A stretch of DNA of 64,000 nucleotides from Marivita sp. S6314 (GTDB lineage Bacteria; Pseudomonadota; Alphaproteobacteria; Rhodobacterales; Rhodobacteraceae), in contig NZ_JALKAO010000002.1 in NCBI RefSeq assembly GCF_023015985.1, forward strand, positions 248,001 through 312,000, given 5' to 3'. The notes under the pieces were generated by a model. The model saw nothing but the letters and a program-made list of their open reading frames with translations, made no database searches and had not been told where the DNA came from. Below are positions 1 to 64,000 of this stretch, piece after piece. The stretch's first letter is position 1; every line of letters begins with the position of its first letter. The position numbers were made by a program, and so were the translations under genes.

Positions 1-1011
1 CCAGATCACCGTGGGCAGCGCGGCAAGGCACAGGATCGACACCACATGCGCCACGTCGGTCCATTCCGGCCCCAGCAAAAGCGGCACATAGATCGGCGCA
101 AGAACCGCCTGCGCCACAACCAACGGCGTGAGCATCAAGAGAGAGACACCAAGCGACTGGCGCACCGCTTCATCGCGGTTTCCGGACGCACACAGGTGCG
201 GAAAAAGGACCACGGAGAACGCCTGGGTAAACGAGGTGGCCAGACCCAGACCCGCGTTGAAGGCCATGAAGTAGATGCCCAGGCTTTCCGCCCCCAGAAG
301 CGCGCCGACAATCAGCTTGTCGGACTGCAACCGCAACACCTTGACCATCTCTGTGCCAAGCACCGCCCAGCCATAGGTGACAAAGGGTCGGATCGGGGCA
401 TGTCCAGCCGTGGCCACAGGTGTCCAGGGGCGCAGCCTGCGCATCAGGACCAGCCAGATCGGGGCCGACAGAACGCGCGGCAGCACAAGGGTCAACGGCG
501 ATGGCCAGACCAGCGCAAGCACGACGGTCAGCGCATTGGCCCCAACCACCTGCCCTCCGGCAATCGCTGCGGTCTGGCGCAGCTTGCCTTCGCGCATCGC
601 CAGCGCCGCCTGCACAAGACCGGCCGGCATGAACAGGTATTCAAGCGCCAGAAGCGCCAGCAGCGCGCCCAGCATCGGATTGCCGAAAAAGGCCAGCGCG
701 GCGGCGATCAGGCATTGCAGTACAAACAGCCCGCCACACCACGCAAAGAAGATCCGGCGCGCTGTGGCACATGTGCGCTCCAGCGCGTCATCACTGGCAG
801 AAATGATCTTCTGGCCAACGCCGTTTTCTGTCAGCGCCTTCAGGATATCCCCCGACGCCAACGCAGCAGCCGCGATGCCAATGGCCTCGGGGCTCATCGT
901 GCGGGCGACGGCGATTACCACCAACAGGCGCGATGCTTTTGCGGCAGCTTCCGACGCCGCATAGGCAATCAGCTGAGCTGTGAATTCTGAAGGTCTGGCA
1001 AAGGCGATCAT
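1..1011 (-). CDS. Oligosaccharide flippase (Wzx-like), 3' end outside the window
   Basis: A long open frame enters from the left edge and begins at an ATG at 1011, giving 337 codons without a stop. The translation is almost entirely hydrophobic helices separated by short basic loops, with the layout of the polysaccharide transporter (PST/MurJ-MATE-like) family that flips undecaprenyl-linked repeat units across the inner membrane. An early basic segment (RTMSPEAIGIAA, about residues 33-44) matches the usual start of TM helix 2 in these flippases. Its neighbours are EPS genes, which supports an EPS role. A palindromic operator candidate lies 105 bp upstream. The family call is good; the substrate is unknown and the C-terminus is not visible. 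Confidence 0.82.
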   Translation of the reverse strand, partial: MIAFARPSEFTAQLIAYAASEAAAKASRLLVVIAVARTMSPEAIGIAAAALASGDILKALTENGVGQKIISASDDALERTCATARRIFFAWCGGLFVLQCLIAAALAFFGNPMLGALLALLALEYLFMPAGLVQAALAMREGKLRQTAAIAGGQVVGANALTVVLALVWPSPLTLVLPRVLSAPIWLVLMRRLRPWTPVATAGHAPIRPFVTYGWAVLGTEMVKVLRLQSDKLIVGALLGAESLGIYFMAFNAGLGLATSFTQAFSVVLFPHLCASGNRDEAVRQSLGVSLLMLTPLVVAQAVLAPIYVPLLLGPEWTDVAHVVSILCLAALPTVIW

Positions 1012-1115
1012 GTCGGGTCCAAGCGGTGAGGTCGGTTTCGCCGCCTGTTCTATGCTCCACCGCGATCCGCGTCGCCTGCGCCTCCGGACAGTTTGGGCCC
1101 CAGTTAGGAGAGCGA

Positions 1116-1133
1116 CCTATCCCAAGGGATAGC
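1116..1133. promoter_or_regulatory. EPS palindrome, copy 1
   Basis: CCTATCC-CAAG-GGATAGC, 13 of 14 arm positions agreeing with the consensus CCTATCC-N4-GGATAGG. It sits in the 179-bp gap upstream of the flippase gene. A second, looser dyad (GTCCC...GGGA) lies near 1178-1192, resembling one beside copy 3. Confidence 0.6.
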
Positions 1134-1190
1134 AGATCAATCCGGAAAGGCGCGGCGGGTGTGCCGCCACTTTCCCATGCAGGGACGTGT

Positions 1191-3737
1191 TCAGGAATCG
1201 ATGGTCGATTTGGTACTGTCCCAAACCGCCTGCAGACGGTGAACCACGTCGCGCAGCGCGTCCCGGTCGCCGGTCTTTGCCGTCGTCTCAACAGCGATCA
1301 ACGCGTCGCGGAACGCCAGCGCGTCAAACACCGCCGCACTGCCCGCAACCTTGTGCGCCTCTGCGGCAAGCGACCCGAGGTCCGCGTCCTGCAAACGCGC
1401 GTCCAGACCATGGACAAGGGCCTCTGCCTCTTTCAGGAAGCGCGATTGCAACCGGTCATAGGCCGCGTCCCCAAGGTTCTGACGCATTACAGCCCGTTCG
1501 GACACCGGCATGGTGGTCCCAGTGCGAGGCCCGGACCGATGCGTGACCTCGGCCAGCGCCTGCCGCAGCGCGTCGATTGAAATCGGCTTGCCGACAAAGG
1601 CATCCATACCCGCCGCCCTGAACCCATCCACCGCATCGGGCAGCACGTTGGCAGACACCGCCAGGATCGGCACGTCCCGCGACGGGCCATCCCCCGCCCG
1701 AATATTGCGCGTGGCTGTTGGGCCATCCATGACCGGCATGCTGATATCCATCAGGATGGCGTCAAACCGGCGGGCCTGCGCGGCGTCTACACCCGCCTTG
1801 CCATTCTGTGCCGTTGTCACGGAATGCCCGTCCAGTTCCAGCATGTTGCAAATGACTTCGAGATTGATCTCGTTGTCTTCGACCACCAAGAGATCAAGCG
1901 CCGCCTGATCGGTCGATACATCCTGACCAGCATCGTGGTCTTCCAGCGCGGCAACCTGTTTGAACGGAAGGCGCACCCAGAAAACACTGCCCTCCCCCAG
2001 TTCGCTTTCGACCCCCAGTTCCCCGCCCATGGCATCGGCAAACCGACGCGCGATGCCAAGGCCCAGACCTGTGCCTTCGGTCTTGCGCCCGATGGATGCG
2101 TCATGGGTGTGGAAGTCGTCAAACACCCGCTCGATATCAGCCTCGGCAATCCCGACACCGGTGTCGATGATGCGGAACTCATACATAAAGGTGTGCGCCG
2201 CGACCTTCTCGGACACTTCGACTTCCAGAGTCACGCGCCCGTTTTCAGTGAATTTGATCGCATTCCCGACAAGGTTCAGCAGGATTTGCTCCAACCGCTG
2301 TTTGTCGGCAGAGACCCACGGTTTCACCGGACCAAGCCATTGCCATTCGATAACCGTTCCGCGCGATGCAGCGTGCCCGCTTTGACCGTCAACCAGATCC
2401 TGCAGCACCGTGTTCAGATCAAAAGGCTGTGCGACAATGGAAAGTTTGCCCGCCTCGAAACGCGCGATATCCAGCACGGAATCCACGTGTTTCAGCAACA
2501 CATTGCCCGAGATGCCCATGTTATGGACAAATCGGGACTGTTCCTTGGTCAGCCGCGAATTTTTGAGAAGCGACAGGTTTCCCAACAACCCGTTCAGCGG
2601 GGTGCGGATTTCGTGGCTCATCACCGTCAGAAAATCCGCCTTGGCCTTTTCGCCCGCAAGCGCCCGGTCGCGGGCCGAAATCAGTTCCTGTTCGGCCTTC
2701 ACGCGATGCGAAGTGTCCCGGATGAACCCGATGACAATCTCTGCGTCGCCGTCAAAGGCCGATTGCAGCACCAGTTCCACCGGAAAAATATCGCCATTTG
2801 CGCGCATCGCCTCAAGCTGAACCCGCCCCTTGCCCACAACATGACGGTCCCCGCCGCGCTGCATGCGCTCCATGCCCGTATTATGCGCGTCCCGCAAATG
2901 GTCCGGCACGATCAGATCCCCGATTGGCTTGCCCCGAACCTCTTCGACATCATACCCGAAAATCGACACCGCCGCGGCGTTGAACTCAATCACATGACCT
3001 TTGGAATTCACCACGATCACCGCGTCCAGCGACGCTGAAAGGATCGTATTGATCCGGTGGTTTGATTGCCGCAATTGGCTGCTGCGTTTCTGGATGATCC
3101 GGTTGATGTAAAGCAGGTAAACGCTCAGCGCGGCCAGGGCGAGGAACAAGGCGAACGTCAGAATGGCCAACCGTGCCAGCGTGTCGCTGGTTTCCAAACG
3201 GCGCGCATCGGACAGACGGGCAAAGTACGACAGGCCCGACACCGACAGCGCCCTGACATCTTCGTTCAGGGCGTCGGCCTGCTGCCAAAGGGTTTCGGCC
3301 TCAGCCGCCAAAACCGCGTCAGGCCCATCAATAAGCGGGATCGTCTGGTCAAGATACCCGGTGACCCATCCCAAAGGTTCTGCAAATGCAAGGTCTTGCC
3401 GAAGATTGGCGAACAGCTGCGATTGGCGCAGCGTGTCGATGCGGCTGTAGAACACGTCGAACTGCAAGCGCAGCGCATTCAGATCATCAGCCCGCGTTTC
3501 AGGGTCAATCCCCGCATGCGCGATATGCTCTGCCGCATTGAGAAAGGACAGGTATTCCACCTCGACCTGTGTCAACGTCCATTGCACGTTGTCCGAACTC
3601 GCTGAGCGTTGTTGTTCAAGGTCCAGCATGACCTCGCGCCCCAGAAACAGCGTCACAACAAATGTCGCAAACAGGCCAAAGCCGATGAGTCCTGCGACCC
3701 ACCGGCGTTTGCGTTTGTACCCAGAAGACTTGGCCAT
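1191..3737 (-). CDS. Hybrid sensor histidine kinase (PAS-HisKA-HATPase-REC-Hpt)
   Basis: An 848-residue membrane sensor kinase. Visible in order: TM helix at about 13-33, a periplasmic helical region to about 187, TM helix at about 188-210, a PAS domain at about 235-355, the HisKA box with the phospho-accepting His in SHEIRTPLNG (about 385), the ATPase with its N and G boxes (LVGNAIKFTE, TGLGLGIA), a receiver domain with Asp in ILMDISMPVMDG, and a C-terminal Hpt domain with EAHKVAGSAA. This is a full phosphorelay in one chain, as in BarA/ArcB-type kinases. The ATG at 3737 is chosen over an upstream in-frame start at 3812, which would overlap the preceding gene; AAGGGG lies 9 nt before it. It follows the exported protein gene by 41 bp, suggesting one operon. 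The LuxR regulator at 6949 is a plausible phosphate acceptor, by inference only. Confidence 0.9.
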   Translation of the reverse strand: MAKSSGYKRKRRWVAGLIGFGLFATFVVTLFLGREVMLDLEQQRSASSDNVQWTLTQVEVEYLSFLNAAEHIAHAGIDPETRADDLNALRLQFDVFYSRIDTLRQSQLFANLRQDLAFAEPLGWVTGYLDQTIPLIDGPDAVLAAEAETLWQQADALNEDVRALSVSGLSYFARLSDARRLETSDTLARLAILTFALFLALAALSVYLLYINRIIQKRSSQLRQSNHRINTILSASLDAVIVVNSKGHVIEFNAAAVSIFGYDVEEVRGKPIGDLIVPDHLRDAHNTGMERMQRGGDRHVVGKGRVQLEAMRANGDIFPVELVLQSAFDGDAEIVIGFIRDTSHRVKAEQELISARDRALAGEKAKADFLTVMSHEIRTPLNGLLGNLSLLKNSRLTKEQSRFVHNMGISGNVLLKHVDSVLDIARFEAGKLSIVAQPFDLNTVLQDLVDGQSGHAASRGTVIEWQWLGPVKPWVSADKQRLEQILLNLVGNAIKFTENGRVTLEVEVSEKVAAHTFMYEFRIIDTGVGIAEADIERVFDDFHTHDASIGRKTEGTGLGLGIARRFADAMGGELGVESELGEGSVFWVRLPFKQVAALEDHDAGQDVSTDQAALDLLVVEDNEINLEVICNMLELDGHSVTTAQNGKAGVDAAQARRFDAILMDISMPVMDGPTATRNIRAGDGPSRDVPILAVSANVLPDAVDGFRAAGMDAFVGKPISIDALRQALAEVTHRSGPRTGTTMPVSERAVMRQNLGDAAYDRLQSRFLKEAEALVHGLDARLQDADLGSLAAEAHKVAGSAAVFDALAFRDALIAVETTAKTGDRDALRDVVHRLQAVWDSTKSTIDS

Positions 3738-3778
3738 CGTCTGCGGCCCCTTGTTGTTCGGGTCTCCGACCCCGGACG

Positions 3779-4285
3779 CTATTCGGCGATTTCGATCCTG
3801 TCGAGTTGCCAAATGCTGCGCGAGTAGATCACCTCGGCCCGGAATGCCGGGTCGCTGTCATAGGGGTAGACGATCCAAAGCGGCCCTTTCTGGCGGCGGG
3901 ACATTGCGGCCCCGTCCATTTCGTAGGCGATCAAGGGAGCGGACTCCGTCACCGTTTCAACCGGGATCTCGACCGTGTAGTCATTGATGGCACTGGCCAG
4001 CACGGTTTTGCCATCCGCATCGACGGCCTCAAGCAAGGCCTTGAGCGGGACGCCCACAAATGTCTTTTCGCCTTCGGTCCAAATGGTGCTGGTCTGATAT
4101 GTGCCTGCGGGCATGACCTTGAGCATATCCATATCAAATACAGCCGCACCATCCTGATTGGTGACACCGACCTGCCCGGAGACCGTCAAAACGACGTCCC
4201 CCGTGGGCGGGGAGAGAGGGTCGGCCCAGACTGCGCCAACGAAAAGCGTGTAAAGGCATGCAACGAGACCAATGAATTTTCGCAT
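3779..4285 (-). CDS. Exported protein with oxidoreductase molybdopterin-binding (SUOX-like) fold
   Basis: 168 residues starting with a signal peptide (hydrophobic core LVACLYTLFVGAV, cleavage near VWA-DP). The mature part has the spacing of the small molybdopterin-binding-fold proteins common in Rhodobacteraceae: a beta-rich start, FDMDML, STIWTEG, FVGVPLKALLE, a conserved NDYTVEIP and a C-terminal KGPLWIVYPYD...RSIWQL block. I see no cysteine that could ligate molybdenum, so catalysis is doubtful and a binding or sensing role is more likely. A GGAGG precedes the ATG at 4285. Palindrome copy 2 is 77 bp upstream, and the sensor kinase follows, so this may be the periplasmic partner of that kinase. 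That partnership is inferred from position. Confidence 0.72.
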   Translation of the reverse strand: MRKFIGLVACLYTLFVGAVWADPLSPPTGDVVLTVSGQVGVTNQDGAAVFDMDMLKVMPAGTYQTSTIWTEGEKTFVGVPLKALLEAVDADGKTVLASAINDYTVEIPVETVTESAPLIAYEMDGAAMSRRQKGPLWIVYPYDSDPAFRAEVIYSRSIWQLDRIEIAE

Positions 4286-4361
4286 ATCGTCCTCCGTGAG
4301 AGTGTTGTGACCCTTATGCGCGCGGTCCGCGTTCAAGGGAATACGGGCATGAGGATAGCGA

Positions 4362-4379
4362 CCTATCCGAAAGGATAGG
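4362..4379. promoter_or_regulatory. EPS palindrome, copy 2
   Basis: A perfect dyad CCTATCC-GAAA-GGATAGG between the galU stop and the start of the exported protein/sensor kinase operon. Immediately left of it is a further half-site arrangement (GGATAGCGACCTATCC, 4353-4368), so the arm is repeated and two dimers might bind. Confidence 0.68.
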
Positions 4380-4387
4380 CCTCCGGG

Positions 4388-5275
4388 TCACGCCGCCTTT
4401 TGCAGCGGTGCCGTGCGCGCGGTGACGAAGTTCTGCAGCTCTGCGCCCAGATCTGGACGATCCAGTGCGAAGGCCACTGTCGCCTGCACGAACCCCTGTA
4501 CCGAGCCGCAATCGAACCGTTCGCCTTCGAAGGCAAACCCATTGACGCCCGTGCGCCCCAGATCGGCGGCAATCGCGTCGGTCAACTGGATCTCTCCACC
4601 CGACCCCGGCGCCAACGAGGACAGCCAGTCAAAGATGCTGGCTTCAAGGATATAGCGCCCCACGATGCCGGACCGGGACGGCGCACGCGCCGGGCTTGGT
4701 TTTTCGACTAGCCCTTTCAGCGATTGCACACGGCCAGTCTGGGACTTGATGTCAACCACACCGTAGGACGACAGTTTCTCGGTTGGCACGGCCTCGGTCG
4801 CCACCATGTGACCCCGCGACTGTTCGAATGCCGTCACCATCTGCGCCAGCGCCGGTTGGCGCGCACGGATCACGTCATCGGGCAGGATCACGGCAAAGGG
4901 TTCATCGCCCACCAGCCGCCGGGCCAGTGACACCGCATGCCCCAGACCACGCGCTTCGTCCTGGCGCACAAAGCTGTAGGACGCTTCGGGCAGCTTGGAC
5001 CCGCGCAATGCGGACAGGATATCATCTTTGCCCTTTTCTTCGAGCGTGCGTTCCAATGCGGGCAGCGCGCCAAAGTAGTTTTCAAGCGCCGATTTTCCGG
5101 GCGAAGTGACGAAGATGAATTCCTCGATCCCTGCCGCGCGCGCTTCGTCGACGGCGTATTGGATCAGGGGCCGGTCCACCAGGGGCAGCATTTCCTTTGG
5201 AACGGATTTGGTGGCGGGCAAAAAGCGGGTGCCAAGACCGGCAACAGGGAAGACGGCTTTGCGAACGGGTTTCAT
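4388..5275 (-). CDS. galU: UTP--glucose-1-phosphate uridylyltransferase
   Basis: A 295-residue nucleotidyltransferase that makes UDP-glucose, a precursor for EPS sugars. The N-terminal signature VFPVAGLGTRFLPATKS (residues 9-25) and the following VPKEMLPLVDRPLIQY are diagnostic of bacterial GalU. The DEARGLGHAV and LPDDVI motifs are in place, and the length is normal for the family. The ATG at 5275 has AAGGA 10 nt upstream. It lies 23 bp downstream of the glycosyltransferase gene in the same direction and is probably cotranscribed with it. Confidence 0.96.
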   Translation of the reverse strand: MKPVRKAVFPVAGLGTRFLPATKSVPKEMLPLVDRPLIQYAVDEARAAGIEEFIFVTSPGKSALENYFGALPALERTLEEKGKDDILSALRGSKLPEASYSFVRQDEARGLGHAVSLARRLVGDEPFAVILPDDVIRARQPALAQMVTAFEQSRGHMVATEAVPTEKLSSYGVVDIKSQTGRVQSLKGLVEKPSPARAPSRSGIVGRYILEASIFDWLSSLAPGSGGEIQLTDAIAADLGRTGVNGFAFEGERFDCGSVQGFVQATVAFALDRPDLGAELQNFVTARTAPLQKAA

Positions 5276-5298
5276 GTCAGTGTCCTTTCGAAAGGGGA

Positions 5299-6690
5299 TC
5301 AGTAAGCGCCACGGCCAGACACGACCGCGCGGAAGGTTAAAGCAATCAGGATGAGGTCGAGCAGAACCGAGCGGGACCGCACATAGGCCACGTCAAGGTC
5401 GATCATTTTGTCGAAGCCGATATTGGCCCGGCCCGAGACCTGCCACAGGCCGGTGATGCCGGGATTGGCCGCCAGCCGTTCCAGCGCGTGTTCTGGATAA
5501 GCCGCGACTTCCTCGGGCAAGGCCGGACGGGGACCGACGATCGACATCTCGCCCTTGATCACGTTCAGGATCTGCGGAAGCTCATCAAGCGACAACCGGC
5601 GCAGGATCTTGCCGACCCGGGTGATCCGCGGATCGCTTTTCGACTTGAAACATACACCTTCCCGGTCCGACGTCGCCAGCAACGCTGCACGACGTGCTTC
5701 GGCATCCATGTACATCGACCGGAATTTATAGACCGGGAACGGCTGACCGTTCTTGCCGATCCGCGTCTGCTTGAACAGGACCGGCCCGCGACTGTCGAGC
5801 TTGACCAGCGCCGCAACCGCCAGCATCGGCAGTGCGAGCACCGCGATGGCGCTGACCGAGATGGCAAGGTCCAGCGCCCGCTGTTTCACCCGCGTCCGGT
5901 CACGGGTCGCAAAGGCATGACGCGCGCTGCGTGCAAGGAACGTGACGTTGCCAATCAGGTAGCGACGCGCCATCCGGCGGGGCTCCATCGCAAGCCGCCA
6001 GCCCCATTCCATCCGGCAGGACCGGACGAATTTCGGCGCGCGGCGCACTTCGCCTGCGAGGAAATCAAACAACGCGCCCACCCCCATGACGAGACGGGAT
6101 GCGATCAGATCGCGGTGCGCATCAATCCAAAGCTCCTGGCGCGGAACGCCCATTGCCACAAGAACGATGTCGGCGCCGGAGGCATTGATATCCGCGATCA
6201 CATCAACCGTGCGTTCCGCCTCTTCAAACCCATCACGGGTTCCAACAATGCGCAGGCCGGGAATGTCCATGCACAACCGCTGGGCGGCGGCATTGGCAAC
6301 ACCGGGCTTGCCCCCCAGAAGGAACACCGACAATCCGCGCGACGCCGCGGCGCGCAACATCTGCGGGACCAGATCCGTTCCGTTGAGATTGGCGACAAGC
6401 CGCTGGCCGGTCATCTTGGCCGCCAGCTCGATCCCGATCCCGTCGGGCAGCACGTAGTCAGAGCGCGTGAGCGCGGCTGCATAGGCGCGGGACGCGGCCC
6501 GCGTGTTGGCGCAATGGGCGTTGAAGAAACTGACGGTCTTGCGCGGCGATGTCAGCATCGCGTCGATCACTGTGTTCGGCTTGGCATTCACCAAAGGCAG
6601 GCCAAGAACGCGCAGGGTTGGCAGGGCGGGTGTAACAAGATCGGCAGGGTGCGCATCTTGCAGCATCGTCTGGGTCGGTTCGAATTTCAT
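5299..6690 (-). CDS. Fusion of WecG/TagA/CpsF glycosyltransferase and WcaJ-type sugar-phosphate transferase
   Basis: 463 residues with two enzymes in one chain. Residues about 30-240 are a GT26 (WecG/TagA/CpsF) domain, with FFNAHCAN, LPDGIGIE and VAMGVPRQELWI. Residues about 270-463 are a polyprenyl-phosphate sugar-1-phosphate transferase, with a TM hairpin (LAISVSAIAVLALPMLAVAA) followed by KFRSMY, SLDELPQI, GPRPALPEE and PGITGLWQVSGR. The C-terminal enzyme would load the first sugar phosphate onto the lipid carrier and the N-terminal one would add a later sugar. The ATG at 6690 is preferred because the extra 61 residues of the longest frame are low-complexity and lie over the palindrome. 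The ribosome site is weak. Function of each half is firm; donor sugars are not known. Confidence 0.88.
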   Translation of the reverse strand: MKFEPTQTMLQDAHPADLVTPALPTLRVLGLPLVNAKPNTVIDAMLTSPRKTVSFFNAHCANTRAASRAYAAALTRSDYVLPDGIGIELAAKMTGQRLVANLNGTDLVPQMLRAAASRGLSVFLLGGKPGVANAAAQRLCMDIPGLRIVGTRDGFEEAERTVDVIADINASGADIVLVAMGVPRQELWIDAHRDLIASRLVMGVGALFDFLAGEVRRAPKFVRSCRMEWGWRLAMEPRRMARRYLIGNVTFLARSARHAFATRDRTRVKQRALDLAISVSAIAVLALPMLAVAALVKLDSRGPVLFKQTRIGKNGQPFPVYKFRSMYMDAEARRAALLATSDREGVCFKSKSDPRITRVGKILRRLSLDELPQILNVIKGEMSIVGPRPALPEEVAAYPEHALERLAANPGITGLWQVSGRANIGFDKMIDLDVAYVRSRSVLLDLILIALTFRAVVSGRGAY

Positions 6691-6841
6691 GTCGTGATAT
6701 CCAGCAGCTTGTGGTCGTTTTCTGCCAACAGGTGTGACAGCAAATACGCCATCGCGGCAGACGGGCGTCGGGACAGGTTCAGGAGCTTTCGGCTGACGAT
6801 TGTGCCAATCGGGAGGCAGACCCGGCGCGATTGGCACCGCG

Positions 6842-6859
6842 CCTATTCCAACGGATAGG
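6842..6859. promoter_or_regulatory. EPS palindrome, copy 3
   Basis: CCTATTC-CAAC-GGATAGG in the divergent region between the glycosyltransferase fusion (start 6690) and the LuxR regulator (start 6949). One arm position departs from perfect symmetry. A second dyad, GTCCC-ATTGT-GGGAC, follows at 6866-6880. The location would allow one site to control both directions, including autoregulation. Confidence 0.65.
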
Positions 6860-6948
6860 ACCGCCTGTCCCATTGTGGGACTTTCGCGTCCCGGACCAGA
6901 CCGCTAAGTATGGGCGCGTGTGGGTGGCTGGCGCATTGGAGGTGCCAA

Positions 6949-7563
6949 ATGAAAGTACTGATTGCGGATGATCACGAACTGATTCTGGACACGCTCGTGG
7001 CCTTTATCGAAACCGATGGCGGCATTGACGTGACCACCGCACCGGACTTTGCGACAGCCGAGGCCAAGATCAAAACCGACGGTCCGTTCGATCTCGTTCT
7101 GCTGGATCTCAACATGCCCGGCATGAACGGACTGGACGGGCTGCAAAAGGCCATCGCGATGGACAACGCTGCGCACGTTGCGTTGATCACCGGTGAGGCG
7201 TCGCGCATTCTGGCGGAAAAAGCGCTTGAACTGGGGGCGGCTGGCTTTGTGCCGAAAACCCTGCCGGCAAAATCGCTGGTCAATGCGATCAAGTTCATGG
7301 CGATGGGCGAACAATACCTGCCCGCCGGTTTCATGACGGCTGAAACCGCCGAAGACAAACACCCGCTGGCGCAAAAACTGACGGAACGCGAACGTCAGGT
7401 GCTCAAGGGGTTGACCGAAGGCAAGTCCAACAAAGAGATCGCGCGCGATCTGGATTTGTCCGAACCCACGATCAAGCTGCACGTCAAAACACTCTACCGC
7501 AAGGTTGGTGCAAGCAACCGTACGCAGGCCGCCTTGATCGCCCGCGAGGCGGGATTGTTCTGA
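6949..7563 (+). CDS. LuxR/NarL-type response regulator, probable EPS regulator
   Basis: 204 residues. Residues 1-120 are a receiver domain: acidic pair in ADDHE (8-9), phosphorylatable Asp in VLLDLNMPG (about 56), and Lys in FVPKTLP (about 105). Residues about 140-204 are a NarL/FixJ helix-turn-helix (LTERERQVLKGLTEGKSNKEIA ... KLHVKTLYRKVGA shows the family pattern). The ATG at 6949 has GGAGG 7 nt upstream and starts directly with the receiver domain. The gene is bracketed by two palindromes and lies in the middle of EPS genes, so it is the best candidate to bind them. The kinase at 1191-3737 may be its partner. Both points are inference from context. Confidence 0.92.
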   Translation: MKVLIADDHELILDTLVAFIETDGGIDVTTAPDFATAEAKIKTDGPFDLVLLDLNMPGMNGLDGLQKAIAMDNAAHVALITGEASRILAEKALELGAAGFVPKTLPAKSLVNAIKFMAMGEQYLPAGFMTAETAEDKHPLAQKLTERERQVLKGLTEGKSNKEIARDLDLSEPTIKLHVKTLYRKVGASNRTQAALIAREAGLF

Positions 7564-7564
7564 T

Positions 7565-7582
7565 CCTATCCGTTGGGATAGG
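7565..7582. promoter_or_regulatory. EPS palindrome, copy 4
   Basis: Perfect dyad CCTATCC-GTTG-GGATAGG starting 2 bp after the stop codon of the LuxR regulator and 93 bp before the Wzz-like gene. Read on the other strand, copy 3 has the same GTTG centre, so these two are the closest pair. Confidence 0.68.
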
Positions 7583-7674
7583 CCGTCACCCGAATGCGAT
7601 TGATCCTAACCAAGCGCGCGGATGACCACCAATAAACGGCGGCGTAAACCCCTTTCAAAGCAAGGGATTTACGC

Positions 7675-9153
7675 ATGTTTGATGCACAGACACTTCCAAA
7701 CGCCCCCCAGACCCGGTCTCGTCTGGGTTGGCTGCGCATTCATCGCACACCGCTGCGCAGGCTGGGGTTCAAACGCCTGCTGGTGGGCGGACGCCTTTCG
7801 GATCTGGGCCGCCTGCCCCGCTATCTTGCCATTTTTCTGCTCGCGGCCAGCGGGTTGTGGGCGCCCATCGTCGGCTATCTGACCACGGCCCCATTGCAAT
7901 ACACGTCTTCGGCGTCACTGATCCTTCCCGGGTCCGGCGCGTCCGCGTCTGTCAATCTAAGCGACATCGGTCAGGCATCGTCTTTTGCCAACTCCGCCTT
8001 TTCCAACGGCTCGGTCAGCCCCACCGAAACCTACAAACGGCTTCTGGGGGCGGATCGCATTTTGGATGCTGCCGCCAAATCCCTTGGGGTGGACAGAAAA
8101 TCGCTGGGCCAGCCACGGATCACCTTGGTGGACCAAACCAGCCTGATGCATATCGAGGTGAAATCCCGCAGTCCCGAGACCGCCCAAAGCTACAGTGACG
8201 CCCTTTTAACCGCGTTTTTTCAGGAAATTGATGCCCTGCGCGCTGATGAGATCGACACGCGTCAGGCCAGCGGCACAGGCGCGATCAAGGAATACACCGC
8301 ATCGGTTCAGAAAACGCGCAGCGAGATATCGGACCTGCAAGCGCGCAGCGGGCTGTTGTCTGCCGATCAATATCGCGATCAGGTGGCGGCGCATGACCAA
8401 AGGATGCAGGACTTGCGCGTCTTGCAAGCCGACGTGGCCCAGCAAGACAACAAGGTCCGCGCGCTGGAAACTGCGCTTGGACTGCCGCCGAACTCCGCAG
8501 CCGTGACCCTGAAACTTTACGCCGATGCGCAATACCTGTCCCTGCTTGAGGAGGTTGCGATCCACGCCGCTGATCTCGCGCAGGCCAAGGCCACCTATGG
8601 CGCACAACACCCGATCCGGCTCGCCGCGCACGACGCGCATGACAACAGCCAACGCGCCGCCATTGCCCGCGCGATCGAGGTGACCGGTTTGAGCGAAGAC
8701 CACGTTCGCGCGCTGGACCGCGCGCCCGAAGGCCAACGCGCCACGCTGCTAAGCGAACTGGTCCGCGAAAGCGCAACGCGCACCGGCCTGCAGCAGCAAT
8801 ATCACGCCATGTCAAAACAGGTCGCCGACGAAGACAGTCGCCTGCGCAAACTGGCCGTGATCGCAGCCGAGCTGGAAGACAAACAGCGCGATTTTGCCGT
8901 GGCCGAGGCGATCTTTGCCTCAGCCATCGCGCGCGCTGAATCGACGAAAACCGATGTCTATGCCTCTTACCCGCTTATTCAGGTGCTCGAAGACCCCTCC
9001 CGCCCCGACAGCCCCTCGTCACCGCGCCGCAAGCTGGCGATCGCCGCAGGGATCGCCGCAACGCTGATGCTGTTGATCGGCCTGACACTCGCATGGGTGC
9101 GCCAACCCATCATCTCGCGGCTGATCGCACCGGGCAAAGGTCGCTCGGAATGA
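7675..9153 (+). CDS. Wzz/GumC-like polysaccharide chain-length determinant
   Basis: 492 residues with the layout of polysaccharide co-polymerases: TM helix at about 51-70 (AIFLLAASGLWAPIVGYL), then a long periplasmic region with heptad-rich helices (about 170-430, many EIDALRAD- and SRLRKLAV-type repeats), and a second TM helix at about 455-478. The beta-rich segment after TM1 (QYTSSASLILPG) is typical of Wzz domains. There is no tyrosine kinase domain, so it is the GumC type and not full Wzc. An AAGGGA sequence lies 9 nt before the ATG. Its stop overlaps the start of the next gene (ATGA), showing tight coupling to the polymerase. Confidence 0.85.
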   Translation: MFDAQTLPNAPQTRSRLGWLRIHRTPLRRLGFKRLLVGGRLSDLGRLPRYLAIFLLAASGLWAPIVGYLTTAPLQYTSSASLILPGSGASASVNLSDIGQASSFANSAFSNGSVSPTETYKRLLGADRILDAAAKSLGVDRKSLGQPRITLVDQTSLMHIEVKSRSPETAQSYSDALLTAFFQEIDALRADEIDTRQASGTGAIKEYTASVQKTRSEISDLQARSGLLSADQYRDQVAAHDQRMQDLRVLQADVAQQDNKVRALETALGLPPNSAAVTLKLYADAQYLSLLEEVAIHAADLAQAKATYGAQHPIRLAAHDAHDNSQRAAIARAIEVTGLSEDHVRALDRAPEGQRATLLSELVRESATRTGLQQQYHAMSKQVADEDSRLRKLAVIAAELEDKQRDFAVAEAIFASAIARAESTKTDVYASYPLIQVLEDPSRPDSPSSPRRKLAIAAGIAATLMLLIGLTLAWVRQPIISRLIAPGKGRSE

Positions 9154-10451
9154 CCGTCACACCTGCCAATCCCGCCGAAAAGATCGTCTGGACGACGCTG
9201 ATCTGGACGTGGCCTCTATATGCCATCGGAGCGCTATACGTGGTGGGCCCGATCCTGGCATGGGTCCTCGCGGGGTTGGCGGCGCTGTCGCTCTATCTAG
9301 GGCCCGCCATCCGGCAGGATTTGCGCGCGACTGGGCCGGTGCCCGGATTGATCTGGCTGTGGTTTGCCGGGATGGCGGTGATGCTCATCGCGCTTTGGGC
9401 CGGTCATCTGGACTGGGGCCTGGGTGCGAAAAAGACCATAAAATCAAGCATCGGCTGGGCCAAGGGCTGGGCGCTTCTGGCGCTGTTTCCTTTAATTGGC
9501 GCGGTTCTTCCGATCCGGCGCGACGTGCTGATCCGCGCGCAATGTATCGTGGGCCTCTGGACCCTGATCATCGCGCCGCTGCTTCTGGTCGCGCCCTATG
9601 TCGGTCTGCCCGAACGCATCTTCACCTCGCCGCTCAAGGCGGTTGGCGGCCCGGGCCCCGAGTATTTTTCGGTCTACCTGTTCACCTTTGACCCGGCAAG
9701 CTGGACACCGCGCTGGCAGTTCTTTGCACCCTGGTCGCCCTTTGCAGCCCTGCTTGGCGTGATCATGGTGCTCTTTGCGCTGGAAGAAAAACACCGCGGA
9801 TGGATGGCCGCCGGGCTGGCCGCGGGGGTATTGATGATCCTTGCCTCGAAATCCCGCATGGGGCTGGTCGGGCTGGTGGCCTGCACATTGGGCCCAAGGA
9901 TGCTGCCGCTGATCGCGCGGACCTGGGCGTGGATGGCGGTGTCTGCCATCGCCTCAAGTGCCGCGATCTGGGGCACCACCGCCTTGGATCTGGGCAAAGC
10001 GGGCATTCAGGGGTTCAAATCCGCCCGCGCCGACAGCACCCGCGTGCGCGAAACGTTGCAGCGCATCGCCTATGACCGCTGGCAATCGGATGCGTTCTGG
10101 TTCGGACATGGCACCGTCAAACCCGGCGCGCATATCGTCGAATACATGCCCATCGGCAGTCATCACACGTGGTACGGGTTGTTGTTCGTGAAAGGGCTGG
10201 TTGGGTTCCTGGCGTTCCTGATCCCCTTCGTGGCGCATCTGATCGTGGTTCTGATCGACGCCGTGCATCACCCGCGCGGACGGCTGCCCCTGGGGCTGCT
10301 GATGACGATGCTTTTGCTGTCCTTTGGCGAAAACATCGAAATCGAAGCCTATCTTTTGTGGCCCGCGCTGATGATGCTGGGATGCCACCTGCGCGAAATG
10401 GCGCGTGACACGGTCATCGCGCCACCCTCAGGTGACGCGGTGCCCGCCTGA
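9150..10451 (+). CDS. O-antigen/EPS polymerase (Wzy-like) membrane protein
   Basis: 433 residues, about ten to twelve hydrophobic helices, and one large extracytoplasmic loop between about residues 285 and 340 carrying GHGTVKPG and GSHHTWYGLLFVKG. That large loop followed by a conserved H-x-x-hydrophobic segment is the layout of the Wzy_C/O-antigen ligase superfamily. The ATG at 9150 overlaps the stop of the Wzz-like gene; the longer in-frame start at 9093 would lie inside it. Polymerase versus ligase cannot be separated by sequence alone, but the EPS context favours polymerase. Confidence 0.8.
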   Translation: MTVTPANPAEKIVWTTLIWTWPLYAIGALYVVGPILAWVLAGLAALSLYLGPAIRQDLRATGPVPGLIWLWFAGMAVMLIALWAGHLDWGLGAKKTIKSSIGWAKGWALLALFPLIGAVLPIRRDVLIRAQCIVGLWTLIIAPLLLVAPYVGLPERIFTSPLKAVGGPGPEYFSVYLFTFDPASWTPRWQFFAPWSPFAALLGVIMVLFALEEKHRGWMAAGLAAGVLMILASKSRMGLVGLVACTLGPRMLPLIARTWAWMAVSAIASSAAIWGTTALDLGKAGIQGFKSARADSTRVRETLQRIAYDRWQSDAFWFGHGTVKPGAHIVEYMPIGSHHTWYGLLFVKGLVGFLAFLIPFVAHLIVVLIDAVHHPRGRLPLGLLMTMLLLSFGENIEIEAYLLWPALMMLGCHLREMARDTVIAPPSGDAVPA

Positions 10452-10520
10452 CGCCCCACCCCATCAGCCGCCTTGCGTTCACAATTGCTGCGCGCATACT
10501 GACCCAAAGCGAGGCCGCCC

Positions 10521-11132
10521 ATGCACGATCACCACGACCACGACAACGAACTTGACGAAATGACCGCGCGGGTCCGCGCGCTTGAAACGGTTCTGGTCGA
10601 AAAAGGCTTGATCGATCCGGCAGCCGTGGATGCCATCATCGACACTTACGAAAACAAGGTCGGCCCCAGAAACGGCGCGTCCGTCGTCGCCAAAGCCTGG
10701 AGCGATCCGGATTTTGCCGACTGGCTGCGCCGCGACGCCACTGAGGCAATCGCGTCGATGGGATTCGAAGGCCGACAGGGCGAACACATGCACGCGGTGT
10801 TCAACACGCCCGAGACCCACAATCTTGTCGTGTGTACCCTGTGTTCCTGCTATCCGTGGCCGGTTCTGGGCCTGCCCCCGGCGTGGTACAAAGCTCCCGA
10901 TTACCGCGCCCGCGCCGTGCGCGAGCCACGCGCGGTTCTGGCGGAATTCGGTGTGACGCTTGCACCCGACACGCAAATCCAGGTCTGGGACTCGACCGCC
11001 GAACTGCGCTACCTCGTGATCCCCGAACGGCCCGCCGGAACCGAGGGTCTGAATGCCGCCGCGCTGGCCGACCTTGTGACACGCGACAGCATGATCGGCT
11101 GCGGCGTCGCAAAACGGCCCGGTGCCACATGA
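10521..11132 (+). CDS. nthA: Nitrile hydratase subunit alpha, cobalt type
   Basis: 203 residues. The metal-binding claw VCTLCSC is at about residues 110-116; Thr (and not Ser) at the third position marks the non-corrin cobalt class. The following [12 protein letters not shown] and the C-terminal GCGV are family features. The enzyme hydrates nitriles to amides in the cytoplasm, and the two outer claw cysteines are normally oxidised after translation. The start has GAGG 8 nt upstream. The N-terminus is His/Asp-rich (HDHHDHD), as in many alpha subunits. The stop overlaps the beta start (ATGA). Confidence 0.96.
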
Positions 11133-11785
11133 ACGGCCCGCAAGATGTCGGTGGTCGCCACGGCTTTGGCCCAGTGGTCGCAGAAGAGGAACACATCCGC
11201 TTTCACGCCGATTGGGAACGCCGGGCACTTGGGCTGACCCTTGCGGCGGGCGCGCTGGGGTATTGGAACATCGACGCGTCGCGCCATGCCCGCGAAAGCC
11301 TGCCACCGGCGGTGTATTACGGATCAAGCTACTACAAGATCTGGATGACCGCGCTGGAAACTCTATTGGAAAACGCCGGTGAACTCACCCGCGAAGAACT
11401 TGCCACGGGTCAAGCACTCAAACCGGGCCACCGGGCGGATCGGTGTCTTGCCCCGCAGGCCGTGCCGCAGGTGCTCAAGGCGGGTGGACCGTCAGACCGC
11501 CCCGGTCCTGCCCCGCTGTTCAAGGTCGGCGACAGGGTGCGCACCCGCAATCACCAACCGGCGGGCCATACCCGGCTGCCCAGCTATGCCAGAGAACGCA
11601 CAGGCGTTGTCACCGCCTTGCATGGCGCGCATGTTTATCCCGACACCAACGCGCATTTCAAAGGCGAACAGCCGTGTCCGCTCTACACCGTGCGGTTCAC
11701 CGCCCAGGAACTATATGGCGACGACGCCGATCCAACGCTGACCGTCAGTATCGACGCATGGGAGCCGTATCTTGACCACGCCTGA
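11129..11785 (+). CDS. nthB: Nitrile hydratase subunit beta
   Basis: 218 residues beginning [16 protein letters not shown], the signature N-terminus of nitrile hydratase beta. The second half is the SH3-like barrel: [11 protein letters not shown] at about 131-141, [15 protein letters not shown], and the C-terminal [12 protein letters not shown]. It forms the alpha-beta heterodimer and shapes the substrate channel. The ATG at 11129 overlaps the alpha stop; a longer in-frame start would lie wholly inside the alpha gene and is rejected. Confidence 0.96.
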
Positions 11786-12083
11786 CGCCCCGTTCGAGGA
11801 ACCCTGGCAAGCCCAGCTTTTCGCGCTCACCGTCGCACTGAACGAGGCCGGACATTTCACCTGGGTCGAATGGTCCGAGGTATTCGGCCCAATGGTGCAG
11901 ACCCAGGGCGCGGATGTGTATTGGCACATCTGGTCTGACGCGTTGACGATCCTGCTGGAGACCAAGGGCATGGCCGAGGGCGCGGTCATTCGATCCGTCA
12001 CCGCGCAATGGCAAGAGGCCGCGCGCAACACGCCGCACGGCCAGCCCATCCTTCTGTCAGCGGCAAACCCGCTTACACCATAG
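11772..12083 (+). CDS. Nitrile hydratase activator (p14K/NthE-like)
   Basis: 103 residues resembling the N-terminal half of beta subunits (EEPWQAQLFALTVALNEAGHFTWVEWSEVFG; YWHIWSDALTILL corresponds to the beta-subunit [13 protein letters not shown]). Small proteins of this kind accompany cobalt-type nitrile hydratases and insert cobalt by exchanging alpha subunits with the apoenzyme. It overlaps the beta gene by 14 bp and ends the operon. The role is by family knowledge. Confidence 0.9.
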   Translation: MTTPDAPFEEPWQAQLFALTVALNEAGHFTWVEWSEVFGPMVQTQGADVYWHIWSDALTILLETKGMAEGAVIRSVTAQWQEAARNTPHGQPILLSAANPLTP

Positions 12084-12116
12084 CGTGTTAGGCCTCTGCC
12101 GATCAGGCGCACAAAA

Positions 12117-12140
12117 AAGCCCGCTTCGAAAAGCGGGCTT
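12117..12140. terminator. Bidirectional terminator
   Basis: A 10-bp perfect stem AAGCCCGCTT / AAGCGGGCTT with a CGAA loop between the convergent nitrile hydratase operon and the small stress genes; A-rich on the left side (ACAAAAAA), so it fits transcription from the right best but may serve both. Confidence 0.8.
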
Positions 12141-12160
12141 CGCATTGGGTGTCCTGAATT

Positions 12161-12355
12161 TTAGGCGCGTGCCGATTTCGACCGGGGACCGGCGACCAGC
12201 CAGATGATGAACCCAAGCAATGGCAGGATCAGCACCAGCAAAGACCAGCCAACCTTGGCCCCTGTCGACGCGCCAGAGCCGATGATCGACACCAACGCCC
12301 AGATGTTCAATGCGAGCAGGATCAGCCCGCCAATTCCTGTAACTTCAATTCCCAT
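12161..12355 (-). CDS. PLDc_N-type small membrane protein
   Basis: 64 residues with two TM helices (about 7-27 and 36-56) and a short basic tail. The spacing of GGLILLALNIWALVSII, then KVGWSLLVLILPLLGFIIWLVAGPR, matches the phospholipase D nuclease N-terminal (PLDc_N) family of stand-alone membrane proteins, whose function is unclear. It is the last gene of a three-gene unit reading left from 12852. Confidence 0.78.
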   Translation of the reverse strand: MGIEVTGIGGLILLALNIWALVSIIGSGASTGAKVGWSLLVLILPLLGFIIWLVAGPRSKSARA

Positions 12356-12376
12356 GATAACCTCCTACGGTTCTGC

Positions 12377-12592
12377 TCAGGCTTGCTCGATTTCGGTGCA
12401 GCTCTTGAGCACAGTGTCGCCATCGTCTTGTTCAATCAGATAGGCGGGTTCCTCATCGCTGGCATCGCGCGTCACATCGGTGCCCTTGATGGTTTTTGTA
12501 ATCTTCTGCGTGTAGATCTGGGTCACTTTCCCGGTTCCGGTCCCGTCGCCCCACTCCCACTTCACGTGATCGCCTATGGAAATCGCTGTCAT
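12377..12592 (-). CDS. DUF2945 (hypervirulence-associated TUDOR-domain) protein
   Basis: 71 residues, all one small beta barrel: GDHVKWEWGDGTGTGKV near the start and EEPAYLIEQDDGDTVLK near the end are the two conserved blocks of DUF2945. Members are small cytoplasmic proteins, often under general stress control, without a proven function. The start overlaps the stop of the preceding gene (ATGA). Confidence 0.82.
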   Translation of the reverse strand: MTAISIGDHVKWEWGDGTGTGKVTQIYTQKITKTIKGTDVTRDASDEEPAYLIEQDDGDTVLKSCTEIEQA

Positions 12593-12852
12593 TGCGACCT
12601 CAACGCGCTGATCAATTCGTCTTTGGTCATGTCTGACCGACCGTCGATATCCAGTTCCTTGGCGCGGTCATAGAGATCATCCTTGGTCCAGTCTTCGTAA
12701 GCGTCCGCCTTGCCGCCCTTTTCCGATGGGTTCTGGTCATCACTGGCTTGCGCGTTTGCGATACGTGCAGCCTTGGTCTTGCTGTACCCATCGTCGCGCA
12801 GCGCCTCGTACGTGGCGTCGTCCTTGATGCTGGGGCCATGATCTTTCGGCAT
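12589..12852 (-). CDS. Small stress protein with Rho-N-like C-terminus
   Basis: 87 residues. The first 40 (MPKDHGPSIKDDATYEALRD...KTKAARIANA) match a small stress-associated family found next to DUF2945 and ChaB-type genes. The last 40 (DLYDRAKELDIDGRSDMTKDELISALR) are a SAP/Rho-termination-factor N-terminal-like helical hairpin that often binds nucleic acid. The ATG at 12852 is selected by GGAG 7 nt upstream; an in-frame start at 12894 would precede the likely transcription start. A GGAAC-N16-CGTT promoter lies 25 bp upstream. Confidence 0.75.
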   Translation of the reverse strand: MPKDHGPSIKDDATYEALRDDGYSKTKAARIANAQASDDQNPSEKGGKADAYEDWTKDDLYDRAKELDIDGRSDMTKDELISALRSQ

Positions 12853-12876
12853 AACATGCTCCTGTGTTGCGGTGTT

Positions 12877-12901
12877 AACGCGCCAGCGGGTCAAAGGTTC
12901 C
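12877..12901 (-). promoter_or_regulatory. EcfG-type promoter, exact match
   Basis: GGAAC (12901-12897), 16-nt spacer, CGTT (12880-12877) reading toward the 12852 gene. The -35 lies inside the last codons of trkA. Spacing and distance to the start codon fit the alphaproteobacterial general stress sigma factor. Confidence 0.68.
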
Positions 12902-13547
12902 CGGTGTCAAAAATCTTTTCCAGCGCCCCGATCGCATCTGTCTCGACCGCAATCAAAAGCTCATCACCGCTGGACAGGTTTGTGTCTTGTGACACCAGCA
13001 CTTCGGTATCGTCCCGAATGCGGGCGATGGCTTTGCAGGAGGTCGGCAGTTCAAGATCACCAAGCCCTGACCCGGTCCAATCCTCCGGCACAACAAGCCG
13101 CTTCAGCCGCAGTTCCCGCGACAGGTTCAGCGTCTCGGACACCTCTGCCTTGTCCTCCAACGCGCGGCACAGGCTGCGCGCGACGGTGGCGTGCGGCGTG
13201 ATGGTATCGGTCAGGTCAAGCTCTGTGCAGACCTCCATCAACTCCGGTGAAATGATCTGCGGGATGACCCGGCCAAAGCCGACCGACCGGCCCACAAGTG
13301 CCGCAAGGATGTTGTCGTCCGACGCATTGGTCAGGGCGATCAGAACATCGTCATCACCCGCCTGCGCATCCCGCAAAACGCTTGGGGATGTGCCGTCCCC
13401 TTCAATCATGCCGCAATCAAGCGTTTCCGAAAGCCGTTCCAGCCGCGCACGGTCGCGGTCTATGATGACAACCTCGTGGCCGTGCTCGATCAGCTGTTCT
13501 GCAGTGGCGGTGCCGAATTTCGATCCGCCAACAATGACGATACGCAT
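12891..13547 (-). CDS. trkA: TrkA/KtrA-type NAD-binding potassium channel regulator
   Basis: 218 residues: an RCK_N Rossmann domain (IVIVGGSKFGTATAEQL at 3-19, acidic IIDRD at the end of strand 2) followed by a TrkA_C domain (about 140-215). This is the single-repeat form, half the length of E. coli TrkA, so it would act as a ring of subunits on the cytoplasmic face of the TrkH channel. It lies 3 bp downstream of trkH and is clearly cotranscribed with it. Confidence 0.92.
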   Translation of the reverse strand: MRIVIVGGSKFGTATAEQLIEHGHEVVIIDRDRARLERLSETLDCGMIEGDGTSPSVLRDAQAGDDDVLIALTNASDDNILAALVGRSVGFGRVIPQIISPELMEVCTELDLTDTITPHATVARSLCRALEDKAEVSETLNLSRELRLKRLVVPEDWTGSGLGDLELPTSCKAIARIRDDTEVLVSQDTNLSSGDELLIAVETDAIGALEKIFDTGNL

Positions 13548-13550
13548 GGT

Positions 13551-15011
13551 TTAATCCTTTTTCGGGTGATGCCAGGTGCGGGGCAAAATCAGCACCAGCA
13601 CAGCAATGAATTCCAGCCGGCCAAGCCACATGGCCAGTGTCAGCAAAACCATTAGATCGACCGGCATGTCGGCCCCGACCACGCCGGCTGACAGACCAAC
13701 CGTCGACAGCGCGGAAACCGTGTCAAACAGCGCAGGCCCCGCAGCATAGCCGTGTGCCAGCATCCAGGTCCACACAATCACGGCCGTGGTGGCATAAAGC
13801 GAAACCAAGGCCAGAAGCGCGATCAGGCGGCGGTCCGTTACGGGACGGCCCTCCATGCGCAGCGGCGCCACGGTCTTGTCCGGCAGCCGTGGCAAGGCCA
13901 AGGCATGTCGGGCACCCCGGGCAATCAGGCCAATCCGCGCAAGCTTGAGGCCCCCGGCGGTTGATCCTTCGTCGCCCCCCATGATCATCACCACAAGGAA
14001 CAGCACAAGCACCGGACCCGCCACCGGCATCGCCCCGGTGGAAAACCCGGCGGTGCTCAGCCCGCTCAGCAAGTCCAGAACCTTTGGCCAGATCGCGTCG
14101 GCCCCGGTACCCCACAGCCAGACCGCATAGAGCACAGAGACACCGACGCAGGCCCGCGTGACCCGTTGGACCGACCCCAACGCCCACGCGCCTTTGGCAT
14201 CACCCTTGGACAGCAGCGCCAAGGTCAAAAGGGACATGGCCCCAAGAACCGAAAAAAAGATGACAAGGGTTTGCGTCAGCGTCGTGTAACCCGCCAATGA
14301 ATCGGAGCGCGGCGCGAAGCCTCCGGTAGAGACGGCGGCCAGTGCCAGCACAATACCCTCGCTCCAACGCGGCGCTGTCATCGCAAGGATCGCAGCACCG
14401 GCAAGGCTCAGACCGACATAGGCGGCAAGCAATTGTCGCGCCTGTTTGCGGGTTGAGGCGATCCGGTCGCCCTGATCAATGCCCGCCTGCCCCAACCTGC
14501 GCGATGCCGGACCGGGGCCAAGCACCAGCGCAAGCACAGCCGTCGCCATGGCCAACCCGCCGCACCACTGCATCCAGGCGCGCAAGACGTGCCCCGCAAA
14601 AGGCCACGCATCCGGGTCGGCGGCAACGGACAGACCGGTTGTGGTGATGGCGCTCATCCCCTCGAACGCGGCAGCGGCAAGTGGCATGTCCAGAACAAGG
14701 AACGCCGGAATGGACAACAAGGCGGCCAGCAAAAACACCAGCGCGAACGACACCATGGCCTCGACCTGTCGCAGGTCCTTGGACAATGGCTGTCGCCACA
14801 CCAGCGCCATCGGTACAACGCCGACAAACGCCGCGACCGCCAATGCCGTCGCCAAGGACCAACCGGCTTCGAATATGGCCCAGACCATCGGCGGGCCGAA
14901 CAGCAGCAGCGTCAGCCCGCCATGCTTCGCCAGCGTAACCGCGACCACCTTGGGACGCGCGCGCAGCAACAGTGTATCGTAGCCCTGGCCCTCGGCCGGT
15001 CGCGTGACCAT
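13551..15011 (-). CDS. trkH: TrkH-type potassium uptake channel subunit
   Basis: 486 residues with four repeated M1-P-M2 units. Pore-loop regions are visible at EGMSAITTTGLSV, AAVSTGGFAPRSDS, SGLSTAGFSTGAM and VSALSTVGLSAG; each carries the Gly of the selectivity filter. GDEGSTAGGLKLARI after the third repeat is a Trk signature. It is the membrane translocator of the K+ uptake system together with TrkA. The start at 15011 follows the MscS-like gene by 3 bp. Operon with an osmotic channel under a possible stress promoter makes an osmoadaptation role likely. Confidence 0.93.
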   Translation of the reverse strand: MVTRPAEGQGYDTLLLRARPKVVAVTLAKHGGLTLLLFGPPMVWAIFEAGWSLATALAVAAFVGVVPMALVWRQPLSKDLRQVEAMVSFALVFLLAALLSIPAFLVLDMPLAAAAFEGMSAITTTGLSVAADPDAWPFAGHVLRAWMQWCGGLAMATAVLALVLGPGPASRRLGQAGIDQGDRIASTRKQARQLLAAYVGLSLAGAAILAMTAPRWSEGIVLALAAVSTGGFAPRSDSLAGYTTLTQTLVIFFSVLGAMSLLTLALLSKGDAKGAWALGSVQRVTRACVGVSVLYAVWLWGTGADAIWPKVLDLLSGLSTAGFSTGAMPVAGPVLVLFLVVMIMGGDEGSTAGGLKLARIGLIARGARHALALPRLPDKTVAPLRMEGRPVTDRRLIALLALVSLYATTAVIVWTWMLAHGYAAGPALFDTVSALSTVGLSAGVVGADMPVDLMVLLTLAMWLGRLEFIAVLVLILPRTWHHPKKD

Positions 15012-15014
15012 GGG

Positions 15015-15911
15015 TCAGCCGTTATCTTGCACGGCGCGCACTGGCACGGGTTCGTTCACGGTCAGGGTGCGGTACGGGAATGGAATTTCAATGCCTTCGT
15101 CGTCGAGCGCGCGTTTGATCGCCGCAACCACCTGATCGCGGCTCGCGCGGATATCGACAGGCTGCGACCCGGTCCACCACGTGATCTGGAAATCGATCGA
15201 ACTTGCGCCAAAGGCTTTGGCAAATACTTCGACATCGCGCACATCGTCCCGCACCATGTCGACCTCCCGCACCGCCTTGGCGATCACGTCACGCGCATGA
15301 TCCACGTCTTCGCTATAGGCCACACCGCAGATAATCTCGGCCCGGCGCAGTTCCCTGTCGGTGCGCACGGTCACGGCGTTGTGGAAGAGCTGCGCATTGG
15401 GCACGACGACAAGCTGACCGTCGGTCTGACGGATATGGGTATCGCGGATGGTGATGGCCTCCACCTTCCCCTCGGCCCCGTCACATTCGATATGATCGCC
15501 CAGTGCAAAAGGCTCGCGCAGCAGCAGCAAGATACCGGCAAGAAAGTTCTCAAACGTGTCCTTGAACGCGAATCCGATGGCGACCGAACCCAAGCCAAGC
15601 GTGGTCAGGGCGCGCCCCGGCGTGATGCTTGGGAACACGATGGTCAGCGCAATCAAGGCCCCGGCAAGCCACAAAATCGTGCTCGCCAAAAGCTGCAGCA
15701 CCTCGATCAGGTTGCGCCGCAATCTGGCCCGGGACGCAAGGCTGCCAATCGCGGCGCGCGCCCCCAAGACAACCACCGCCGTCAGCGCAATGACCACAAT
15801 CGCGATGACAACGCGCGGTGTAGCGGCCAATAGGGCCTGCCACCATCCGGCGATCTGTGTGGCCATTTCTTCGGGAAGGTATGTCGCAAGTACACTGGTG
15901 ATCTGTTCCAT
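15015..15911 (-). CDS. Small-conductance mechanosensitive channel (MscS family)
   Basis: 298 residues: three N-terminal TM helices, then the Gly/Ala-rich pore helix TM3 (about 105-135, LGLGSVAIGFAFKDTFENFLAGILLLL) and a beta domain with PFALGDHIECDG and VVVPNAQLFHNAV. The C-terminal alpha/beta domain is present. The ATG at 15911 is used; a proposed stress promoter has its -10 only 8-11 bp upstream, so the transcript would be nearly leaderless or translation may start at the in-frame ATG at 15866. First gene of an mscS-trkH-trkA unit. Confidence 0.9.
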   Translation of the reverse strand: MEQITSVLATYLPEEMATQIAGWWQALLAATPRVVIAIVVIALTAVVVLGARAAIGSLASRARLRRNLIEVLQLLASTILWLAGALIALTIVFPSITPGRALTTLGLGSVAIGFAFKDTFENFLAGILLLLREPFALGDHIECDGAEGKVEAITIRDTHIRQTDGQLVVVPNAQLFHNAVTVRTDRELRRAEIICGVAYSEDVDHARDVIAKAVREVDMVRDDVRDVEVFAKAFGASSIDFQITWWTGSQPVDIRASRDQVVAAIKRALDDEGIEIPFPYRTLTVNEPVPVRAVQDNG

Positions 15912-15918
15912 GCAGCCA

Positions 15919-15943
15919 AACGCACGACACCGCTTTCGGTTCC
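15919..15943 (-). promoter_or_regulatory. EcfG-type promoter, exact match
   Basis: GGAAC (15943-15939), 16-nt spacer, CGTT (15922-15919), reading into mscS-trkH-trkA. The short distance to the annotated ATG is the one weak point. Confidence 0.6.
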
Positions 15944-15950
15944 CGCACGA

Positions 15951-15975
15951 GGAACCATTCACAGACCCGCGCATT
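15951..15975 (+). promoter_or_regulatory. EcfG-type promoter, near match
   Basis: GGAAC (15951-15955), 16-nt spacer, CATT (15972-15975), reading into the FNT-type transporter; divergent from the mscS promoter. One mismatch in the -10. Confidence 0.42.
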
Positions 15976-15977
15976 GG

Positions 15978-15994
15978 TATGTCACAGTTTAATG
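15978..15994. promoter_or_regulatory. 17-bp repeated upstream element, copy 1
   Basis: TATGTCACAGTTTAATG, identical to 25249-25265. Here it lies just after the proposed -10 and before the ribosome site of the FNT-type gene. The only Crp/Fnr-type regulator in the window sits next to the other copy. Confidence 0.5.
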
Positions 15995-16003
15995 GAGCAC
16001 CCG

Positions 16004-16834
16004 ATGTCCAACCCCCAAAGCCCCGATCTGATCGAAAAACGTGAAGAGGAGCACGCGGTTGAAGAGGCCGCACATCTGTCGCCGCGATTGATGTTCGAGG
16101 CCATCCGCCGCAGCGGCGAGGAAGAACTGGAGCGCCCGATGCGCGCGCTGTGGTATTCCGGTATCGCCGCAGGTATCCTGATTTCCTTTTCGGTCCTGGG
16201 CGAAGCGGTGTTACGCGCCTACCTGCCCGATGCAGACTGGCGCTATATCGTTGAAAACGCGGGATATACCTTTGGGTTTCTGCTCGTCATTCTTGGCCGC
16301 ATGCAACTGTTTACAGAAAACACGATCACCACCGTTGTTCCGGTGATGATCCACCCCACCCGGTCCGCATTCGGACGCACCGCGCGGCTGTGGGGGATAG
16401 TTCTGATTGCAAATGTAATCGGCGCATTCGCCGTGGCGGCATTCTTTGCCTACGGCCCCGTGCTCGCCGACGATGTGCGCAGCGCGTTTACCGATCTGTC
16501 GTATCACGCCACCGGCATGCCCGCGATGGAAGGGTTCCTGCGCGGTATTCCGGCGGGTGTGCTGATTGCCGCTTTGGTCTGGATGTTGCCCGGGAGCGAA
16601 CATAACCAGGTGGCGATCATCGTTCTGTTCACGTGGCTGATCGCGCTTGGCGATTTCACCCATATTGTTGCGGGATCCGTCGAAATGGCCTTTCTGGCGG
16701 TTCAGGGCCTGATCTCTGCCCCGCAAGCGCTGTTCGGGTTTTTCCTTCCCGTGCTGTTGGGCAACGTGGTCGGGGGCACCGTGATCTTTACCGTGCTTGC
16801 CTGGGCGCAGATCAAGCCAGAGGTCGAGGATTAA
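16004..16834 (+). CDS. Formate/nitrite transporter (FNT) family protein
   Basis: 276 residues: a charged cytoplasmic N-terminus of about 50 residues, then six TM helices. ILGRMQLFTENTITTVVPV and the symmetric WLIALGDFTHIVAGSVEMAF are the two half-site signatures of FNT channels in the YfdC-like branch, which has the long N-terminal extension. The ATG at 16004 has GGAG 5 nt upstream; in-frame TTG (15974) and ATG (15992) starts are less well placed. Substrate is not known for this branch. The stress-type promoter and the 17-bp element suggest dual control. Confidence 0.85.
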   Translation: MSNPQSPDLIEKREEEHAVEEAAHLSPRLMFEAIRRSGEEELERPMRALWYSGIAAGILISFSVLGEAVLRAYLPDADWRYIVENAGYTFGFLLVILGRMQLFTENTITTVVPVMIHPTRSAFGRTARLWGIVLIANVIGAFAVAAFFAYGPVLADDVRSAFTDLSYHATGMPAMEGFLRGIPAGVLIAALVWMLPGSEHNQVAIIVLFTWLIALGDFTHIVAGSVEMAFLAVQGLISAPQALFGFFLPVLLGNVVGGTVIFTVLAWAQIKPEVED

Positions 16835-17112
16835 CGATTGTCGGCGATCTGGGCATGGGTCGCTCCGTGCATATCGACATGCACCAGCGCGTCGTGCCGA
16901 TCCAGAAGCGAATGCAGACGGAAGAATGTCTGTTCATAAGACGCCTCTTCCGTCAGCACATCCCACGCCTTTTCCCGTGCAGGTTCCGGCAGGGCGGTCA
17001 TGTTGACCTGTTCAAAGTACTGCTCCAACTGCATCTCAAGTTTCCAGTCCACCTCGGCCAAGGCAGAACTGGCGATTAAAGAAAGAACGAAAGCTGTGGC
17101 AATGCGGGTCAT
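16831..17112 (-). CDS. Small exported protein of unknown function
   Basis: 93 residues with a clean signal peptide (ATAFVLSLIASSALA, cleavage before EVDWKLE). The mature part is a single predicted helical, acidic domain rich in Glu/His (LLDRHDALVHVDMHGATHAQ). I do not recognise the family. It converges on the FNT gene, overlapping its stop by 4 bp, and starts just after a terminator serving the genes to its right. Confidence 0.6.
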   Translation of the reverse strand: MTRIATAFVLSLIASSALAEVDWKLEMQLEQYFEQVNMTALPEPAREKAWDVLTEEASYEQTFFRLHSLLDRHDALVHVDMHGATHAQIADNR

Positions 17113-17127
17113 TTGGGTCTCCTTGAA

Positions 17128-17164
17128 TCAAAAAGCCACTGCGGTGGCAGGACCGCAGTGGCTT
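17128..17164 (-). terminator. Rho-independent terminator
   Basis: 12-bp perfect stem AAGCCACTGCGG / CCGCAGTGGCTT (17133-17164) with an 8-nt loop; read on the minus strand it is followed by TTTTTG. It ends the 17539-17205 unit. Confidence 0.82.
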
Positions 17165-17204
17165 CGCCGGGGTTGCCCCCGGATCGCTGATATGAGGGAC
17201 GATC

Positions 17205-17360
17205 TCAGCGGGTATCTGGTCCATCTGCGGCAAGGGTGCTTTTCGGCGCTGTCTCGTCTTGACGGCGGCGTTCGGTGCGCTCTTTGCTCCAAAGCGCAAA
17301 GATGATCACGCCGCTTGCGGTCAAAAGAAACAGCGTCGGCACAACTGTAAAGACATCCAT
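17205..17360 (-). CDS. 51-residue membrane protein
   Basis: A short gene with a GGAG ribosome site 7 nt before its ATG. One TM helix (residues about 4-23, TVVPTLFLLTASGVIIFALW) is followed by a basic patch KERTERRRQ and a polar tail. Unknown function. It starts 2 bp after the stop of the 58-residue gene upstream, and a strong terminator follows, so the two form a compact unit. Confidence 0.62.
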   Translation of the reverse strand: MDVFTVVPTLFLLTASGVIIFALWSKERTERRRQDETAPKSTLAADGPDTR

Positions 17361-17362
17361 GG

Positions 17363-17539
17363 TCAATCTCCGGTCTGTTCGGGTGTGATCGCCTGCTTCA
17401 CGTCATCTTCGGGCGTTCCAACGGAAAAAAGGAACGCGATAAACAAGAGCGCGACAGCGGTGGCAGCAAGGCCCATGCCCCACAATGCCGGGCGATGGCG
17501 CTTGGCTTGTTTGTCGATATTCGTTGTCTCAGCAGACAT
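17363..17539 (-). CDS. 58-residue membrane protein
   Basis: One central TM helix (ALWGMGLAATAVALLFIAFLF trimmed to about residues 18-38) with a polar N-terminus and acidic C-terminus. No family recognised. The ATG at 17539 has AAGGAA upstream. A GGAAC-N17-TGTT sequence lies 29 bp before the start, which would place the gene and its 51-residue partner under stress sigma control. Confidence 0.65.
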   Translation of the reverse strand: MSAETTNIDKQAKRHRPALWGMGLAATAVALLFIAFLFSVGTPEDDVKQAITPEQTGD

Positions 17540-17567
17540 GAACTTTCCTTTCGTTATCTGACAGCCC

Positions 17568-17593
17568 AACACCCGCAGGACAAAAATTGTTCC
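17568..17593 (-). promoter_or_regulatory. EcfG-type promoter, near match
   Basis: GGAAC (17593-17589), 17-nt spacer, TGTT (17571-17568). The downstream GCCCAACAC context is shared with the near match at 26008-26033. Confidence 0.5.
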
Positions 17594-17617
17594 AACAAAA
17601 ATTTCATGAGCCTGCCG

Positions 17618-17643
17618 GGAACCGCAGCGACCGGTTGCGCATT
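17618..17643 (+). promoter_or_regulatory. EcfG-type promoter, near match
   Basis: GGAAC (17618-17622), 17-nt spacer, CATT (17640-17643), 54 bp before the PRC-barrel gene. Confidence 0.4.
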
Positions 17644-17697
17644 AGCACTGCACAGCGCGTCACGGACGACGCGAAACGCAACAATACGGAGGACACG

Positions 17698-18207
17698 ATG
17701 AAACCACTTTTGATCACGACCGCCGCCCTTGCCTTTACCGCTGGCACAGCTTTTGCAGCATCCGACGAGACGGCAACGAACACCGCCGTGATGTCATCGC
17801 AAACCGATGCCGAGGTCACCGCCTCTGCCGATGCGGCTTCGACCCCGCCTGCCCCGCTTTCGATGGATGAAACCTGGGATATGGCAGAGTTTGATGCCAG
17901 CAATCTGGCAATGGACGGCTGGACCGAGACCGATGCGCAATTCACCGCAGAAGAGCTGACCGGCATGCCGCTTTACGATGCCAACAACACATGGATCGGC
18001 GAAGTCGACAACGTGGTGATTTCGCAATCCGGCACACTTGAAGGCGCCGTTCTGGGGGTTGGCGGCTTTCTCGGGGTCGGCGAAAAGGACGTGCTTGTGT
18101 CCTTCGACAGTCTGAAAATCAAACAGGCCGAAGATGGTGACGAAATGCGCGTCTATGTCGACGTCTCCAAAGAAGAGCTCGAATCCATGCCGAGCTTCGC
18201 ATCCTAA
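17698..18207 (+). CDS. Exported PRC-barrel domain protein
   Basis: 169 residues: signal peptide (residues 1-20, TTAALAFTAGTAFAA), an Ala/Thr/Asp-rich low-complexity linker to about 65, then a PRC-barrel (about 85-165) with TGMPLYDANNTWIGEVDNVVI and the paired VLGVGGFLGVGEKDVLVSFDSLKI. Exported single PRC barrels of this type are common in Rhodobacterales and Rhizobiales, often stress-induced; the ligand is unknown. The ATG at 17698 is supported by GGAGG 6 nt upstream. Confidence 0.85.
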   Translation: MKPLLITTAALAFTAGTAFAASDETATNTAVMSSQTDAEVTASADAASTPPAPLSMDETWDMAEFDASNLAMDGWTETDAQFTAEELTGMPLYDANNTWIGEVDNVVISQSGTLEGAVLGVGGFLGVGEKDVLVSFDSLKIKQAEDGDEMRVYVDVSKEELESMPSFAS

Positions 18208-18228
18208 CCCCACCCTCTTCCCACGTCC

Positions 18229-18255
18229 GGGGTCGCCATCAGGCGGCCCCGTTTT
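18229..18255 (+). terminator. Rho-independent terminator
   Basis: GGGGTCGCC / GGCGGCCCC stem with an ATCA loop and a GTTTTGTT tail, directly after the PRC-barrel gene. Confidence 0.72.
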
Positions 18256-18280
18256 GTTGTTTCATAGATCGAGATGTGTT

Positions 18281-19618
18281 TTGGCTCAGAAAGATTTGAC
18301 ACAAGGCCCCGTCTGGCGCGCGTTGGCGCGGGTGTCTGCCCCGATGTCCTTTGGCATCCTTGCGGTGCTCAGCGTTGGCCTGGCGGACGCGTATTTCCTT
18401 GGCCAGCTTGGCGAAGCGCCGCTGGCGGCAATCGGGTTTGTCTACCCTGTCACCACCGCGATCACGTCGCTGTCCATCGGCCTGTCTGCCGGTGCCAATG
18501 CCGCGGTCAGCCAAACTATTGGCGAAGGGGCCGACGATGACGACGCGGCCCGGCTTGCCTTGCACGCCTTGGGTCTGGGCCTGTGTCTGGCCATTCTGGT
18601 CGCGCTGGCATTCTGGGTACTGGCCGGGACGATTTTCGGCCTGATGGGCGCAAGCGATGCCGCCCTGACCGAAGCCAAGTCCTATGCACCATTCTGGGCG
18701 CTGTCATTTCCATTTCTTGTGCTGATGATGGTCACCAACGCGGCGTTCCGTGCGCATGGCGACGGGGCCACCTCGGCGGCCATCATGGTGCTGGCCGCCG
18801 TGATCAATATCGCGCTGAACCCGCTGATGATCTTTACCTTTGACCTGGGCACCCAGGGCGCGGCAATCGCCACCGCCATCGGACGCGCATTCGGTGCTGT
18901 GGCGGCGATTGGATATGCCTATCACACCGGCGTCCTGACCCGCTGTCCCAACAAGCTGTCGGGGCTGCTCGGCTCTGTGAAACAGGTTCTCACCGTCGGC
19001 GTGCCGGCCGCGTTTTCCAACGCGATCAACCCTGCGGGCATGTCGCTGGTGACGGCGGCCGTGGCCACACTGGGCGATGCGGCGGTTGCAGGATTTGGCG
19101 CCGCCACCCGGGTCCAGTCCGTGGCGCTTGTACCGCTGTTCGCGCTGTCGTCGGGCATCGGTCCGGTGGTCGGACAAAACTGGGGGGCCGACAAGAAAGA
19201 CCGCGCCCGTGCCGGGATGCGGGACGCATGGATTTTCTGCGGGGGCTACGGCATCGTTCTTGCCGTGCTTCTCACAGCCTTTGCCGACCCGCTGGCCGGG
19301 GTTTTCATCGAAAGCGAAGACGCCCGCACATATGCGTCGCAATATCTGTCCATCGTCGGGTGGAGCCTGTTTGGCTACGGCATCCTTGTCACCGCCAACG
19401 CTGCGATGAACGCGCGCTCGAAAGCGGGTTACTCGGTTGGGCTAAGCCTTGCACGGATCTTTGCGGTGTACGTGCCAATGGCATGGGCCGGTTTGATGCT
19501 CTTTGGATATCCGGGCATTCTGGGGGCAGCGGTGCTTGCCAACCTGTTTGCCGTCGGTGGGGCCTTCTGGTGTGCGCGGCGGACGGGGCTGAACCCCGTC
19601 CACACCCAATCCGGCTAG
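18281..19618 (+). CDS. MATE family efflux transporter
   Basis: 445 residues with twelve TM helices in two similar halves. Features include ALARVSAPMSFGILAVLSVGLADAY in TM1, GLSAGANAAVSQTIGEG, and ALNPLMIFTFDLGTQGAAIATAIGR before the second half. It would export cationic compounds in exchange for H+ or Na+. The start is uncertain: no ATG fits family length, and TTG at 18281 gives the usual 445 residues; a longer frame runs back into the PRC-barrel gene. Its stop overlaps the convergent amidotransferase gene by 4 bp. Confidence 0.9.
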   Translation: MAQKDLTQGPVWRALARVSAPMSFGILAVLSVGLADAYFLGQLGEAPLAAIGFVYPVTTAITSLSIGLSAGANAAVSQTIGEGADDDDAARLALHALGLGLCLAILVALAFWVLAGTIFGLMGASDAALTEAKSYAPFWALSFPFLVLMMVTNAAFRAHGDGATSAAIMVLAAVINIALNPLMIFTFDLGTQGAAIATAIGRAFGAVAAIGYAYHTGVLTRCPNKLSGLLGSVKQVLTVGVPAAFSNAINPAGMSLVTAAVATLGDAAVAGFGAATRVQSVALVPLFALSSGIGPVVGQNWGADKKDRARAGMRDAWIFCGGYGIVLAVLLTAFADPLAGVFIESEDARTYASQYLSIVGWSLFGYGILVTANAAMNARSKAGYSVGLSLARIFAVYVPMAWAGLMLFGYPGILGAAVLANLFAVGGAFWCARRTGLNPVHTQSG

Positions 19619-20334
19619 GCGTATTGCGCATCCGCACAGGCGGCGCGCAGCTGCTGCCTGTCATTGGCATAGGCACGCGCCGCATTGACCAGCGCGCGAA
19701 AGATGGCGCGCTGTCGATGGGCATAAAACAGATGTTCGGGGTGCCACTGCACGCCCAGCGCAAAAGGATCGCGCACCCGTTCGATGGCCTGGATCATGCC
19801 ATGCGTGTCCCGCGCGGCGACGCGCAGCCCGTGGCCCAAGACGTTGACCGCCTGTGAATGCAGCGCGTTGACCATCATCGGGGCTTCGCCGCTCAGCTGC
19901 GCAAGCCGGGTATTTTCCTCGATACAGATCTCGCGCTTGGGCAGGATCGTGGTGATCTTGCGCGCAGCGGAAAACGTGGTCCACGCGTCCTGATCCAGCG
20001 TGCCCCCCAGGGCCACGTTCAGCATCTGCGATCCCCGGCAAATGCCAAGCACGGGGATGTTCTGGCCAAGCGCGCTTTCCGCCAGCGTCATCTCGAACCG
20101 GTCGCGTGCGGGATCAAGCCGCGCGGAGATCCCAAGCTTGCCGCCATACAGCTCAGGCCCGACATCATCGCCGCCGCCGATGATCACACCGTCCACCGCG
20201 TCAAGATCAAAGTCGCGGGTTGCGTCCCACCGGACGGCCCGACCGCCGGTGATCCAGACGTTGAACGCGATCAATGGAAAGACACGCCAGCCAGTGCGTT
20301 TCGACACGCTGACGCCAATTAGAGGGCGGCTCAT
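19615..20334 (-). CDS. Class I glutamine amidotransferase-like hydrolase (peptidase C26, PuuD-like)
   Basis: 239 residues with the GATase triad: nucleophile Cys in LGICRGSQMLN (about residue 98), and His and Glu in GVQWHPEHLF (about 196-198). The GGDDVGPELYGG block is typical of gamma-glutamyl-GABA hydrolases. It overlaps the upstream amidoligase gene by 4 bp (ATGA), so the two proteins are made together. Known C26/amidoligase gene pairs are thought to build and cut gamma-glutamyl amide bonds on an amine or peptide; the substrate here is not known. Confidence 0.88.
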   Translation of the reverse strand: MSRPLIGVSVSKRTGWRVFPLIAFNVWITGGRAVRWDATRDFDLDAVDGVIIGGGDDVGPELYGGKLGISARLDPARDRFEMTLAESALGQNIPVLGICRGSQMLNVALGGTLDQDAWTTFSAARKITTILPKREICIEENTRLAQLSGEAPMMVNALHSQAVNVLGHGLRVAARDTHGMIQAIERVRDPFALGVQWHPEHLFYAHRQRAIFRALVNAARAYANDRQQLRAACADAQYA

Positions 20335-21293
20335 GCAGCTTCTCCCAGATTATGTTTTTCAAGAAGGGCGGCAACGTCTGTGATCCAGTCATCGCTCCGC
20401 CAGAAGCGGGCCCGTCGTTCAGACCAAGCCGTGCTCAGATCGTTCAAAAGGTCGGGCGTATCGGCCACAGTTTCCACCAGATGCCACAGCGCCCAGGGTT
20501 GGGTCAGGTCCCAATCGGGTTCGTCAATCCGGCAATCCGGCAGACGAAAGTGAAAAGTTGGTCGCGCACTGGTCTTGTCGTCCGGAAAGCTGGCCGCAAA
20601 CCGCGCTTCATCGACATGCTTGAGCAGTGGAAACACATCCAACCCATGATTGCGCGTTGTCAGATGCCCCGCCATCAGCGGGAACAGGTCACTCAGCGAC
20701 GTTGCAGGGCTCGCCACGAGATCAGACACAAACGCATCCGGCCACGGTTGCACGAAGGGCAAGGCGCGCCGCGTCAGGTCCAGATCTTCGATATGGCGCA
20801 GATACGGCTCAAGAAGCGCATAGGCGCGCAAGGTGGCGACGGTGAATGCGCCATTCGGGTCAACTGCTTCGGGGTTCAGATGCACACCAAACCCCAACAG
20901 CGCACCCGACCGCGATCCTGCGGCACCGGCCCGCCGCAATACTCCGATCACGGTGTTGAAGGTCTCAAGCCCGGATAATTCAAGCGGCTCTGATATGATC
21001 TCCAGCGGCACAACAGCCTGGGCGATTTCCAGACCCTTTTTCACCAACCGATTGTCGCTGGCATGCCGCGCGGGCGTATCCAGTTCGACGGTGATGGTGC
21101 CGATTTCTGTGTCCTTGATCGAAACAAGAAATGCGTCCTGCGCCACCACGTCACCCCCAAGGTGATCCGTGATGGTGCGACAGGTGTCTTCCATGGTCAG
21201 CCCCGAGAACTCGACCTCAACACCGGTACGTCTTGGCTCGCCAGATTGGGTGTTGGGGCGGGGCAGCGGGGCAAAGCCGTGAACGGCGTGCAT
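20331..21293 (-). CDS. Amidoligase-type enzyme (Amidoligase_2, glutamine-synthetase-like fold)
   Basis: 320 residues. The N-terminal RRTGVEVEFSGL (about 21-32) is the first metal/ATP-binding strand, with Glu pairs as in glutamine synthetase; VELDTPARH and GFGVHLNPEAVD (about 150-161) are the other conserved blocks of the Amidoligase_2 family. Such enzymes are predicted to join a carboxylate to an amine with ATP. AGGAG lies 6 nt before the ATG and an exact GGAAC-N17-CGTT promoter 31 bp before it. It is the first gene of the pair with the C26 hydrolase. Confidence 0.83.
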   Translation of the reverse strand: MHAVHGFAPLPRPNTQSGEPRRTGVEVEFSGLTMEDTCRTITDHLGGDVVAQDAFLVSIKDTEIGTITVELDTPARHASDNRLVKKGLEIAQAVVPLEIISEPLELSGLETFNTVIGVLRRAGAAGSRSGALLGFGVHLNPEAVDPNGAFTVATLRAYALLEPYLRHIEDLDLTRRALPFVQPWPDAFVSDLVASPATSLSDLFPLMAGHLTTRNHGLDVFPLLKHVDEARFAASFPDDKTSARPTFHFRLPDCRIDEPDWDLTQPWALWHLVETVADTPDLLNDLSTAWSERRARFWRSDDWITDVAALLEKHNLGEAA

Positions 21294-21323
21294 GTAGGTC
21301 TCCTGTGACGTGGTTCACAGCAG

Positions 21324-21349
21324 AACGCGCGGGGTGCAGGAATGGTTCC
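21324..21349 (-). promoter_or_regulatory. EcfG-type promoter, exact match
   Basis: GGAAC (21349-21345), 17-nt spacer, CGTT (21327-21324) reading into the amidoligase/amidotransferase pair, in the gap after the AI-2E transporter gene. Confidence 0.68.
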
Positions 21350-21353
21350 GACC

Positions 21354-22376
21354 TCAGGCGGCTTTCAGTGTGGTATCCGGCACATCTGGCGACGTATCCC
21401 GCAGCGCCGTGGTCAGCGCCGTCACCCAAACCAGCACCGGCAGCGACACGATCCCACCGGTCGGCCCCCACAGCCACAGTCCGAACAGAATGCTCAGGAA
21501 CACGCAAAGCGGATTGATCCGCAACCGTTGCCCCACAAGCGACGGGGTCACAAACTGCGCCTCGGTCAGGTTGAGCAGGAAATACAGGAACGGCGGCACC
21601 AAAGACATCGCGCCGTTGAACTGGATCAACCCTGCCACCGCAAGCGCGGCGATCAGCGAAATGGGTCCCAGGTACAACACAAAGTTCAACAGAAACGCCG
21701 CTGCGCCCCAAAGAACCGGGTTGGACAAGCCAATCAGCGACATGACACCGAAGACGGCCAACCCCAACCCCGCGTTGATCGCGGTGATCGTCACGAAGTA
21801 ATGCGACACAGCGCGGTCCGCCTGACGCAACGCAGGTGTGTTGTGTTCGGCCAACGCGTAAATGTCGTCGCGTGTCAGCAGAAAGAAAAACAGCGTCCCG
21901 CCAAAGACCAGCAATTGCGCCATAAAGTTAGGGGCCATCCACAAAGCGTCAATCACGCTTGGCATCGCGGATTCCACCGCATCGCCCCCCTCAAGTCCCA
22001 GAGATTCCCCAATATTCTGCCCAAGTGCCTCGGTCCCCCGGAACCGGATCATCAGCTCTTGCAGCCAACCCCGCAATTCCCATTGGATGCGCGGGACCTG
22101 ATCAATCAGTTCCGAAATCACCGGCCCAAGGGCCAGCAACAGAACCGCGATCAGCACGCCGGACATCACCAACGCGGAAAACGCGCTGACGACAACCGGA
22201 ATGCCAATGCGGCTAAGCTTTTTGATCAAGGGGGCAAGAACCACCGCAATCACCAACCCCAAGACGATGGGCGCAAGCAGCGTTTTGGCCAGCTTCAGGG
22301 CGGCAACACTGGCAATGATTGCGATCACCAGCAATGACCAGCCCACACCCACCGGAGAGGATGGTGTACGTTGCAT
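21354..22376 (-). CDS. AI-2E/PerM family membrane transporter
   Basis: 340 residues: TM pair at the N-terminus, an amphipathic stretch (IDQVPRIQWELRGWLQELM), then five to six helices including FVLYLGPISLIAALAVAGLI and the conserved PSLVGQRLRINPLCVFLSILFGLWLWGPTGG block of the AI-2 exporter (TqsA/PerM) family. Members export small solutes or act as Na+/H+ antiporters; the substrate is unclear. It is the last gene of a five-gene unit from 24397; its ATG overlaps the preceding stop. Confidence 0.88.
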   Translation of the reverse strand: MQRTPSSPVGVGWSLLVIAIIASVAALKLAKTLLAPIVLGLVIAVVLAPLIKKLSRIGIPVVVSAFSALVMSGVLIAVLLLALGPVISELIDQVPRIQWELRGWLQELMIRFRGTEALGQNIGESLGLEGGDAVESAMPSVIDALWMAPNFMAQLLVFGGTLFFFLLTRDDIYALAEHNTPALRQADRAVSHYFVTITAINAGLGLAVFGVMSLIGLSNPVLWGAAAFLLNFVLYLGPISLIAALAVAGLIQFNGAMSLVPPFLYFLLNLTEAQFVTPSLVGQRLRINPLCVFLSILFGLWLWGPTGGIVSLPVLVWVTALTTALRDTSPDVPDTTLKAA

Positions 22377-23122
22377 CAGGCGGTCGCTCGATCCACGGTA
22401 AAGGCGTCGCGCCCTTCCTCGGCAGCGGCGGCGACAGCAGCCTTGCTGCGCGCCTCGAGGTCGGCGATCTCGGACCGCAGCGCCGCTTCGGCGGACCGCA
22501 TCAACTGGTCGCGTTTCGCACCAAGCATCGCACCCTCGGTTCGGGTTGATGGCAGCAAGCTCCCGATCAGGGCGCCGACACCGGCAGCGGCCAGCGCGGT
22601 GACAAAGGGCTGCGCATTATGTGCATCCTTGGCCTGCGCCGCCAGCTTGCGCGCCTCGCGTTCTACTTTTTCCTGCGCATCAATGGCCTGAAGCCGTGCG
22701 TCCATCACGCGTTTGCGCGCTTCGGGTGGCAGTTGATCAAGGCCTGCGTCCAGCATCTTGCGCATTTTCGACGCCGATTGCGGCGACGCGCCTGCCCTCA
22801 CACGGGCCTTGGCCTGAAGCTGCGCATCCGCCCGCGCAATGCGGTCTGCTTCGCTGCCATGTACCGCCTGCGGTTTCGGCTTCGGACGGTTCAACGCGAT
22901 CAGCGCAGCCCCGACCCCCATCAGCGCCAGTCCCGCAGGGTTTGCTTTTGCATGATGCAGCGCAGTCTGCGCCAGATCATCGGTTGCACCTGCAGCGCGT
23001 TCGACCGCCTGGTTGCCAAGCTTGGCTGGCGCAAAGGCGCTCAGCAGCCCGGCAAGCGCGGAATGAGCCTGCGTGCGGTGGTGATCAGCTTGATTTTCAA
23101 GGGATTTCAGATTCTTAGACAC
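22376..23122 (-). CDS. Helical stress protein with glycine-zipper segment
   Basis: 248 residues. GTG at 23122 is the start: GAGGAGG lies 6 nt upstream, while an ATG 15 bp earlier lacks one. Ala-rich helices, a first hydrophobic segment ANPAGLALMGVGAALIAL (about 62-79), long charged coiled-coil-prone helices (AQLQAKARVRAG, RKRVMDARLQAIDAQEKVEREARKLAAQ), a second hydrophobic zipper VTALAAAGVGALIGSLLPS (about 174-192), then another helix. The layout resembles DUF3618/YqjD-type membrane-anchored stress proteins but I cannot assign a family firmly. Confidence 0.68.
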   Translation of the reverse strand: MSKNLKSLENQADHHRTQAHSALAGLLSAFAPAKLGNQAVERAAGATDDLAQTALHHAKANPAGLALMGVGAALIALNRPKPKPQAVHGSEADRIARADAQLQAKARVRAGASPQSASKMRKMLDAGLDQLPPEARKRVMDARLQAIDAQEKVEREARKLAAQAKDAHNAQPFVTALAAAGVGALIGSLLPSTRTEGAMLGAKRDQLMRSAEAALRSEIADLEARSKAAVAAAAEEGRDAFTVDRATA

Positions 23123-23519
23123 GGGTCGCCTCCTCAAAAGATGACAGGTCAGAGCGCAGATGCGCCAGGGTCCGTTTCGGAGCCAGCGCGCTTTTCTTCA
23201 GACAGCGCGAGCCGGCAAATGCAAAGATCGCCGCAACGATCAGAACCAGCACGCTGGTGGCAAGTGCCGCCCACACCATTGGGATGCCCAGCGCAGCCAG
23301 CGCCAGAACGCCGGTCAGTGCCAGGGCATGGAACGCGACAAGCGCGAACAGCAACGCAATGGCCAGATAGACGGCCCCGGTGCCGGCACGGCTCACCGCC
23401 TCCGACAGTTCTTCCTTGGCGATGCGCGCTTCCGTGACAAACAATCCGCGCAAATGCGCCAGAAATTCGCGCACAAGGTTCGGTGCTTGTGTCAGATTGG
23501 GGTCGGTGTGATGGGTCAT
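23115..23519 (-). CDS. YqjE/holin-X-like phage-holin-superfamily membrane protein
   Basis: 134 residues. A soluble amphipathic helix (NLVREFLAHLRGLFVTEARIAKEELSEAVSRAG) leads into two TM helices (about 50-75 and 80-105) with a GxxxG-rich turn, then a basic tail. This is the form of PF07332-type proteins (YqjE partners of YqjD). It starts 2 bp before the stop of the YqjD-like gene's downstream end and overlaps the next gene by 8 bp, so it is a middle gene of the unit. Confidence 0.72.
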   Translation of the reverse strand: MTHHTDPNLTQAPNLVREFLAHLRGLFVTEARIAKEELSEAVSRAGTGAVYLAIALLFALVAFHALALTGVLALAALGIPMVWAALATSVLVLIVAAIFAFAGSRCLKKSALAPKRTLAHLRSDLSSFEEATRV

Positions 23520-23521
23520 GT

Positions 23522-23944
23522 TTATACCCCCTCGGTCCCGGAGAGGTGGTTCATCCACGGATCATCGTCGCGGTCGACGTGACGCGGCGATGCCTTCAGG
23601 AAACGGGCGGCGGCAAAACCGGCCAGTGCAGCCCCTCCGAGGAACAACAGCGGGTTGTTCCGTGCGAAGACGGCGACATCATCGGCCAAACCTTCGATGG
23701 ACCGCTCCTGAAGCGATTGTGAAAACCCCTCAAGACCCTGCGCCAACTGCCCCAAGGCAATGGCCTGCAAGGACCCCTGGTCAAACGTGTCGGCCGCGTT
23801 CTGCGCCGCGTCAGCGGTTTGCTGCGTTTCGTCCAGCACGCGGTCCTGAATGTCCTCTGCGGTGTCCTGCACCACGGTTTTCGCCTGCTCTTTCGCCGTG
23901 TCTGCGGCGGTGCGGGCGTGATCGCTGATCGTTGTCTTGGTCAT
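23522..23944 (-). CDS. YqjD/ElaB-like (DUF883-type) membrane-anchored protein
   Basis: 140 residues. The first 60 are an Ala/Asp/Gln-rich helical rod (DTAKEQAKTVVQDTAEDIQDR); the end carries RNNPLLFLGGAALAGFAAARFLKAS (about 95-119), the single C-terminal TM anchor with a GxxxG-like zipper that marks the DUF883 group. E. coli YqjD uses such an anchor to tie ribosomes to the membrane in stationary phase; whether this one does is unknown. It lies 15 bp after the DUF2383 gene. Confidence 0.74.
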   Translation of the reverse strand: MTKTTISDHARTAADTAKEQAKTVVQDTAEDIQDRVLDETQQTADAAQNAADTFDQGSLQAIALGQLAQGLEGFSQSLQERSIEGLADDVAVFARNNPLLFLGGAALAGFAAARFLKASPRHVDRDDDPWMNHLSGTEGV

Positions 23945-23959
23945 CGTGAACTCCTGTTT

Positions 23960-24397
23960 TCAGGCTGCAGCGTCAAGCGCCTTGATTTCTTTCGACAGCG
24001 CCTGGCGCTGTTTGGCGATCAGATCGGAAGTCGGATCGTCCTGACGAAGGTCTTCGAGCGCGTCATCATAGGCCGATAGTACGCGCTGTTCACCGCGCTG
24101 GACCGCATCCAGAACATCGTCATCAAGCCCACCAATCATGTCACGAAAGCTGACAACCGTTTTATGCACGGCCCCCATCGCGGTCCCCGATGTATCGGGC
24201 GCGTCACCGCGCGCGGACATGGCGTCCTTCAGCGCGACCAGATGTTCGGCATGCAGGTCGGCAATGGGTTTCACATGCTTGCGCAGATCCGCGTCACCAC
24301 GCGACAGCATGACGTCATAGCCTTCGCCCACATCAATTAAAGTGTCGACAAGCCGTTGAAGGTTTTCGGTTTTTCGCATGTCGTCCAAGCGGGTCAT
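23960..24397 (-). CDS. DUF2383 (PA2169-type) four-helix-bundle protein
   Basis: 145 residues, all helical, ferritin-like layout: LQRLVDTLIDVGEGYDVMLSR, then LHAEHLVALKDAMSARG, then KTVVSFRDMIGGLDDDVLDAVQRGEQRVLSAYDDAL. The E/H residues of a di-metal site (about YDVML and DLHAEHL) are partly present. The ATG at 24397 is fixed by AGGAGG 7 nt upstream. It is the first gene of a five-gene unit that ends at 21354 and has an exact stress promoter. Confidence 0.8.
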   Translation of the reverse strand: MTRLDDMRKTENLQRLVDTLIDVGEGYDVMLSRGDADLRKHVKPIADLHAEHLVALKDAMSARGDAPDTSGTAMGAVHKTVVSFRDMIGGLDDDVLDAVQRGEQRVLSAYDDALEDLRQDDPTSDLIAKQRQALSKEIKALDAAA

Positions 24398-24422
24398 AGC
24401 CACCTCCTTACGTTTCCACTTT

Positions 24423-24448
24423 AACGCGGGCAGAGGTGTATTGGTTCC
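24423..24448 (-). promoter_or_regulatory. EcfG-type promoter, exact match
   Basis: GGAAC (24448-24444), 17-nt spacer, CGTT (24426-24423), 26 bp before the DUF2383 gene that opens the five-gene membrane-stress unit. Confidence 0.72.
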
Positions 24449-24502
24449 CGGGACCTTTGCGGCCAAGGCGGATTTCGTCCCTTTGACCTGCCCGACCGCG
24501 CC

Positions 24503-25234
24503 CTAGATCAGCGGTCGTGGCAATGGCTTCGTATCCGGACCAATCTGTGCCAGACGCGCCAGCTCAGCAGGTTTCGGCACGATCAGGCGACCATCCGTCC
24601 AATCCGCGACGCCGTCATCGCGCAGCTTGCCCAATGTCTTGTTGGTATGCACAAGCGACAACCCCAGCGCATCGGCGAAATCCTGTTGTCTGTACGGCAA
24701 GGGAACCCCATCGTTCCGTGCCAGACGCAATGCTGTCAGCCGGGCAAAAAACCGGTGCAACAGCCATGCGATCTTGCCAATTGCCTCCAACTGCCCCACG
24801 GCGGTCAGCGCTTCACCCAGCAAATGCTCTTCAGTCGCTGCCAGATGTGTGAGATCAAACGCCCGCGCGGGCTGCGATTTGAACAGCGACCAAAGCTCGG
24901 ACCTGTTGAAGACGCACAGCGTCATGAGCGTGGTCGATTCAACCGTGTGCTGCATTTCGCCCATCACGCCGCTTTGCAGCCCGACGAAATCCCCCGGCAA
25001 GACAAAACCCACGACCTGCCGATCCCCGTCAGGCACCGACTTGTACCGCACCCCCATGCCGCTCAAAACGGTATAAAGCTGTGCCGAAGACGCGCCCTCT
25101 GCCAGGATCTCCGACTTGGGTTCGGCCACCAGTTCGCCGGTCTTGAACCGCTGCAGGAACGCAAGCTCCTCTTTCGTTACATCATCGAACATTGGAAGCG
25201 CGCGGAGTGGGCAATTGTCACATTTAATTGTCAT
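24503..25234 (-). CDS. Crp/Fnr family transcriptional regulator with N-terminal CxxC
   Basis: 243 residues. A cyclic-nucleotide-binding-like beta roll occupies about 20-135, a long dimer helix about 136-165, and a winged helix the C-terminus, with recognition helix in LPYRQQDFADALGLSLVHTNKTLGKL. The N-terminus has KCDNCPLRA (Cys5, Cys8), and one more cysteine is in TLCVFNR. FNR needs four cysteine ligands and the usual spacing is absent, so an iron-sulfur cluster is not assured. There is no clear cAMP-binding RxS signature. The gene's own 5' codons contain a sequence like the 17-bp element, so autoregulation is possible. Confidence 0.87.
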   Translation of the reverse strand: MTIKCDNCPLRALPMFDDVTKEELAFLQRFKTGELVAEPKSEILAEGASSAQLYTVLSGMGVRYKSVPDGDRQVVGFVLPGDFVGLQSGVMGEMQHTVESTTLMTLCVFNRSELWSLFKSQPARAFDLTHLAATEEHLLGEALTAVGQLEAIGKIAWLLHRFFARLTALRLARNDGVPLPYRQQDFADALGLSLVHTNKTLGKLRDDGVADWTDGRLIVPKPAELARLAQIGPDTKPLPRPLI

Positions 25235-25248
25235 GTTTTCCGTTTCGC

Positions 25249-25265
25249 TATGTCACAGTTTAATG
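25249..25265. promoter_or_regulatory. 17-bp repeated upstream element, copy 2
   Basis: TATGTCACAGTTTAATG, identical to 15978-15994, lying between the Crp/Fnr gene and the divergent receiver-like gene. A related stretch with one base deleted (TGTCACATTTAATTG) is at 25217-25231, overlapping the first codons of the regulator. Confidence 0.5.
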
Positions 25266-25313
25266 AACCAAACTACCGGACATGAGAAGGTGCTGCACAA
25301 GCAGGAGTAACTC

Positions 25314-25688
25314 ATGACTGACAGTTTCTGGCTGGAAGATGCGCAAATCGTCATTTTGACCGACAGCCCCATTGAAGGCATGGACATGGCGGATATGGCG
25401 AACGCCAACGGTCACGGTCCGTCGCTTCTGCTGCGGAAATCGGGATCGTTGGTGACGCTGATGACCGAGGGAGAGGTGCGTCCGCGTCTGGTGATCATCG
25501 GGAGGTCCCTGACCCGCGGCGAGACCGAAGCGTGTATCTCAGCCTGCAACGCATCTGGTGCCGCTGTGGTTCTGATCGACAATGCGGATGTGGGCGGCGT
25601 CGTGGACACCGCCCTCAAGCTAAGCAGACCCTTCACCTTGGACGATTTGCAACTGGCATTCAGACACGCGCACTTAAGCTCGGTTTAA
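25314..25688 (+). CDS. Degenerate receiver-like protein
   Basis: 124 residues. The alternating strand/helix pattern (QIVILTDSPIEG, RPRLVIIGRSL, AAVVLIDNADVG, LKLSRPFTLDDLQLAF) follows a response-regulator receiver, but the acidic pair is reduced to a single Asp (TDSP) and the phospho-acceptor Asp after strand 3 is replaced by Gly in VIIGRS. The usual C-terminal Lys is also replaced (SRPF). It probably cannot be phosphorylated and may bind a partner. AGGAG precedes the ATG. Divergent from the Crp/Fnr gene; convergent with the next gene, overlapping by 4 bp. Confidence 0.66.
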   Translation: MTDSFWLEDAQIVILTDSPIEGMDMADMANANGHGPSLLLRKSGSLVTLMTEGEVRPRLVIIGRSLTRGETEACISACNASGAAVVLIDNADVGGVVDTALKLSRPFTLDDLQLAFRHAHLSSV

Positions 25689-25975
25689 TCCCGCCCGCGA
25701 AGTGCCATTCCCAGCAGGACGCCAACCCCAACAGCCCCGATAAGCGCCGCAGTCGGGTTTTTCCGAACGGCGGCGATTGCGCTGTCCTGGACGGTTTCAA
25801 TCGCATGTTGCGCCTCTTCCATGGCCTTCTCGCTATGAACACGCGCCTGTTCGGTTGTTGTGCCGACGGCATCGGTAGCAGCTTCAACGAATTTTTCGGC
25901 CTTGTCGCGCAGCGCCTCTTTGCCAGCGCCATTGTTTGTGGTGTCGGGCTGAGAGTGGGTAATCGTATTCGACAT
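25685..25975 (-). CDS. DUF883/YqjD-like membrane-anchored protein
   Basis: 96 residues: a polar helical rod rich in Ala/Glu/Thr (ALRDKAEKFVEAATDAVGTTTEQ), then VRKNPTAALIGAVGVGVLLGMALRGRD, a single C-terminal TM helix with GxxxG spacing and the typical basic end. This is a second paralogue of the YqjD-like protein at 23522. The ATG at 25975 has GGAGG 6 nt upstream. A GGAAC-N17-TGTT sequence lies 33 bp before the start. Confidence 0.78.
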   Translation of the reverse strand: MSNTITHSQPDTTNNGAGKEALRDKAEKFVEAATDAVGTTTEQARVHSEKAMEEAQHAIETVQDSAIAAVRKNPTAALIGAVGVGVLLGMALRGRD

Positions 25976-26007
25976 TGTAGCCTCCTGCGTGTGTGATTTG
26001 ACTGCCC

Positions 26008-26033
26008 AACACGCAGCACACCGAAAAAGTTCC
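26008..26033 (-). promoter_or_regulatory. EcfG-type promoter, near match
   Basis: GGAAC (26033-26029), 17-nt spacer, TGTT (26011-26008), reading into the DUF883-like gene. Its GGAAC is back-to-back with that of the divergent promoter, only 2 bp apart. Confidence 0.52.
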
Positions 26034-26035
26034 TT

Positions 26036-26060
26036 GGAACCTTTACCCTCCACCCACGTT
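26036..26060 (+). promoter_or_regulatory. EcfG-type promoter, exact match
   Basis: GGAAC (26036-26040), 16-nt spacer, CGTT (26057-26060), 36 bp before the DUF1328 gene. Confidence 0.7.
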
Positions 26061-26095
26061 GTTCGGTCAATCGAAACACTTGACGGAGAAAACAC

Positions 26096-26266
26096 ATGCT
26101 TTACTGGGCAATTCTGTTTCTGGTCGTCGCCTTGATTGCGGCCCTCTTTGGATTTGGCGGCATTGCGTCTGCATCTGCAGGCATCGCGCAAATCCTGTTC
26201 TTTATCTTCATCGTGCTCTTTATCGTCGCGATGGTGGTACGCGCCCTGCGCGGACGCTCACCCTAA
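26096..26266 (+). CDS. DUF1328 (YtjA-type) small membrane protein
   Basis: 56 residues with two TM helices: [21 protein letters not shown] and [24 protein letters not shown]. This is the standard DUF1328 sequence, including the opening MLYWAI and the FGFGGIA turn. CGGAG lies 8 nt before the ATG, and a terminator follows. Family members are membrane proteins of unknown function that are often stress-induced. Confidence 0.85.
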
Positions 26267-26285
26267 ACAATATCAACTTTTCATA

Positions 26286-26313
26286 CGCCGGAGCGCCATC
26301 GCTCCGGCGTTTT
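26286..26313 (+). terminator. Rho-independent terminator
   Basis: Perfect 10-bp stem CGCCGGAGCG / CGCTCCGGCG, loop CCAT, tail TTTTG; ends the DUF1328 transcript before gdhA. Confidence 0.88.
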
Positions 26314-26333
26314 GACGTTTTAAAGGAGCTTTC

Positions 26334-27677
26334 ATGAACCGCCGCGACGCGCTGACCCACGCCTTTCTAAGTGACCTTCCCTTTGATACCGACAGCCATC
26401 CCAACCTTGTGCAAGCCGTCGAAGATATTGCCCGGGCTGTACTGACCGTTGAAAAGAACAACGCCGATTTTGCTGCGGCCCGCGTGCTGCGCCGGCTTGT
26501 TGATCCGGACCAGATCGTGTCGTTCCGCGTCGCTTGGGAAGACGCCAATGGCGAGGTGCAGGTCAACCGGGGCTGGCGCGTTCAGGGTTCGCAGGCCATC
26601 GGACCCTACAAAGGCGGGCTTCGCTTTCATCCGTCGGTCAACGAAGACATCCTGCGGTTCCTTGCCTTTGAGCAATGCTTCAAGAACGCGCTGACCGGCC
26701 TGCCGCTCGGCGGCGCGAAAGGGGGGTCCGACTTTGATCCAACGGGCCGGTCCGAGGCCGAAATCATGCGGTTTTGCCAGGCCTTCATGCGCAAACTTGC
26801 CCCCTTCATCGGACCTGACCGCGATGTGCCTGCAGGCGACATCAACGTAGGCCCGCGCGAAATCGGCTACCTGTTCGGCGCATGGCGCGAACAGGCCGGG
26901 ATTTACGGCGGCGCGTTAACCGGCAAAGGTCTGTCTTATGGCGGATCCGAGATGCGGGTCGAAGCGACAGGTTTTGGCGTGGTGTATTTCACCCAACACG
27001 CTCTGGCCGAACAAAACACATCGTTCGACGGCAAACGCGTGGCCATTTCCGGAAAAGGCAACGTGGCCACGCATGCGGCGATCAAGGCGATTGATCTGGG
27101 CGCACGGGTGGTCGCCCTGTCCGATACTTCGGGTGCCTTGATTTGCGAAGACGGGCTGTCCCACGACGCCGTGCAATGGGTTCAGGCGCAAAAGGCACAA
27201 GGCGCGGGAATTGATACCCCACCCGCCGCCTATTGCGCGACGTTCAAACCCGGCGCGACGCCGTGGGACACCGAACCCGACATCGCCCTGCCCTGCGCCA
27301 CGCAGAACGAACTGGATGGCGACATGGCGCAAACCCTGATCGACGGGGGATGCCTCTGTCTTGCCGAAGGCGCGAACATGCCGCTCACCGATGACGCCGC
27401 AACCGCGCTGCGCGAGGCGGATATCCTTCATATCCCCGGCAAGGCCGCCAATGCAGGCGGGGTCGCCGTCAGCGGTCTCGAAATGAGCCAGAACAGCCAC
27501 CGCAGGTTCATGGACGCCGACACCGTCGACTCGGCCCTGCAATCCATCATGACCGACATTCACACACGTGTTGCCGAGGAAGGCCGCAATGGGGACCGGA
27601 TCGACTATGTCACCGGGGCCAATATTGCAGGCTACCGACGTTTGGCAAAAGCCATCGTCGCCCAAGGCATTCTTTAA
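26334..27677 (+). CDS. gdhA: Glutamate dehydrogenase (NADP-type)
   Basis: 447 residues, the length of hexameric NADP-linked bacterial enzymes. The substrate domain shows GPYKGGLRFHPSVNEDILRF and the active-site LPLGGAKGGSDFDP with the catalytic Lys; the nucleotide domain begins with KRVAISGKGNVATHAAIKA, where the GxGNxA loop and lack of an acidic residue after strand 2 (VVALSDTSG) fit NADP(H). It forms glutamate from 2-oxoglutarate and ammonium or the reverse. AAGGAG is 9 nt before the ATG. The next gene starts 13 bp after the stop. Confidence 0.94.
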   Translation: MNRRDALTHAFLSDLPFDTDSHPNLVQAVEDIARAVLTVEKNNADFAAARVLRRLVDPDQIVSFRVAWEDANGEVQVNRGWRVQGSQAIGPYKGGLRFHPSVNEDILRFLAFEQCFKNALTGLPLGGAKGGSDFDPTGRSEAEIMRFCQAFMRKLAPFIGPDRDVPAGDINVGPREIGYLFGAWREQAGIYGGALTGKGLSYGGSEMRVEATGFGVVYFTQHALAEQNTSFDGKRVAISGKGNVATHAAIKAIDLGARVVALSDTSGALICEDGLSHDAVQWVQAQKAQGAGIDTPPAAYCATFKPGATPWDTEPDIALPCATQNELDGDMAQTLIDGGCLCLAEGANMPLTDDAATALREADILHIPGKAANAGGVAVSGLEMSQNSHRRFMDADTVDSALQSIMTDIHTRVAEEGRNGDRIDYVTGANIAGYRRLAKAIVAQGIL

Positions 27678-27690
27678 TCACAGGATTCAT

Positions 27691-29322
27691 ATGACCCAGT
27701 CCCGCACCGGCGCTGCAGCCCTTCTTGAAGCTTTATCCGCCCAAGGCATCACCACCGTTTTTGGTGTTCCCGGCGAAGAAACCACCGATCTCATGACCGC
27801 CATCCACGACAGCGATCTGGACTTTGTCCTGTGTCGCCACGAACAGGCGGCGGCCTTCATGGCCTCTGTGCATGGTCGCATCAGCGGCACACCTGCGGTT
27901 TGTCTGGCGACGCTGGGACCGGGGGCGACCAATCTGGTGACAGGTGTGGCCGATGCCCATCTTGATCACGTCCCCCTGATCGCCATCGCAGGTCAGGCCG
28001 CACGCGGGCGGCTCAAACGCGAAAGCCATCAGGTCATTGATCTCGAAGCGCTGTTTGCGCCCGTGACCAAGTTCAGCCGCACGCTGATCACCGCCGATGA
28101 CATTCCCGCCTCAACCGCCGAGGCCGTGCGCCGTGCCACCCACGAAAAACCCGGTGCCGTGCATCTGTGCCTGCCCGAAGATGTGGCGGCGGAAACGACA
28201 GATGCACCGATCATTCCCGCGACACCGCAACGGTTTGGCCGGCCTCATCAGGACAGCCTGTCAGCCGTAAGCGACCAGATGCGCCGCGCAAAACGGCCCG
28301 TTCTGATCGCAGGGGCCGGTGTCCTGCGCGGCGACGCCGTCGACGCCGTGCGACGCTTTGTGGATGCAACCGCCATGCCACTGGCCACAACCTTTATGAC
28401 CAAGGGTATTCTTGCACCCGATCACCCGCAAACGCTGTTCACCGTGGGCCAGCCCGAGGACGACATCATCGATCTGGCGCTTGAAGCCGCGGACCTGATT
28501 GTCACCGTCGGCTTTGACCCGATCGAATACGCGACATCCAACCTGACCCAAGGCGACACACCCGTTGTCGCCCTCTCCCTGACCCCTGCGCCGCTCGACA
28601 GCGGATGGCACATCGCCGCCGAAGCCGTGGGGGATCTGACGCAGGCACTTGATGTCCTGGCCGACACTCTGGACGACATCACATGGGATCCCTGCCCAAC
28701 CTTCGAAGCCGTGCGCGACGGAATGCGCCGCCACCTGTCGCGGACCGCCGGATCGTCGCGTGACGGCGCGGTGTCGCCGCATGATCTGTGCGCCGCGATT
28801 TCGAACACCATCCGCGCGGAAGACACGGTGCTGTCCGGCGTTGGCCTGCACAAGCTCTGGATCGCCCGACAGGTGATCGCGAAACGCGCGGGACAGGTGA
28901 TCGTGCCCAATGGGCTTGCCGGAATGGGCCTCGCCCTGCCCGGAGCCATCGCCGCCGCACGGCTTCAGGACCAGGGCCGCGTGTTGGCGATCTGTGGCGA
29001 CGGCGATGTGATGATGAACATTCAGGAAATGGAAACCGCCGCGCGGCTGGGCCTACGCCTGACGGTGATGGTCTGGGAAGATGGCGGGTACGGTCTGATT
29101 GATGAACATCAGGAGGACGCGCATCCGGAGTTCAGTTTCAACAATCCGGTTTGGTCAAAACTGGCGTCGTCCTTTGGCTGGACACATGCCCATGCCGCGA
29201 CGCTTGAGGAGGTACAGGAACTGCTGCGCTCGGGCCTGACGGCTGAAGGGCCGACGCTTGTGTCCGTGCGCGTCGATTATGCGTCCAATGGCGGCATGCC
29301 GACGGCCAAACTGGCGGCATAA
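27691..29322 (+). CDS. Thiamine-diphosphate enzyme, acetolactate synthase large-subunit-like
   Basis: 543 residues. The N-terminal domain has FGVPGEET with the ThDP-activating Glu; the middle domain is FAD-like (VLIAGAGVLRGDA); the C-terminal domain has the ThDP motif GDGDVMMNIQEMETAARLGL (about 436-455). Closest in form to acetolactate synthase without a regulatory subunit gene beside it, so either a catabolic synthase or a related decarboxylase. The ATG at 27691 lies after AGGA; the longer frame starts inside gdhA. Cotranscription with gdhA is likely. The exact reaction cannot be settled by eye. Confidence 0.82.
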   Translation: MTQSRTGAAALLEALSAQGITTVFGVPGEETTDLMTAIHDSDLDFVLCRHEQAAAFMASVHGRISGTPAVCLATLGPGATNLVTGVADAHLDHVPLIAIAGQAARGRLKRESHQVIDLEALFAPVTKFSRTLITADDIPASTAEAVRRATHEKPGAVHLCLPEDVAAETTDAPIIPATPQRFGRPHQDSLSAVSDQMRRAKRPVLIAGAGVLRGDAVDAVRRFVDATAMPLATTFMTKGILAPDHPQTLFTVGQPEDDIIDLALEAADLIVTVGFDPIEYATSNLTQGDTPVVALSLTPAPLDSGWHIAAEAVGDLTQALDVLADTLDDITWDPCPTFEAVRDGMRRHLSRTAGSSRDGAVSPHDLCAAISNTIRAEDTVLSGVGLHKLWIARQVIAKRAGQVIVPNGLAGMGLALPGAIAAARLQDQGRVLAICGDGDVMMNIQEMETAARLGLRLTVMVWEDGGYGLIDEHQEDAHPEFSFNNPVWSKLASSFGWTHAHAATLEEVQELLRSGLTAEGPTLVSVRVDYASNGGMPTAKLAA

Positions 29323-29498
29323 CGGAACGGAACGCCTTTGGCGCGAGGCGACCAGCCCCGCGCCCACCCAGAGTCGGGCGCAGCTCTGTGATTATTGCTG
29401 ATTAATCGGGAAAACCCATGTCCTCAGAGAAGTCACAGGTGTCCAGATCGAACCACTGTTCGCAATTTAAGGGGCAGCGAACACTGCCCCTTTTTACT
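29323..29498 (+). other. Gene-free interval with terminator
   Basis: 176 bp between the acetolactate-synthase-like gene and the convergent phyR. It ends in a strong plus-strand terminator (29471-29495). The 150 bp before it hold no start codon with a ribosome site and several short dyads; it may be a long 3' untranslated region or a small RNA. Confidence 0.4.
29471..29495 (+). terminator. Rho-independent terminator
   Basis: GGGGCAG / CTGCCCC stem, CGAACA loop, TTTTT tail, on the plus strand between the acetolactate-synthase-like gene and phyR. Confidence 0.85.
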
Positions 29499-30308
29499 TT
29501 ATACCTTCAATGTCTCGGTTGACGAAAAGAACATCGCTTGGCTGACAGCCGAGCGGACCTGATCCTCGGTGTACGGCTTGGAAATCAGGAACGCGGGTTC
29601 CGGCCCCTCGCCCGTCAACAGGCGTTCCGGGAAGGCGGTGATGAAAATCACCGGAATATCCGGCGCATCCGTCAGGATCTTGTTCACCGCGTCCACACCG
29701 CTTGAATTGTCGGCCAACTGGATATCGGACAGGATCAGATGCGGCGTTTCCTTCTCGAACAGCTCCAATGCGTCGGTTTCCGTCCGCGCCACGCCGGTGA
29801 CCTGATGGCCCATCTCTCCGACAATGGCTTCAAGGTCCATGGCAATGATCGCTTCGTCTTCGATAATCATCACTTTGCCCGAAACGGATTTCGCCATTTC
29901 CTTGTAGGCGACATCCACAAGTTCGCGCACTTCCTCGACGGACCGGCCCATAACGGTGGCCACATCGTCATGCGACAGCTCTTCAATCGTGTGCAGCAAC
30001 AGCGCCTCGCGCGTGTCCCGCGTCAGACCGGCAAGATGCTTGTACGCGCGATTTCTCACGCCGCCCTCTTCCGGTTCGAACTGGCCACCGCTGGTCGACC
30101 AGATGCTCTGAAACACCTTGTACAGTGCCACGCGCGGCGACAGGCCCTCTTCGAACAGGCTCAGATCGGCGAGGATCGCCTCGAGTGTCAGGATGGCATA
30201 GCGGTCCCCTTCGTCCTGCGAACCCGTCAGCGCGCGCGCGTAGCGGCGCAGGTACGGAAGGTTTTCGCCGATGCGATCTGAGATCTCAGCGGATCCGGTG
30301 ATAGTCAT
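29499..30308 (-). CDS. phyR: PhyR: anti-anti-sigma response regulator of the general stress response
   Basis: 269 residues: an EcfG-like sigma domain at the N-terminus (about 1-140: LPYLRRYARALTGSQDEGDR, then ELSHDDVATVMGRSVEEVREL) fused to a receiver domain (about 142-262) with VMIIEDEAIIAMDLE, phospho-Asp in LILSDIQLAD (about 192) and the alternative FITAFPERLLTG segment typical of FATGUY-type receivers. When phosphorylated it binds NepR and frees EcfG. The ATG at 30308 has GGGAG 10 nt upstream. An exact GGAAC-N16-CGTT promoter precedes it, so it is autoregulated. Confidence 0.96.
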   Translation of the reverse strand: MTITGSAEISDRIGENLPYLRRYARALTGSQDEGDRYAILTLEAILADLSLFEEGLSPRVALYKVFQSIWSTSGGQFEPEEGGVRNRAYKHLAGLTRDTREALLLHTIEELSHDDVATVMGRSVEEVRELVDVAYKEMAKSVSGKVMIIEDEAIIAMDLEAIVGEMGHQVTGVARTETDALELFEKETPHLILSDIQLADNSSGVDAVNKILTDAPDIPVIFITAFPERLLTGEGPEPAFLISKPYTEDQVRSAVSQAMFFSSTETLKV

Positions 30309-30343
30309 GATTGGAACTCCCTCGAATTTTTTTTCCCACATCG

Positions 30344-30368
30344 GGAACCAAACGCACAAAACCGCGTT
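30344..30368 (+). promoter_or_regulatory. EcfG-type promoter for nepR-ecfG, exact match
   Basis: GGAAC (30344-30348), 16-nt spacer, CGTT (30365-30368), 37 bp before nepR. It overlaps the divergent phyR promoter almost completely. Confidence 0.78.
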
Positions 30369-30375
30369 AGGTTCC
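30351..30375 (-). promoter_or_regulatory. EcfG-type promoter for phyR, exact match
   Basis: GGAAC (30375-30371), 16-nt spacer, CGTT (30354-30351), reading into phyR. The two promoters interlock, so polymerase on one would exclude the other. Confidence 0.76.
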
Positions 30376-30404
30376 AAGTCGACAACAGTTTTCACGTGAG
30401 AAAA

Positions 30405-30578
30405 ATGAACCAACATAAATCAAGATCAAGTTTCTCAGACGATATAGAGGCAAATTTAAAGCGCGCCTTCGATGAGGTCAGCCGCGAAGAAGTGCCGGAT
30501 CGGTTCACCGATCTTCTGGCCCAGCTTCGTAACGCCGAAAAGTCGAAAGCGTCGCAGGAGTCCCGCAATGACGATTGA
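30405..30578 (+). CDS. nepR: NepR anti-sigma factor
   Basis: 57 residues from ATG 30405 (a GTG at 30396 would add three). The core SDDIEANLKRAFDEVSRE and VPDRFTDLLAQLR are the two helices of NepR that clamp EcfG and, alternatively, PhyR. The stop overlaps the ecfG start region by 11 bp, so the anti-sigma and sigma factors are made in step. Confidence 0.93.
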   Translation: MNQHKSRSSFSDDIEANLKRAFDEVSREEVPDRFTDLLAQLRNAEKSKASQESRNDD

Positions 30579-31119
30579 ACCCCGCGATGAGCTGGTCGAG
30601 CATCTGGGGGCCATGCGCGCATTCGCCATGAGCCTGACCCGCAATTCCGCGTTGGCCGATGACATGGTGCAGGACGCACTGGTCAAGGCCTGGACGAAAA
30701 TCGAAAGTTTTGAACCGGGCACCAACATGCGTGCGTGGTTGTTCACAATCGTGCGCAACACCTATTATTCGCACCACCGCAAGGCGCGTCGCGAAGTGGC
30801 GGATGTAGATGGTGTGATGTCCGAAGCCGTGGCCCAGAAACCCGACCATGACGGACGTCTGCAAATGCGCGATTTCAACACCGCATTTGACAAATTGAAC
30901 GACGAACAACGCGAAGCGCTGGTGCTGGTTGGCGCGGCCGGGTTTTCCTATGAAGAAGCTGCCGAAACCTGCGGCGTGGCCGTGGGCACCATCAAAAGCC
31001 GGGTAAACCGTGCACGGGCGCGTCTGGCCGAACTGATGTCCATCGACGAAGACGATGCGATTGAAATGACCGACAGCGTCACCGCAGGCATTGTTGCAGC
31101 ACAAAAAAACGTCGCTTGA
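30568..31119 (+). CDS. ecfG: EcfG-type RNA polymerase sigma factor (general stress response)
   Basis: 183 residues: sigma region 2 (about 8-75; MRAFAMSLTRNSALADDMVQDALVKAWTK then FEPGTNMRAWLFTIVRN) and region 4 (about 105-160; FDKLNDEQREALVLVGAAGFSYEEAAETCGVAVGTIKSRVNRAR). Members of this group recognise GGAAC-N16/17-CGTT, and that motif occurs repeatedly in this window. The ATG at 30568 has CAGGAG 7 nt upstream. The sensor kinase gene follows after 10 bp. Confidence 0.95.
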   Translation: MTIEPRDELVEHLGAMRAFAMSLTRNSALADDMVQDALVKAWTKIESFEPGTNMRAWLFTIVRNTYYSHHRKARREVADVDGVMSEAVAQKPDHDGRLQMRDFNTAFDKLNDEQREALVLVGAAGFSYEEAAETCGVAVGTIKSRVNRARARLAELMSIDEDDAIEMTDSVTAGIVAAQKNVA

Positions 31120-31129
31120 CCCTAACTCT

Positions 31130-32836
31130 ATGACCATCGCGCAGTTTTTGCCCAAACGTCTGATCACAAGGCTGGTGTTACTTATGACACTGGCCTTGCT
31201 GCCGCTTGGGTTAATCTCCATCTGGCAAACCCGCGTGGTTGTGCAAGAGGCCGAAGCGGTGTCTCGCGCTGCGCTGCTGGCACAGACCAAGGAAGCCGCG
31301 GATCAGGAACGCCGCCTTGTTCAGCAGGCGCTCGGCGCCGCCGAAAGCCTGGCCAGCATCGTGACGTCACTGGACGACACGCAATGTAATGCCGCGATGC
31401 AAAACATGGTCAGATCCAGTCCGATATACATCTTTGCCGGGTTCCTGCCCCGCAATGGCATCATGACCTGCAGCACGAACGGGGCGCCCATCGACCTGTC
31501 GCAAATGCCGGATTTCGAGACAGCGATCCAACGCGAAGGGCCCTTTGTCGAAGTCAACTTACAGGGAGCGGTGACAGGACGACCGGTTGTGATCGTATCC
31601 CAGCCGGTGCAGGGGCCTGCCGGCCTTCTGGGGCGCGTGTCGATTTCGATCCCGCACACCCTGGCGCTAGAGACCGCGGGGACCGAAATGATGGGTCTCA
31701 AGGTGGCGTCCTTTAACTCCGAAGGCGATCTGATCGCCGCGACGCTGGGCTCTGATGACAACGATGGGTATCTGCCTGCAAACATGGATCTGAAAGACCT
31801 CGCTTTAAGGACGGGTGAGACGTTCCGATCCAAGTCGAGGGACGGGCGCGACAGGCTCTTTGCCGTTGCACCCTTGGTGGAAGACACGCTGTTCCTGGTG
31901 GGAAGCTGGCCCGTCAGCCCGACGTTCGGAGGCAGCAACGGACTTTCGTCGATCGTACCGATCCTGTTCCCCGCGTTGATGTGGCTCACCGGTCTGGGCG
32001 TAGCAGTTCTTGGCGTTCAACATCTTGTTCTGCGGCATTTGCGTGAACTGCGCTCTGGGATGCGGCAGTTCGCCTTGGGCACGCGCGAACCCACGCCGCT
32101 TGATCTAGACAATCCACCGCAGGAATTCGAAGAAGCCCAGCGCGCGTTTAACCGCATGACGCTGATCCTGTCCGAGGCAGAAGCACGGCAGGAAACCGAT
32201 CTGCGCGACAAGGAGGTGTTGCTGAGAGAGGTCCACCACCGGGTCAAGAACAACCTGCAACTGATCGCGTCGATCATGAACATGCAGATGCGGCGGGCCA
32301 CCACCACCGAGGCAAAACAGCTCTTGTCGGGCCTTCAACAGCGCGTGCGCGGGCTCGCAATGCTGCACCGAACCCTTTATACGACGACGGATGTCACCAC
32401 GATTGACAGTGAGGATCTGATCAACACCGTTGTTGCGGATGCGTCGAACCTGATCCCGGATCACCAGATGGAGGTCGAGACCGATCTGGTCTCGTTCCCG
32501 CTCTATCCCGATCAGGCCGTGCCGTTGTCGATGATGATCGCCGAAGCCCTGACCAACGCATTCAAGTATTCATCGTCCGCCGAAGGGGCCGATCCGGTGC
32601 GCGTGGTTCTTGAAGAGCACGGCAACAACGTCGCGCGATTGATGATCACCAACCCCGTTGGCGACCCGGACGCGATCCAGCCAGATGGCCCCGGCGACGG
32701 GCTTGGCTCGCAACTGCTCAAGGCCTTTATTCGCCAGTTGGACGGCACCGCGCATTCGGGCGTGCGCGGCGACCAGTTCGTGTTCGAAATCACCTTCGAG
32801 CGCCGAAATTTCGAAAGTGACGCCGATGCCGCATGA
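31130..32836 (+). CDS. HisKA_2-family sensor kinase, probable PhyR kinase
   Basis: 568 residues: TM helix at about 13-33, an extracytoplasmic sensor domain of about 240 residues with a conserved cysteine pair near the start (DDTQCNAAM, IMTCSTN), a second TM helix at about 280-300, a HAMP-like linker, then the HisKA_2 box with phospho-His in LREVHHRVKNNLQLI (about 375) and an HWE/HisKA_2-type ATPase with AEALTNAFKYSS and DGLGSQLL. Kinases of this family phosphorylate PhyR in other Alphaproteobacteria, and the gene is joined to nepR-ecfG, so that role is likely here. Its stop overlaps the next gene. Confidence 0.9.
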   Translation: MTIAQFLPKRLITRLVLLMTLALLPLGLISIWQTRVVVQEAEAVSRAALLAQTKEAADQERRLVQQALGAAESLASIVTSLDDTQCNAAMQNMVRSSPIYIFAGFLPRNGIMTCSTNGAPIDLSQMPDFETAIQREGPFVEVNLQGAVTGRPVVIVSQPVQGPAGLLGRVSISIPHTLALETAGTEMMGLKVASFNSEGDLIAATLGSDDNDGYLPANMDLKDLALRTGETFRSKSRDGRDRLFAVAPLVEDTLFLVGSWPVSPTFGGSNGLSSIVPILFPALMWLTGLGVAVLGVQHLVLRHLRELRSGMRQFALGTREPTPLDLDNPPQEFEEAQRAFNRMTLILSEAEARQETDLRDKEVLLREVHHRVKNNLQLIASIMNMQMRRATTTEAKQLLSGLQQRVRGLAMLHRTLYTTTDVTTIDSEDLINTVVADASNLIPDHQMEVETDLVSFPLYPDQAVPLSMMIAEALTNAFKYSSSAEGADPVRVVLEEHGNNVARLMITNPVGDPDAIQPDGPGDGLGSQLLKAFIRQLDGTAHSGVRGDQFVFEITFERRNFESDADAA

Positions 32837-34301
32837 TTTCGAAGTTCTCGTGACAGCCGAAGAGGCGTGGCCCGCGTTTGAAAAGGCGATTCTCAACGCG
32901 AAATCCGAAATCGTCGCCGGGTTTCGCATCTTCGACATGCGCACCAAGCTGCGCTCTGCCGAGGCTCGCGCCGTGGGTGACGATTGGTTCGATCTGCTGG
33001 CCCATGTGGTGTCCAAAGGTGTGCATTTTGAACTGACGGTCAGCGATTTCGACCCCGTGGTCGGCACCGCGCTGCACGAACTGGCCTGGATGACCGTGCG
33101 CCAGGGCGTGGCGCTGGCCGAAGTCACCCGCGATACGCCGGGCCGCGTGTCCGTGACCGCCGACATGCACGCCGCCAAGGCGGGCGGCCTGCCGTGGCTG
33201 ACCTTTCTGCCCAATGTGCTGAAACGCCGGAACGCCGCGCTGGCCGATCTGTCGCCACAGGAACTGGAACGTCAGGCTGTCCGCCTGCGGTCTGACGATC
33301 TGCCCGGAATGAACACGGTCACCCACCATCAGAAACTGGCGGTGATCGACAATGATCTTCTGTATATCGGCGGGCTTGATCTGAATGAACGGCGCTGGGA
33401 CACGAAAGACCACGATCTTCCGGCAACGGAAACCTGGTCGGACGTGCAAGTCCTCATGCGCGGCCCCGAAGTGGCCGAAGCGCGCGCGCACCTCAAGACA
33501 TTTGCGCAGGCCTGTACCGGCAAACAGCCCCCCTCCGCTGCGCGCCATCTCAAACGCACCCTGTCCACACCGCGGCGCATCCAGTTCCCGTTCCTGTCGC
33601 CACGCTCGGTCCTGACCGAGATCGAAGACGCGCATCTCAAAGCCTTTGCCCAGGCCCGGCACCTGATCCACATCGAAACCCAATACGTACGCTCGACCCC
33701 GATTGCCGAAGCGCTGGCCGAGGCGGCACAGAAAACGCCCGACCTGCGTGCGATTATCATTCTGCCCGCCCTGCCCGAGGCGTTAACGATCGAAGACAAT
33801 GACGGTCTCGACACGCGCTACGGCATGGCCCTGCAGAACACCGCGCTTGAGACCATCCGAAACGGATTTGGCGATCGCCTGACGCTGACAACACCGGTGC
33901 GTCCGGTGCTTGCGGATCGCACCAGCGCGCTGACGCTTTGCGGCTCGCCGACGATCCACGTCCATAACAAAGTGCTGGTTGTTGACGACACCTATGCGAT
34001 GATCGGGTCCGGCAATCTCAACGGCCGCTCCCTGCGCTGGGACACCGAGGCAGCAATTGACACGACGGACCCGGAGCGCGTGGCCCATACCCGCCACAAG
34101 CTCTGCCAGCATTGGTGGTTCGACCCCCTGTCCCCCGACGCGTTGTCGATCACGTCCTTGCAGCAACACTGGCAGAGCAGCATCTCCCGAAACGGCGTGG
34201 TCCGCCCCGAAAACCGCACCGGGTTCCTCGTGCCACACGATCTGCAAAACCACGCAGATCTCGCCCAACCCTTGCCCGGCGTGACCGAGGATATGGTGTA
34301 A
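32826..34301 (+). CDS. Phospholipase D family protein
   Basis: 491 residues with two HKD motifs: THHQKLAVIDNDLLYIGG (about 164-181) and HVHNKVLVVDDTYAMIGSGN (about 379-398), the catalytic His/Lys/Asp of the PLD superfamily. No signal peptide or TM helix is seen, so it is cytoplasmic or peripheral, unlike membrane-embedded cardiolipin synthases. The start at ATG 32826 overlaps the kinase stop by 11 bp, tying it to the stress operon. It may remodel phospholipids under stress; substrate not known. Confidence 0.87.
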   Translation: MPHDFEVLVTAEEAWPAFEKAILNAKSEIVAGFRIFDMRTKLRSAEARAVGDDWFDLLAHVVSKGVHFELTVSDFDPVVGTALHELAWMTVRQGVALAEVTRDTPGRVSVTADMHAAKAGGLPWLTFLPNVLKRRNAALADLSPQELERQAVRLRSDDLPGMNTVTHHQKLAVIDNDLLYIGGLDLNERRWDTKDHDLPATETWSDVQVLMRGPEVAEARAHLKTFAQACTGKQPPSAARHLKRTLSTPRRIQFPFLSPRSVLTEIEDAHLKAFAQARHLIHIETQYVRSTPIAEALAEAAQKTPDLRAIIILPALPEALTIEDNDGLDTRYGMALQNTALETIRNGFGDRLTLTTPVRPVLADRTSALTLCGSPTIHVHNKVLVVDDTYAMIGSGNLNGRSLRWDTEAAIDTTDPERVAHTRHKLCQHWWFDPLSPDALSITSLQQHWQSSISRNGVVRPENRTGFLVPHDLQNHADLAQPLPGVTEDMV

Positions 34302-34351
34302 ATCACCCGCCAAATCCGGCTGGGCCAGCACGCACTCCCATGCGCGCCGCC

Positions 34352-34377
34352 GGAACCAAACCGGCCCGTCATCGGTT
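34352..34377 (+). promoter_or_regulatory. EcfG-type promoter, near match
   Basis: GGAAC (34352-34356), 17-nt spacer, GGTT (34374-34377), 36 bp before the YihY gene. Confidence 0.45.
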
Positions 34378-34412
34378 ACCTCCCAAACCGACGTTGCAAC
34401 AGGGAGAGCACC

Positions 34413-35363
34413 ATGACCCGTGGACGCACCGCCACGCGACCATCCGAGATTCCAGCCAAGGGCCTTCTGGACGTCGCCATGCGCATCTGGAACAGGCAAG
34501 GCACCGCCAACCTTGGCCTGATCGCCGCCGGGATCGCCTTTTACGGCCTCCTCTCGCTGTTTCCGGCCATCACATCCGGCGTCGCCTTGGCGGGATTGTT
34601 CATGGAACGCAACGTGATCGTAGAAAACTCGTCCGAATTTGCCGCCGTGCTGCCCAACGCCGCACAGGACATCATCCTCGGCCAAATGCGGGACGTAGCG
34701 TCCGCCGACGAAACCGCGCTTGGATTTGCCGCCCTGTTTGCGCTGGCGCTCGCGCTGTACTCGGCCTCCAAGGCCATCGCCAACATGATTTCCGGGCTGA
34801 ACATCGTCTATGAAGAACACGAGGACCGCGGTTTTCTCAAGCTCAAGGCGCTGACCCTCGGCCTGACCGCATTCACGCTTGGCTCGCTGATCCTTGCCCT
34901 GGGTGTCGTCGCCATCCTGCCCGCCATAGCCGCCTTTGTCGGTGTGACGCCGTTCCTGTCCGACCTGATCCTGCTGGGACGCTGGCCGCTGATGTTCTGT
35001 GTCGGCGTCGCCTGTATCGCCGTCCTGTATCGCTACGGCCCGGACCGACGCGCCGCCAAATGGCGCTGGCTGACACCGGGGGCCGTGATCGCCTGTCTGC
35101 TATGGGTCGCAGGCAGCATCGCGTTCAGCACCTATGTGCAGTCCTTTGGCACTTATAACGAAACCTTCGGCGCCCTGGGCGGCGTGATCGTGCTGCTCAC
35201 ATGGCTGTGGCTGTCCGCCTTCGTTGTGCTTCTCGGGGCTCTTCTGGATGCCGAACTCGAAGCCCAAACCGCCCGCGACAGCACCATCGGCGCACACCGC
35301 CCGCTTGGCGAACGCGGCGCATACAAGGCCGACAATCTGGGCGACGCACGCAGCGACGCCTGA
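34413..35363 (+). CDS. YihY/BrkB family inner-membrane protein
   Basis: 316 residues with six TM helices. LGLIAAGIAFYGLLSLFPAI near the N-terminus, the ALYSASKAIANMISGLNIVYEEHEDRGFLK block and the late SFGTYNETFGALGGVIVLLTWLWLSAFVVLLGALLDAE are the conserved segments of the family. Its function is not settled. GGGAGAG precedes the ATG. A likely stress promoter lies upstream, and two more stress genes follow. Confidence 0.91.
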   Translation: MTRGRTATRPSEIPAKGLLDVAMRIWNRQGTANLGLIAAGIAFYGLLSLFPAITSGVALAGLFMERNVIVENSSEFAAVLPNAAQDIILGQMRDVASADETALGFAALFALALALYSASKAIANMISGLNIVYEEHEDRGFLKLKALTLGLTAFTLGSLILALGVVAILPAIAAFVGVTPFLSDLILLGRWPLMFCVGVACIAVLYRYGPDRRAAKWRWLTPGAVIACLLWVAGSIAFSTYVQSFGTYNETFGALGGVIVLLTWLWLSAFVVLLGALLDAELEAQTARDSTIGAHRPLGERGAYKADNLGDARSDA

Positions 35364-35417
35364 CCCCCACGCGCGTGCAGCGCCAAATCAAAATGTCGGG
35401 GTTTTCAAGAAATTCCG

Positions 35418-35443
35418 GGAACCCCACGCACCTCAAACGGGTT
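35418..35443 (+). promoter_or_regulatory. EcfG-type promoter, near match
   Basis: GGAAC (35418-35422), 17-nt spacer, GGTT (35440-35443), 26 bp before the 81-residue gene; same GGTT variant as in front of YihY. Confidence 0.45.
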
Positions 35444-35469
35444 TGTCTGTCAGAAGAAGGAGACTTGTT

Positions 35470-35715
35470 ATGAAAATCGGAATTGCCATCGCAGCCGTTA
35501 TCGCCGCCATCGCCGTCGCCTTTGGCGTGTACATGATCGACATCGACCAGACCCAGCAGGCCGAACTGCCAGAGGTCAACATCGAAGGCGGCCAATTGCC
35601 GGAATTCGACGCGGAAATGGGCGATGTGACCGTCACCGAAGAAGAGGTCACTGTGACTGTTCCGTCCGTCGAGATCACACCGCCAACCGAAGACGAAGAC
35701 ATCGCATCGAACTAA
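35470..35715 (+). CDS. Small membrane-anchored acidic protein
   Basis: 81 residues: one N-terminal TM helix or uncleaved signal (IGIAIAAVIAAIAVAFGVYMI) and an outward-facing, strongly acidic Thr/Val/Glu-rich tail with near-repeats (MGDVTVTEEEVTVTVPSVEI). I know no function. AAGGAGA lies 6 nt before the ATG. It is 39 bp upstream of the CsbD-like gene and probably shares its transcript. Confidence 0.66.
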   Translation: MKIGIAIAAVIAAIAVAFGVYMIDIDQTQQAELPEVNIEGGQLPEFDAEMGDVTVTEEEVTVTVPSVEITPPTEDEDIASN

Positions 35716-35754
35716 CGCAATTCGAATCCCACGTAACTCAAAAGGAGACATGTC

Positions 35755-35952
35755 ATGGACCAAGATCGCATTGACGGCAAATGGACAGAAATCAAAGGCC
35801 AACTGCGCGAATCCTACGGCGACCTGACCGATGACGACATCGAAGAAGCCAAGGGGGACCGGGAACAGTTGATCGGAAAGCTTCAGCAAAAACTGGGCGA
35901 AACCAAGGACGACGTCCGCGACACGATCGATCGCATTTTGGCCAAGATTTAA
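35755..35952 (+). CDS. CsbD family stress protein
   Basis: 65 residues matching CsbD: MDQDRIDGKWTEIKGQLRE at the start, then DDDIEEAKGDREQLIGKLQQKLGETK. These small helical proteins accumulate under general stress control in many bacteria; their activity is not known. AAGGAG is 9 nt before the ATG and a strong terminator follows, marking the last chromosomal gene before the island. Confidence 0.92.
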   Translation: MDQDRIDGKWTEIKGQLRESYGDLTDDDIEEAKGDREQLIGKLQQKLGETKDDVRDTIDRILAKI

Positions 35953-35969
35953 GCCACCGTGCCCGAACA

Positions 35970-36000
35970 CCCCGCGCATCCCAAATGCGCGGGGTTTTTT
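35970..36000 (+). terminator. Rho-independent terminator
   Basis: Perfect 10-bp stem CCCCGCGCAT / ATGCGCGGGG with a CCCAA loop and TTTTTT tail after the CsbD-like gene. Confidence 0.9.
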
Positions 36001-36094
36001 GCGCCTACCCAGCAGCGCATCGCGGATGTCGCTGAGGGGAATCAGCAGAGCCCGCGCGCCGAGGGGTAATACACTTTTGAGGACATCAGAATAA

Positions 36095-36108
36095 TGGCGG
36101 AGACGAAG
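36095..36108 (+). repeat. Distal attachment-site repeat of the island
   Basis: TGGCGGAGACGAAG, identical to 58214-58227 at the 3' end of tRNA-Ser. After five differing bases both copies continue with CGAA. Confidence 0.75.
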
Positions 36109-36170
36109 TCCTACGAATATTTCTCGTAATTATTTGTTATATAGAGCATCTATACTCAAATGAGAATTTC

Positions 36171-36190
36171 ATACCACACAATGCACCACA
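36171..36190 (+). repeat. Possible integrase arm-site repeat, left
   Basis: ATACCACAC-N5-ACCAC, also found at 58070-58089 near the other end of the island, next to the integrase start. Confidence 0.4.
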
Positions 36191-36239
36191 CCGCATGAAC
36201 GACTTGCCTGGCTTCGAGATTGGCACGATGTGAGCGATA

Positions 36240-37777
36240 TGTTGCAACCAAGTAGAAATGTCACCCGGTCCGCAAAGTAGAAGTGTCACCAAGGGCGATG
36301 ACGGGAGCAAAGCCTGACAGGGCGGAGACCTCAGCTATCGCAGCCCTGGCTGGCTTTGCGTTCGGCGATGCGTTTGCGGTCAGCCAGTGTGTTCCAGCCC
36401 GTGTTCCGACGCCCAGTCTTTTTGTAATTATTCTTCGCGCTGATTGGTTTGACCTTCGGCGGAGACGCGGCTTTCTCCTGCTCGTTCTTGATATGCGCCA
36501 GCACAGCGCTGAGGTGTTTGTTCTCTGTGATCGCTGCGTGGGTGACCCGCTGCTGATGCGGGTCGAAGATGCTACAGGGCACGGCGACGCCTTTGGCGCG
36601 GACCTGAATACGCCCGTCTGGCATCTCGTACACGTCCACGTACTTGCCGACGAGACCGCGCGTCAGGTTGTTGACCTCCAGCCGGATGCGCTTGCGGTCG
36701 TACTTCAGCGTCAAATCCTTGGTGACATAGCGTTTGTCGCGCAGACAAAAGACTTCCGCGAGGCGATCCGGCTCGATGTTCAAAGCGCGATGCAGGTTAT
36801 CTGGCTTGGCGGGTGCCCTTGCAAACTTCGCGTTATAGCGTTCAACGAAGCCCACCAGGAATGCGTTGCCATCTTCCATGTTGGTGATACCCGCAATGCG
36901 CAGTTCCTTGACCAACCTGTCCTGCAACGTTCGGTTCGCGCGTTCGACACGCCCTTTGGCCTGAGAACTGTTGGCACAGATGATCTCGATGTTCAGCTCA
37001 GCCAGGGCGCGTCCGAATTGGATCATGCCGGTCATGTGCTCGTTCGGTTTTGGAACGCGGAAGACGGTGTGTTTGTCGCTGTAGAACGCGACCGGGCGGC
37101 CATGCTTCAACAGATAACTTTCCAAGGCTTCGAAGTAACTGAAGGTGCTCTCGGAATTTACGAAGCGCAGTTCCATCAATGTGCTTGTCGCATCGTCAAT
37201 GAAGACGAGCAGGGTGCAGGGGTTACCCCGATCTTCGAACCATCTGTGATCTGAGCCGTCGATTTGGATCAACTCACCAAAGCACTCCCGGCGCAAACGC
37301 GGCTGGTGAAATGTGCGTCGCTGCTTGCGTGACAACCAAATCCCGTCCTCGACCATCCATTTGCGCAATGTCTTGCGCGACACCTTGAGCCCATGATGTT
37401 CGGCCAGCATCTCAGCAGCCAATGTCGGCCCGAAATCCGCGTAATCCTCTTTGATGAGGCTTAGAGCATAGTCGCGCTTCGCTTTGTGGATGCGGTTGTT
37501 CGGAGGCTTGCCGCGCGCCTTATGCCGGATTGCCGATGCGCCATCCTGACGATACCGCTTCAACAGTCGGAAAATCTGCCGACGCGTCAGGTCTAACATG
37601 TTCACTGCATTATCAACCGTCAGCCGACCATCATCGACCTGCGCCAGCACCTCCACGCGGTTCAACTCGCGCGCGCTCATAATCACCCATCCCATGTCCG
37701 CTCACCCTCATTGATTTTTGAGGGCAGAGTGACATTCCTGAATTGCTCATGGGTGACATTTTAGCTTTGCGGCTACA
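36240..37777 (-). mobile_element. Insertion sequence, ISNCY-like, with 6-bp target duplication
   Basis: 1,538 bp. Both ends begin TGT and share an inverted repeat of about 26 bp whose inner part is AAATGTCACC; further copies of the (A/G)TGTCAC motif lie inside each end. The flanks carry the 6-bp direct repeat GCGATA (36234-36239 and 37778-37783), so the insertion is intact and probably recent. Confidence 0.85.
36331..37695 (-). CDS. Transposase, ISNCY-like (DDE type)
   Basis: 454 residues. N-terminal helix-turn-helix (LTRRQIFRLLKRYRQDG), then an rve-type core with catalytic acids in LIQIDGSDHRW, FYSDKHTVF and AKGRVERANRTLQ (D-D-E order). A basic C-terminus follows (KNNYKKTGRRNTGWNTL). No frameshift or stop interrupts it, so the element could be active. 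ATG at 37695 or the in-frame 37680 are both possible. Confidence 0.88.
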   Translation of the reverse strand: MGWVIMSARELNRVEVLAQVDDGRLTVDNAVNMLDLTRRQIFRLLKRYRQDGASAIRHKARGKPPNNRIHKAKRDYALSLIKEDYADFGPTLAAEMLAEHHGLKVSRKTLRKWMVEDGIWLSRKQRRTFHQPRLRRECFGELIQIDGSDHRWFEDRGNPCTLLVFIDDATSTLMELRFVNSESTFSYFEALESYLLKHGRPVAFYSDKHTVFRVPKPNEHMTGMIQFGRALAELNIEIICANSSQAKGRVERANRTLQDRLVKELRIAGITNMEDGNAFLVGFVERYNAKFARAPAKPDNLHRALNIEPDRLAEVFCLRDKRYVTKDLTLKYDRKRIRLEVNNLTRGLVGKYVDVYEMPDGRIQVRAKGVAVPCSIFDPHQQRVTHAAITENKHLSAVLAHIKNEQEKAASPPKVKPISAKNNYKKTGRRNTGWNTLADRKRIAERKASQGCDS

Positions 37778-37783
37778 GCGATA

Positions 37784-39060
37784 CTTGAACCATAATGCGA
37801 TGGATTGGATGCCCCTCCTGCCGGTTCATAATGGAATCGGTTGAGAAAGAAGGAGGGAAACCAATGTCGGAGCTTCATATTTTGGGCGTGGATTTGGCCA
37901 AGCGGACGTTCGCGGCCTGTGGCACGTGTAATGATGGTTATGTTATATTCAGGAAGAAACTGACCCGGCCGCAATTCGAGAAAATGCTGTCAGACCTGCC
38001 GCCTTGCATCGTTGCCATGGAAGCGTGCAGCTCGGCTCACCACTGGGGCCGCATGGCCCGCGCTGCCGGTCATGACGTGCGCTTGATCCCACCGCTTTAC
38101 GTCAAACCGTTTGTAAAGCGGTACAAGAACGATGCCATTGACGCAGAGGCGATTGCTGAAGCGACCTCCCGGCCGTCGATCCGAACGGTCGCCGTGAAGG
38201 ACGAAGACCAGCAAGCGCAGGCGGTGCTCGTTCGCACGCGCGAACTTTTCGTGCGGCAACGCACTCAATTGATCAATGCGGTACGTGCCCATCTGGCAGA
38301 ATACGGGATCATCTTGCCCCAGCAGCGTCGCAACGGGCACGCCTTCGCATCACGCTGCCGGGTCGAATTGGACGCAGCGCCCTCTGGCGTCGCGAATACC
38401 GTGCAGGCGTATCTGCGCCAGATCGAGAGTGTCGATACGGAGGTTGCTGCGCTCGATGTGAAGATCAAGAAAGGGGCGCTGCGGAATGAAAAGGCTCGGC
38501 GCATGCAAACCATGCCAGGTATCGGCCCCATGTCAGCGATGGCCATTCAAGCCTTTTGTCCCCCGACGGAGAATTTCCGCAAAGGTCGGGATTTTGCCGC
38601 CTGGCTTGGATTGGTGCCGCGACAACATTCAACAGGCGGCAAGGAGCGGCTTGGGCGGATCACGAAAATGGGTCAGCGCGACGTGCGAAAACTCCTGATC
38701 ATCGGCGCGATGTCCGTCATCAGTGCAAGCGAACGCAAAGGCCATTGCGATGATCCCTGGCTCGGCCGTATGCTTGCGAGAAGACCACGCATGGTGGTGG
38801 CCGTTGCCCTGGCCAATCGGATGGCGCGACAGCTTTGGGCAATGCTCACCAAAAGATGCGACTACGACATTCGGGCTGCCGCCTAAGTCGGCGCAGTCAG
38901 GATACCGGCAGGACTGAGAGGACGAAGGACAAGTTACGGAACACGACGATCATGAGATCGGCAGCGGGAAAACCAGGATAAAACGGCGGCCTTCGAGCCC
39001 GTTAATGTGATTGGGGCCCGCGCCTCGCATCTCCATAAGGGCCCGCCGTGCATGTCGCGG
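37784..39060 (+). mobile_element. IS110-family element (IS1111-like), ends approximate
   Basis: A complete IS110-type recombinase gene with about 75 bp of non-coding sequence before it and a longer GC-rich non-coding stretch after it (38,887 to about 39,060). A longer 3' non-coding segment is typical of the IS1111 subgroup, where the guide (bridge/seeker) RNA lies downstream. I could not fix the tips because this family has no clear terminal repeats. Confidence 0.6.
37864..38886 (+). CDS. IS110-family transposase (DEDD recombinase)
   Basis: 340 residues. The RuvC-like N-terminus holds LGVDLAKRTF (Asp), VAMEACSSAHHWGR (Glu) and KNDAIDAEAIAEA (Asp-Asp), making the DEDD set. The C-terminal Tnp_20 domain shows MPGIGPMSAMAI and the serine region RQHSTGGKERLGRITKMGQRDVRKLL with the conserved Ser. 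Complete in length. The start at 37864 has AGGAGG 8 nt upstream. Confidence 0.92.
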   Translation: MSELHILGVDLAKRTFAACGTCNDGYVIFRKKLTRPQFEKMLSDLPPCIVAMEACSSAHHWGRMARAAGHDVRLIPPLYVKPFVKRYKNDAIDAEAIAEATSRPSIRTVAVKDEDQQAQAVLVRTRELFVRQRTQLINAVRAHLAEYGIILPQQRRNGHAFASRCRVELDAAPSGVANTVQAYLRQIESVDTEVAALDVKIKKGALRNEKARRMQTMPGIGPMSAMAIQAFCPPTENFRKGRDFAAWLGLVPRQHSTGGKERLGRITKMGQRDVRKLLIIGAMSVISASERKGHCDDPWLGRMLARRPRMVVAVALANRMARQLWAMLTKRCDYDIRAAA

Positions 39061-39431
39061 CACACCAGAGGCCGGACACATGACTGCACCCGATCAGGCG
39101 TTCCAAGACTTTGAATTCACTCACAGTAAACGGGGCATCCACACACGTTTTATGGTATGTAGATGGGTAATCGAAAGGGGAGCGCCAGACCGCGGGATGG
39201 CGACCCAACACCTGTTCGACAGCGCTTTATTGCAGCCAAGACATCTTCCGAATTTTCCAAGCACCAAGCCCAGCCAAATCGCCAGCCCTGTCGGGCGGTC
39301 TGGCGATGCCCGGGGCCTAACGGCCTGTTAACCGGGCACGGAATATAATATCTCGCTATGCGAAAACAAATTACTGCAATATCAGATTCTTAGCGAACCT
39401 TCGCACAATAATCAGGACGAGCAACGTCAGT
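39061..39431. other. Gene-free interval and start of AT-rich block
   Basis: About 370 bp. I find no gene with a ribosome site. A dyad CGCCAG...CTGGCG is at about 39,282-39,307. GC content drops sharply after about 39,330, marking the start of the AT-rich block. Confidence 0.4.
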
Positions 39432-40001
39432 CTACAAAGATTGAAGTCTACTCACCAATTGAGCACGTTCTGCCTGTAGTTTTGCTATATTATTCTGATC
39501 GCTTCTAGAAAACAGACCTGAAGTGATAGCATCGATTGTGCGCAGGGTCGGATCAATAAAAATTGCTTGTCCATCATTGGAGGCTGCAATTGACGTATTA
39601 TATGATGCAATTTCTGCATCTATTTCGCGAATTCGACGCTCAATTCGCTGTTTTTCTGTGAGTTGTATCACTTGATCGCCAGAAGAAAGGCATGTGGCAT
39701 TTCCATATGCCATTATAAGATCGCCTTGATTCTGAAACTGAGGCGTAAATTCAGCACGAACAAAACCACTTTCGATGCAGAGCTCCGTTGCACGACGTTT
39801 CGCTTTCTCTCTAGCATCCGTGGCAAATCCTGGTGCTTCAACGTAGTCTACGTAGAAGGTATTCTCAGAGATTTTACGATCTGAGTATCCGTAGGCTCTG
39901 CCGATTGCACCCTGATTACGTGGACCATAACCCTCCCATCCAGCCTCAGAACAAGCTGTCAACATAACTGAGCCCATAGTAAAAAAAATCATACTTCTCA
40001 T
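39432..40001 (-). CDS. Lipoprotein of CC0125/CC1285 type
   Basis: 189 residues. The N-terminus is a lipoprotein signal with lipobox LTAC (Cys17). RAYGYSDRKISENTFYVDYVEAPG followed by AREKAKRRATELCIESGF matches the CC0125/CC1285 lipoprotein family of Alphaproteobacteria: a beta segment, then a helix with a conserved Glu-Leu-Cys. The C-terminal half is coiled-coil prone (QRIERRIREIDAEIASYNTSIAAS; AKLQAERAQLVSRLQSL). Last gene of the AT-rich block. Confidence 0.7.
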   Translation of the reverse strand: MRSMIFFTMGSVMLTACSEAGWEGYGPRNQGAIGRAYGYSDRKISENTFYVDYVEAPGFATDAREKAKRRATELCIESGFVRAEFTPQFQNQGDLIMAYGNATCLSSGDQVIQLTEKQRIERRIREIDAEIASYNTSIAASNDGQAIFIDPTLRTIDAITSGLFSRSDQNNIAKLQAERAQLVSRLQSL

Positions 40002-40010
40002 ATTATAACC

Positions 40011-40472
40011 TCAATAGCAGATTGGCTCTTGAATACCTGAAAGCTCATATGAACAATCACGCAAATCGCCGCTATCACATTCGCAATTTTGAGCTCGGCC
40101 AGTGGATTGCGGCTGAGTATTTGAAGAAGAGGTTGGGCGCGATTCATTAAATACAGATGCGCCTTCTCCAACAGAAGTCAAAAGATCACCAGCAGAGATT
40201 GATATTGATCCACGATTTGCCCTAGATTGCGCTTCTTTAAAGGCTGTGTTCGTTATGCGCGGTGCGCCACTAAGCTGCCTAAACTTAGCTTTTGCAATAT
40301 TAGAAATTCTATCTTTTGATGAGGAAATTGGAGCCTTGGCGTTAAAATCTTCTACTGAAGGAGTATCGCAGAGTCCAAATGTGCTTTGCGCATATGCAAA
40401 ATTTGCATTCAACGAGACGAAGGTTGCGAAAAAAAGCGTCTGTAGTCTACTAGAAATTATTAACTGCAGCAT
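40011..40472 (-). CDS. Exported protein with cysteine-rich C-terminus
   Basis: 153 residues from ATG 40472: a hydrophobic signal peptide (TLFFATFVSLNANFAYA, cut before QSTFG), a Ser-rich middle (SRPTSSSNTQPQSTG) and a C-terminal cluster of five cysteines within 25 residues (NCECDSGDLRDCSYELSG...ICY), suggesting disulfides in the periplasm. No family recognised. It overlaps the preceding gene by 23 bp, so translation is coupled. Confidence 0.6.
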   Translation of the reverse strand: MLQLIISSRLQTLFFATFVSLNANFAYAQSTFGLCDTPSVEDFNAKAPISSSKDRISNIAKAKFRQLSGAPRITNTAFKEAQSRANRGSISISAGDLLTSVGEGASVFNESRPTSSSNTQPQSTGRAQNCECDSGDLRDCSYELSGIQEPICY

Positions 40473-40764
40473 CGAGAAAATCCATTGAGTTAGAAACGTT
40501 CGAGCGCATCGCAGGCCATACACCAGTATATAAAGTTACTCCTGCAAAGACAGTGAAGGCAAGACCAGTTGAAGGAATAAGTGCAAAAGTTGCCGCTGCA
40601 GCTATTCCCCCTAGAACGGCTCCTTTGATCGCGCCAACCGCCAGATTGTAGCCAAAGCTACGCGCTATACCGTCGGGATCAGACAAGTTGCAATTGATTG
40701 CCAAAGCAGTTTTTGGTGAAACGAGTGCGGAAAATAGCATAAGAACTGCAACTCTTTTCTTCAT
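40450..40764 (-). CDS. Small exported membrane protein with glycine-rich hydrophobic hairpin
   Basis: 104 residues. Signal peptide (VAVLMLFSALVSPKTALA), a short loop with one Cys (INCNLSDPDG), and two hydrophobic helices with small-residue packing (AIKGAVLGGIAAAATFALI; GLAFTVFAGVTLYTG). The size and layout resemble VirB2-like pilins or pore-forming hairpins, but no secretion genes are nearby and I make no assignment. Confidence 0.58.
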   Translation of the reverse strand: MKKRVAVLMLFSALVSPKTALAINCNLSDPDGIARSFGYNLAVGAIKGAVLGGIAAAATFALIPSTGLAFTVFAGVTLYTGVWPAMRSNVSNSMDFLDAAVNNF

Positions 40765-40766
40765 AA

Positions 40767-41417
40767 TTACCCTACCTGTGAGTTTAAAATTATCGGCGTA
40801 CTTCTTTTGCCTAGTCCATCATGATAAGCCTTCAGCACTCCTATAAGTGCTACCTCGGCATTCTGCTCAGAAAATCCTCGCGCAGCGCCAAAGCCAGAAT
40901 CTCGTAAAAACTGACGCATTTCTTGAGCGCTTACAGGTCTATTCAATGCTAGGATTAATCCGAAAGCTGCGTAAACTGCTTCGGGATATCTTTCTTGCCC
41001 AACACGCATCACTTCTATTCCCACCGATAATTCGGTTTCAGACCGGACCACATGAGAGAATAGTGCTGCTTTTCTGCCTGATCTCAAGTCGGATGCAAGT
41101 TTTTTCCCATTATTGCGCAGCCATTCTCGTGTACCTCCACAGTGCAAGGAGTAACCAATTTCGATTAATTGAGGAGTATTGTTGCTGCCATCTGCAAACT
41201 GTGGTGTGAAACCTTGCGTTTGGGTAGTTAGTGTTTTGGGTAATGGTGCTTCTGAAATCCTTCTCAAAGACTGCCGCTGTCTAGGGGGGGATTGCGAGGT
41301 AGAATTCATGCTTGTTGTCTCAGTTATTTGGCAAGATGCTAACGAGACAGTAGCGACTCCTAGTGTCGGGAAAAACGCGCGGCGCGACAAGTTTAAATTT
41401 TCAATCTGTTTTTTCAT
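40767..41417 (-). CDS. Twin-arginine lipoprotein with thioredoxin/DsbA-like region, active site degenerate
   Basis: 216 residues. The N-terminus combines a Tat-like motif (LSRRAFFPTLG) with a lipobox (LASC, Cys28). The later part follows the DsbA pattern: EIGYSLHCGGTREWLRNNGKKLASDLRSG is aligned with the strand-CxxC-helix of DsbA, but the second cysteine is replaced (HCGGT). SHVVRSETEL and AAFGLILALNRPVSAQEM fit the helical insert. A thiol-disulfide enzyme with one cysteine could act as an isomerase-like or binding protein. First gene of the four-gene block. The fold call is tentative. Confidence 0.55.
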   Translation of the reverse strand: MKKQIENLNLSRRAFFPTLGVATVSLASCQITETTSMNSTSQSPPRQRQSLRRISEAPLPKTLTTQTQGFTPQFADGSNNTPQLIEIGYSLHCGGTREWLRNNGKKLASDLRSGRKAALFSHVVRSETELSVGIEVMRVGQERYPEAVYAAFGLILALNRPVSAQEMRQFLRDSGFGAARGFSEQNAEVALIGVLKAYHDGLGKRSTPIILNSQVG

Positions 41418-41521
41418 TATGTATTCAAAGAAGTTCCGCGTTTGGCATTATTCGTTGTTATGAGCTTCGATTCCTAGAGAAGACTACGGGCGAACCATAT
41501 TGCGATCGCTCATGCGAATGA

Positions 41522-42676
41522 TCACCCGTTCGGGTGATCGCGCATCGGAATTCTAGTTGCCGCTGCCAAGCGGATAACGTCACTCTGGGTCGAGCATCGC
41601 AGCTTTTGAACGATGTCTTTCAGCTGCGTTTTTACTGTATTGATGCTGACATCCCGTCTCTCAGCGACCTCACTCAATCGGTATCCTTTGACCAAAAGGC
41701 GCACGACATCGGCCTCCGAGGTTGTCAATTGGCCCAAAGCCTGTAGGCCCTCGATCGACAATGAACCATGTCGTGCCGGGTCGATAATCGTCACGAAGGC
41801 GCAGCGCAGACCGACCTCCAACTCAGCCTCTGCATCGTTCAGCGGTTGTACGGACAGCAGGTAGTCGTATCGGCCCGACTGCTTGCGCACTGCCATCACG
41901 GTCTCAAGCTGTCCGACTTCACCGTTCAACAAGCCATTTGCCCCATCGACCAGCGTGCGCAGTTTCTGCTCTGCTTCCGGACTGCTGAGAAGGAGCTGAC
42001 GTTTAGGGCTTAGGCGAATGCCGTCTGCTGCATCCAAAATGCACTCAGCGGCTTTGTTCAGGTCAATGACGCTGTGCTTTGCATCGACTAGAAACACACC
42101 GAGTCCTAATGCATCCAAAACGGCCAGGGCTGCGTTGAATCGGGAGCGTAGTGCCCTGATCGTGCGGCCAAGGGAGAGACTGTTCGCCAAGATCGGCAAG
42201 GCGATCTGAGCATTGCGATTCCTCAGCAGTTTTTGCCACTCATCCTGATCTCTGTGTTGGCATAGCAGGGTATCAATCCAAGGGCCCGTTGCATTCACTG
42301 CAGCGGCGGTACGCATCACGAAACCCCAACCTTCGGTCAGGTTTCGAACCTTTGATGGCGGCAAGTCATCATATGTGTCGACCCCGAAGGTGACCATTTC
42401 CTCGTAAAACTGCTGAGGCTGCAACCTGAACAGATTCTCGTAGGCAGGACGATCATCCGCGTCTGCCCCTGCCTGCATGAATGCTTCTACTCCGTCGTGA
42501 TGCTTGTTTCGGAAAAACTTGCTCCACGTAAAATCTGCGCGATTGTCCTCGAACTCGTGAATGGAAAACATGCATGACGCGGAAATACCAAAGGCGGCAT
42601 TGAACTCATCCAGTGCGTAGTCCCACTGCTCCGGCATTGTTGCACAGCGCATTGTAGCTTCGATAAACTCTTTCAA
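41522..42676 (-). CDS. LuxR-type transcriptional regulator
   Basis: 384 residues. The C-terminal 65 are a LuxR helix-turn-helix (LTTSEADVVRLLVKGYRLSEVA ... VSINTVKTQLKDIVQKL). The middle (about 180-300) looks like a PAS domain (LDALGLGVFLVDAKHSVIDLNKAAECIL). The N-terminus is not a receiver or autoinducer domain. The frame begins at a TTG at 42676; an in-frame ATG at 42652 is also possible, and neither has a clear ribosome site. It is transcribed toward the AT-rich block and could control it, but a gap of about 100 bp lies between. Confidence 0.78.
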   Translation of the reverse strand: MKEFIEATMRCATMPEQWDYALDEFNAAFGISASCMFSIHEFEDNRADFTWSKFFRNKHHDGVEAFMQAGADADDRPAYENLFRLQPQQFYEEMVTFGVDTYDDLPPSKVRNLTEGWGFVMRTAAAVNATGPWIDTLLCQHRDQDEWQKLLRNRNAQIALPILANSLSLGRTIRALRSRFNAALAVLDALGLGVFLVDAKHSVIDLNKAAECILDAADGIRLSPKRQLLLSSPEAEQKLRTLVDGANGLLNGEVGQLETVMAVRKQSGRYDYLLSVQPLNDAEAELEVGLRCAFVTIIDPARHGSLSIEGLQALGQLTTSEADVVRLLVKGYRLSEVAERRDVSINTVKTQLKDIVQKLRCSTQSDVIRLAAATRIPMRDHPNG

Positions 42677-42995
42677 TCCTCGATCCCGCTTTTACCTGCC
42701 AACTACGTTGATGATGGCTTGCAACGTAATCAAAGGCTATAGCCTTTGAAACGAATGACGAGGAAAGGCGGTTTGCCAGAAACGGTGGGTTCTGACCACC
42801 CTGCCCTGCTCTCCTGAAATCAATGACTTAGACGTGTCACAAACCCTGGGCAAAACCCCAGAGGTTCTGACACGTTTTTCCCCGGTATCTGCCTTACACC
42901 CCAGAGGGGTCGAAGCGCCCTTTCAAGAACGGCGCGGCGGCTTGCATGCAAAGCGCCTTTCATGAAGGACAAGGGCGGGATGGAATAGGTGCGGC
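42677..42995. other. Gene-free interval with long imperfect hairpin
   Basis: 319 bp between the LuxR gene and ArdC-like gene. An extended dyad at 42832-42875 has outer arms ACGTGTCA / TGACACGT and inner arms CTGGG / CCCAG, followed by TTTTTC on the plus strand. It could be a plus-strand terminator or a structured replication or transfer remnant; no plus-strand gene precedes it. Confidence 0.4.
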
Positions 42996-43901
42996 TCACG
43001 CCGCACCGTCCTCGTGAGCGAGGAGCCAGGTCGATGCCTGGGATGCCTTGGCGGCGGCGCTGAAGATCGCTTTCTTGTCGTTCTTCAGGACGCGCAGCCC
43101 GTTCTTGATGTAGCAGGCATGGTCGTCACGCGGCTCGGGTGTAATCCCGAGATCGGCGCAGATGAATGCGGCACCGAGCTCGGCGATGAGCTCTTCCATC
43201 GCGTAAGATTCATCGCCAAAGCGCCCTGAAAGATCGCGGGCGAGCCGCTTTTCAGCGCCCGACCAATGCACCAGCTCGTGCGCAAGTGTTGAATAGAAGC
43301 CCTCGGCCGGGGTTGTGGTTTCGGTGCCCGTGAAGCGACGACGCTCGGGCATGCGGATCACGTCCAGAGACGGGATGAAACATGCCTTATCGCCCCCCTC
43401 TTCGATCTGTGCGCCCGTGGTGCGCGCGAAGTCCTCCGCGCGTTGGATCGAGTCGAATGTCGGTTCTTCTGGAAGCTCTTCGACCACCACTTCGAAACCT
43501 TCCACCTGGGCGGCGTTGAAGACGCGGCTGGCGCGAGCCATCATGCGCTCACCTGCCTCAGCTTCACCGGTTTCTTCATTCACGTCTTCGACTTCAAAGG
43601 TCTTGTAGAAGACGACGAGCGAGGATTTTTCGCCTTTGCGCACCTGGCAGCCTTTCTCTTGCCACTGGCGATACGTGCCCCAGACATTGGAAGGAAACTC
43701 GCAGGCCAGGGCGGACACCCAAAGGCTCAGGACATTGATGCCGTTGTAGGGGTTCTTGGATGCAATGTTGACAGGACGCTCGAAGCTGCCGCCTTTGTTC
43801 GTGATCCAGGGAAGCCGGAAGTCTCCGGCGGTTTCGATCGCATCGACGATGCGGGTGGTGATCTCCTGATGGATATCGAATTTCTGTGTCTTGCGGGCCA
43901 T
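42996..43901 (-). CDS. ArdC-like antirestriction protein (ssDNA-binding + zincin domain)
   Basis: 301 residues. The N-terminal domain (about 5-125; HQEITTRIVDAIETAGDFRLPW, KNPYNGINVLSLW, QVRKGEKSSLVVFYK) is the ArdC N-terminal single-strand DNA-binding domain. The C-terminal metalloprotease-like domain has zinc motif TLAHELVHWSG (HExxH) and a downstream EELIAELGAAF glutamate. In plasmids such proteins protect incoming DNA from host restriction. The ATG at 43901 is supported by AAAGGAAA. Suggests this part of the island came from a plasmid. Confidence 0.9.
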   Translation of the reverse strand: MARKTQKFDIHQEITTRIVDAIETAGDFRLPWITNKGGSFERPVNIASKNPYNGINVLSLWVSALACEFPSNVWGTYRQWQEKGCQVRKGEKSSLVVFYKTFEVEDVNEETGEAEAGERMMARASRVFNAAQVEGFEVVVEELPEEPTFDSIQRAEDFARTTGAQIEEGGDKACFIPSLDVIRMPERRRFTGTETTTPAEGFYSTLAHELVHWSGAEKRLARDLSGRFGDESYAMEELIAELGAAFICADLGITPEPRDDHACYIKNGLRVLKNDKKAIFSAAAKASQASTWLLAHEDGAA

Positions 43902-44172
43902 GAGCTTTTTCCTTTCGCCGTTTGAAAGCCGCGACTGTCGCGGCCTGATGGCGACCGGTGAGGCAGGACCAAACAGCCCTTGCACCCCGAAGGGGCGGGC
44001 AAAGCGAAAAGACGGCGTATGCCGTTGCGAGGGCTGAGGGGGTCTGCCATGGATGCCCAGAAGAAGGCCGTGACTGGCGCGCTCAAAACTCTTGGCGAGA
44101 ACAGGAGAAAATCGCCCCGCAAAGCGGACACGAAGAAGCTATTCAAAAGTCAGGGGATCAGCGGCGCTGAAG

Positions 44173-44718
44173 TTACTTGATGCGGGAGATCGTCGGGCGG
44201 GACACCCCGAGAACACGCGCAATCTCGGCATTATCCTGTCCCTCACGGCGCATCTTGAGAACCGCTTCGCGCTGATACTGAGAAAGCTTTGGAGGTCTGC
44301 CTAGCCTGCGCCCTGCCCGTCTGGCACGTTCGCGGCCCTCGGCAGTACGTTCGGCAATCAAGGATCGCTCGAATTCTGCAAGACCGCCCAGGACGGTGAG
44401 AATGAGTTTACCGGTGGGCGTGGTGGTGTCCGCCCATGAATCCGTCAGCGCCTTCAACTTCGCGCCCTTGGTTTCGATCTCGTGGACGATATCCAGAAGA
44501 TCGCGTGTTGACCTGGCCAACCGATCAAGGCGCGTGATAACCAGCACATCCCCCTCGGAGAGCGTGGCCAAGGCTTTCCTCAGCTCGGGTCGATCGCTCC
44601 GCACCCCACTCATCGTCTCTTTGAACACGGGATCGCACCCTGCCGCGCCAAGCTGTTCAAGCTGAGCATCGAGGGTCTGGCCGGAAGTGGAAATGCGCGC
44701 GTAGCCGATAGAAGTCAT
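44173..44718 (-). CDS. Serine recombinase, resolvase/invertase type
   Basis: 181 residues. The catalytic domain has IGYARISTSGQTLDAQLEQL with the nucleophile Ser10, LVITRLDRLARSTRDLLDI and the long E helix (LGGLAEFERSLIAERTAEGRERARRAG). The C-terminal helix-turn-helix is LRREGQDNAEIARVLGVSRPTISRI-like and complete. It belongs with Tn3-type resolvases and plasmid multimer-resolution enzymes. A 14-bp repeat 18-31 bp upstream of its start recurs at 53,049. Confidence 0.93.
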   Translation of the reverse strand: MTSIGYARISTSGQTLDAQLEQLGAAGCDPVFKETMSGVRSDRPELRKALATLSEGDVLVITRLDRLARSTRDLLDIVHEIETKGAKLKALTDSWADTTTPTGKLILTVLGGLAEFERSLIAERTAEGRERARRAGRRLGRPPKLSQYQREAVLKMRREGQDNAEIARVLGVSRPTISRIK

Positions 44719-44735
44719 GCAGGCATTATGAACGC

Positions 44736-44749
44736 GATTTCTGCACGCT
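44736..44749 (+). repeat. 14-bp direct repeat, left copy
   Basis: GATTTCTGCACGCT, identical to 53049-53062. It lies just upstream of the serine recombinase gene; the two copies bracket 8.3 kb holding the sulfotransferase, LysR and fructose-transport genes. Confidence 0.4.
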
Positions 44750-44926
44750 CCAAGCGATTGATATCATTGGTTCCAGAAAGGTGTGCATAAGTCTTGATTA
44801 TTTACGGTTGCGCGTAGACTGCACAAACTGCCGTTCATTTCGCGCCCTACGAACTCACACAATGCGGGACAAACCTGCCACTCGCCTTACCCGGACGAAT
44901 GGCAGGTATCAGATGGTGCAGCGGTC

Positions 44927-45562
44927 CTATGCTGTGACCGGCTCTCCTCCAAAATGTGCCCAAAACTCGTCGCGCGCGTTGCTGCGCGGGAAGTCTCCTT
45001 CCGGCTCCTCGACGCCGAGGAATGCGCAAAGCGGACCCCAACCGTCCGACGGTGTGAAGATGAGCAAACGGTCTGCCGGGATGGTCGCGCGAACCTTTTC
45101 GTTGTTGCGTCGATAGGCCGAAATAGCGCTGTTTTTGTCGAGGCCTCCCATGACCCTCTGGATCAGCAGTTTGTCCATGGTTTCGAAGATGGCCGCGACC
45201 GGCGACGGCAAGGGCAAGCTCTCACGGAGTTCGAAAAATTTCCCGATGGTCGCCGAGTAACTGGCCCACCAGTCTTCTTCAGGGCGTTCGGTATGAATGA
45301 CCTTCGCGTCAGGAAAAGCGACTGACAGCTCATGCCAGACGGCCGCACCTGGGAAATCGACCTGGCTGGTGTATTCGGCGAACACCTCCGCCCAATCCAG
45401 TTCCACACCATCCACATGTGCTTTCCAGAAGGCGGGCTGTTCTGGATTTCCCATGACTTCGGTCATGTGGTGGCAAGGACCGAAGCCGAGCTGTTCGAGG
45501 GCGAGTTTGGTGGACATGGTTCCGGTGCGGCCGAAGCCCGATCCGATGACTTTGAGAGACAT
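44927..45562 (-). CDS. Sulfotransferase family protein (P-loop)
   Basis: 211 residues. The N-terminal VIGSGFGRTGTMSTKLALEQLGF carries the PAPS-binding P-loop-like GxGRTGTxS of the Sulfotransfer_4 family, and AKVIHTERPEEDWWASY contains the second conserved element. No signal peptide. Acceptor unknown. AAAGGA precedes the ATG. It follows the NTF2-like gene by 116 bp in the same direction. Confidence 0.82.
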   Translation of the reverse strand: MSLKVIGSGFGRTGTMSTKLALEQLGFGPCHHMTEVMGNPEQPAFWKAHVDGVELDWAEVFAEYTSQVDFPGAAVWHELSVAFPDAKVIHTERPEEDWWASYSATIGKFFELRESLPLPSPVAAIFETMDKLLIQRVMGGLDKNSAISAYRRNNEKVRATIPADRLLIFTPSDGWGPLCAFLGVEEPEGDFPRSNARDEFWAHFGGEPVTA

Positions 45563-45678
45563 GGTTTTTTCCTTTCTGAATGCAGGCCGTGGGACATGCC
45601 TCTCCCGGTCGCGGAACAGTGCCCTACGGTCTGCGGTTTAGGTTTGTTGGGAAGGTTCGGCGTCGCCGCCGGTTTGGC

Positions 45679-46185
45679 TCAGCCGTCGAGGCGGGCGAGC
45701 AGGTCGATGATCGGTGTGGAGAGGTCAGTGTGGTGGTGCACCATGCGCCAACCGTCCTCGGTGCGCAAGTAGACGTTGGTCACGCGGTATTCGAGCGCGA
45801 TCTCCTCGCCCGACAGCACGGCGCGGCCCCGCTCCACCCCGGTCTCGATGGCGGTGTCGCCGAAGACAGCGATGGCCTGATCGTCGATGCGAATATCGCC
45901 ACCGGTGGCCAAGCTGGCCACGCCGTCAAAGGCACCCGATAGGGCCTCCAGACCGGCATCCCGGCCGCCGATGGGGTGCATGGCTGTTACGCCCGCCGCA
46001 TCAAGCCAGAGTGGCGCGATCCGGTCTGCAACGGGTATGCCGACCATCATTTCATTCAGCAAGCCATAGAAGGCGTCAGAGACGGCTTCGACCCTGTCCT
46101 CTGCAAAGGCCGGTGCGGATAGTCCGACGGCCAGGATAGCAGCCGCCGTGCTGCGACCTACGGTTTTAAAACTCTTGTAAAACAT
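45679..46185 (-). CDS. Exported SnoaL/NTF2-like protein
   Basis: 168 residues: signal peptide (AAAILAVGLSAPAFA) then one NTF2-like cone domain (RVEAVSDAFYGLLNEMMVG ... IALEYRVTNVYLRTEDGWRMVHHHTDLSTP). The end GWRMVHHHTDLS is typical of DUF4440/SnoaL-like nuclear-transport-factor-2 folds, used for ligand binding or isomerase activity. AGAGGA lies 11 nt before the ATG at 46185. It is divergent from the first LysR gene, 88 bp apart, which suggests direct regulation. Confidence 0.78.
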   Translation of the reverse strand: MFYKSFKTVGRSTAAAILAVGLSAPAFAEDRVEAVSDAFYGLLNEMMVGIPVADRIAPLWLDAAGVTAMHPIGGRDAGLEALSGAFDGVASLATGGDIRIDDQAIAVFGDTAIETGVERGRAVLSGEEIALEYRVTNVYLRTEDGWRMVHHHTDLSTPIIDLLARLDG

Positions 46186-46273
46186 CGTTTTCGTGTCCTC
46201 TTTGTTTGTGGTTTCGATAACAAAAGTATTCACTGTGACGCAGCGGAACCCTAACGAAACGATTTCAGCCGTC

Positions 46274-47236
46274 ATGAACGAAATTCAGCTGCATAAAATC
46301 GACCTGAATTTATTGGTCGTGTTTGAGGCGCTCATGGTGGAGAGCAGCGTCGCGGGCGCGGCCGTCAAACTGAACAAGACACCGTCCGCGGTCAGTCATG
46401 CTCTTGCTCGACTGCGCGATCAGGTGGGCGATCCGCTTATGGTGAAGGTCGGTGGAAAGATGCAGGCGAGCCCTTTCGCTTTGCAACTGATCGACGACGT
46501 GCGGCCCATCCTGAACAGTATCAAGCGGGTGCTGCGGTTGCCCGAACCGTTCGATCCGGCCTCCACCGCACGCACGTTCCGTATTGCCTGTCCGATTTCG
46601 GCGACGGTTTTGTCCACGGTCATGAACAACGTGCAGTTGGCTGCACCCAAGATAAACATTGACTGGCTTCAGACCCCAACAGAGGTCTATGCGGCAGTAT
46701 CCGAGGGCCATATCGATCTGGAGCATCTCGGCGGTGAGCGGCGGCTTCCCGATGGATTGGATTGGGCGGAAATGCCGCCGATGGAGTTTATTTCCTTCAT
46801 CCGAAATGGGCATCCCGCAATTGCGGATTGGGGGGAAGAGGCGTGGTATCGTCACGGGCATATCAAGGTGGCCTCGGTCGCCACGGACATTCGCAGCCCC
46901 GTGGATGAAGTCGCGCCCAAACCAGGCACCGAGCGGCGCATTGCCGCCCGCATTTCCGAGTTTTCAGCTGTCGGGCCATTGGTTGCGGAGAGTGATTTGA
47001 TCGTGACATTGCCGCCAGTAGTTATGGCATCGGTTATGGAAACCTACGGGCTTGTACCACTAAGGCCACTCATGCGCATGGACCCGTTTCACGTCCGGTT
47101 CTTCTGGTCGTCACGTATGGCCAATGACCCGGCACTCGTATGGATCAGAGAAATCGTTCTGGATGCCTACCGGGTCGCGCACGAAGACGCGACAGCGCTC
47201 GTGACCGCGCGTCTGGGGGAGGAGACAATGGCATGA
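46274..47236 (+). CDS. LysR family transcriptional regulator 1
   Basis: 320 residues. Winged helix-turn-helix at 1-65 (IDLNLLVVFEALMVESSVAGAAVKL...PSAVSHALARLRDQVGDPLMV), then a periplasmic-binding-like effector domain. It is close to the next gene: the stretch from NKTPSAVSHALARLR through DPLMVKVGGKMQ is nearly identical, so the pair arose by tandem duplication. Divergent from the NTF2-like gene. The start at ATG 46274 begins directly with the LysR fold. Confidence 0.93.
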   Translation: MNEIQLHKIDLNLLVVFEALMVESSVAGAAVKLNKTPSAVSHALARLRDQVGDPLMVKVGGKMQASPFALQLIDDVRPILNSIKRVLRLPEPFDPASTARTFRIACPISATVLSTVMNNVQLAAPKINIDWLQTPTEVYAAVSEGHIDLEHLGGERRLPDGLDWAEMPPMEFISFIRNGHPAIADWGEEAWYRHGHIKVASVATDIRSPVDEVAPKPGTERRIAARISEFSAVGPLVAESDLIVTLPPVVMASVMETYGLVPLRPLMRMDPFHVRFFWSSRMANDPALVWIREIVLDAYRVAHEDATALVTARLGEETMA

Positions 47237-48171
47237 CACCCCTCCACCGGCTCGATCTCAATCTGCTTGTGACCTTCGAGGCGCTGATGGACGAGGGCTC
47301 TGTCGCTAAAGCCGCGGAAAGGCTGAACAAGACGCCCTCGGCTGTCAGTCATGCCCTCGCACGTCTCCGAGAACAGGTGGGTGACCCGCTCATGGTGAAG
47401 GTCGGGGGCAAGATGCAGCCATCGCCCTTTGCCGAAACCTTGATCGAGGATGTCAGGCCGATCCTGCGTTCAATCCAACGTGTGGTGACGCCTCCTGAAC
47501 CCTTCGATCCAGCGACCAGCACCCGCACGTTCCGGATTGCCGTGCCCGCGATCACGGCGCTAATCGCCGAGGTTTTCGCGCGGATCAATCAGGCAGCTCC
47601 CGGCGTGTCACTGGAATGGGTTAACCTTGGCCCGCATCTGTACGATGCCGTGGCCGATGAGGAGATCGACCTTGCGCTGCTTGGCGCGGACAAACCCCTG
47701 CCAGAAGGGCTGATGGAACAGAAAATGCCAACCCTTGAACGCTACACCTACATGCGCAGAGGACATCCAGCGGCTGAAAACTGGAACAAGCAGGCATGGC
47801 TCGACTGGCCGCATGTCATGGTGGGCATGTCTAATGCGGCGCGCCAAACCGTCGAAGACCGGGTTGCCCGCGACGGTATGGAGCGCCGTATCGGAGCGCA
47901 TCTTCCTGAGTTTTCCGGTGTTGCACCGCTCCTGGCACGGACAAACATGTTGGGAACGTCCGCTCAACTCTTCATGGTCGAAGACACGCGAACCTACGGT
48001 CTTCTTGCCAAACGCCCGCCGGTTGATCTTCCTGATATAACCTTCCGCTTTTTTTGGAGCGCGCGCCTATCGCAGGACCCGGGCGGCAAGTGGCTCAGGT
48101 CCCTCGTGATTGCGGCGTACGAAACGATTCATGAAAGAGCCGTTGCCGCAGGCAATGAAACGGACGAATGA
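47233..48171 (+). CDS. LysR family transcriptional regulator 2
   Basis: 312 residues; paralogue of the preceding gene with the same domain order (LDLNLLVTFEALMDEGSVAKAAERL; LMVKVGGKMQPSPF). The effector domains differ more than the DNA-binding domains, suggesting the same or similar operators but different ligands. The ATG overlaps the stop of regulator 1 (ATGA), so the two are translationally coupled and may form mixed dimers; this last point is speculation. Confidence 0.93.
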   Translation: MTPLHRLDLNLLVTFEALMDEGSVAKAAERLNKTPSAVSHALARLREQVGDPLMVKVGGKMQPSPFAETLIEDVRPILRSIQRVVTPPEPFDPATSTRTFRIAVPAITALIAEVFARINQAAPGVSLEWVNLGPHLYDAVADEEIDLALLGADKPLPEGLMEQKMPTLERYTYMRRGHPAAENWNKQAWLDWPHVMVGMSNAARQTVEDRVARDGMERRIGAHLPEFSGVAPLLARTNMLGTSAQLFMVEDTRTYGLLAKRPPVDLPDITFRFFWSARLSQDPGGKWLRSLVIAAYETIHERAVAAGNETDE

Positions 48172-48525
48172 CTATGTACTCAAACTCGTAATCAGACATT
48201 CATGCAAAGTGCAGCATTAGTCGTTTCGGGCTCTCTGCCCGAATTCGCCGCGATCTATTTGAACGGCGGCCTTTAGCCAACCGTGCAACAATCACGAATT
48301 TTGCACGCCTAAGCCGTCTCTTTCATATCAGGCACTTACTGCGTGCATAAGTTGCGTGCAAAAAATGGCAACGTTGCGACGCAGGAAAAGCCAATGAGGA
48401 TCGAGCTTACTTGACTCATATCCGACGGCGGCCGTTCGTGCCCTGCGCAGCGAATTGGGGGAACGAGCCCACATTAACGGATGCTGCACGGTGCACAGAT
48501 GGCTGCTTCTGCAATGTCTTTCCGA
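48172..48525. other. Gene-free interval
   Basis: 354 bp between the convergent LysR 2 and ROK genes. The only visible structure is a repeated GCGTGCA / TGCACGC theme (48,311-48,318; 48,343-48,362) resembling the motif at 53,034-53,061. No gene or tRNA seen. Confidence 0.35.
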
Positions 48526-49743
48526 TCAGGCCGTCATACCAACACTTGACTGCATCATGAATTGGGCACCGATAGGTCGCGTGGCGGCTCCGATTGCACG
48601 AGCCTTGCCACCAATGCTTCCGCCTTCAATGCGCGGTTGGATCAGGCCACGGGTGTCTTGTGTCACGACGTATCGGCGGACGCGGCTGACAAGATCGTCG
48701 CGGACGCTGGCAGGGAAGGCACCGTCGATGAGGATGGCTTCAAAGTCGATGACAGAACACGTGGACAGTGCGGCCTTGGCCAATTCCTGGGCAGTCTGGC
48801 CCAGCCATGGATCAACGTAGCGTGCTAAGTTGTGCCAGCTATCGGGGTCAGACCACAATTGCTGTGGATCGAGATCGACCTCGCGAAGCCTCAATTCTAA
48901 TTGATGGATCGATGCCATATCGACCAGCTGCATACTTTCACCGTGGGGGCCAATGCTACGCAGTGATCCAAGTGCGCCTGCATTGCCTTGGCGTCCTTCA
49001 AAGACGGAGTTGTTCAGAACAATTCCACCGCCAATGAACGCGCCGATAAAGAAATAGGCATAGTCCCGAAATTCTTTGCCGCGACCGTAGGTGTGTTCGG
49101 CCTGACAGGCGGCGGTTGCGTCGTTCAGTAGGAGCACCGGAAGTTGTGTTCGTGACTGCGCTTCTGCCCTTAGATCGATGCTTTCCCAAGGTGCGATTGC
49201 TGCCGACATGTCCATGGCTGGGTCTGGCCAGTTCCACATCTCAAACGGGGCCGCGATCCCGATGCCGCAAATGCGCTCCGCATGCTCGGGGTCCATCGCT
49301 TCCGTGATGCTGCGGACGCCGTCCTCAAGGAATGCAAAAATGTCGGCGGGAACAGGAACGGGGTAGGTAAGCTGCCGTTCTTCACGCAACTCGCCGTTCA
49401 AATCAATCAGTACCAGATCAGTCGATCTTCGCCCGATCTTGAGGCCAAATGAGAACACGCCATTCGATGCCAATCGCATCGGGATCGACGGCTTGCCGAC
49501 CTTGCCACGTACAGGGTCCCCGCGTTCAAGAATCCCTTCACCTTCAAGGCGTCGAAGAATGCTTGAGACCGTGGGCGGAGATAGCGCGGCCAGCTTGGAG
49601 AGATCGCTTCCCGGCATCGGACCATTGCGCTGCAACAGCGATAGCAGAAGCCGTTCGTTGTGATCGCGAACGCCCTTCTGGCTTAGGCCGGTGCTGATTG
49701 ATCTGATGAGTCCATCTTCCATGACTTGCACCATAACAGCCAT
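48526..49743 (-). CDS. frcR: ROK family transcriptional repressor, probable regulator of the fructose importer
   Basis: 405 residues. N-terminal winged helix (LLLSLLQRNGPMPGSDLSKLAALSPPTVSSILRRLEGEGIL, about 30-70) and a C-terminal ROK sugar-kinase-like domain (FSFGLKIGRRSTDLVLIDLNG; NDATAACQAEHTYG; FFIGAFIGGGIVLN). The ROK zinc motif is not evident. In rhizobia, frc operons have a linked ROK-type regulator; the divergent placement here gives the same reading. Start uncertain among three ATGs (49743, 49734, 49722); none has a strong ribosome site. Confidence 0.82.
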   Translation of the reverse strand: MAVMVQVMEDGLIRSISTGLSQKGVRDHNERLLLSLLQRNGPMPGSDLSKLAALSPPTVSSILRRLEGEGILERGDPVRGKVGKPSIPMRLASNGVFSFGLKIGRRSTDLVLIDLNGELREERQLTYPVPVPADIFAFLEDGVRSITEAMDPEHAERICGIGIAAPFEMWNWPDPAMDMSAAIAPWESIDLRAEAQSRTQLPVLLLNDATAACQAEHTYGRGKEFRDYAYFFIGAFIGGGIVLNNSVFEGRQGNAGALGSLRSIGPHGESMQLVDMASIHQLELRLREVDLDPQQLWSDPDSWHNLARYVDPWLGQTAQELAKAALSTCSVIDFEAILIDGAFPASVRDDLVSRVRRYVVTQDTRGLIQPRIEGGSIGGKARAIGAATRPIGAQFMMQSSVGMTA

Positions 49744-49758
49744 ATAATGCAGGTAAAC

Positions 49759-49788
49759 AAATTAATAAAAAAACTTAACTAATTAATT
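49759..49788. promoter_or_regulatory. Candidate operator of the ROK repressor
   Basis: AT-rich inverted repeat AATTAAT / AATTAATT, arms separated by about 14 bp, between the divergent ROK and substrate-binding-protein genes. Such AT-rich dyads are usual ROK regulator sites. Confidence 0.45.
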
Positions 49789-49895
49789 GACAGGTGAACG
49801 AGAATCACGTCACCTAGGGTCAAGCGATGGGGAATTGCCGGTCGCATAAACGTCGGGGTGGAGGCTCTGACACACCAATTGTCTGGGAGGACATC

Positions 49896-50915
49896 ATGAA
49901 AAAGTTGCTCATCGGCACTGCTCTTGCTGCCATTACATCCGCTGGTTCCGCTATGGCTGACGGCCACGCTGTTTCTGCGTGTTTGATCACCAAAACTGAC
50001 ACGAACCCATTCTTCGTCAAAATGCGTGAAGGCGCAGAAGCAGCGGCCGCTGAAGCGGGCATCACGCTGCGTTCCTTTGCGGGTCAGGTCGATGGGGACC
50101 ACGAAACGCAAGTGGCCGCGATTGAGACATGCATTCTGGACGGTGCATCCGGTATTCTGCTCACTGCGTCCGACACATCTTCTATTGTTGGCGCTGTAAC
50201 ACAGGCCCGCGAAGCTGGCCTGTTGGTCATTGCGCTCGACACGCCGCTCGACCCGATTGATGCGGCCGACGCGACGTTCGCGACTGACAACTTCTTGGCT
50301 GGTGAATTGATTGGTCAGTGGGCTGCGGCAACACTTGGTGACGACGCTGCAAACGCAAAGATCGCAATGCTCGATCTTGCGGTGTCCCAGCCAACCGTTG
50401 GTGTTCTGCGTGACCAAGGTTTCCTGCAAGGCTTCGGCATTGATCTGGGCGACCCGAACAAGTGGGGCGATGAAACAGATCCGCGCATCATTGGTAACGA
50501 CGTAACAGCCGGTAACGAAGAAGGCGGGCGCACTGCGATGGAGAACCTGCTCGCCGTCGATCCAGAAATCAACGTCGTTTACACAATCAACGAACCGGCC
50601 GCAGCGGGTGCCTATGAAGCCCTACGTTCCATTGGTCGTGAAGACGATGTTCTGATCGTATCCGTCGATGGCGGTTGCCCTGGTGTTCAGAACATCGCTG
50701 ACGGTGTGATTGGCGCGACGTCCCAGCAGTATCCACTGCGCATGGCGGCCCTTGGTATCGAAGCAATTGCAGCATACGCCGCAGATGGCACATTGCCTGA
50801 GAACACCCCTGGCAAGGACTTCTTTGACACCGGCGTTGCCTTGGTCACCGACCAGCCAGCTGACGGTGTTGAAAGCATCTCTGTTGCCGAAGGCACAGAA
50901 CTCTGCTGGGGCTAA
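49896..50915 (+). CDS. frcB: Sugar ABC transporter periplasmic binding protein, fructose type
   Basis: 339 residues: signal peptide ([17 protein letters not shown], cut before DGHAV) and a Peripla_BP_4 fold ([73 protein letters not shown]). The sequence type is that of FrcB, the fructose-binding protein of Rhizobiaceae and Rhodobacteraceae. The ATG at 49896 has GGGAGG 7 nt upstream. A stem-loop follows that could lower expression of the membrane subunits relative to this one. Confidence 0.87.
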
Positions 50916-50950
50916 ATCCAACCTCCCGCATCTTATCTTGGGTGCACTAC

Positions 50951-50979
50951 AAGGGGCGGGTGTTCTTCCCGCCCCTTTT
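50951..50979 (+). terminator. Intra-operon stem-loop between frcB and frcC
   Basis: Perfect 10-bp stem AAGGGGCGGG / CCCGCCCCTT with a 7-nt loop and a TT tail; likely partial terminator or 3' stabiliser of the frcB message. Confidence 0.72.
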
Positions 50980-51034
50980 CCAAAGTGGGATATGATCCTG
51001 CATGATATCCAATTCACCACGAGGGGATCGAACA

Positions 51035-52120
51035 ATGTCTGGCAACGCCGACGATTTTGAAGCCGCCATCAAGCCATCTGCAGCAGACACAGTTGCTTCG
51101 TTCAGCGAACGCAAAGGCTTTCTGGCCAAGTTGCAACACGCCTTGCATGTGAACCCTGCGCTTGTGCCGCTGTTCGTCCTCCTTGTCTCAATTATCCTGT
51201 TCGCGCTTTTGTTAGGATCGAGGTTCCTCTCTCCCTTCGCGCTGACACTGATCCTTCAACAAGTGCAGATCGTCGGCATCGTTGCTGCAGCTCAAAGCCT
51301 TGTCATCCTCACCGCTGGTATCGATCTCAGCGTCGGTGCTGTCGCGGTCCTGTCCAGCGTCATCATGGGGCAGTTCACGTTCCGCTACGGGATTCCTGTT
51401 GAAATCGCCGTTGTGATTGGCTTGACGTTCGGGACGTTGATCGGAATGTTCAACGGCTGGCTCGTGGCGGTGATGAAGCTCCCCCCTTTCATTGTCACCC
51501 TCGGCATGTGGCAGATCGTTCTGGCTGCAAATTTCCTCTATTCTGCTAACGAAACGATCCGTGCGCAGGACATCGAGGAAAATGCGCCCTTGCTTCAGTT
51601 CCTGGGGACGACATTCAAAGTCGGCGCAGGCGCGGATGGAAGGGGCGGTGCGACATTCACCTATGGCGTGATCGCAATGGTCCTGATCTTTGCCTTCTTT
51701 GCCTATGCCCTCAAACACACCGCTTGGGGCCGCCACATCTATGCGGTGGGCGATGACCCCGAAGCAGCTCAGCTTTCGGGTGTGAACGTCAGATTCACGC
51801 TGATCTCTGTCTATGCCGTCACAGGTTTCATCTGTGCCATCGCAGGCTGGGCCCTCATTGGCCGCATCGGTTCTGTCAGCCCGACCTCTGGTCAACTGCT
51901 TAACATCGAAAGCATCACGGCTGTCGTGATCGGCGGTATCTCACTCTTCGGTGGGCGCGGGTCGATCATGGGGCCGTTATTTGGTGCCCTCATCGTTGGT
52001 GTCTTCACTCTTGGCCTTCGCCTTGCAGGTGCGGACGCGCAATGGACATTCCTCCTTATCGGCGCACTCATCATTGGTGCCGTCGCAGTAGATCAGTGGA
52101 TCAGAAAGGTCTCAGCATGA
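51035..52120 (+). CDS. frcC: Sugar ABC transporter permease, fructose type
   Basis: 361 residues, about eight to ten TM helices, BPD_transp_2 family. LVILTAGIDLSVGAVAVLSSVI and PPFIVTLGMWQIVLAANFL are the conserved segments; AVGDDPEAAQLSGVNV is the cytoplasmic loop that contacts the ATPase. The ATG at 51035 with GAGGGG upstream is preferred over an in-frame ATG at 51002. Its stop overlaps the ATPase start. Confidence 0.89.
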   Translation: MSGNADDFEAAIKPSAADTVASFSERKGFLAKLQHALHVNPALVPLFVLLVSIILFALLLGSRFLSPFALTLILQQVQIVGIVAAAQSLVILTAGIDLSVGAVAVLSSVIMGQFTFRYGIPVEIAVVIGLTFGTLIGMFNGWLVAVMKLPPFIVTLGMWQIVLAANFLYSANETIRAQDIEENAPLLQFLGTTFKVGAGADGRGGATFTYGVIAMVLIFAFFAYALKHTAWGRHIYAVGDDPEAAQLSGVNVRFTLISVYAVTGFICAIAGWALIGRIGSVSPTSGQLLNIESITAVVIGGISLFGGRGSIMGPLFGALIVGVFTLGLRLAGADAQWTFLLIGALIIGAVAVDQWIRKVSA

Positions 52121-52911
52121 CTTTGATGGAAAATATCGCCAATGGGTCGATTGAACCCGTCCTCAAAGGCCGTGGCTTGGTTAAGCGTTATGGCAAAGTC
52201 ACAGCCCTCGACCACTGCGATTTCGATCTCTACCCCGGTGAAATTCTGGCGGTGATCGGCGACAACGGTGCGGGTAAGTCCTCTTTGATCAAAGCTGTAT
52301 CCGGGGCCGTCATCCCCGACGAAGGCGAAGTTTTTCTTGAAGGCAAACCGGTGCACTTCACGTCACCTATTGATGCCCGCAAAGAGGGGATAGAGACTGT
52401 CTACCAGACCCTTGCCATGTCGCCCGCCTTGTCCATCGCTGACAACATGTTCATGGGGCGCGAAATCCGCAAACCCGGCTTTCGTGGCAAATGGCTCCGT
52501 CAGCTGGATCGCCCGAAAATGGAAAAGGTCGCGCGTGACAAATTGTCAGAGCTGGGCCTGATGACGATCCAGAACATCAACCAAGCGGTCGAGACGCTAT
52601 CGGGTGGCCAACGGCAAGGTGTGGCGGTGGCGCGAGCGGCCGCATTCGGATCCAAGGTGATTATCTTGGACGAGCCCACAGCGGCGCTTGGCGTCAAGGA
52701 ATCCCGCCGCGTGCTGGAACTGATCCTTGATGTCCGCTCACGTGGCATTCCAATCATTCTGATCAGCCATAACATGCCGCACGTGTTCGAAGTTGCTGAT
52801 CGCATCCACGTTCACCGTCTTGGCAAACGTCTGTGCGTGATCGACCCGAAAGACTACACAATGTCGGACGCGGTTGCGTTTATGACGGGGGCAAAAGAAG
52901 CTCCGGTCTAG
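52117..52911 (+). CDS. frcA: Sugar ABC transporter ATP-binding protein, fructose type (single ABC domain)
   Basis: 264 residues with one complete ABC domain: Walker A GDNGAGKSS (about 48-56), Q-loop VYQT, signature LSGGQRQGVAVARA, Walker B VIILDEPTAALG and H-loop ISHNMP. Most sugar ABC ATPases of this class have two ABC domains; the single-domain form is characteristic of FrcA. The fructokinase gene frcK that usually follows is absent; the next 150 bp hold only dyads, then a broken defence gene. Confidence 0.9.
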   Translation: MTLMENIANGSIEPVLKGRGLVKRYGKVTALDHCDFDLYPGEILAVIGDNGAGKSSLIKAVSGAVIPDEGEVFLEGKPVHFTSPIDARKEGIETVYQTLAMSPALSIADNMFMGREIRKPGFRGKWLRQLDRPKMEKVARDKLSELGLMTIQNINQAVETLSGGQRQGVAVARAAAFGSKVIILDEPTAALGVKESRRVLELILDVRSRGIPIILISHNMPHVFEVADRIHVHRLGKRLCVIDPKDYTMSDAVAFMTGAKEAPV

Positions 52912-52933
52912 CGTCGATCAAACTTGAACCGCT

Positions 52934-52967
52934 CTGCGCCAATCTCCCAAACCGGTCATTGGCGCAG
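52934..52967 (+). terminator. Weak stem-loop after frcA
   Basis: 10-bp stem CTGCGCCAAT / ATTGGCGCAG with a 14-nt loop and no long T run; may end or stabilise the frc message. Confidence 0.45.
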
Positions 52968-53033
52968 TTGTGGCGAAAGTTCACTCTGTCCCGCATTGTG
53001 TGAGTTCATGCGCCACGCAGCGAACGTCCGCGA

Positions 53034-53061
53034 GCGTGCAAATTTCTTGATTTCTGCACGC
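53034..53061. repeat. Inverted repeat overlapping the right 14-bp direct repeat
   Basis: GCGTGCA / TGCACGC with a 14-bp centre. The right arm belongs to GATTTCTGCACGCT (53049-53062), which recurs at 44736-44749. Confidence 0.45.
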
Positions 53062-53062
53062 T
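53049..53062 (+). repeat. 14-bp direct repeat, right copy
   Basis: GATTTCTGCACGCT, identical to 44736-44749; 7 bp beyond the stop of the truncated DUF262 gene. Confidence 0.4.
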
Positions 53063-53069
53063 AATAGAT

Positions 53070-54264
53070 TCATAGAAGCTTTTCATACCCACGGCGAATA
53101 ATGCTTGCCATAAGCTTGCGGCGTGCATCGAGAAAATCGTCATAGTTCATGTTTTCCCAGCCCTCAGGAAGAGCATGGTATTCGTGCATCGCGTTCCAAT
53201 CTTTCTGGCTGAAGCGTTTCGCAACCTCAGGAACATAGTCCTTCGGATCATCGTCGCTAATTTCGAGATTGTCCGGCCACTCCAAAAGAGCATAGTTGGC
53301 CATCTGGTTGATGGCGCGTCGCTCCGTGATGCCGTTGCGCTCAAGATAGGCGCGGTGGAACAGATGGTGGCGTTCTAGCGCCTTCTTCTTCGACTGGATT
53401 GCAGGGTCAATCAGGTCGCGCACGCTCTTGTGGGAGAAGAGAACTGGAGCGCCATGCTTGTTCTGCGCGGCTACATAGGCAAAGAGTTCAGGGTTGCGGG
53501 CAGATGAGCTGTCAAGGTTCGCAGGAAGGCTGATTTCCCAGAAGTCATTCGTGAGCTCACTGCTTAGAATGCCGTCAAGGATAGACAGGAACGTCTCGCC
53601 GTCCTTGACCGCACGGAAGCGCGCCAGATCGGCATCGAGGATCGTCTCGGGCGAAGACGTGTAGCGGCCAGTCAGGGAGGACGCGAAGAACCAACGGCCG
53701 ATCGTCTTTTGCAGGACGTGTTCCGGGACTTGATAGCGCACACGTCCCATGAGGTAAAAAGCATAAGAGAACAGAAGGGCATTGTTTGAGGAGATCATCT
53801 CCTTGCTTCGGAAGCCTGCACCGACAAGCGCACTTAGAAACTGGTGCCAGTAAGTTGGATTCAGGGCGTTGTCCTGAGCGCCTTTCAGAATTTCAAACTG
53901 CGCGTCTCTACGCTCAGAGCTGTATTTCCCGCTGTCAGGGTCTTTGCCCCTGAGAACCTGATAGACGCTCTTCAAGCGACCGCTTCCAAATCCATAAGCA
54001 ACCGCCACACGGAGTAACTGGTCCGGATCTGGTTGAATGAAATGGTTGAATGGCGACGCCTTGTTCGCAGCAGAAGAAACAGCACGTGAGGCGCGGCAGA
54101 ACTGCTCAAGCTCTCGGCGTCCGTCCTCCCAAAACACCGAAAGAAGAGTCAGAATGAAATCGGCTTGGTTAAGCTTCACGCCTTCGCTTTTGATGCGAAC
54201 GAAGATATCCGCCACCTGCTCCTCATCAACCGAAGCGGCAATCTCCAACGCAGTGAAAGGGTAT
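53070..54264 (-). pseudogene. 5'-truncated DUF262 (GmrSD-like) gene
   Basis: About 398 residues remain. The visible part starts in the middle of a DUF262 domain (ADIFVRIKSEGVKLNQADFILTLLSVF) and runs into a DUF1524-type HNH region (RHHLFHRAYLERNGI ... MANYALLEWPDN). Intact members of this class have an N-terminal ParB/GmrS-like NTPase segment and cut modified or foreign DNA. The missing upstream part would lie beyond 54,265, where an IS3 element begins, and is not found on the other side of the element. The remaining frame can still be read from inside the IS end, but the NTPase motif is lost, so it is probably inactive. Confidence 0.75.
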
Positions 54265-54328
54265 TGACCCAGCCCCCTGAATTCAGGCCATTGAGGTGCT
54301 AGTAATCCATCCAAGAAAAGGATGGACT

Positions 54329-54592
54329 ATGAAACGCAGATTTAGCGACGAACAAATCATTGGGATGATCAAAGAGTATGAGGCTGGCGTGAAAGCGCAG
54401 GAGCTGTGCCGAAAGTACGGGATCAGCGATGCGACTTTCTATAAGTACAAGGCGAAATTCGGCGGGATGAACGTGTCGGATGCCAAGAAGTTGCGGGCGC
54501 TTGAGGACGAGAACAATCGTCTGAAGCGGATGCTGGCAGATGCGATGCTGGACAACGCCGCACTGAAGGATCTCGCAACAAAAAACTACTGA
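54329..54592 (+). CDS. IS3-family transposase OrfA
   Basis: 87 residues: helix-turn-helix ([16 protein letters not shown] ... [16 protein letters not shown]) followed by a leucine zipper ([25 protein letters not shown]). The frame ends just after an A6C run (AAAAAAC), which lies at the crossing into the -1 frame of OrfB. Confidence 0.9.
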
Positions 54593-54615
54593 CGCCCGAT
54601 GTAAAAAGGCGAGCC

Positions 54616-55506
54616 GTGTCGGACGTGATGGATCGGCACGGTTTGTCCGAGCGTCGGGCGTGCGAGTTGGCGGATCTGCATCGATCGGTCTTTCAATATC
54701 AAAAGCAGGAGCAGGGCGATGACGTCCTACGGAAGCGATTGCGTGAATTGGCAAACGAGCGCCGCCGGTTTGGGTATCGGCGGCTTGGCATCTTGCTGGC
54801 CAGGGAGGGCTTTGCAGTGAACCATAAGAAGTTGTTCCGGCTCTACCGCGAAGAAGGGCTAGCTGTGCGGCGCAGGCGCTCTCGCAAGCGGGCTCTGGGC
54901 ACGCGCAGACCCATCCTGGTGCCGGATCGAGCTAATCAGCGTTGGTCATTAGACTTCGTTTCGGACGCTTTTGCAGACGGCCAGCGGTTCCGTGTCTTGT
55001 GCATCGTGGATGACTGCACGCGAGAGGCACTGGCAACTGTCGTGGATCGTTCTTTGTCCGGCGCGAGGATGACGCGTGAACTGGATGACCTGATGCGACA
55101 GCGCGGTCAGCCTGACATGATCGTCTCCGACAATGGCACGGAAATGACATCTCATGCCGTGCTGAGATGGTGTCAGGAAACGGGTGTCGGTTGGCATTAC
55201 ATCGCGCCAGGGAAGCCCATGCAGAACGCCTTTGTCGAGTCGTTCAACGGCAGGCTTCGGGATGAATGCTTGAATGAACATATCTTCGGCAACCTCGCAG
55301 AGGCACGCAAGATCATTGAAACATGGAGGATCGATTACAATACAGAACGACCACACACATCGCTTGGCGGACTAGCTCCGGCGGTCTTCGCCAATCTCAA
55401 CCGTGCCACCCGGCCCGCCTCGCTTGAGCTACGCAAGGGCTCCGCTCAGCAGGCCTTGACCGCAACCATATCAACAGAAAGAAACAGGAACGGATTCTAC
55501 ACCTGA
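54616..55506 (+). CDS. IS3-family transposase OrfB (DDE catalytic part)
   Basis: At least 296 residues; the true product is probably an OrfAB fusion made by -1 frameshifting at the A6C run near 54,580. Catalytic acids are in [11 protein letters not shown] (D), [10 protein letters not shown] (D) and [19 protein letters not shown] (E). HTH_21 and rve domains are complete. No internal stop, so the element may be active. Confidence 0.9.
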
Positions 55507-55516
55507 ACGGCCCGGA

Positions 55517-55864
55517 TCAGGGGGCTGGGTCACACTCTGGACAAGTGCCTCGAATAAACGGCGCACCGCTCTTGGTTGGCACTGGATCAACGGTGTACTC
55601 GCTGGGGAAAACCGCCATCTTGCAGGAGCTGCATTTGAACTCGCCTAAGCGCAGTTGAAGGCGCGGCCGCGCCCGGCGCTCAGCGTGATAGGTCATTACA
55701 ACTGCACCCCGGAAAACGTACGGGCAGTTGTCATCGGATGGGCGCAATCCAGTGGTCACCCAGTTCGAAACCGTGTTTTTGCTTACCTTAAATGCGTCCA
55801 TTAGTTCTGGGACCGTGTAGACGCGGTTCTTCTTCAGGCGGACACCTTTGTACGCGCGTGACAT
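55517..55864 (-). CDS. Helix-turn-helix/zinc-ribbon protein, 3' end replaced by IS3
   Basis: 115 residues. N-terminal helix-turn-helix (YTVPELMDAFKVSKNTVSNWVTTGL) and a C-terminal four-cysteine ribbon (CSSCKMAVF ... GTCPEC). The last codons (DPAP and the stop at 55517) come from the IS3 right end, so the original 3' end is lost, though the four cysteines remain. Genes of this kind accompany phage-like tyrosine recombinases in islands. The ATG at 55864 opens the recognisable fold. Confidence 0.62.
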   Translation of the reverse strand: MSRAYKGVRLKKNRVYTVPELMDAFKVSKNTVSNWVTTGLRPSDDNCPYVFRGAVVMTYHAERRARPRLQLRLGEFKCSSCKMAVFPSEYTVDPVPTKSGAPFIRGTCPECDPAP

Positions 55865-55928
55865 GGCAAGAAATCCAGATCGGGAGAAGTACTGGCAGAG
55901 CGAGAAAAATGTTGGCCGTTTGAAGCGG

Positions 55929-56135
55929 TCAGCCGTTTTCGGGCTCCGTACGGTTCTTAGCAAGCCACGCGTTCAAGTCGGCGCCTCGGTAGACAATCTT
56001 GCGACCAAGCTTGTAGAACGGCGGACCTTTGCGCCTGTGCCGCCATTGGGCCAATTTCTCGCGGCTTCCGATCAGACCCAGCTCGGGATCGCCCAAGACA
56101 TAGTTGCGGTCATCATCAAAGGTTTTGGACGCCAT
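55929..56135 (-). CDS. Excisionase-like (AlpA/MerR-type) DNA-binding protein
   Basis: 68 residues. EKLAQWRHRRKGPPFYKLGRKIVYRGADLNAWLAKN is the winged-helix core of AlpA/Xis-like small proteins (the usual phrase is PxxxKLGRRVxYxxxDLxxWL). Such proteins direct excision or control island genes together with the integrase. AGCGGAGT lies 9 nt before the ATG. Confidence 0.82.
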   Translation of the reverse strand: MASKTFDDDRNYVLGDPELGLIGSREKLAQWRHRRKGPPFYKLGRKIVYRGADLNAWLAKNRTEPENG

Positions 56136-56176
56136 TTGTTTTTACTCCGCTGCATTCAGTTGCAGGGCACAAATGG

Positions 56177-56878
56177 TCAGTCTTTGACAGTGAGGGGCAG
56201 TCCCCGATTTAACAATCGGGGACCATAAATATCTGATTCATATGAAAAACAAACTTGTCTCTCCGCCTCAACATAAGGCTTTTTTGCTCCTTTCGGGCAC
56301 GTTAGTGACAGCATTCTCCTGTAGTTCTCAGCAACCCTAAAGACATCTTCAGGAGGCGTGGAACGCTCTTCACAGTAGTCTAGGGCCATCCCCAAATGAA
56401 CGACACCACGGTAATCGCGCCAAGCCTTCCGAACGACATCCTTGTCTCTTGCACCGGAAATTCCGTGCTCTCTTCCCTGCTTGCTGACCTGATAGAGGAT
56501 ACCACCAGGCGTTTGAACACCTTCGAACTTGCCATCGTGGATCGATAAACAAATCATTTTCCCGACCTGTTCTGCGACGTTGAGAGGGCGCTCGAATCTG
56601 ACGTCATAAGCCTGGCAAACCCGGCTGAATTCGTAAATCGCCTCCTCACGTTCTCCAGCAGTTGCCGCGACCCACGCGACAAGCTCTCGGTTGTTCTCAT
56701 CGTGAACCCAGTCAGGCCCGGGCTTCTTGTTGATCTCATGCAAACGGGATGCGATCACTTCGTGTCTTACGTATCGGATTGCTGCGAGCCTTTCCTCATG
56801 CTTCGGAACACTCAAGGCGACACGAAATAGCTCGATGAACTTCAATTCGATCTCGTTGACGGCCACCTTATGGCTCAC
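56177..56878 (-). CDS. Hypothetical island protein
   Basis: 233 residues, soluble, no signal or TM helix. Helix-rich N-terminus (VNEIELKFIELFRVAL; ERLAAIRYVRHEVIASRLHEI) and a mixed C-terminus (GGILYQVSKQGREHGISG; DYRGVVHLGMALDYCEE; VFRVAENYRRMLSLTCPKG). I do not recognise a family. It begins with GTG at 56878 overlapping the integrase stop (GTGA), with GGAG 9 nt upstream, so it is translated together with the integrase and may serve the island's maintenance. Confidence 0.68.
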   Translation of the reverse strand: MSHKVAVNEIELKFIELFRVALSVPKHEERLAAIRYVRHEVIASRLHEINKKPGPDWVHDENNRELVAWVAATAGEREEAIYEFSRVCQAYDVRFERPLNVAEQVGKMICLSIHDGKFEGVQTPGGILYQVSKQGREHGISGARDKDVVRKAWRDYRGVVHLGMALDYCEERSTPPEDVFRVAENYRRMLSLTCPKGAKKPYVEAERQVCFSYESDIYGPRLLNRGLPLTVKD

Positions 56879-58062
56879 TGAAGTCCACTCCCGCTGCCGG
56901 AAGCAACAAACGAGGACCAGTGCTCCATCAGGTCTCGCCGTTTTTCCAGCAAATCCGACCGCGCATACGCCCGCTCGACATCGGAGCCGACCGAATGTGC
57001 CAGGCTCTTTTCCGCAACTTCACGCGGCACATCTGCCACCTCAGCTGCCCAATCCCGAAATGTCGAACGGAAACCATGAACGGTAACGCCCTCGACCTGC
57101 ATCCTGCGCAACAGCATCAGCATCGACATGTTTGACAGTGGCTTGTGCCGTTTCTGACCTTCGAAGACATACTCCGACTTCATTGCCTTCAACGGCTCGA
57201 TGATGCCAAGCATTTCCTCCGTCAGCGGGACGCGGTGGACCTCGCTTGTTTTCATGCGCTCTGCCGGGCACGTCCAAAGCCGCTCTTCAAAGTTTATCTC
57301 CGCCCAGCGCATGCCCAAGACTTCCCCGGTTCGCGACCCCGTGAGGCAAGTGAACATCAGCGCCTTGGCGGCCATCGCGTTTCGAGCCTTCAGATCAGCA
57401 TAGAACGCGGGCACATCTTTCCAGTGCATCGCCTTGTGATGCTTAGGCTTGGCTTTGACCTTGGGAAGCACGGCGGCGTCCTTGATCGCCGTGACCGGAT
57501 TTTCACCGGACCGAAACCCTTTGGATCGCGCCACATCGAGCACCGTTTTGATCCTTTGCGCCAGTCGCTTCGCCGTTTCATGCTTTTCCGTCCAGACAGG
57601 GGCGAGGCACATCATCACTTCGGGTTGTCCAACGCTGTCAACCGGCATCCGCCCGATCTTGGGGAAGGCATAGTCGCGCAAGGTGTTGATCCACTGCTGA
57701 CCATGTTTGGCGTTCTTCCAGGTTGGCATCCGCTCAATGTGCACCTGCTGAGCAACCTCCGCGAATGTCGGTATTTCCTGCCGTGCGTTGAAACGGGGGT
57801 TCAGCCCCTGCTTGGCCATACGGCGATACTCCAACGCACGCTCTCGGGCCTGATTCAATGTTACTATGTCAGCGCCACCCAATCCGAAGTCCGTACGAAG
57901 CGGTGCGCCGTTCCTGTTCTTCTGGCCCTTGACCACCACCCGAACAATCCAGCGTCGCGCGCCAGACGGATCGACAACCAAGTACAGCCCGTTGCCATCG
58001 CCATGACGCCCAGCGCCCAGGTTCTCAACCAGCTTCTTGGTCAGCTTGCCTGACAGAGCCAT
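56875..58062 (-). CDS. Tyrosine integrase (P4/DUF4102-like)
   Basis: 395 residues. N-terminal DUF4102 arm-binding region (ALSGKLTKKLVENLGAG ... GLYLVVDPSGARRWIVRVVVKG), a core-binding SAM-like domain (about 100-190) and the catalytic domain with Arg in LTGSRTGEVLGMRW, His-x-x-Arg in VHGFRSTFRDWAA, and the Tyr nucleophile in VERAYARSDLLEKR (about 370). It sits 152 bp from the tRNA-Ser end that forms the attachment site. The ATG at 58062 gives normal family length; a TTG at 58092 is possible. Confidence 0.94.
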   Translation of the reverse strand: MALSGKLTKKLVENLGAGRHGDGNGLYLVVDPSGARRWIVRVVVKGQKNRNGAPLRTDFGLGGADIVTLNQARERALEYRRMAKQGLNPRFNARQEIPTFAEVAQQVHIERMPTWKNAKHGQQWINTLRDYAFPKIGRMPVDSVGQPEVMMCLAPVWTEKHETAKRLAQRIKTVLDVARSKGFRSGENPVTAIKDAAVLPKVKAKPKHHKAMHWKDVPAFYADLKARNAMAAKALMFTCLTGSRTGEVLGMRWAEINFEERLWTCPAERMKTSEVHRVPLTEEMLGIIEPLKAMKSEYVFEGQKRHKPLSNMSMLMLLRRMQVEGVTVHGFRSTFRDWAAEVADVPREVAEKSLAHSVGSDVERAYARSDLLEKRRDLMEHWSSFVASGSGSGLQ

Positions 58063-58069
58063 TCCAAAA

Positions 58070-58089
58070 ATACCACACTCCGTACCACT
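58070..58089 (+). repeat. Possible integrase arm-site repeat, right
   Basis: ATACCACAC-N5-ACCAC, matching 36171-36190 at the other island end. Confidence 0.4.
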
Positions 58090-58213
58090 CAAGAAACAGA
58101 TATAGACAACATCGAAATAAACTCAAGACAAACGACGGAGAACATCAAGCCCCTGCAAACAAGGGAAAAAGGCCGCCCACGGCGACCCATTCAAACCCAC
58201 GAAAAATGTGAGG

Positions 58214-58303
58214 TGGCGGAGACGAAGGGATTCGAACCCTCGAGACGGTTTCCCGCCTACTCCCTTAGCAGGGGAGCGCCTTCGACCACTCGGCCACGTC
58301 TCC
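58214..58303 (-). tRNA. tRNA-Ser (GCU)
   Basis: 90 nt including an encoded CCA. Acceptor arms GGAGACG / CGTCTCC with discriminator G; D-arm TGGCCGAGTGG; anticodon loop CTGCTAA (anticodon GCT at 58269-58267); a long variable arm as in all class II tRNAs; T-arm GGTTCGAATCC. Its 3' 14 bp are repeated at 36095-36108, so this gene is the island's insertion point and was restored on integration. Confidence 0.96.
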
Positions 58304-58493
58304 GTCGACCCGTTTAAGGGCGTGTGAAAGCGGGGACAAGGCCAAATCACATGGAATGCACGACATTTTCCGCCTGAAAACCGGGCTTGACCGGACAAGC
58401 TCAGCACTCCGCGCACGTCTTTGCTATGCCTGTGCCGGCAATTGCGCTAGTCTTAAGGCATTACATCGTCTTTCCGATGCTGGAGCGATCTTT

Positions 58494-58976
58494 ATGACGC
58501 CGATTACCCAAGCCGCTGCCATTGCCTGCATTACCTTGGGAACGGGGGCCGCTGCTGTGTCTGTCATGAACGAAGACATTCCCGACATGGCCGTGCCCGA
58601 GGTGGCGTGGGAGCCGGGGCGTGATCTGGATGGCGCATCGTTTTTCATTCAGGCGACGCTCGACAACGGGGCCGAGGGAGAAACCGATACGCTGGTGTTC
58701 AAGGACGGCGCATTCATGTCGATGGATTGCCAGAAATACTGCGACTTCGGGTTTTCGGACTACCAGACCTGGGTCGAGGGCGACGTGATCCATTTCACCA
58801 CCGTCGCCACCTGCCCCACTGCACCGCACCGGGTGGTGTGGCATGGACAGGTGATCGGCGACGCGGTCACGGTCGAGATGAGCTGGACCACGCGGCGATG
58901 GTACTGGACGCATCAGATCACCGGCATGGCACAGGGCACACGTCTGCCTGCGACTGACGGTTCAGTCTCCGGGTGA
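58494..58976 (+). CDS. Exported or membrane-anchored protein of unknown function
   Basis: 160 residues. A short hydrophobic N-terminus (ITQAAAIACITLGTGAAAVS) acts as signal or anchor, followed by a beta-rich domain with a conserved Cys pair (MDCQKYCDFGFSDYQTW) and a further Cys (VATCPTAPHRVVWHG). No firm family. The ATG at 58494 has GGAG 9 nt upstream. The stop overlaps the start of the next gene. Confidence 0.66.
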   Translation: MTPITQAAAIACITLGTGAAAVSVMNEDIPDMAVPEVAWEPGRDLDGASFFIQATLDNGAEGETDTLVFKDGAFMSMDCQKYCDFGFSDYQTWVEGDVIHFTTVATCPTAPHRVVWHGQVIGDAVTVEMSWTTRRWYWTHQITGMAQGTRLPATDGSVSG

Positions 58977-59626
58977 CGCCCGGACACCCGATGCCGGCCG
59001 GGGCCATCGCCCTGCGCATTGCGGCGTTGTTGATCATTGTCATTCTGGCCACCTGGGGCGCGCATGCTCTGAAAGAGGCGCTGAACCTGACGCTCATGCC
59101 CAACAACGAAAAGCAGGTGCACCGCCTGCTGATGCTGGGCGCGGTCGCCTATATTGGTTTGCTGGCGCTGCCCTTTGTGCCGGGGGCCGAGATCGGAATC
59201 GCGATGCTGACCGTGTTCGGCGCGGCGATTGCGCCCTTGATCTATGCCGCCACGGTACTTGCGATGATGCTGGCTTTTCTTTTGGGGCGGCTGTTGCCCG
59301 GGACAACCTTGGCGTGGCTGTTGTCTCTTTTGCGGATGCGCAAGGCGGCAGACCTGATCACACGCGCCGCCGCCCTGCCCCCGAAAGACCGACTGGCGCT
59401 GCTATTGGACGGATCTCCGCCAAAGACGGTCAGCCTTGCCCTGCAGCATCGCTACATTGCCTTGGCCGTGCTGGTGAACACGCCCGGCAATGCGATCATC
59501 GGCGGCGGCGGCGGGATCATGATGATGGCCGGGATGAGCGGTATCTTCGCCCCGGTTCAGACCTTTATCGCCATTGCCGTCGCCGTGTCCCCGGTGCCCA
59601 TCGCGGTGATGGTGTTCGGGGTCTGA
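58973..59626 (+). CDS. TVP38/TMEM64-like (DedA superfamily) membrane protein
   Basis: 217 residues from a GTG overlapping the preceding stop (GTGA); ATG 58991 is an alternative. Five to six TM helices. LALPFVPGAEIGIAMLTVFG and the C-terminal VNTPGNAIIGGGGGIMMMAGMSGIF follow the VTT domain plan (a re-entrant loop with xxPGAExx and a Gly-rich second loop). Members act in membrane lipid or carrier recycling. Assignment is by layout and moderate. Confidence 0.66.
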   Translation: MTPGHPMPAGAIALRIAALLIIVILATWGAHALKEALNLTLMPNNEKQVHRLLMLGAVAYIGLLALPFVPGAEIGIAMLTVFGAAIAPLIYAATVLAMMLAFLLGRLLPGTTLAWLLSLLRMRKAADLITRAAALPPKDRLALLLDGSPPKTVSLALQHRYIALAVLVNTPGNAIIGGGGGIMMMAGMSGIFAPVQTFIAIAVAVSPVPIAVMVFGV

Positions 59627-59640
59627 CGCCGCACAAAGCC

Positions 59641-60738
59641 TTAGGTGTTGAACAGGAAGTGCAACACGTCGCCGTCTTTGACGGTGTAGCCCTTGCCTTC
59701 GGCCCGCATTTTGCCCGCCTCCTTGGCCGGGTTTTCACCGCCCAAGGTGATGTAATCGTCATAGGCGATGGTTTCGGCGCGGATGAAACCCTTTTCAAAG
59801 TCCCCGTGAATGACGCCCGCCGCCTGCGGGGCCAGAGTGCCTTTGGTAATGGTCCAGGCGCGGGCCTCTTTCGGGCCAACGGTGAAATAGGTTTCCAACT
59901 GCAGCAATGCGTAGCCCGCCTTGATCACGCGGTCGAGACCGGGTTCTTCGAGGCCCATTTCCGACAGGAATTCCTGCGCCTCTTCGGCGTCCAGCTGGCT
60001 GATCTCTTCCTCGATCTGTGCCGAGATCACGACATGGCTGTTGCCCTGCGCGGCGGCCATCTCGCCCACCGCATTGGACATTGCGTTGCCCTCTGCCGCG
60101 TCACTTTCAGACACGTTGCACACATAAAGCACCGGCTTGGTGGTCAGCAGTTGCAGCATGTCCCACGCCTTGCGGTCTTCGTCATCCACCTCGACCACGC
60201 GCGCGGGTTTGCCATCCTCAAGCGCAGCCATCGCCGCGCGCATGAGGCGCTCCTGCTGCACCGCGTCCTTGTCACCGCCACGGACCTTGCGGACGATGTT
60301 CTGCAGACGCTTCTCAAGGCTTTCGATATCGGCCAGCATCAGTTCGGTTTCGATGGTTTCGGCATCGGCCACAGGGTCAACCCGACCATCGACATGTACC
60401 ACATCGCCGTCTTCAAAGCAGCGCAGCACATGGGCAATCGCGTCCACCTCGCGGATATTGGCCAGGAACTGGTTGCCAAGGCCTTCGCCTTTGGAGGCGC
60501 CTTTCACGAGGCCCGCGATATCGACGAAGGTGATGCGCGTCGGGATGATCTGCTTGGACGCCGCAATCGCGGCCAACTTATCGAGCCGGTCATCGGGCAC
60601 CGCCACATCGCCGACATTGGGTTCAATCGTGCAGAACGGAAAATTCGCCGCCTGCGCGGCAGCGGTCTTGGTCAGCGCATTGAACAGCGTCGATTTCCCG
60701 ACATTGGGCAAGCCCACGATACCAACTTTGAAACCCAT
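59641..60738 (-). CDS. ychF: YchF/OLA1 family ribosome-binding ATPase
   Basis: 365 residues. G1 GLPNVGKSTLFNAL at the start (residues 8-21), G3 DIAGLVKGASKGEGLGNQFLANIR, the YchF-type NMSE-like G4 region replaced as usual in the family (VLYVCNVSE), a coiled-coil insert (about 130-175) and the C-terminal TGS domain (LQLETYFTVGPKEARAWTI...). The protein hydrolyses ATP and is a negative regulator of the oxidative stress response in other bacteria. GGAGG lies 5 nt before the ATG. Confidence 0.97.
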   Translation of the reverse strand: MGFKVGIVGLPNVGKSTLFNALTKTAAAQAANFPFCTIEPNVGDVAVPDDRLDKLAAIAASKQIIPTRITFVDIAGLVKGASKGEGLGNQFLANIREVDAIAHVLRCFEDGDVVHVDGRVDPVADAETIETELMLADIESLEKRLQNIVRKVRGGDKDAVQQERLMRAAMAALEDGKPARVVEVDDEDRKAWDMLQLLTTKPVLYVCNVSESDAAEGNAMSNAVGEMAAAQGNSHVVISAQIEEEISQLDAEEAQEFLSEMGLEEPGLDRVIKAGYALLQLETYFTVGPKEARAWTITKGTLAPQAAGVIHGDFEKGFIRAETIAYDDYITLGGENPAKEAGKMRAEGKGYTVKDGDVLHFLFNT

Positions 60739-60812
60739 CTCTCCGCCTCCTGAGCGCGCAAATTCGGGCTGCTTCTATGCGCTCGCGGCGAGCGCCGCAA
60801 GGCGGCGTACGC

Positions 60813-62192
60813 TCAGGACGCGGACTCGCCCACGCGCCGCGCCACCCCCGGCACAATCAGCGCCCAGAACCGATGGTTGAGCAACACCGCAGCAACCGCG
60901 AGGCCCAGCACCAGCCCGCCCCAGATGCCCGGTCCGCCCCAGTTCAGGACAAACCCGAAGATATAGGCGGCGGGCAATCCGACCCCGAAATAGGACACAG
61001 CCGCCCAGACCATCGGCATGCGCGTGTCCTGCACCCCGCGCAGCAAGCCCAGCGCAATCACCTGCGCCCCGTCCATGAGCTGAAACACCGCGGCGATGAT
61101 CAACAGAACCACACCCACCACGATGATCTGTGGCCGTGCCGGATCATCGGGATCGAGGAAAATGGAAATCAGCGCCTCGGGAAAGGCCACGAAAATCACC
61201 ACGGTGACCAGTGCGATCAGCACAGACATGACCAGCGCCACGATCCCCCCGCGCACCAGATGCGACACGTCCTTGCGCCCCAGCGCATTGCCTGCGCGCA
61301 CTGTGGCCGCGTTGGACAGGCCCAGATGCAGCATGAAGGTCAGCGACGCCAACTGGATTGCGATGCCATGCGCCGCCAGCGGCACCGTGCCCAGCCAGCC
61401 CATCATGATGGCTGACGCGGCAAACAGGCCGGTCTCGGACAGCAGGGTCAACCCGATGGGCCAGCCCAGCCGGAACACCTCGGACAGCATGTCGGGGTCG
61501 GATTTCCACAACCGCTGGAACAGCGCGTGTTGCGTGACAAAGACCGAAATATACCCGATCACCACGGCGCAGGAAAAGATATGGGTGCTGAGCGACGCAA
61601 TCGCCGCCCCCTTCAGCCCCAGTTCCGGAAAGCCGAAATTGCCAAAGATCAACGCGTAATTCGCCACCGCATTGAACGGCACCGCCACCACGGTCACCCA
61701 GAACACCACCTGGGTTTTTTCCAGCGCCGCAAGGTAGCTTTTCAGCGTCATGGTGATCAGCGCCGGAAGAACGCCGAACGCCAGAACGCGCAGATAGATC
61801 TGCGCGTCGCCCGAAATCTCGGGCGTTTGGCCCAGCGCCTGCAACACCGCGTCCGACCACCACATCAGCGGGAACACCCCGACGCAGTACATCGCGGACA
61901 GCCAGACCCCCATGCGGGTCGACCGTCGCACTTTCTGGTCGTCGCCTTCGGCCTGATACTTGGCCACCATCGGCATCACCGCCATGGCAAAGCCCGCACC
62001 CACCAGGAACACCGTGAAGAACAGCGTGTTGGCCAGCGTCACCGTGGCCAGCGCCTCGGCCCCGTACCAGCCGACCATGATGGTATCGGTCAGGCCAATG
62101 GCCATCTGTGCCAGGTGGCCGCCGACAAGCGGCATGCCAAGCACAAGAACGGCCCTGACATGGGCCGGATATGACATCACAGTTGTGTGCAT
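60813..62192 (-). CDS. MATE family multidrug exporter (NorM type)
   Basis: 459 residues, twelve TM helices. LVLGMPLVGGHLAQMAIGLTDTIMVG is the first helix pair of NorM; GAGFAMAVMPMVAKYQAEGD, YALIFGNFGFPELGLKGAAIAS and GNALGRKDV follow in the right places. Distinct from the other MATE gene at 18281, which is of the DinF/MepA-like type. Exports toxic cations against H+ or Na+. Confidence 0.94.
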   Translation of the reverse strand: MHTTVMSYPAHVRAVLVLGMPLVGGHLAQMAIGLTDTIMVGWYGAEALATVTLANTLFFTVFLVGAGFAMAVMPMVAKYQAEGDDQKVRRSTRMGVWLSAMYCVGVFPLMWWSDAVLQALGQTPEISGDAQIYLRVLAFGVLPALITMTLKSYLAALEKTQVVFWVTVVAVPFNAVANYALIFGNFGFPELGLKGAAIASLSTHIFSCAVVIGYISVFVTQHALFQRLWKSDPDMLSEVFRLGWPIGLTLLSETGLFAASAIMMGWLGTVPLAAHGIAIQLASLTFMLHLGLSNAATVRAGNALGRKDVSHLVRGGIVALVMSVLIALVTVVIFVAFPEALISIFLDPDDPARPQIIVVGVVLLIIAAVFQLMDGAQVIALGLLRGVQDTRMPMVWAAVSYFGVGLPAAYIFGFVLNWGGPGIWGGLVLGLAVAAVLLNHRFWALIVPGVARRVGESAS

Positions 62193-62252
62193 GAAACCCG
62201 CTTAGCGCTGGCAAAATGCCGGGGCAAGGGAATTTACCCCCCCCCGCGCCGG

Positions 62253-63173
62253 TCAAAGCGCCCGCATCAGGAATTGCGCTGCAAGGGTTGCAATAATGAG
62301 ACCCGCGCCGGTTTCGATCAGCCCCATCACCCGCACCGCCTGCGGCCCCCCGGCAAGCCGCGCCATCGTGCCTTCACGGAACGTCACGGACGCCACCGCC
62401 GCCGCCACGGTAACGCTGGCCGTGCCCAGCCCCATCGCCAGCGTGCCAAGGATCCCCGCCAGATCGATATCCATACGAATGGCAAGGATCAGTAGGAACA
62501 GCGCGCCGGTGCAGGGGCGGATCGCAATCGCCCCGATCAGCATCAGCGCATCGCGCAGCGACCGGATATGCGCCGCCTGGTCCGGGGTTGGCCCATGCGC
62601 ATGACCGCAGGACGAACAGACGCCGTCCGCGTGATCGTGGTCGTGATCGTGGTCGTGATGCGCCTCGGCCGGTGCCTTTCGCAAAGTCCAGAGTTTCACC
62701 GCCCCCCGAAGCGCCAGCCAGACTCCGATTGCACCGATGGCGGCATAGCTGACCGGCGCGAACCAGTCTTCTGCCGCCCCCACCATCGCCTCGCGGCCAA
62801 GCCCGAACAGCCACACCCCGCCATAGACCAGCACAATCGCCGTTCCCGCCTGCGCAAGGCTCGACAACACCGCCAGCACCGACAACCGTGTCAGCGCCAC
62901 CCGCTTGGCCACGCCATAGCCGCTGATCAGCAGCTTGCCATGCCCCGGCCCGACGGCGTGAAAGAACCCGTAGCCAAAGCACACCGCCATCAATGTCAGA
63001 AGCGCACCCGGCTCTTGCGCCCGCAGCGCCCGCAACCCGCGCGCCATGCCGTTTTGCGCCGCGCGCTGACCTTCGGCGGCCCAGCGTTCAAGCCAGAACG
63101 CGCCATCGAACATCCACAGCCAGACGGCCAGTCCAACAATGCCAAGTGCGGCTAGTTGGAGGCCGACGCGCAT
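62253..63173 (-). CDS. NicO/RcnA-type nickel/cobalt exporter
   Basis: 306 residues with six to seven TM helices. FGYGFFHAVGPGHGKLLISGYG is the NicO signature; a cytoplasmic His/Asp-rich metal-binding loop (HHDHDHDHDHADGVCSSCGHAHG, about 170-192) follows; AIRPCTGALFLLILA is the second signature. The ATG at 63173 is preferred because the upstream codons of the longer frame lie within the DUF1007 gene, which it overlaps by 22 bp. Confidence 0.88.
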   Translation of the reverse strand: MRVGLQLAALGIVGLAVWLWMFDGAFWLERWAAEGQRAAQNGMARGLRALRAQEPGALLTLMAVCFGYGFFHAVGPGHGKLLISGYGVAKRVALTRLSVLAVLSSLAQAGTAIVLVYGGVWLFGLGREAMVGAAEDWFAPVSYAAIGAIGVWLALRGAVKLWTLRKAPAEAHHDHDHDHDHADGVCSSCGHAHGPTPDQAAHIRSLRDALMLIGAIAIRPCTGALFLLILAIRMDIDLAGILGTLAMGLGTASVTVAAAVASVTFREGTMARLAGGPQAVRVMGLIETGAGLIIATLAAQFLMRAL

Positions 63174-63790
63174 GTCATCTCGATCCGGTCGGAAAAATGC
63201 ACCCCGACCTTCATCTCGTTGAAGATGTCTTCCATGTTGCCATTGACCTCTTCCTCGATCACCGCCTGTGCGGCGGCCACATCCGGGTCCGTGACCGTGG
63301 CGCTGCACTCGGGATTGGTGAAGCTCACCCCCTGCGACACATCATAGGCCACGTAATAGGTCGGGTCATATTGTTGAACCGTCAGCCCCTCAACCGGCAC
63401 CGGCGGGATCTTGCGGAAATGGGTCGCGGTGATCAGCCCGTCCTCGACCGCAATCCCGATCGGGCGCGGGCGCGGCATCTCGATCTTGGTGCCGTTCGAA
63501 TAGACGTAGAGATCACCCTCGAACCCGGGCGGCCATTCGACCAGATCGAACCCGAACAGCTGCTCCAGTTCCGCCTCGGTCAGCACTGCGTCCCCGTCCG
63601 GATCGAGCCCCATATCCTCGAAAATCAGCAGGGTGAAGAAATCATCATAGGTCCAGGTGACCGTAACACCCGTCACCTCGGACGCGTCATTGACTTCGAA
63701 CCGCAGCGCCGTGTCGACAAAAATATGCGGATGCGCGCCAAGCGGTGCGGCCAGACATCCTAAGGTCAGGGCAAAGACAAACTGTTTCAT
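63152..63790 (-). CDS. DUF1007 family exported protein
   Basis: 212 residues: signal peptide (FALTLGCLAAPLG, cleavage before AHPHIFVD) and the DUF1007 body beginning HPHIFVDTALRFEV, then TWTYDDFFTLLIFEDMGLDPDGDAVLTEAEL, an EF-hand-like loop. DUF1007 genes are regularly coupled to NicO-type exporters, as here, and may bind metal in the periplasm. The ATG at 63790 is used; a GTG one codon earlier is also open. Confidence 0.9.
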   Translation of the reverse strand: MKQFVFALTLGCLAAPLGAHPHIFVDTALRFEVNDASEVTGVTVTWTYDDFFTLLIFEDMGLDPDGDAVLTEAELEQLFGFDLVEWPPGFEGDLYVYSNGTKIEMPRPRPIGIAVEDGLITATHFRKIPPVPVEGLTVQQYDPTYYVAYDVSQGVSFTNPECSATVTDPDVAAAQAVIEEEVNGNMEDIFNEMKVGVHFSDRIEMTCASASN

Positions 63791-63893
63791 CACGTGTGCA
63801 GGTAAGTCGCGTCAGATCACAAAGCAAGGACGACAGGGGGCCAAACCAGCGCTGTTCCGGAAATATCTGTTTCGCGACACGCTGTCTTTATTC

Positions 63894-64000
63894 CTATCGG
63901 GCACTGTCGCTCGACGACGCGCTGTAGCTGTCGGAAAAAGAACCGGCAGACAGGCTCTCGGTGCTTCCGCTGAACAGGTCGCTGAACCCGTCATCACTGT
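63894..64000 (-). CDS. C-terminal end of a Ser-rich protein (5' part outside the window)
   Basis: An open frame enters from the right edge and ends at a TAG at 63896-63894. The visible 34 residues are Ser/Asp/Phe-rich (DDGFSDLFSGSTESLSAGSF, then SYSASSSD). Too short for a family call, and it could be a chance frame. Confidence 0.35.
   Translation of the reverse strand, partial: SDDGFSDLFSGSTESLSAGSFSDSYSASSSDSAR

Follow-up and report, generated by a model that had tools for sequence, protein, structure and literature searches.

Gene organization of the locus

The window, a stretch of 64,000 nucleotides of the Marivita sp. S6314 genome, carries EPS genes and a set of sensory and regulatory genes at its left end. 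The wzx-type flippase gene (1..1011, minus strand; Pfam Polysacc_synt_3, 2.4e-34) is cut by the window edge; its full frame of 410 aa, at 17779-19011 of locus L198, is the source of the start at 1011. It heads a gene row that, further to the left, contains two GT2-like and one GT4-like glycosyltransferase genes and an inositol-monophosphatase-like gene, all named by eye. The minus strand also encodes a galU-like UTP-glucose-1-phosphate uridylyltransferase (4388..5275; TIGR01099, 312.9 bits, just below the cut-off of 326.8) and a fused WecG-type glycosyltransferase and polyprenyl glycosylphosphotransferase (5299..6690; PF03808, 8.5e-61; PF02397, 8.1e-62). On the plus strand, the product of a wzz-type chain-length determinant gene (7675..9153) had no match in Pfam and only a weak one to TIGR03007 (9.5e-13, residues 153-473), far below the cut-off; wzz is present in all 21 EPS loci of relatives. 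It is followed by a wzy-type polymerase gene (9150..10451, plus strand; start 9150 preferred by eye over 9093), whose product matched nothing in Pfam or NCBIfam and was named from its position and its membrane-protein look. The adjacency of wzy and wzz is conserved in relatives.

A NarL/LuxR-type response regulator of 204 aa is encoded at 6949..7563 on the plus strand (PF00072, 7.4e-22; PF00196, 9.1e-21). Its receiver domain with phosphorylation residues and its GerE helix-turn-helix (HTH) place it in the NarL/ComA type, and D7, D8, D53 and K103 are kept in 78/78 homologues counted. The best PDB chain is NarL of E. coli (1a04, 3.3e-22), while the match to the CsgD family covers residues 107-199 only.

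The gene at 3779..4285 (minus strand) encodes a PruR-type, presumably periplasmic protein of 168 aa, putatively pterin-binding (PF00174, 3.7e-8), which aligned over residues 23-164 with PDB 7kos (phmmer, 1.4e-35). The protein has the size (about 170 aa) and SUOX-type fold of PruR. Its N-terminus starts with a hydrophobic stretch that may be a secretion signal, and its sole cysteine, C10, lies near this end, the molybdenum-ligating cysteine being missing. The pocket residues Y103 and W159 align with Y85 and W141 of the 7kos chain, and their spacing of 56 is the same as that of Tyr104 and Trp160 of PruR. Judged from these sequence features, it is the sensor part overlooked in the preliminary description and is of the pterin-binding type. 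In a search of the same genome for a pteridine reductase, none of 29 SDR-like matches lay above the FolM cut-off (best 104 of 249 bits).

Directly after pruR lies the gene for a hybrid sensor kinase (1191..3737, minus strand), in which a transmembrane segment, a helical periplasmic domain and a second transmembrane segment are followed by PAS, HisKA, HATPase, REC and Hpt domains. A WX7E motif, the hallmark of DTB proteins (W53-X7-E61, WTLTQVEVE at position 53), is located between the two hydrophobic segments. By simple search this motif occurs in 56/67 kinase homologues and is absent from 11/67, including L118; W53 is invariant and E61 kept in at least 90% in an alignment of the window kinase with 45 of 58 candidates, from which 13, some of them without WX7E, were omitted. 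The kinase was assigned to the DTB type by its position after pruR and its WX7E motif. The predicted model of the periplasmic domain is all-helical (pLDDT 93), and a PDB fold search with it gave no match at E ≤0.001. In NCBIfam the best match was TorS (6.9e-104, under the equivalog cut-off), and the protein is a TorS/BaeS-like kinase.

Palindromes in the window and the genome

Four copies of the palindrome CCTATCC-N4-GGATAGG had been claimed at 1116, 4362, 6842 and 7565, two of them perfect, two off by one arm base, and none noticed elsewhere. All four were found at exactly these positions. Copy 2 (4362..4379) and copy 4 (7565..7582) are perfect; copy 1 (1116..1133, CCTATCCCAAGGGATAGC) ends in C instead of G, and one arm of copy 3 (6842..6859, CCTATTCCAACGGATAGG) reads CCTATTC. 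At ≤1 mismatch the whole genome (39 contigs, 3,767,503 bases) yields these four alone, all within 6.5 kb, compared with one match for a reversed-pattern control. At ≤3 mismatches the window again holds exactly four copies, a count that is unremarkable by itself since 5/100 shuffles (average 1.27) also reach four. What is remarkable is that all four copies lie within one mismatch and that the genome has no others at this level. Further targets in this genome are not hinted at, as the 10 matches at ≤2 mismatches are set against 9 for the reversed control.

Copy 1 precedes the wzx start by 104 bp. Copy 2 precedes pruR by 76 bp and follows the galU stop by 8 bp; copy 4 begins one base after the regulator stop codon, 92 bp before wzz. 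Copy 3 falls inside the divergent gap between the preferred wecG start (6690) and the regulator start (6949); if the wecG frame were instead extended to 6873, copy 3 would be enclosed in an open reading frame (ORF). A sigma-70 promoter search gave no match in place and the -10/-35 guesses were inconsistent, so no promoter is claimed.

Being palindromic with a 4-base loop, and with copies 2 and 4 shortly after stop codons, these elements might be taken for RNA hairpins (terminators or attenuators) or for copies of a small mobile repeat. Against this, none of the four was called as terminator-like in a scan of 900-7800, only four near copies exist genome-wide, and in relatives the palindrome is conserved at gene heads and hardly occurs before internal genes, and the third half-site found at pruR is asymmetric (see below). 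Such a role or origin is highly improbable.

Conservation of the palindrome in relatives

In the best 80 of 503 regulator loci (1.49 Mb), the palindrome matched 22, 27 and 39 times at 0, 1 and 2 mismatches, as against means of 0, 0.2 and 2.9 for 59 shuffled-arm control palindromes in the same loci. Sites were then scored in the 21 loci with EPS genes using a leave-one-out PWM (score ≥10, ≤200 bp from the gene). A site precedes pruR in 20/20, wzz in 20/21, wzx in 18/21, the regulator gene in 15/21 and wecG, which shares the gap, in 13/21, whereas internal genes are rarely preceded by one (kinase 1/21, galU 0/14, wzy 0/21). Comparison of the gaps upstream of orthologous EPS genes, proposed in the preliminary description as a check, thus reveals sites that recur before the same genes across numerous genera. 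The core conserved across loci is CTATCC-N4-GGATAG. Copy 3, before the regulator gene, is the least conserved of the four (score <10 in 6/21 EPS loci). The wzx site is weak in L137 and absent in L118 and L119, both from Ruegeria, yet these are the two closest loci (regulator identity 84% and 82%).

At pruR an additional half-site, overlooked in the preliminary description, is present: CTATCC on the minus strand (4353..4358), 3 bases past the 18-bp palindrome towards the gene. Allowing ≤1 mismatch, it occurs in 16/21 pruR-side flanks versus 0/21 far-side flanks, and at shared gaps in 7/14 versus 0/14. It is rare at the other genes (wzx 1/16, regulator 3/15, wzz 0/14). A TG step on the flank that faces the gene is found at pruR in 13/21, wzx in 9/16, the regulator gene in 4/15 and wzz in 3/14.

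Association with the sensor-regulator module

In loci without detected wzx, wecG or wzz, the site in the gap between divergent pruR and regulator genes beats all 100 shuffles in 24/33 cases, whereas it is found in 2/26 regulator homologues without a divergent pruR and likewise without these EPS genes, gap lengths being unequal between the two sets (158-1268 bp vs 300 bp). Shuffles for both the gap and the PWM comparisons were permutations of two-base blocks. The remaining 9/33 gaps have no clear site, including that of L121 (regulator 75% identical, score 2.5). The site belongs to the sensor-regulator module more fundamentally than to the EPS genes.

Among family genomes that have two or more sites (≤1 mismatch), 75/80 carry the regulator (E ≤1e-48), as do 112/314 of the remaining genomes, these counts ignoring kinship; conversely, at least two sites are present in only 75/187 family genomes carrying the regulator. 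The palindromes could be operators of another factor encoded elsewhere, with the NarL-type regulator a mere neighbour or a further target, and the 5/80 genomes with sites but no regulator at this threshold are consistent with such a factor. Three of these five hold weaker matches (G232, 1.7e-46; G188, 4.0e-45; G166, 4.5e-33), and G231 and G248 have none at 1e-20. The two sites of G248 both lie outside ORFs, one of them 407 bp before an EPS phosphotransferase gene, so that an EPS-linked site exists in a genome without a regulator match. Together the five genomes have 11 sites, however; 6 were inspected, and three of these (L199, L200, L207) are inside ORFs, L201 and the G248 pair being outside. 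The persistence of the site in pruR/regulator gaps without detected EPS genes and the hexamer-N4-hexamer geometry, which suits the regulator's own family, also argue against another factor, and this reading is considered improbable. The link of the palindromes to the regulator, an inference in the preliminary description, where the regulator was suggested to bind them and to control flippase, kinase, glycosyltransferase and Wzz/Wzy expression as well as its own, appears strongly supported by comparison of relatives.

Scattered matches in G017 and G194 were rejected as real sites and treated as background because 6/10 are inside ORFs (L245, L247, L248; L251, L252, L254), as called by a simple ORF caller that may choose wrong frames. 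Across the class, a PruR match was detected in 31/190 genomes. Among 30 PruR loci (L214-L243, three from the own family, flanks of about 1.5 kb), just two have the regulator next to PruR, namely L215 (own family) and L217 (G524). Likewise just two have the palindrome, L214 (own genome) and L215, and the operator claim is for this reason limited to the family.

A putative PruR-DTB phosphorelay

Taken together, the palindromes are likely operators of a PruR-DTB phosphorelay that would act through the co-encoded NarL/ComA-type regulator on EPS genes. In the proposed system, the PruR-type periplasmic protein (3779-4285) would signal to the hybrid kinase (1191-3737) via the latter's periplasmic domain, with a pterin as the putative ligand. 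Phosphate may pass from the kinase His to the receiver Asp, the Hpt His and finally D53 of the regulator (6949-7563). The phosphorylated regulator would dimerise via its C-terminal HTH on CTATCC-N4-GGATAG (18 bp with the outer C/G), whose half-sites are ten base pairs apart, and the third half-site at pruR may lengthen the complex towards the gene. Predicted targets are the wzx operon, wzz-wzy, the regulator gene itself and the sensor operon; wecG-galU, through copy 3, is probably another.

NarL-family regulators are often activators. In the present case, activation of the targets seems the more plausible direction, since the third half-site at pruR and the frequent TG step both lie between palindrome and gene; extra half-sites are likewise gene-side in ComA-activated promoters, according to a ComA study (PMC4797271). 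The same regulator and sites could instead mediate repression, a variant differing in sign only, in which the phosphorelay silences the EPS genes and autoregulation is negative. The sequence does not reveal the sign and promoter searches placed none; moreover, pterin-bound PruR of Agrobacterium tumefaciens restricts biofilm formation via DcpA, as stated in a review (PMC13259868). Repression is accordingly given some weight, but is regarded as rather unlikely.

Relation to known systems

The PruR-DcpA system of A. tumefaciens and the PruR-DTB branch resemble the present locus in that pruR directly precedes a membrane sensor with a periplasmic WX7E domain, the molybdenum cysteine is missing from PruR, the pterin-pocket residues Trp and Tyr are kept and, for DTB, the kinase is TorS-like (PMC13259868). 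Whereas the output of PruR-DcpA is c-di-GMP via DcpA, a co-encoded NarL-type regulator and an 18-bp operator before EPS genes are found here. PruR-linked sensors are described as widespread in Proteobacteria, and the DTB protein of Fig. 5 of the review is from Ruegeria pomeroyi, the two nearest loci here being from Ruegeria as well; for the kinase branch, the accessible text names neither a response regulator nor a target nor a DNA site (PMC13259868).

ComA of Bacillus subtilis is likewise of the NarL family and binds a hexamer inverted repeat with a 4-nt spacer and further downstream half-sites (PMC4797271). CTATCC-N4-GGATAG is a site of this ComA type, with the regulator as the presumed binder, the ComA hexamer being TTGCGG instead of CTATCC. 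The extra ComA elements form a direct repeat with a 5-nt spacer, unlike the single hexamer after 4 bases at pruR only, and ComA is a quorum-response regulator, unlike the one here (PMC4797271).

The regulator's best solved relative, NarL, has nitrate as its input and binds heptamers with 7-2-7 spacing, and so differs from the system described here. VpsT and CsgD, like the regulator here, have a LuxR-type HTH and control polysaccharide or biofilm genes. Their activity depends on c-di-GMP or does not require phosphorylation, whereas the present regulator carries D7, D8, D53 and K103. Among the papers listed in a literature search covering titles and abstract openings, with subscription papers largely outside it, none showed the operator and PruR-DTB appeared only in PMC13259868.

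The palindromes give a direct handle for testing what the PruR-type sensor controls, and the operator can serve as a search motif for the regulon across the whole family. With sensor, regulator, operator and target genes together and conserved across many genera, extracytoplasmic pterin control of polysaccharide becomes directly testable. There is about an even chance that a pterin-responsive PruR-DTB phosphorelay sets EPS synthesis at the transcriptional level in Roseobacteraceae/Paracoccaceae, via a NarL/ComA-type regulator encoded beside the sensor and an operator dedicated to it. If so, it would be the transcriptional counterpart of the PruR-DcpA c-di-GMP route, with three half-sites at the sensor operon.

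Palindromes and Gene Neighbourhood

All four copies of the 18-bp palindrome CCTATCC-N4-GGATAGG claimed in the preliminary description (1116, 4362, 6842 and 7565) were found by scanning the window, of which two match exactly and two differ at one arm position, as described, and the window holds no other match at up to three mismatches. Shuffled windows at this level gave a mean of 1.27 matches and reached four in 5 of 100 shuffles, a control that is unimpressive taken alone. The whole-genome scan that had been asked for revealed the four to be the only matches at ≤1 mismatch in 3.77 Mb, all within 6.5 kb. At ≤2 mismatches, the genome gave 10 matches vs. 9 with a reversed-pattern control; therefore, no additional own-genome targets were seen at that level.

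As proposed, the copies stand before exopolysaccharide (EPS) units and the sensor unit: ahead of the wzx-type flippase gene (– strand; it starts at 1011 and extends past the window edge, where glycosyltransferase-like genes follow), the small periplasmic protein/hybrid kinase gene pair (4285–1191, – strand), the NarL/LuxR-type response regulator gene (6949–7563, + strand) and the wzz-type gene, which follows the regulator and precedes a wzy-type gene (+ strand). On the other side of the gap that holds the regulator's site, a WecG/glycosylphosphotransferase fusion gene and a galU-like gene (6690–4388, – strand) run divergently.

PruR-Type Sensor and Kinase

The "sensor kinase unit" had been misread as a plain kinase. 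Its 168-aa protein (3779–4285) is PruR-type: its match to PDB 7kos ("Pterin Binding Protein") has an E-value of 1.4e-35, and 7KOS is PruR of Agrobacterium tumefaciens (PMC13259868). The PruR hallmarks given in that source are present, since C10 near the N-terminus is the only cysteine, and Y103 and W159 align with the pocket residues Tyr104 and Trp160. The kinase carries WX7E, the hallmark of the PruR-paired DTB class, at residue 53, flanked by two hydrophobic segments, and its tail is PAS-HisKA-HATPase-REC-Hpt; the closest NCBIfam is TorS, under the equivalog cut-off. By a simple search of relatives' loci, WX7E was found in 56 of 67 kinase homologues. When the window kinase was aligned with 45 of the 58 candidates (some of the 13 omitted lack WX7E), W53 did not vary and E61 conservation reached at least 90%. 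The sequences, their conservation and these hallmark residues are observed directly. Judged from sequence, the two proteins form the PruR-DTB configuration of section 8 in PMC13259868. Each has a single match in the genome (PruR at ≤1e-12, kinase at ≤1e-60). No FolM-type pteridine reductase was found above cut-off in this genome, which counts against a pterin phosphorelay, but PruR-DcpA pairs without PruA occur in Vibrio cholerae (PMC13259868).

Conservation Upstream of EPS Genes

Scanning with the regulator yielded 503 relatives, and the best 80 loci, mostly Roseobacteraceae and Paracoccaceae, were retained. Palindrome hits in these 80 (1.49 Mb) number 22, 27 and 39 at 0, 1 and 2 mismatches, against means of 0, 0.2 and 2.9 for 59 shuffled-arm palindromes. 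In 21 EPS loci, each scored with a weight matrix built without it (score ≥10 within 200 bp upstream), the gaps upstream of orthologous genes bore out the expected recurrence: sites precede pruR in 20/20, wzz in 20/21, wzx in 18/21, the regulator in 15/21 and, across the same gap, wecG in 13/21. Internal genes hardly have them (kinase 1/21, galU 0/14, wzy 0/21), although 6 of 21 wzy upstreams exceed all 50 shuffles at lower scores. Placement ahead of unit heads therefore suggests, on the whole, a regulon pattern and not a scattered repeat. The wzx site was missed in L137 and in the two nearest loci, L118 and L119; the latter two count against the proposed mechanism.

Further matches were noticed in relatives. 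The near match CCTATCCCGACGGATCGG recurs within ORFs of several family genomes (e.g., loci L200 and L207) and swells one-site counts. In genome G237, a one-mismatch site (L249:2450–2467) lies 42 bp upstream of a small ORF (2510–3031), named pilin-like by eye and possibly an extra target outside EPS, and a perfect site (L250:10969–10986) separates a wzx-like gene from a divergent ORF that is lipoprotein-like and, by eye, Wza-like. The wecG-like match at L256:4964–5727 (G259) falls in two overlapping pieces and looks like a broken gene or an assembly error.

Site Architecture and Regulator

Conservation centres on the core CTATCC-N4-GGATAG, bounded by an outer C and G; this consensus was built from sites picked at ≤2 mismatches, and the flanks alone are independent of that choice. 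A third CTATCC lies three bases past the 18-mer on the pruR side in 16 of 21 flanks (≤1 mismatch) and on the far side in 0 of 21, thus spacing the half-sites by ten base pairs; shared pruR/regulator gaps gave 7/14 vs. 0/14. Elsewhere it is rare (wzx 1/16, regulator 3/15, wzz 0/14). The NarL-family protein ComA recognizes a similar geometry, namely hexamers in inverted repeat, separated by a 4-nt spacer, plus additional half-sites downstream (PMC4797271). A TG step at +13/+14 on the gene side occurs at pruR (13/21, control side 2), shared gaps (8/14, control 2) and wzx (9/16, control 1), and is unclear at the regulator (4/15, control 2) and wzz (3/14, control 2). No promoter could be placed at site-bearing upstream regions. 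Relatives' wzx flanks hold a second conserved GC-rich block about 25–45 bases past the palindrome (CTcTCC.G..GCGc.Ca.GAC), and wzz flanks look similar by eye. D7, D8, D53 and K103 of the regulator are kept in all 78 homologues counted, a count that does not include the window protein itself or those of L157 and L162.

Proposed Mechanism and Distribution

A PruR-type sensor would signal through the hybrid kinase with Hpt to the response regulator, a dimer of which would occupy the palindrome and control EPS genes and the system's own genes. We infer the kinase-regulator pairing, the binding, the ligand and the sign of control. Taken singly, the parts belong to known kinds. Among the titles and abstract openings searched, none linked a PruR-DTB kinase to a response regulator, an operator or a set of targets; "response regulator" is absent from the text of PMC13259868, and an earlier mention in the primary PNAS paper on PruR is possible.

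Wzx, wecG and wzz homologues were not found in 33 loci where pruR and regulator are divergent (galU still intervenes in L132 and L144, and ORFs resembling glycosyltransferases lie farther away in L158). With a matrix trained on EPS loci only, 24 of these 33 gaps contain a site above all 100 shuffles, vs. 2 of 26 regulator homologues lacking divergent pruR and wzx/wecG/wzz, which ties the operator to the sensor-regulator module; EPS genes would be its targets in part of the family. Two observations count against the proposed mechanism: nine of the 33 gaps lack a clear site, including L121 (regulator 75% identical), and L258 (G248) has sites at 5376 and 14626, 9 kb apart, one being 407 bp upstream of a glycosylphosphotransferase gene for EPS, although G248 gave no regulator match at 1e-20. 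Across 394 family genomes, the regulator (E ≤1e-48) occurs in 75 of 80 with at least two sites vs. 112 of 314 others (Fisher 1e-22, relatedness ignored, genome lists transcribed manually); conversely, 75 of 187 regulator genomes have at least two sites.

The regulator is patchy in the window's genus, as only G006 (69%) among 16 congeners (G001–G016) exceeds 60% identity in its regulator homologue, whereas named Ruegeria loci reach 84%. So the cluster may often have been gained or lost.
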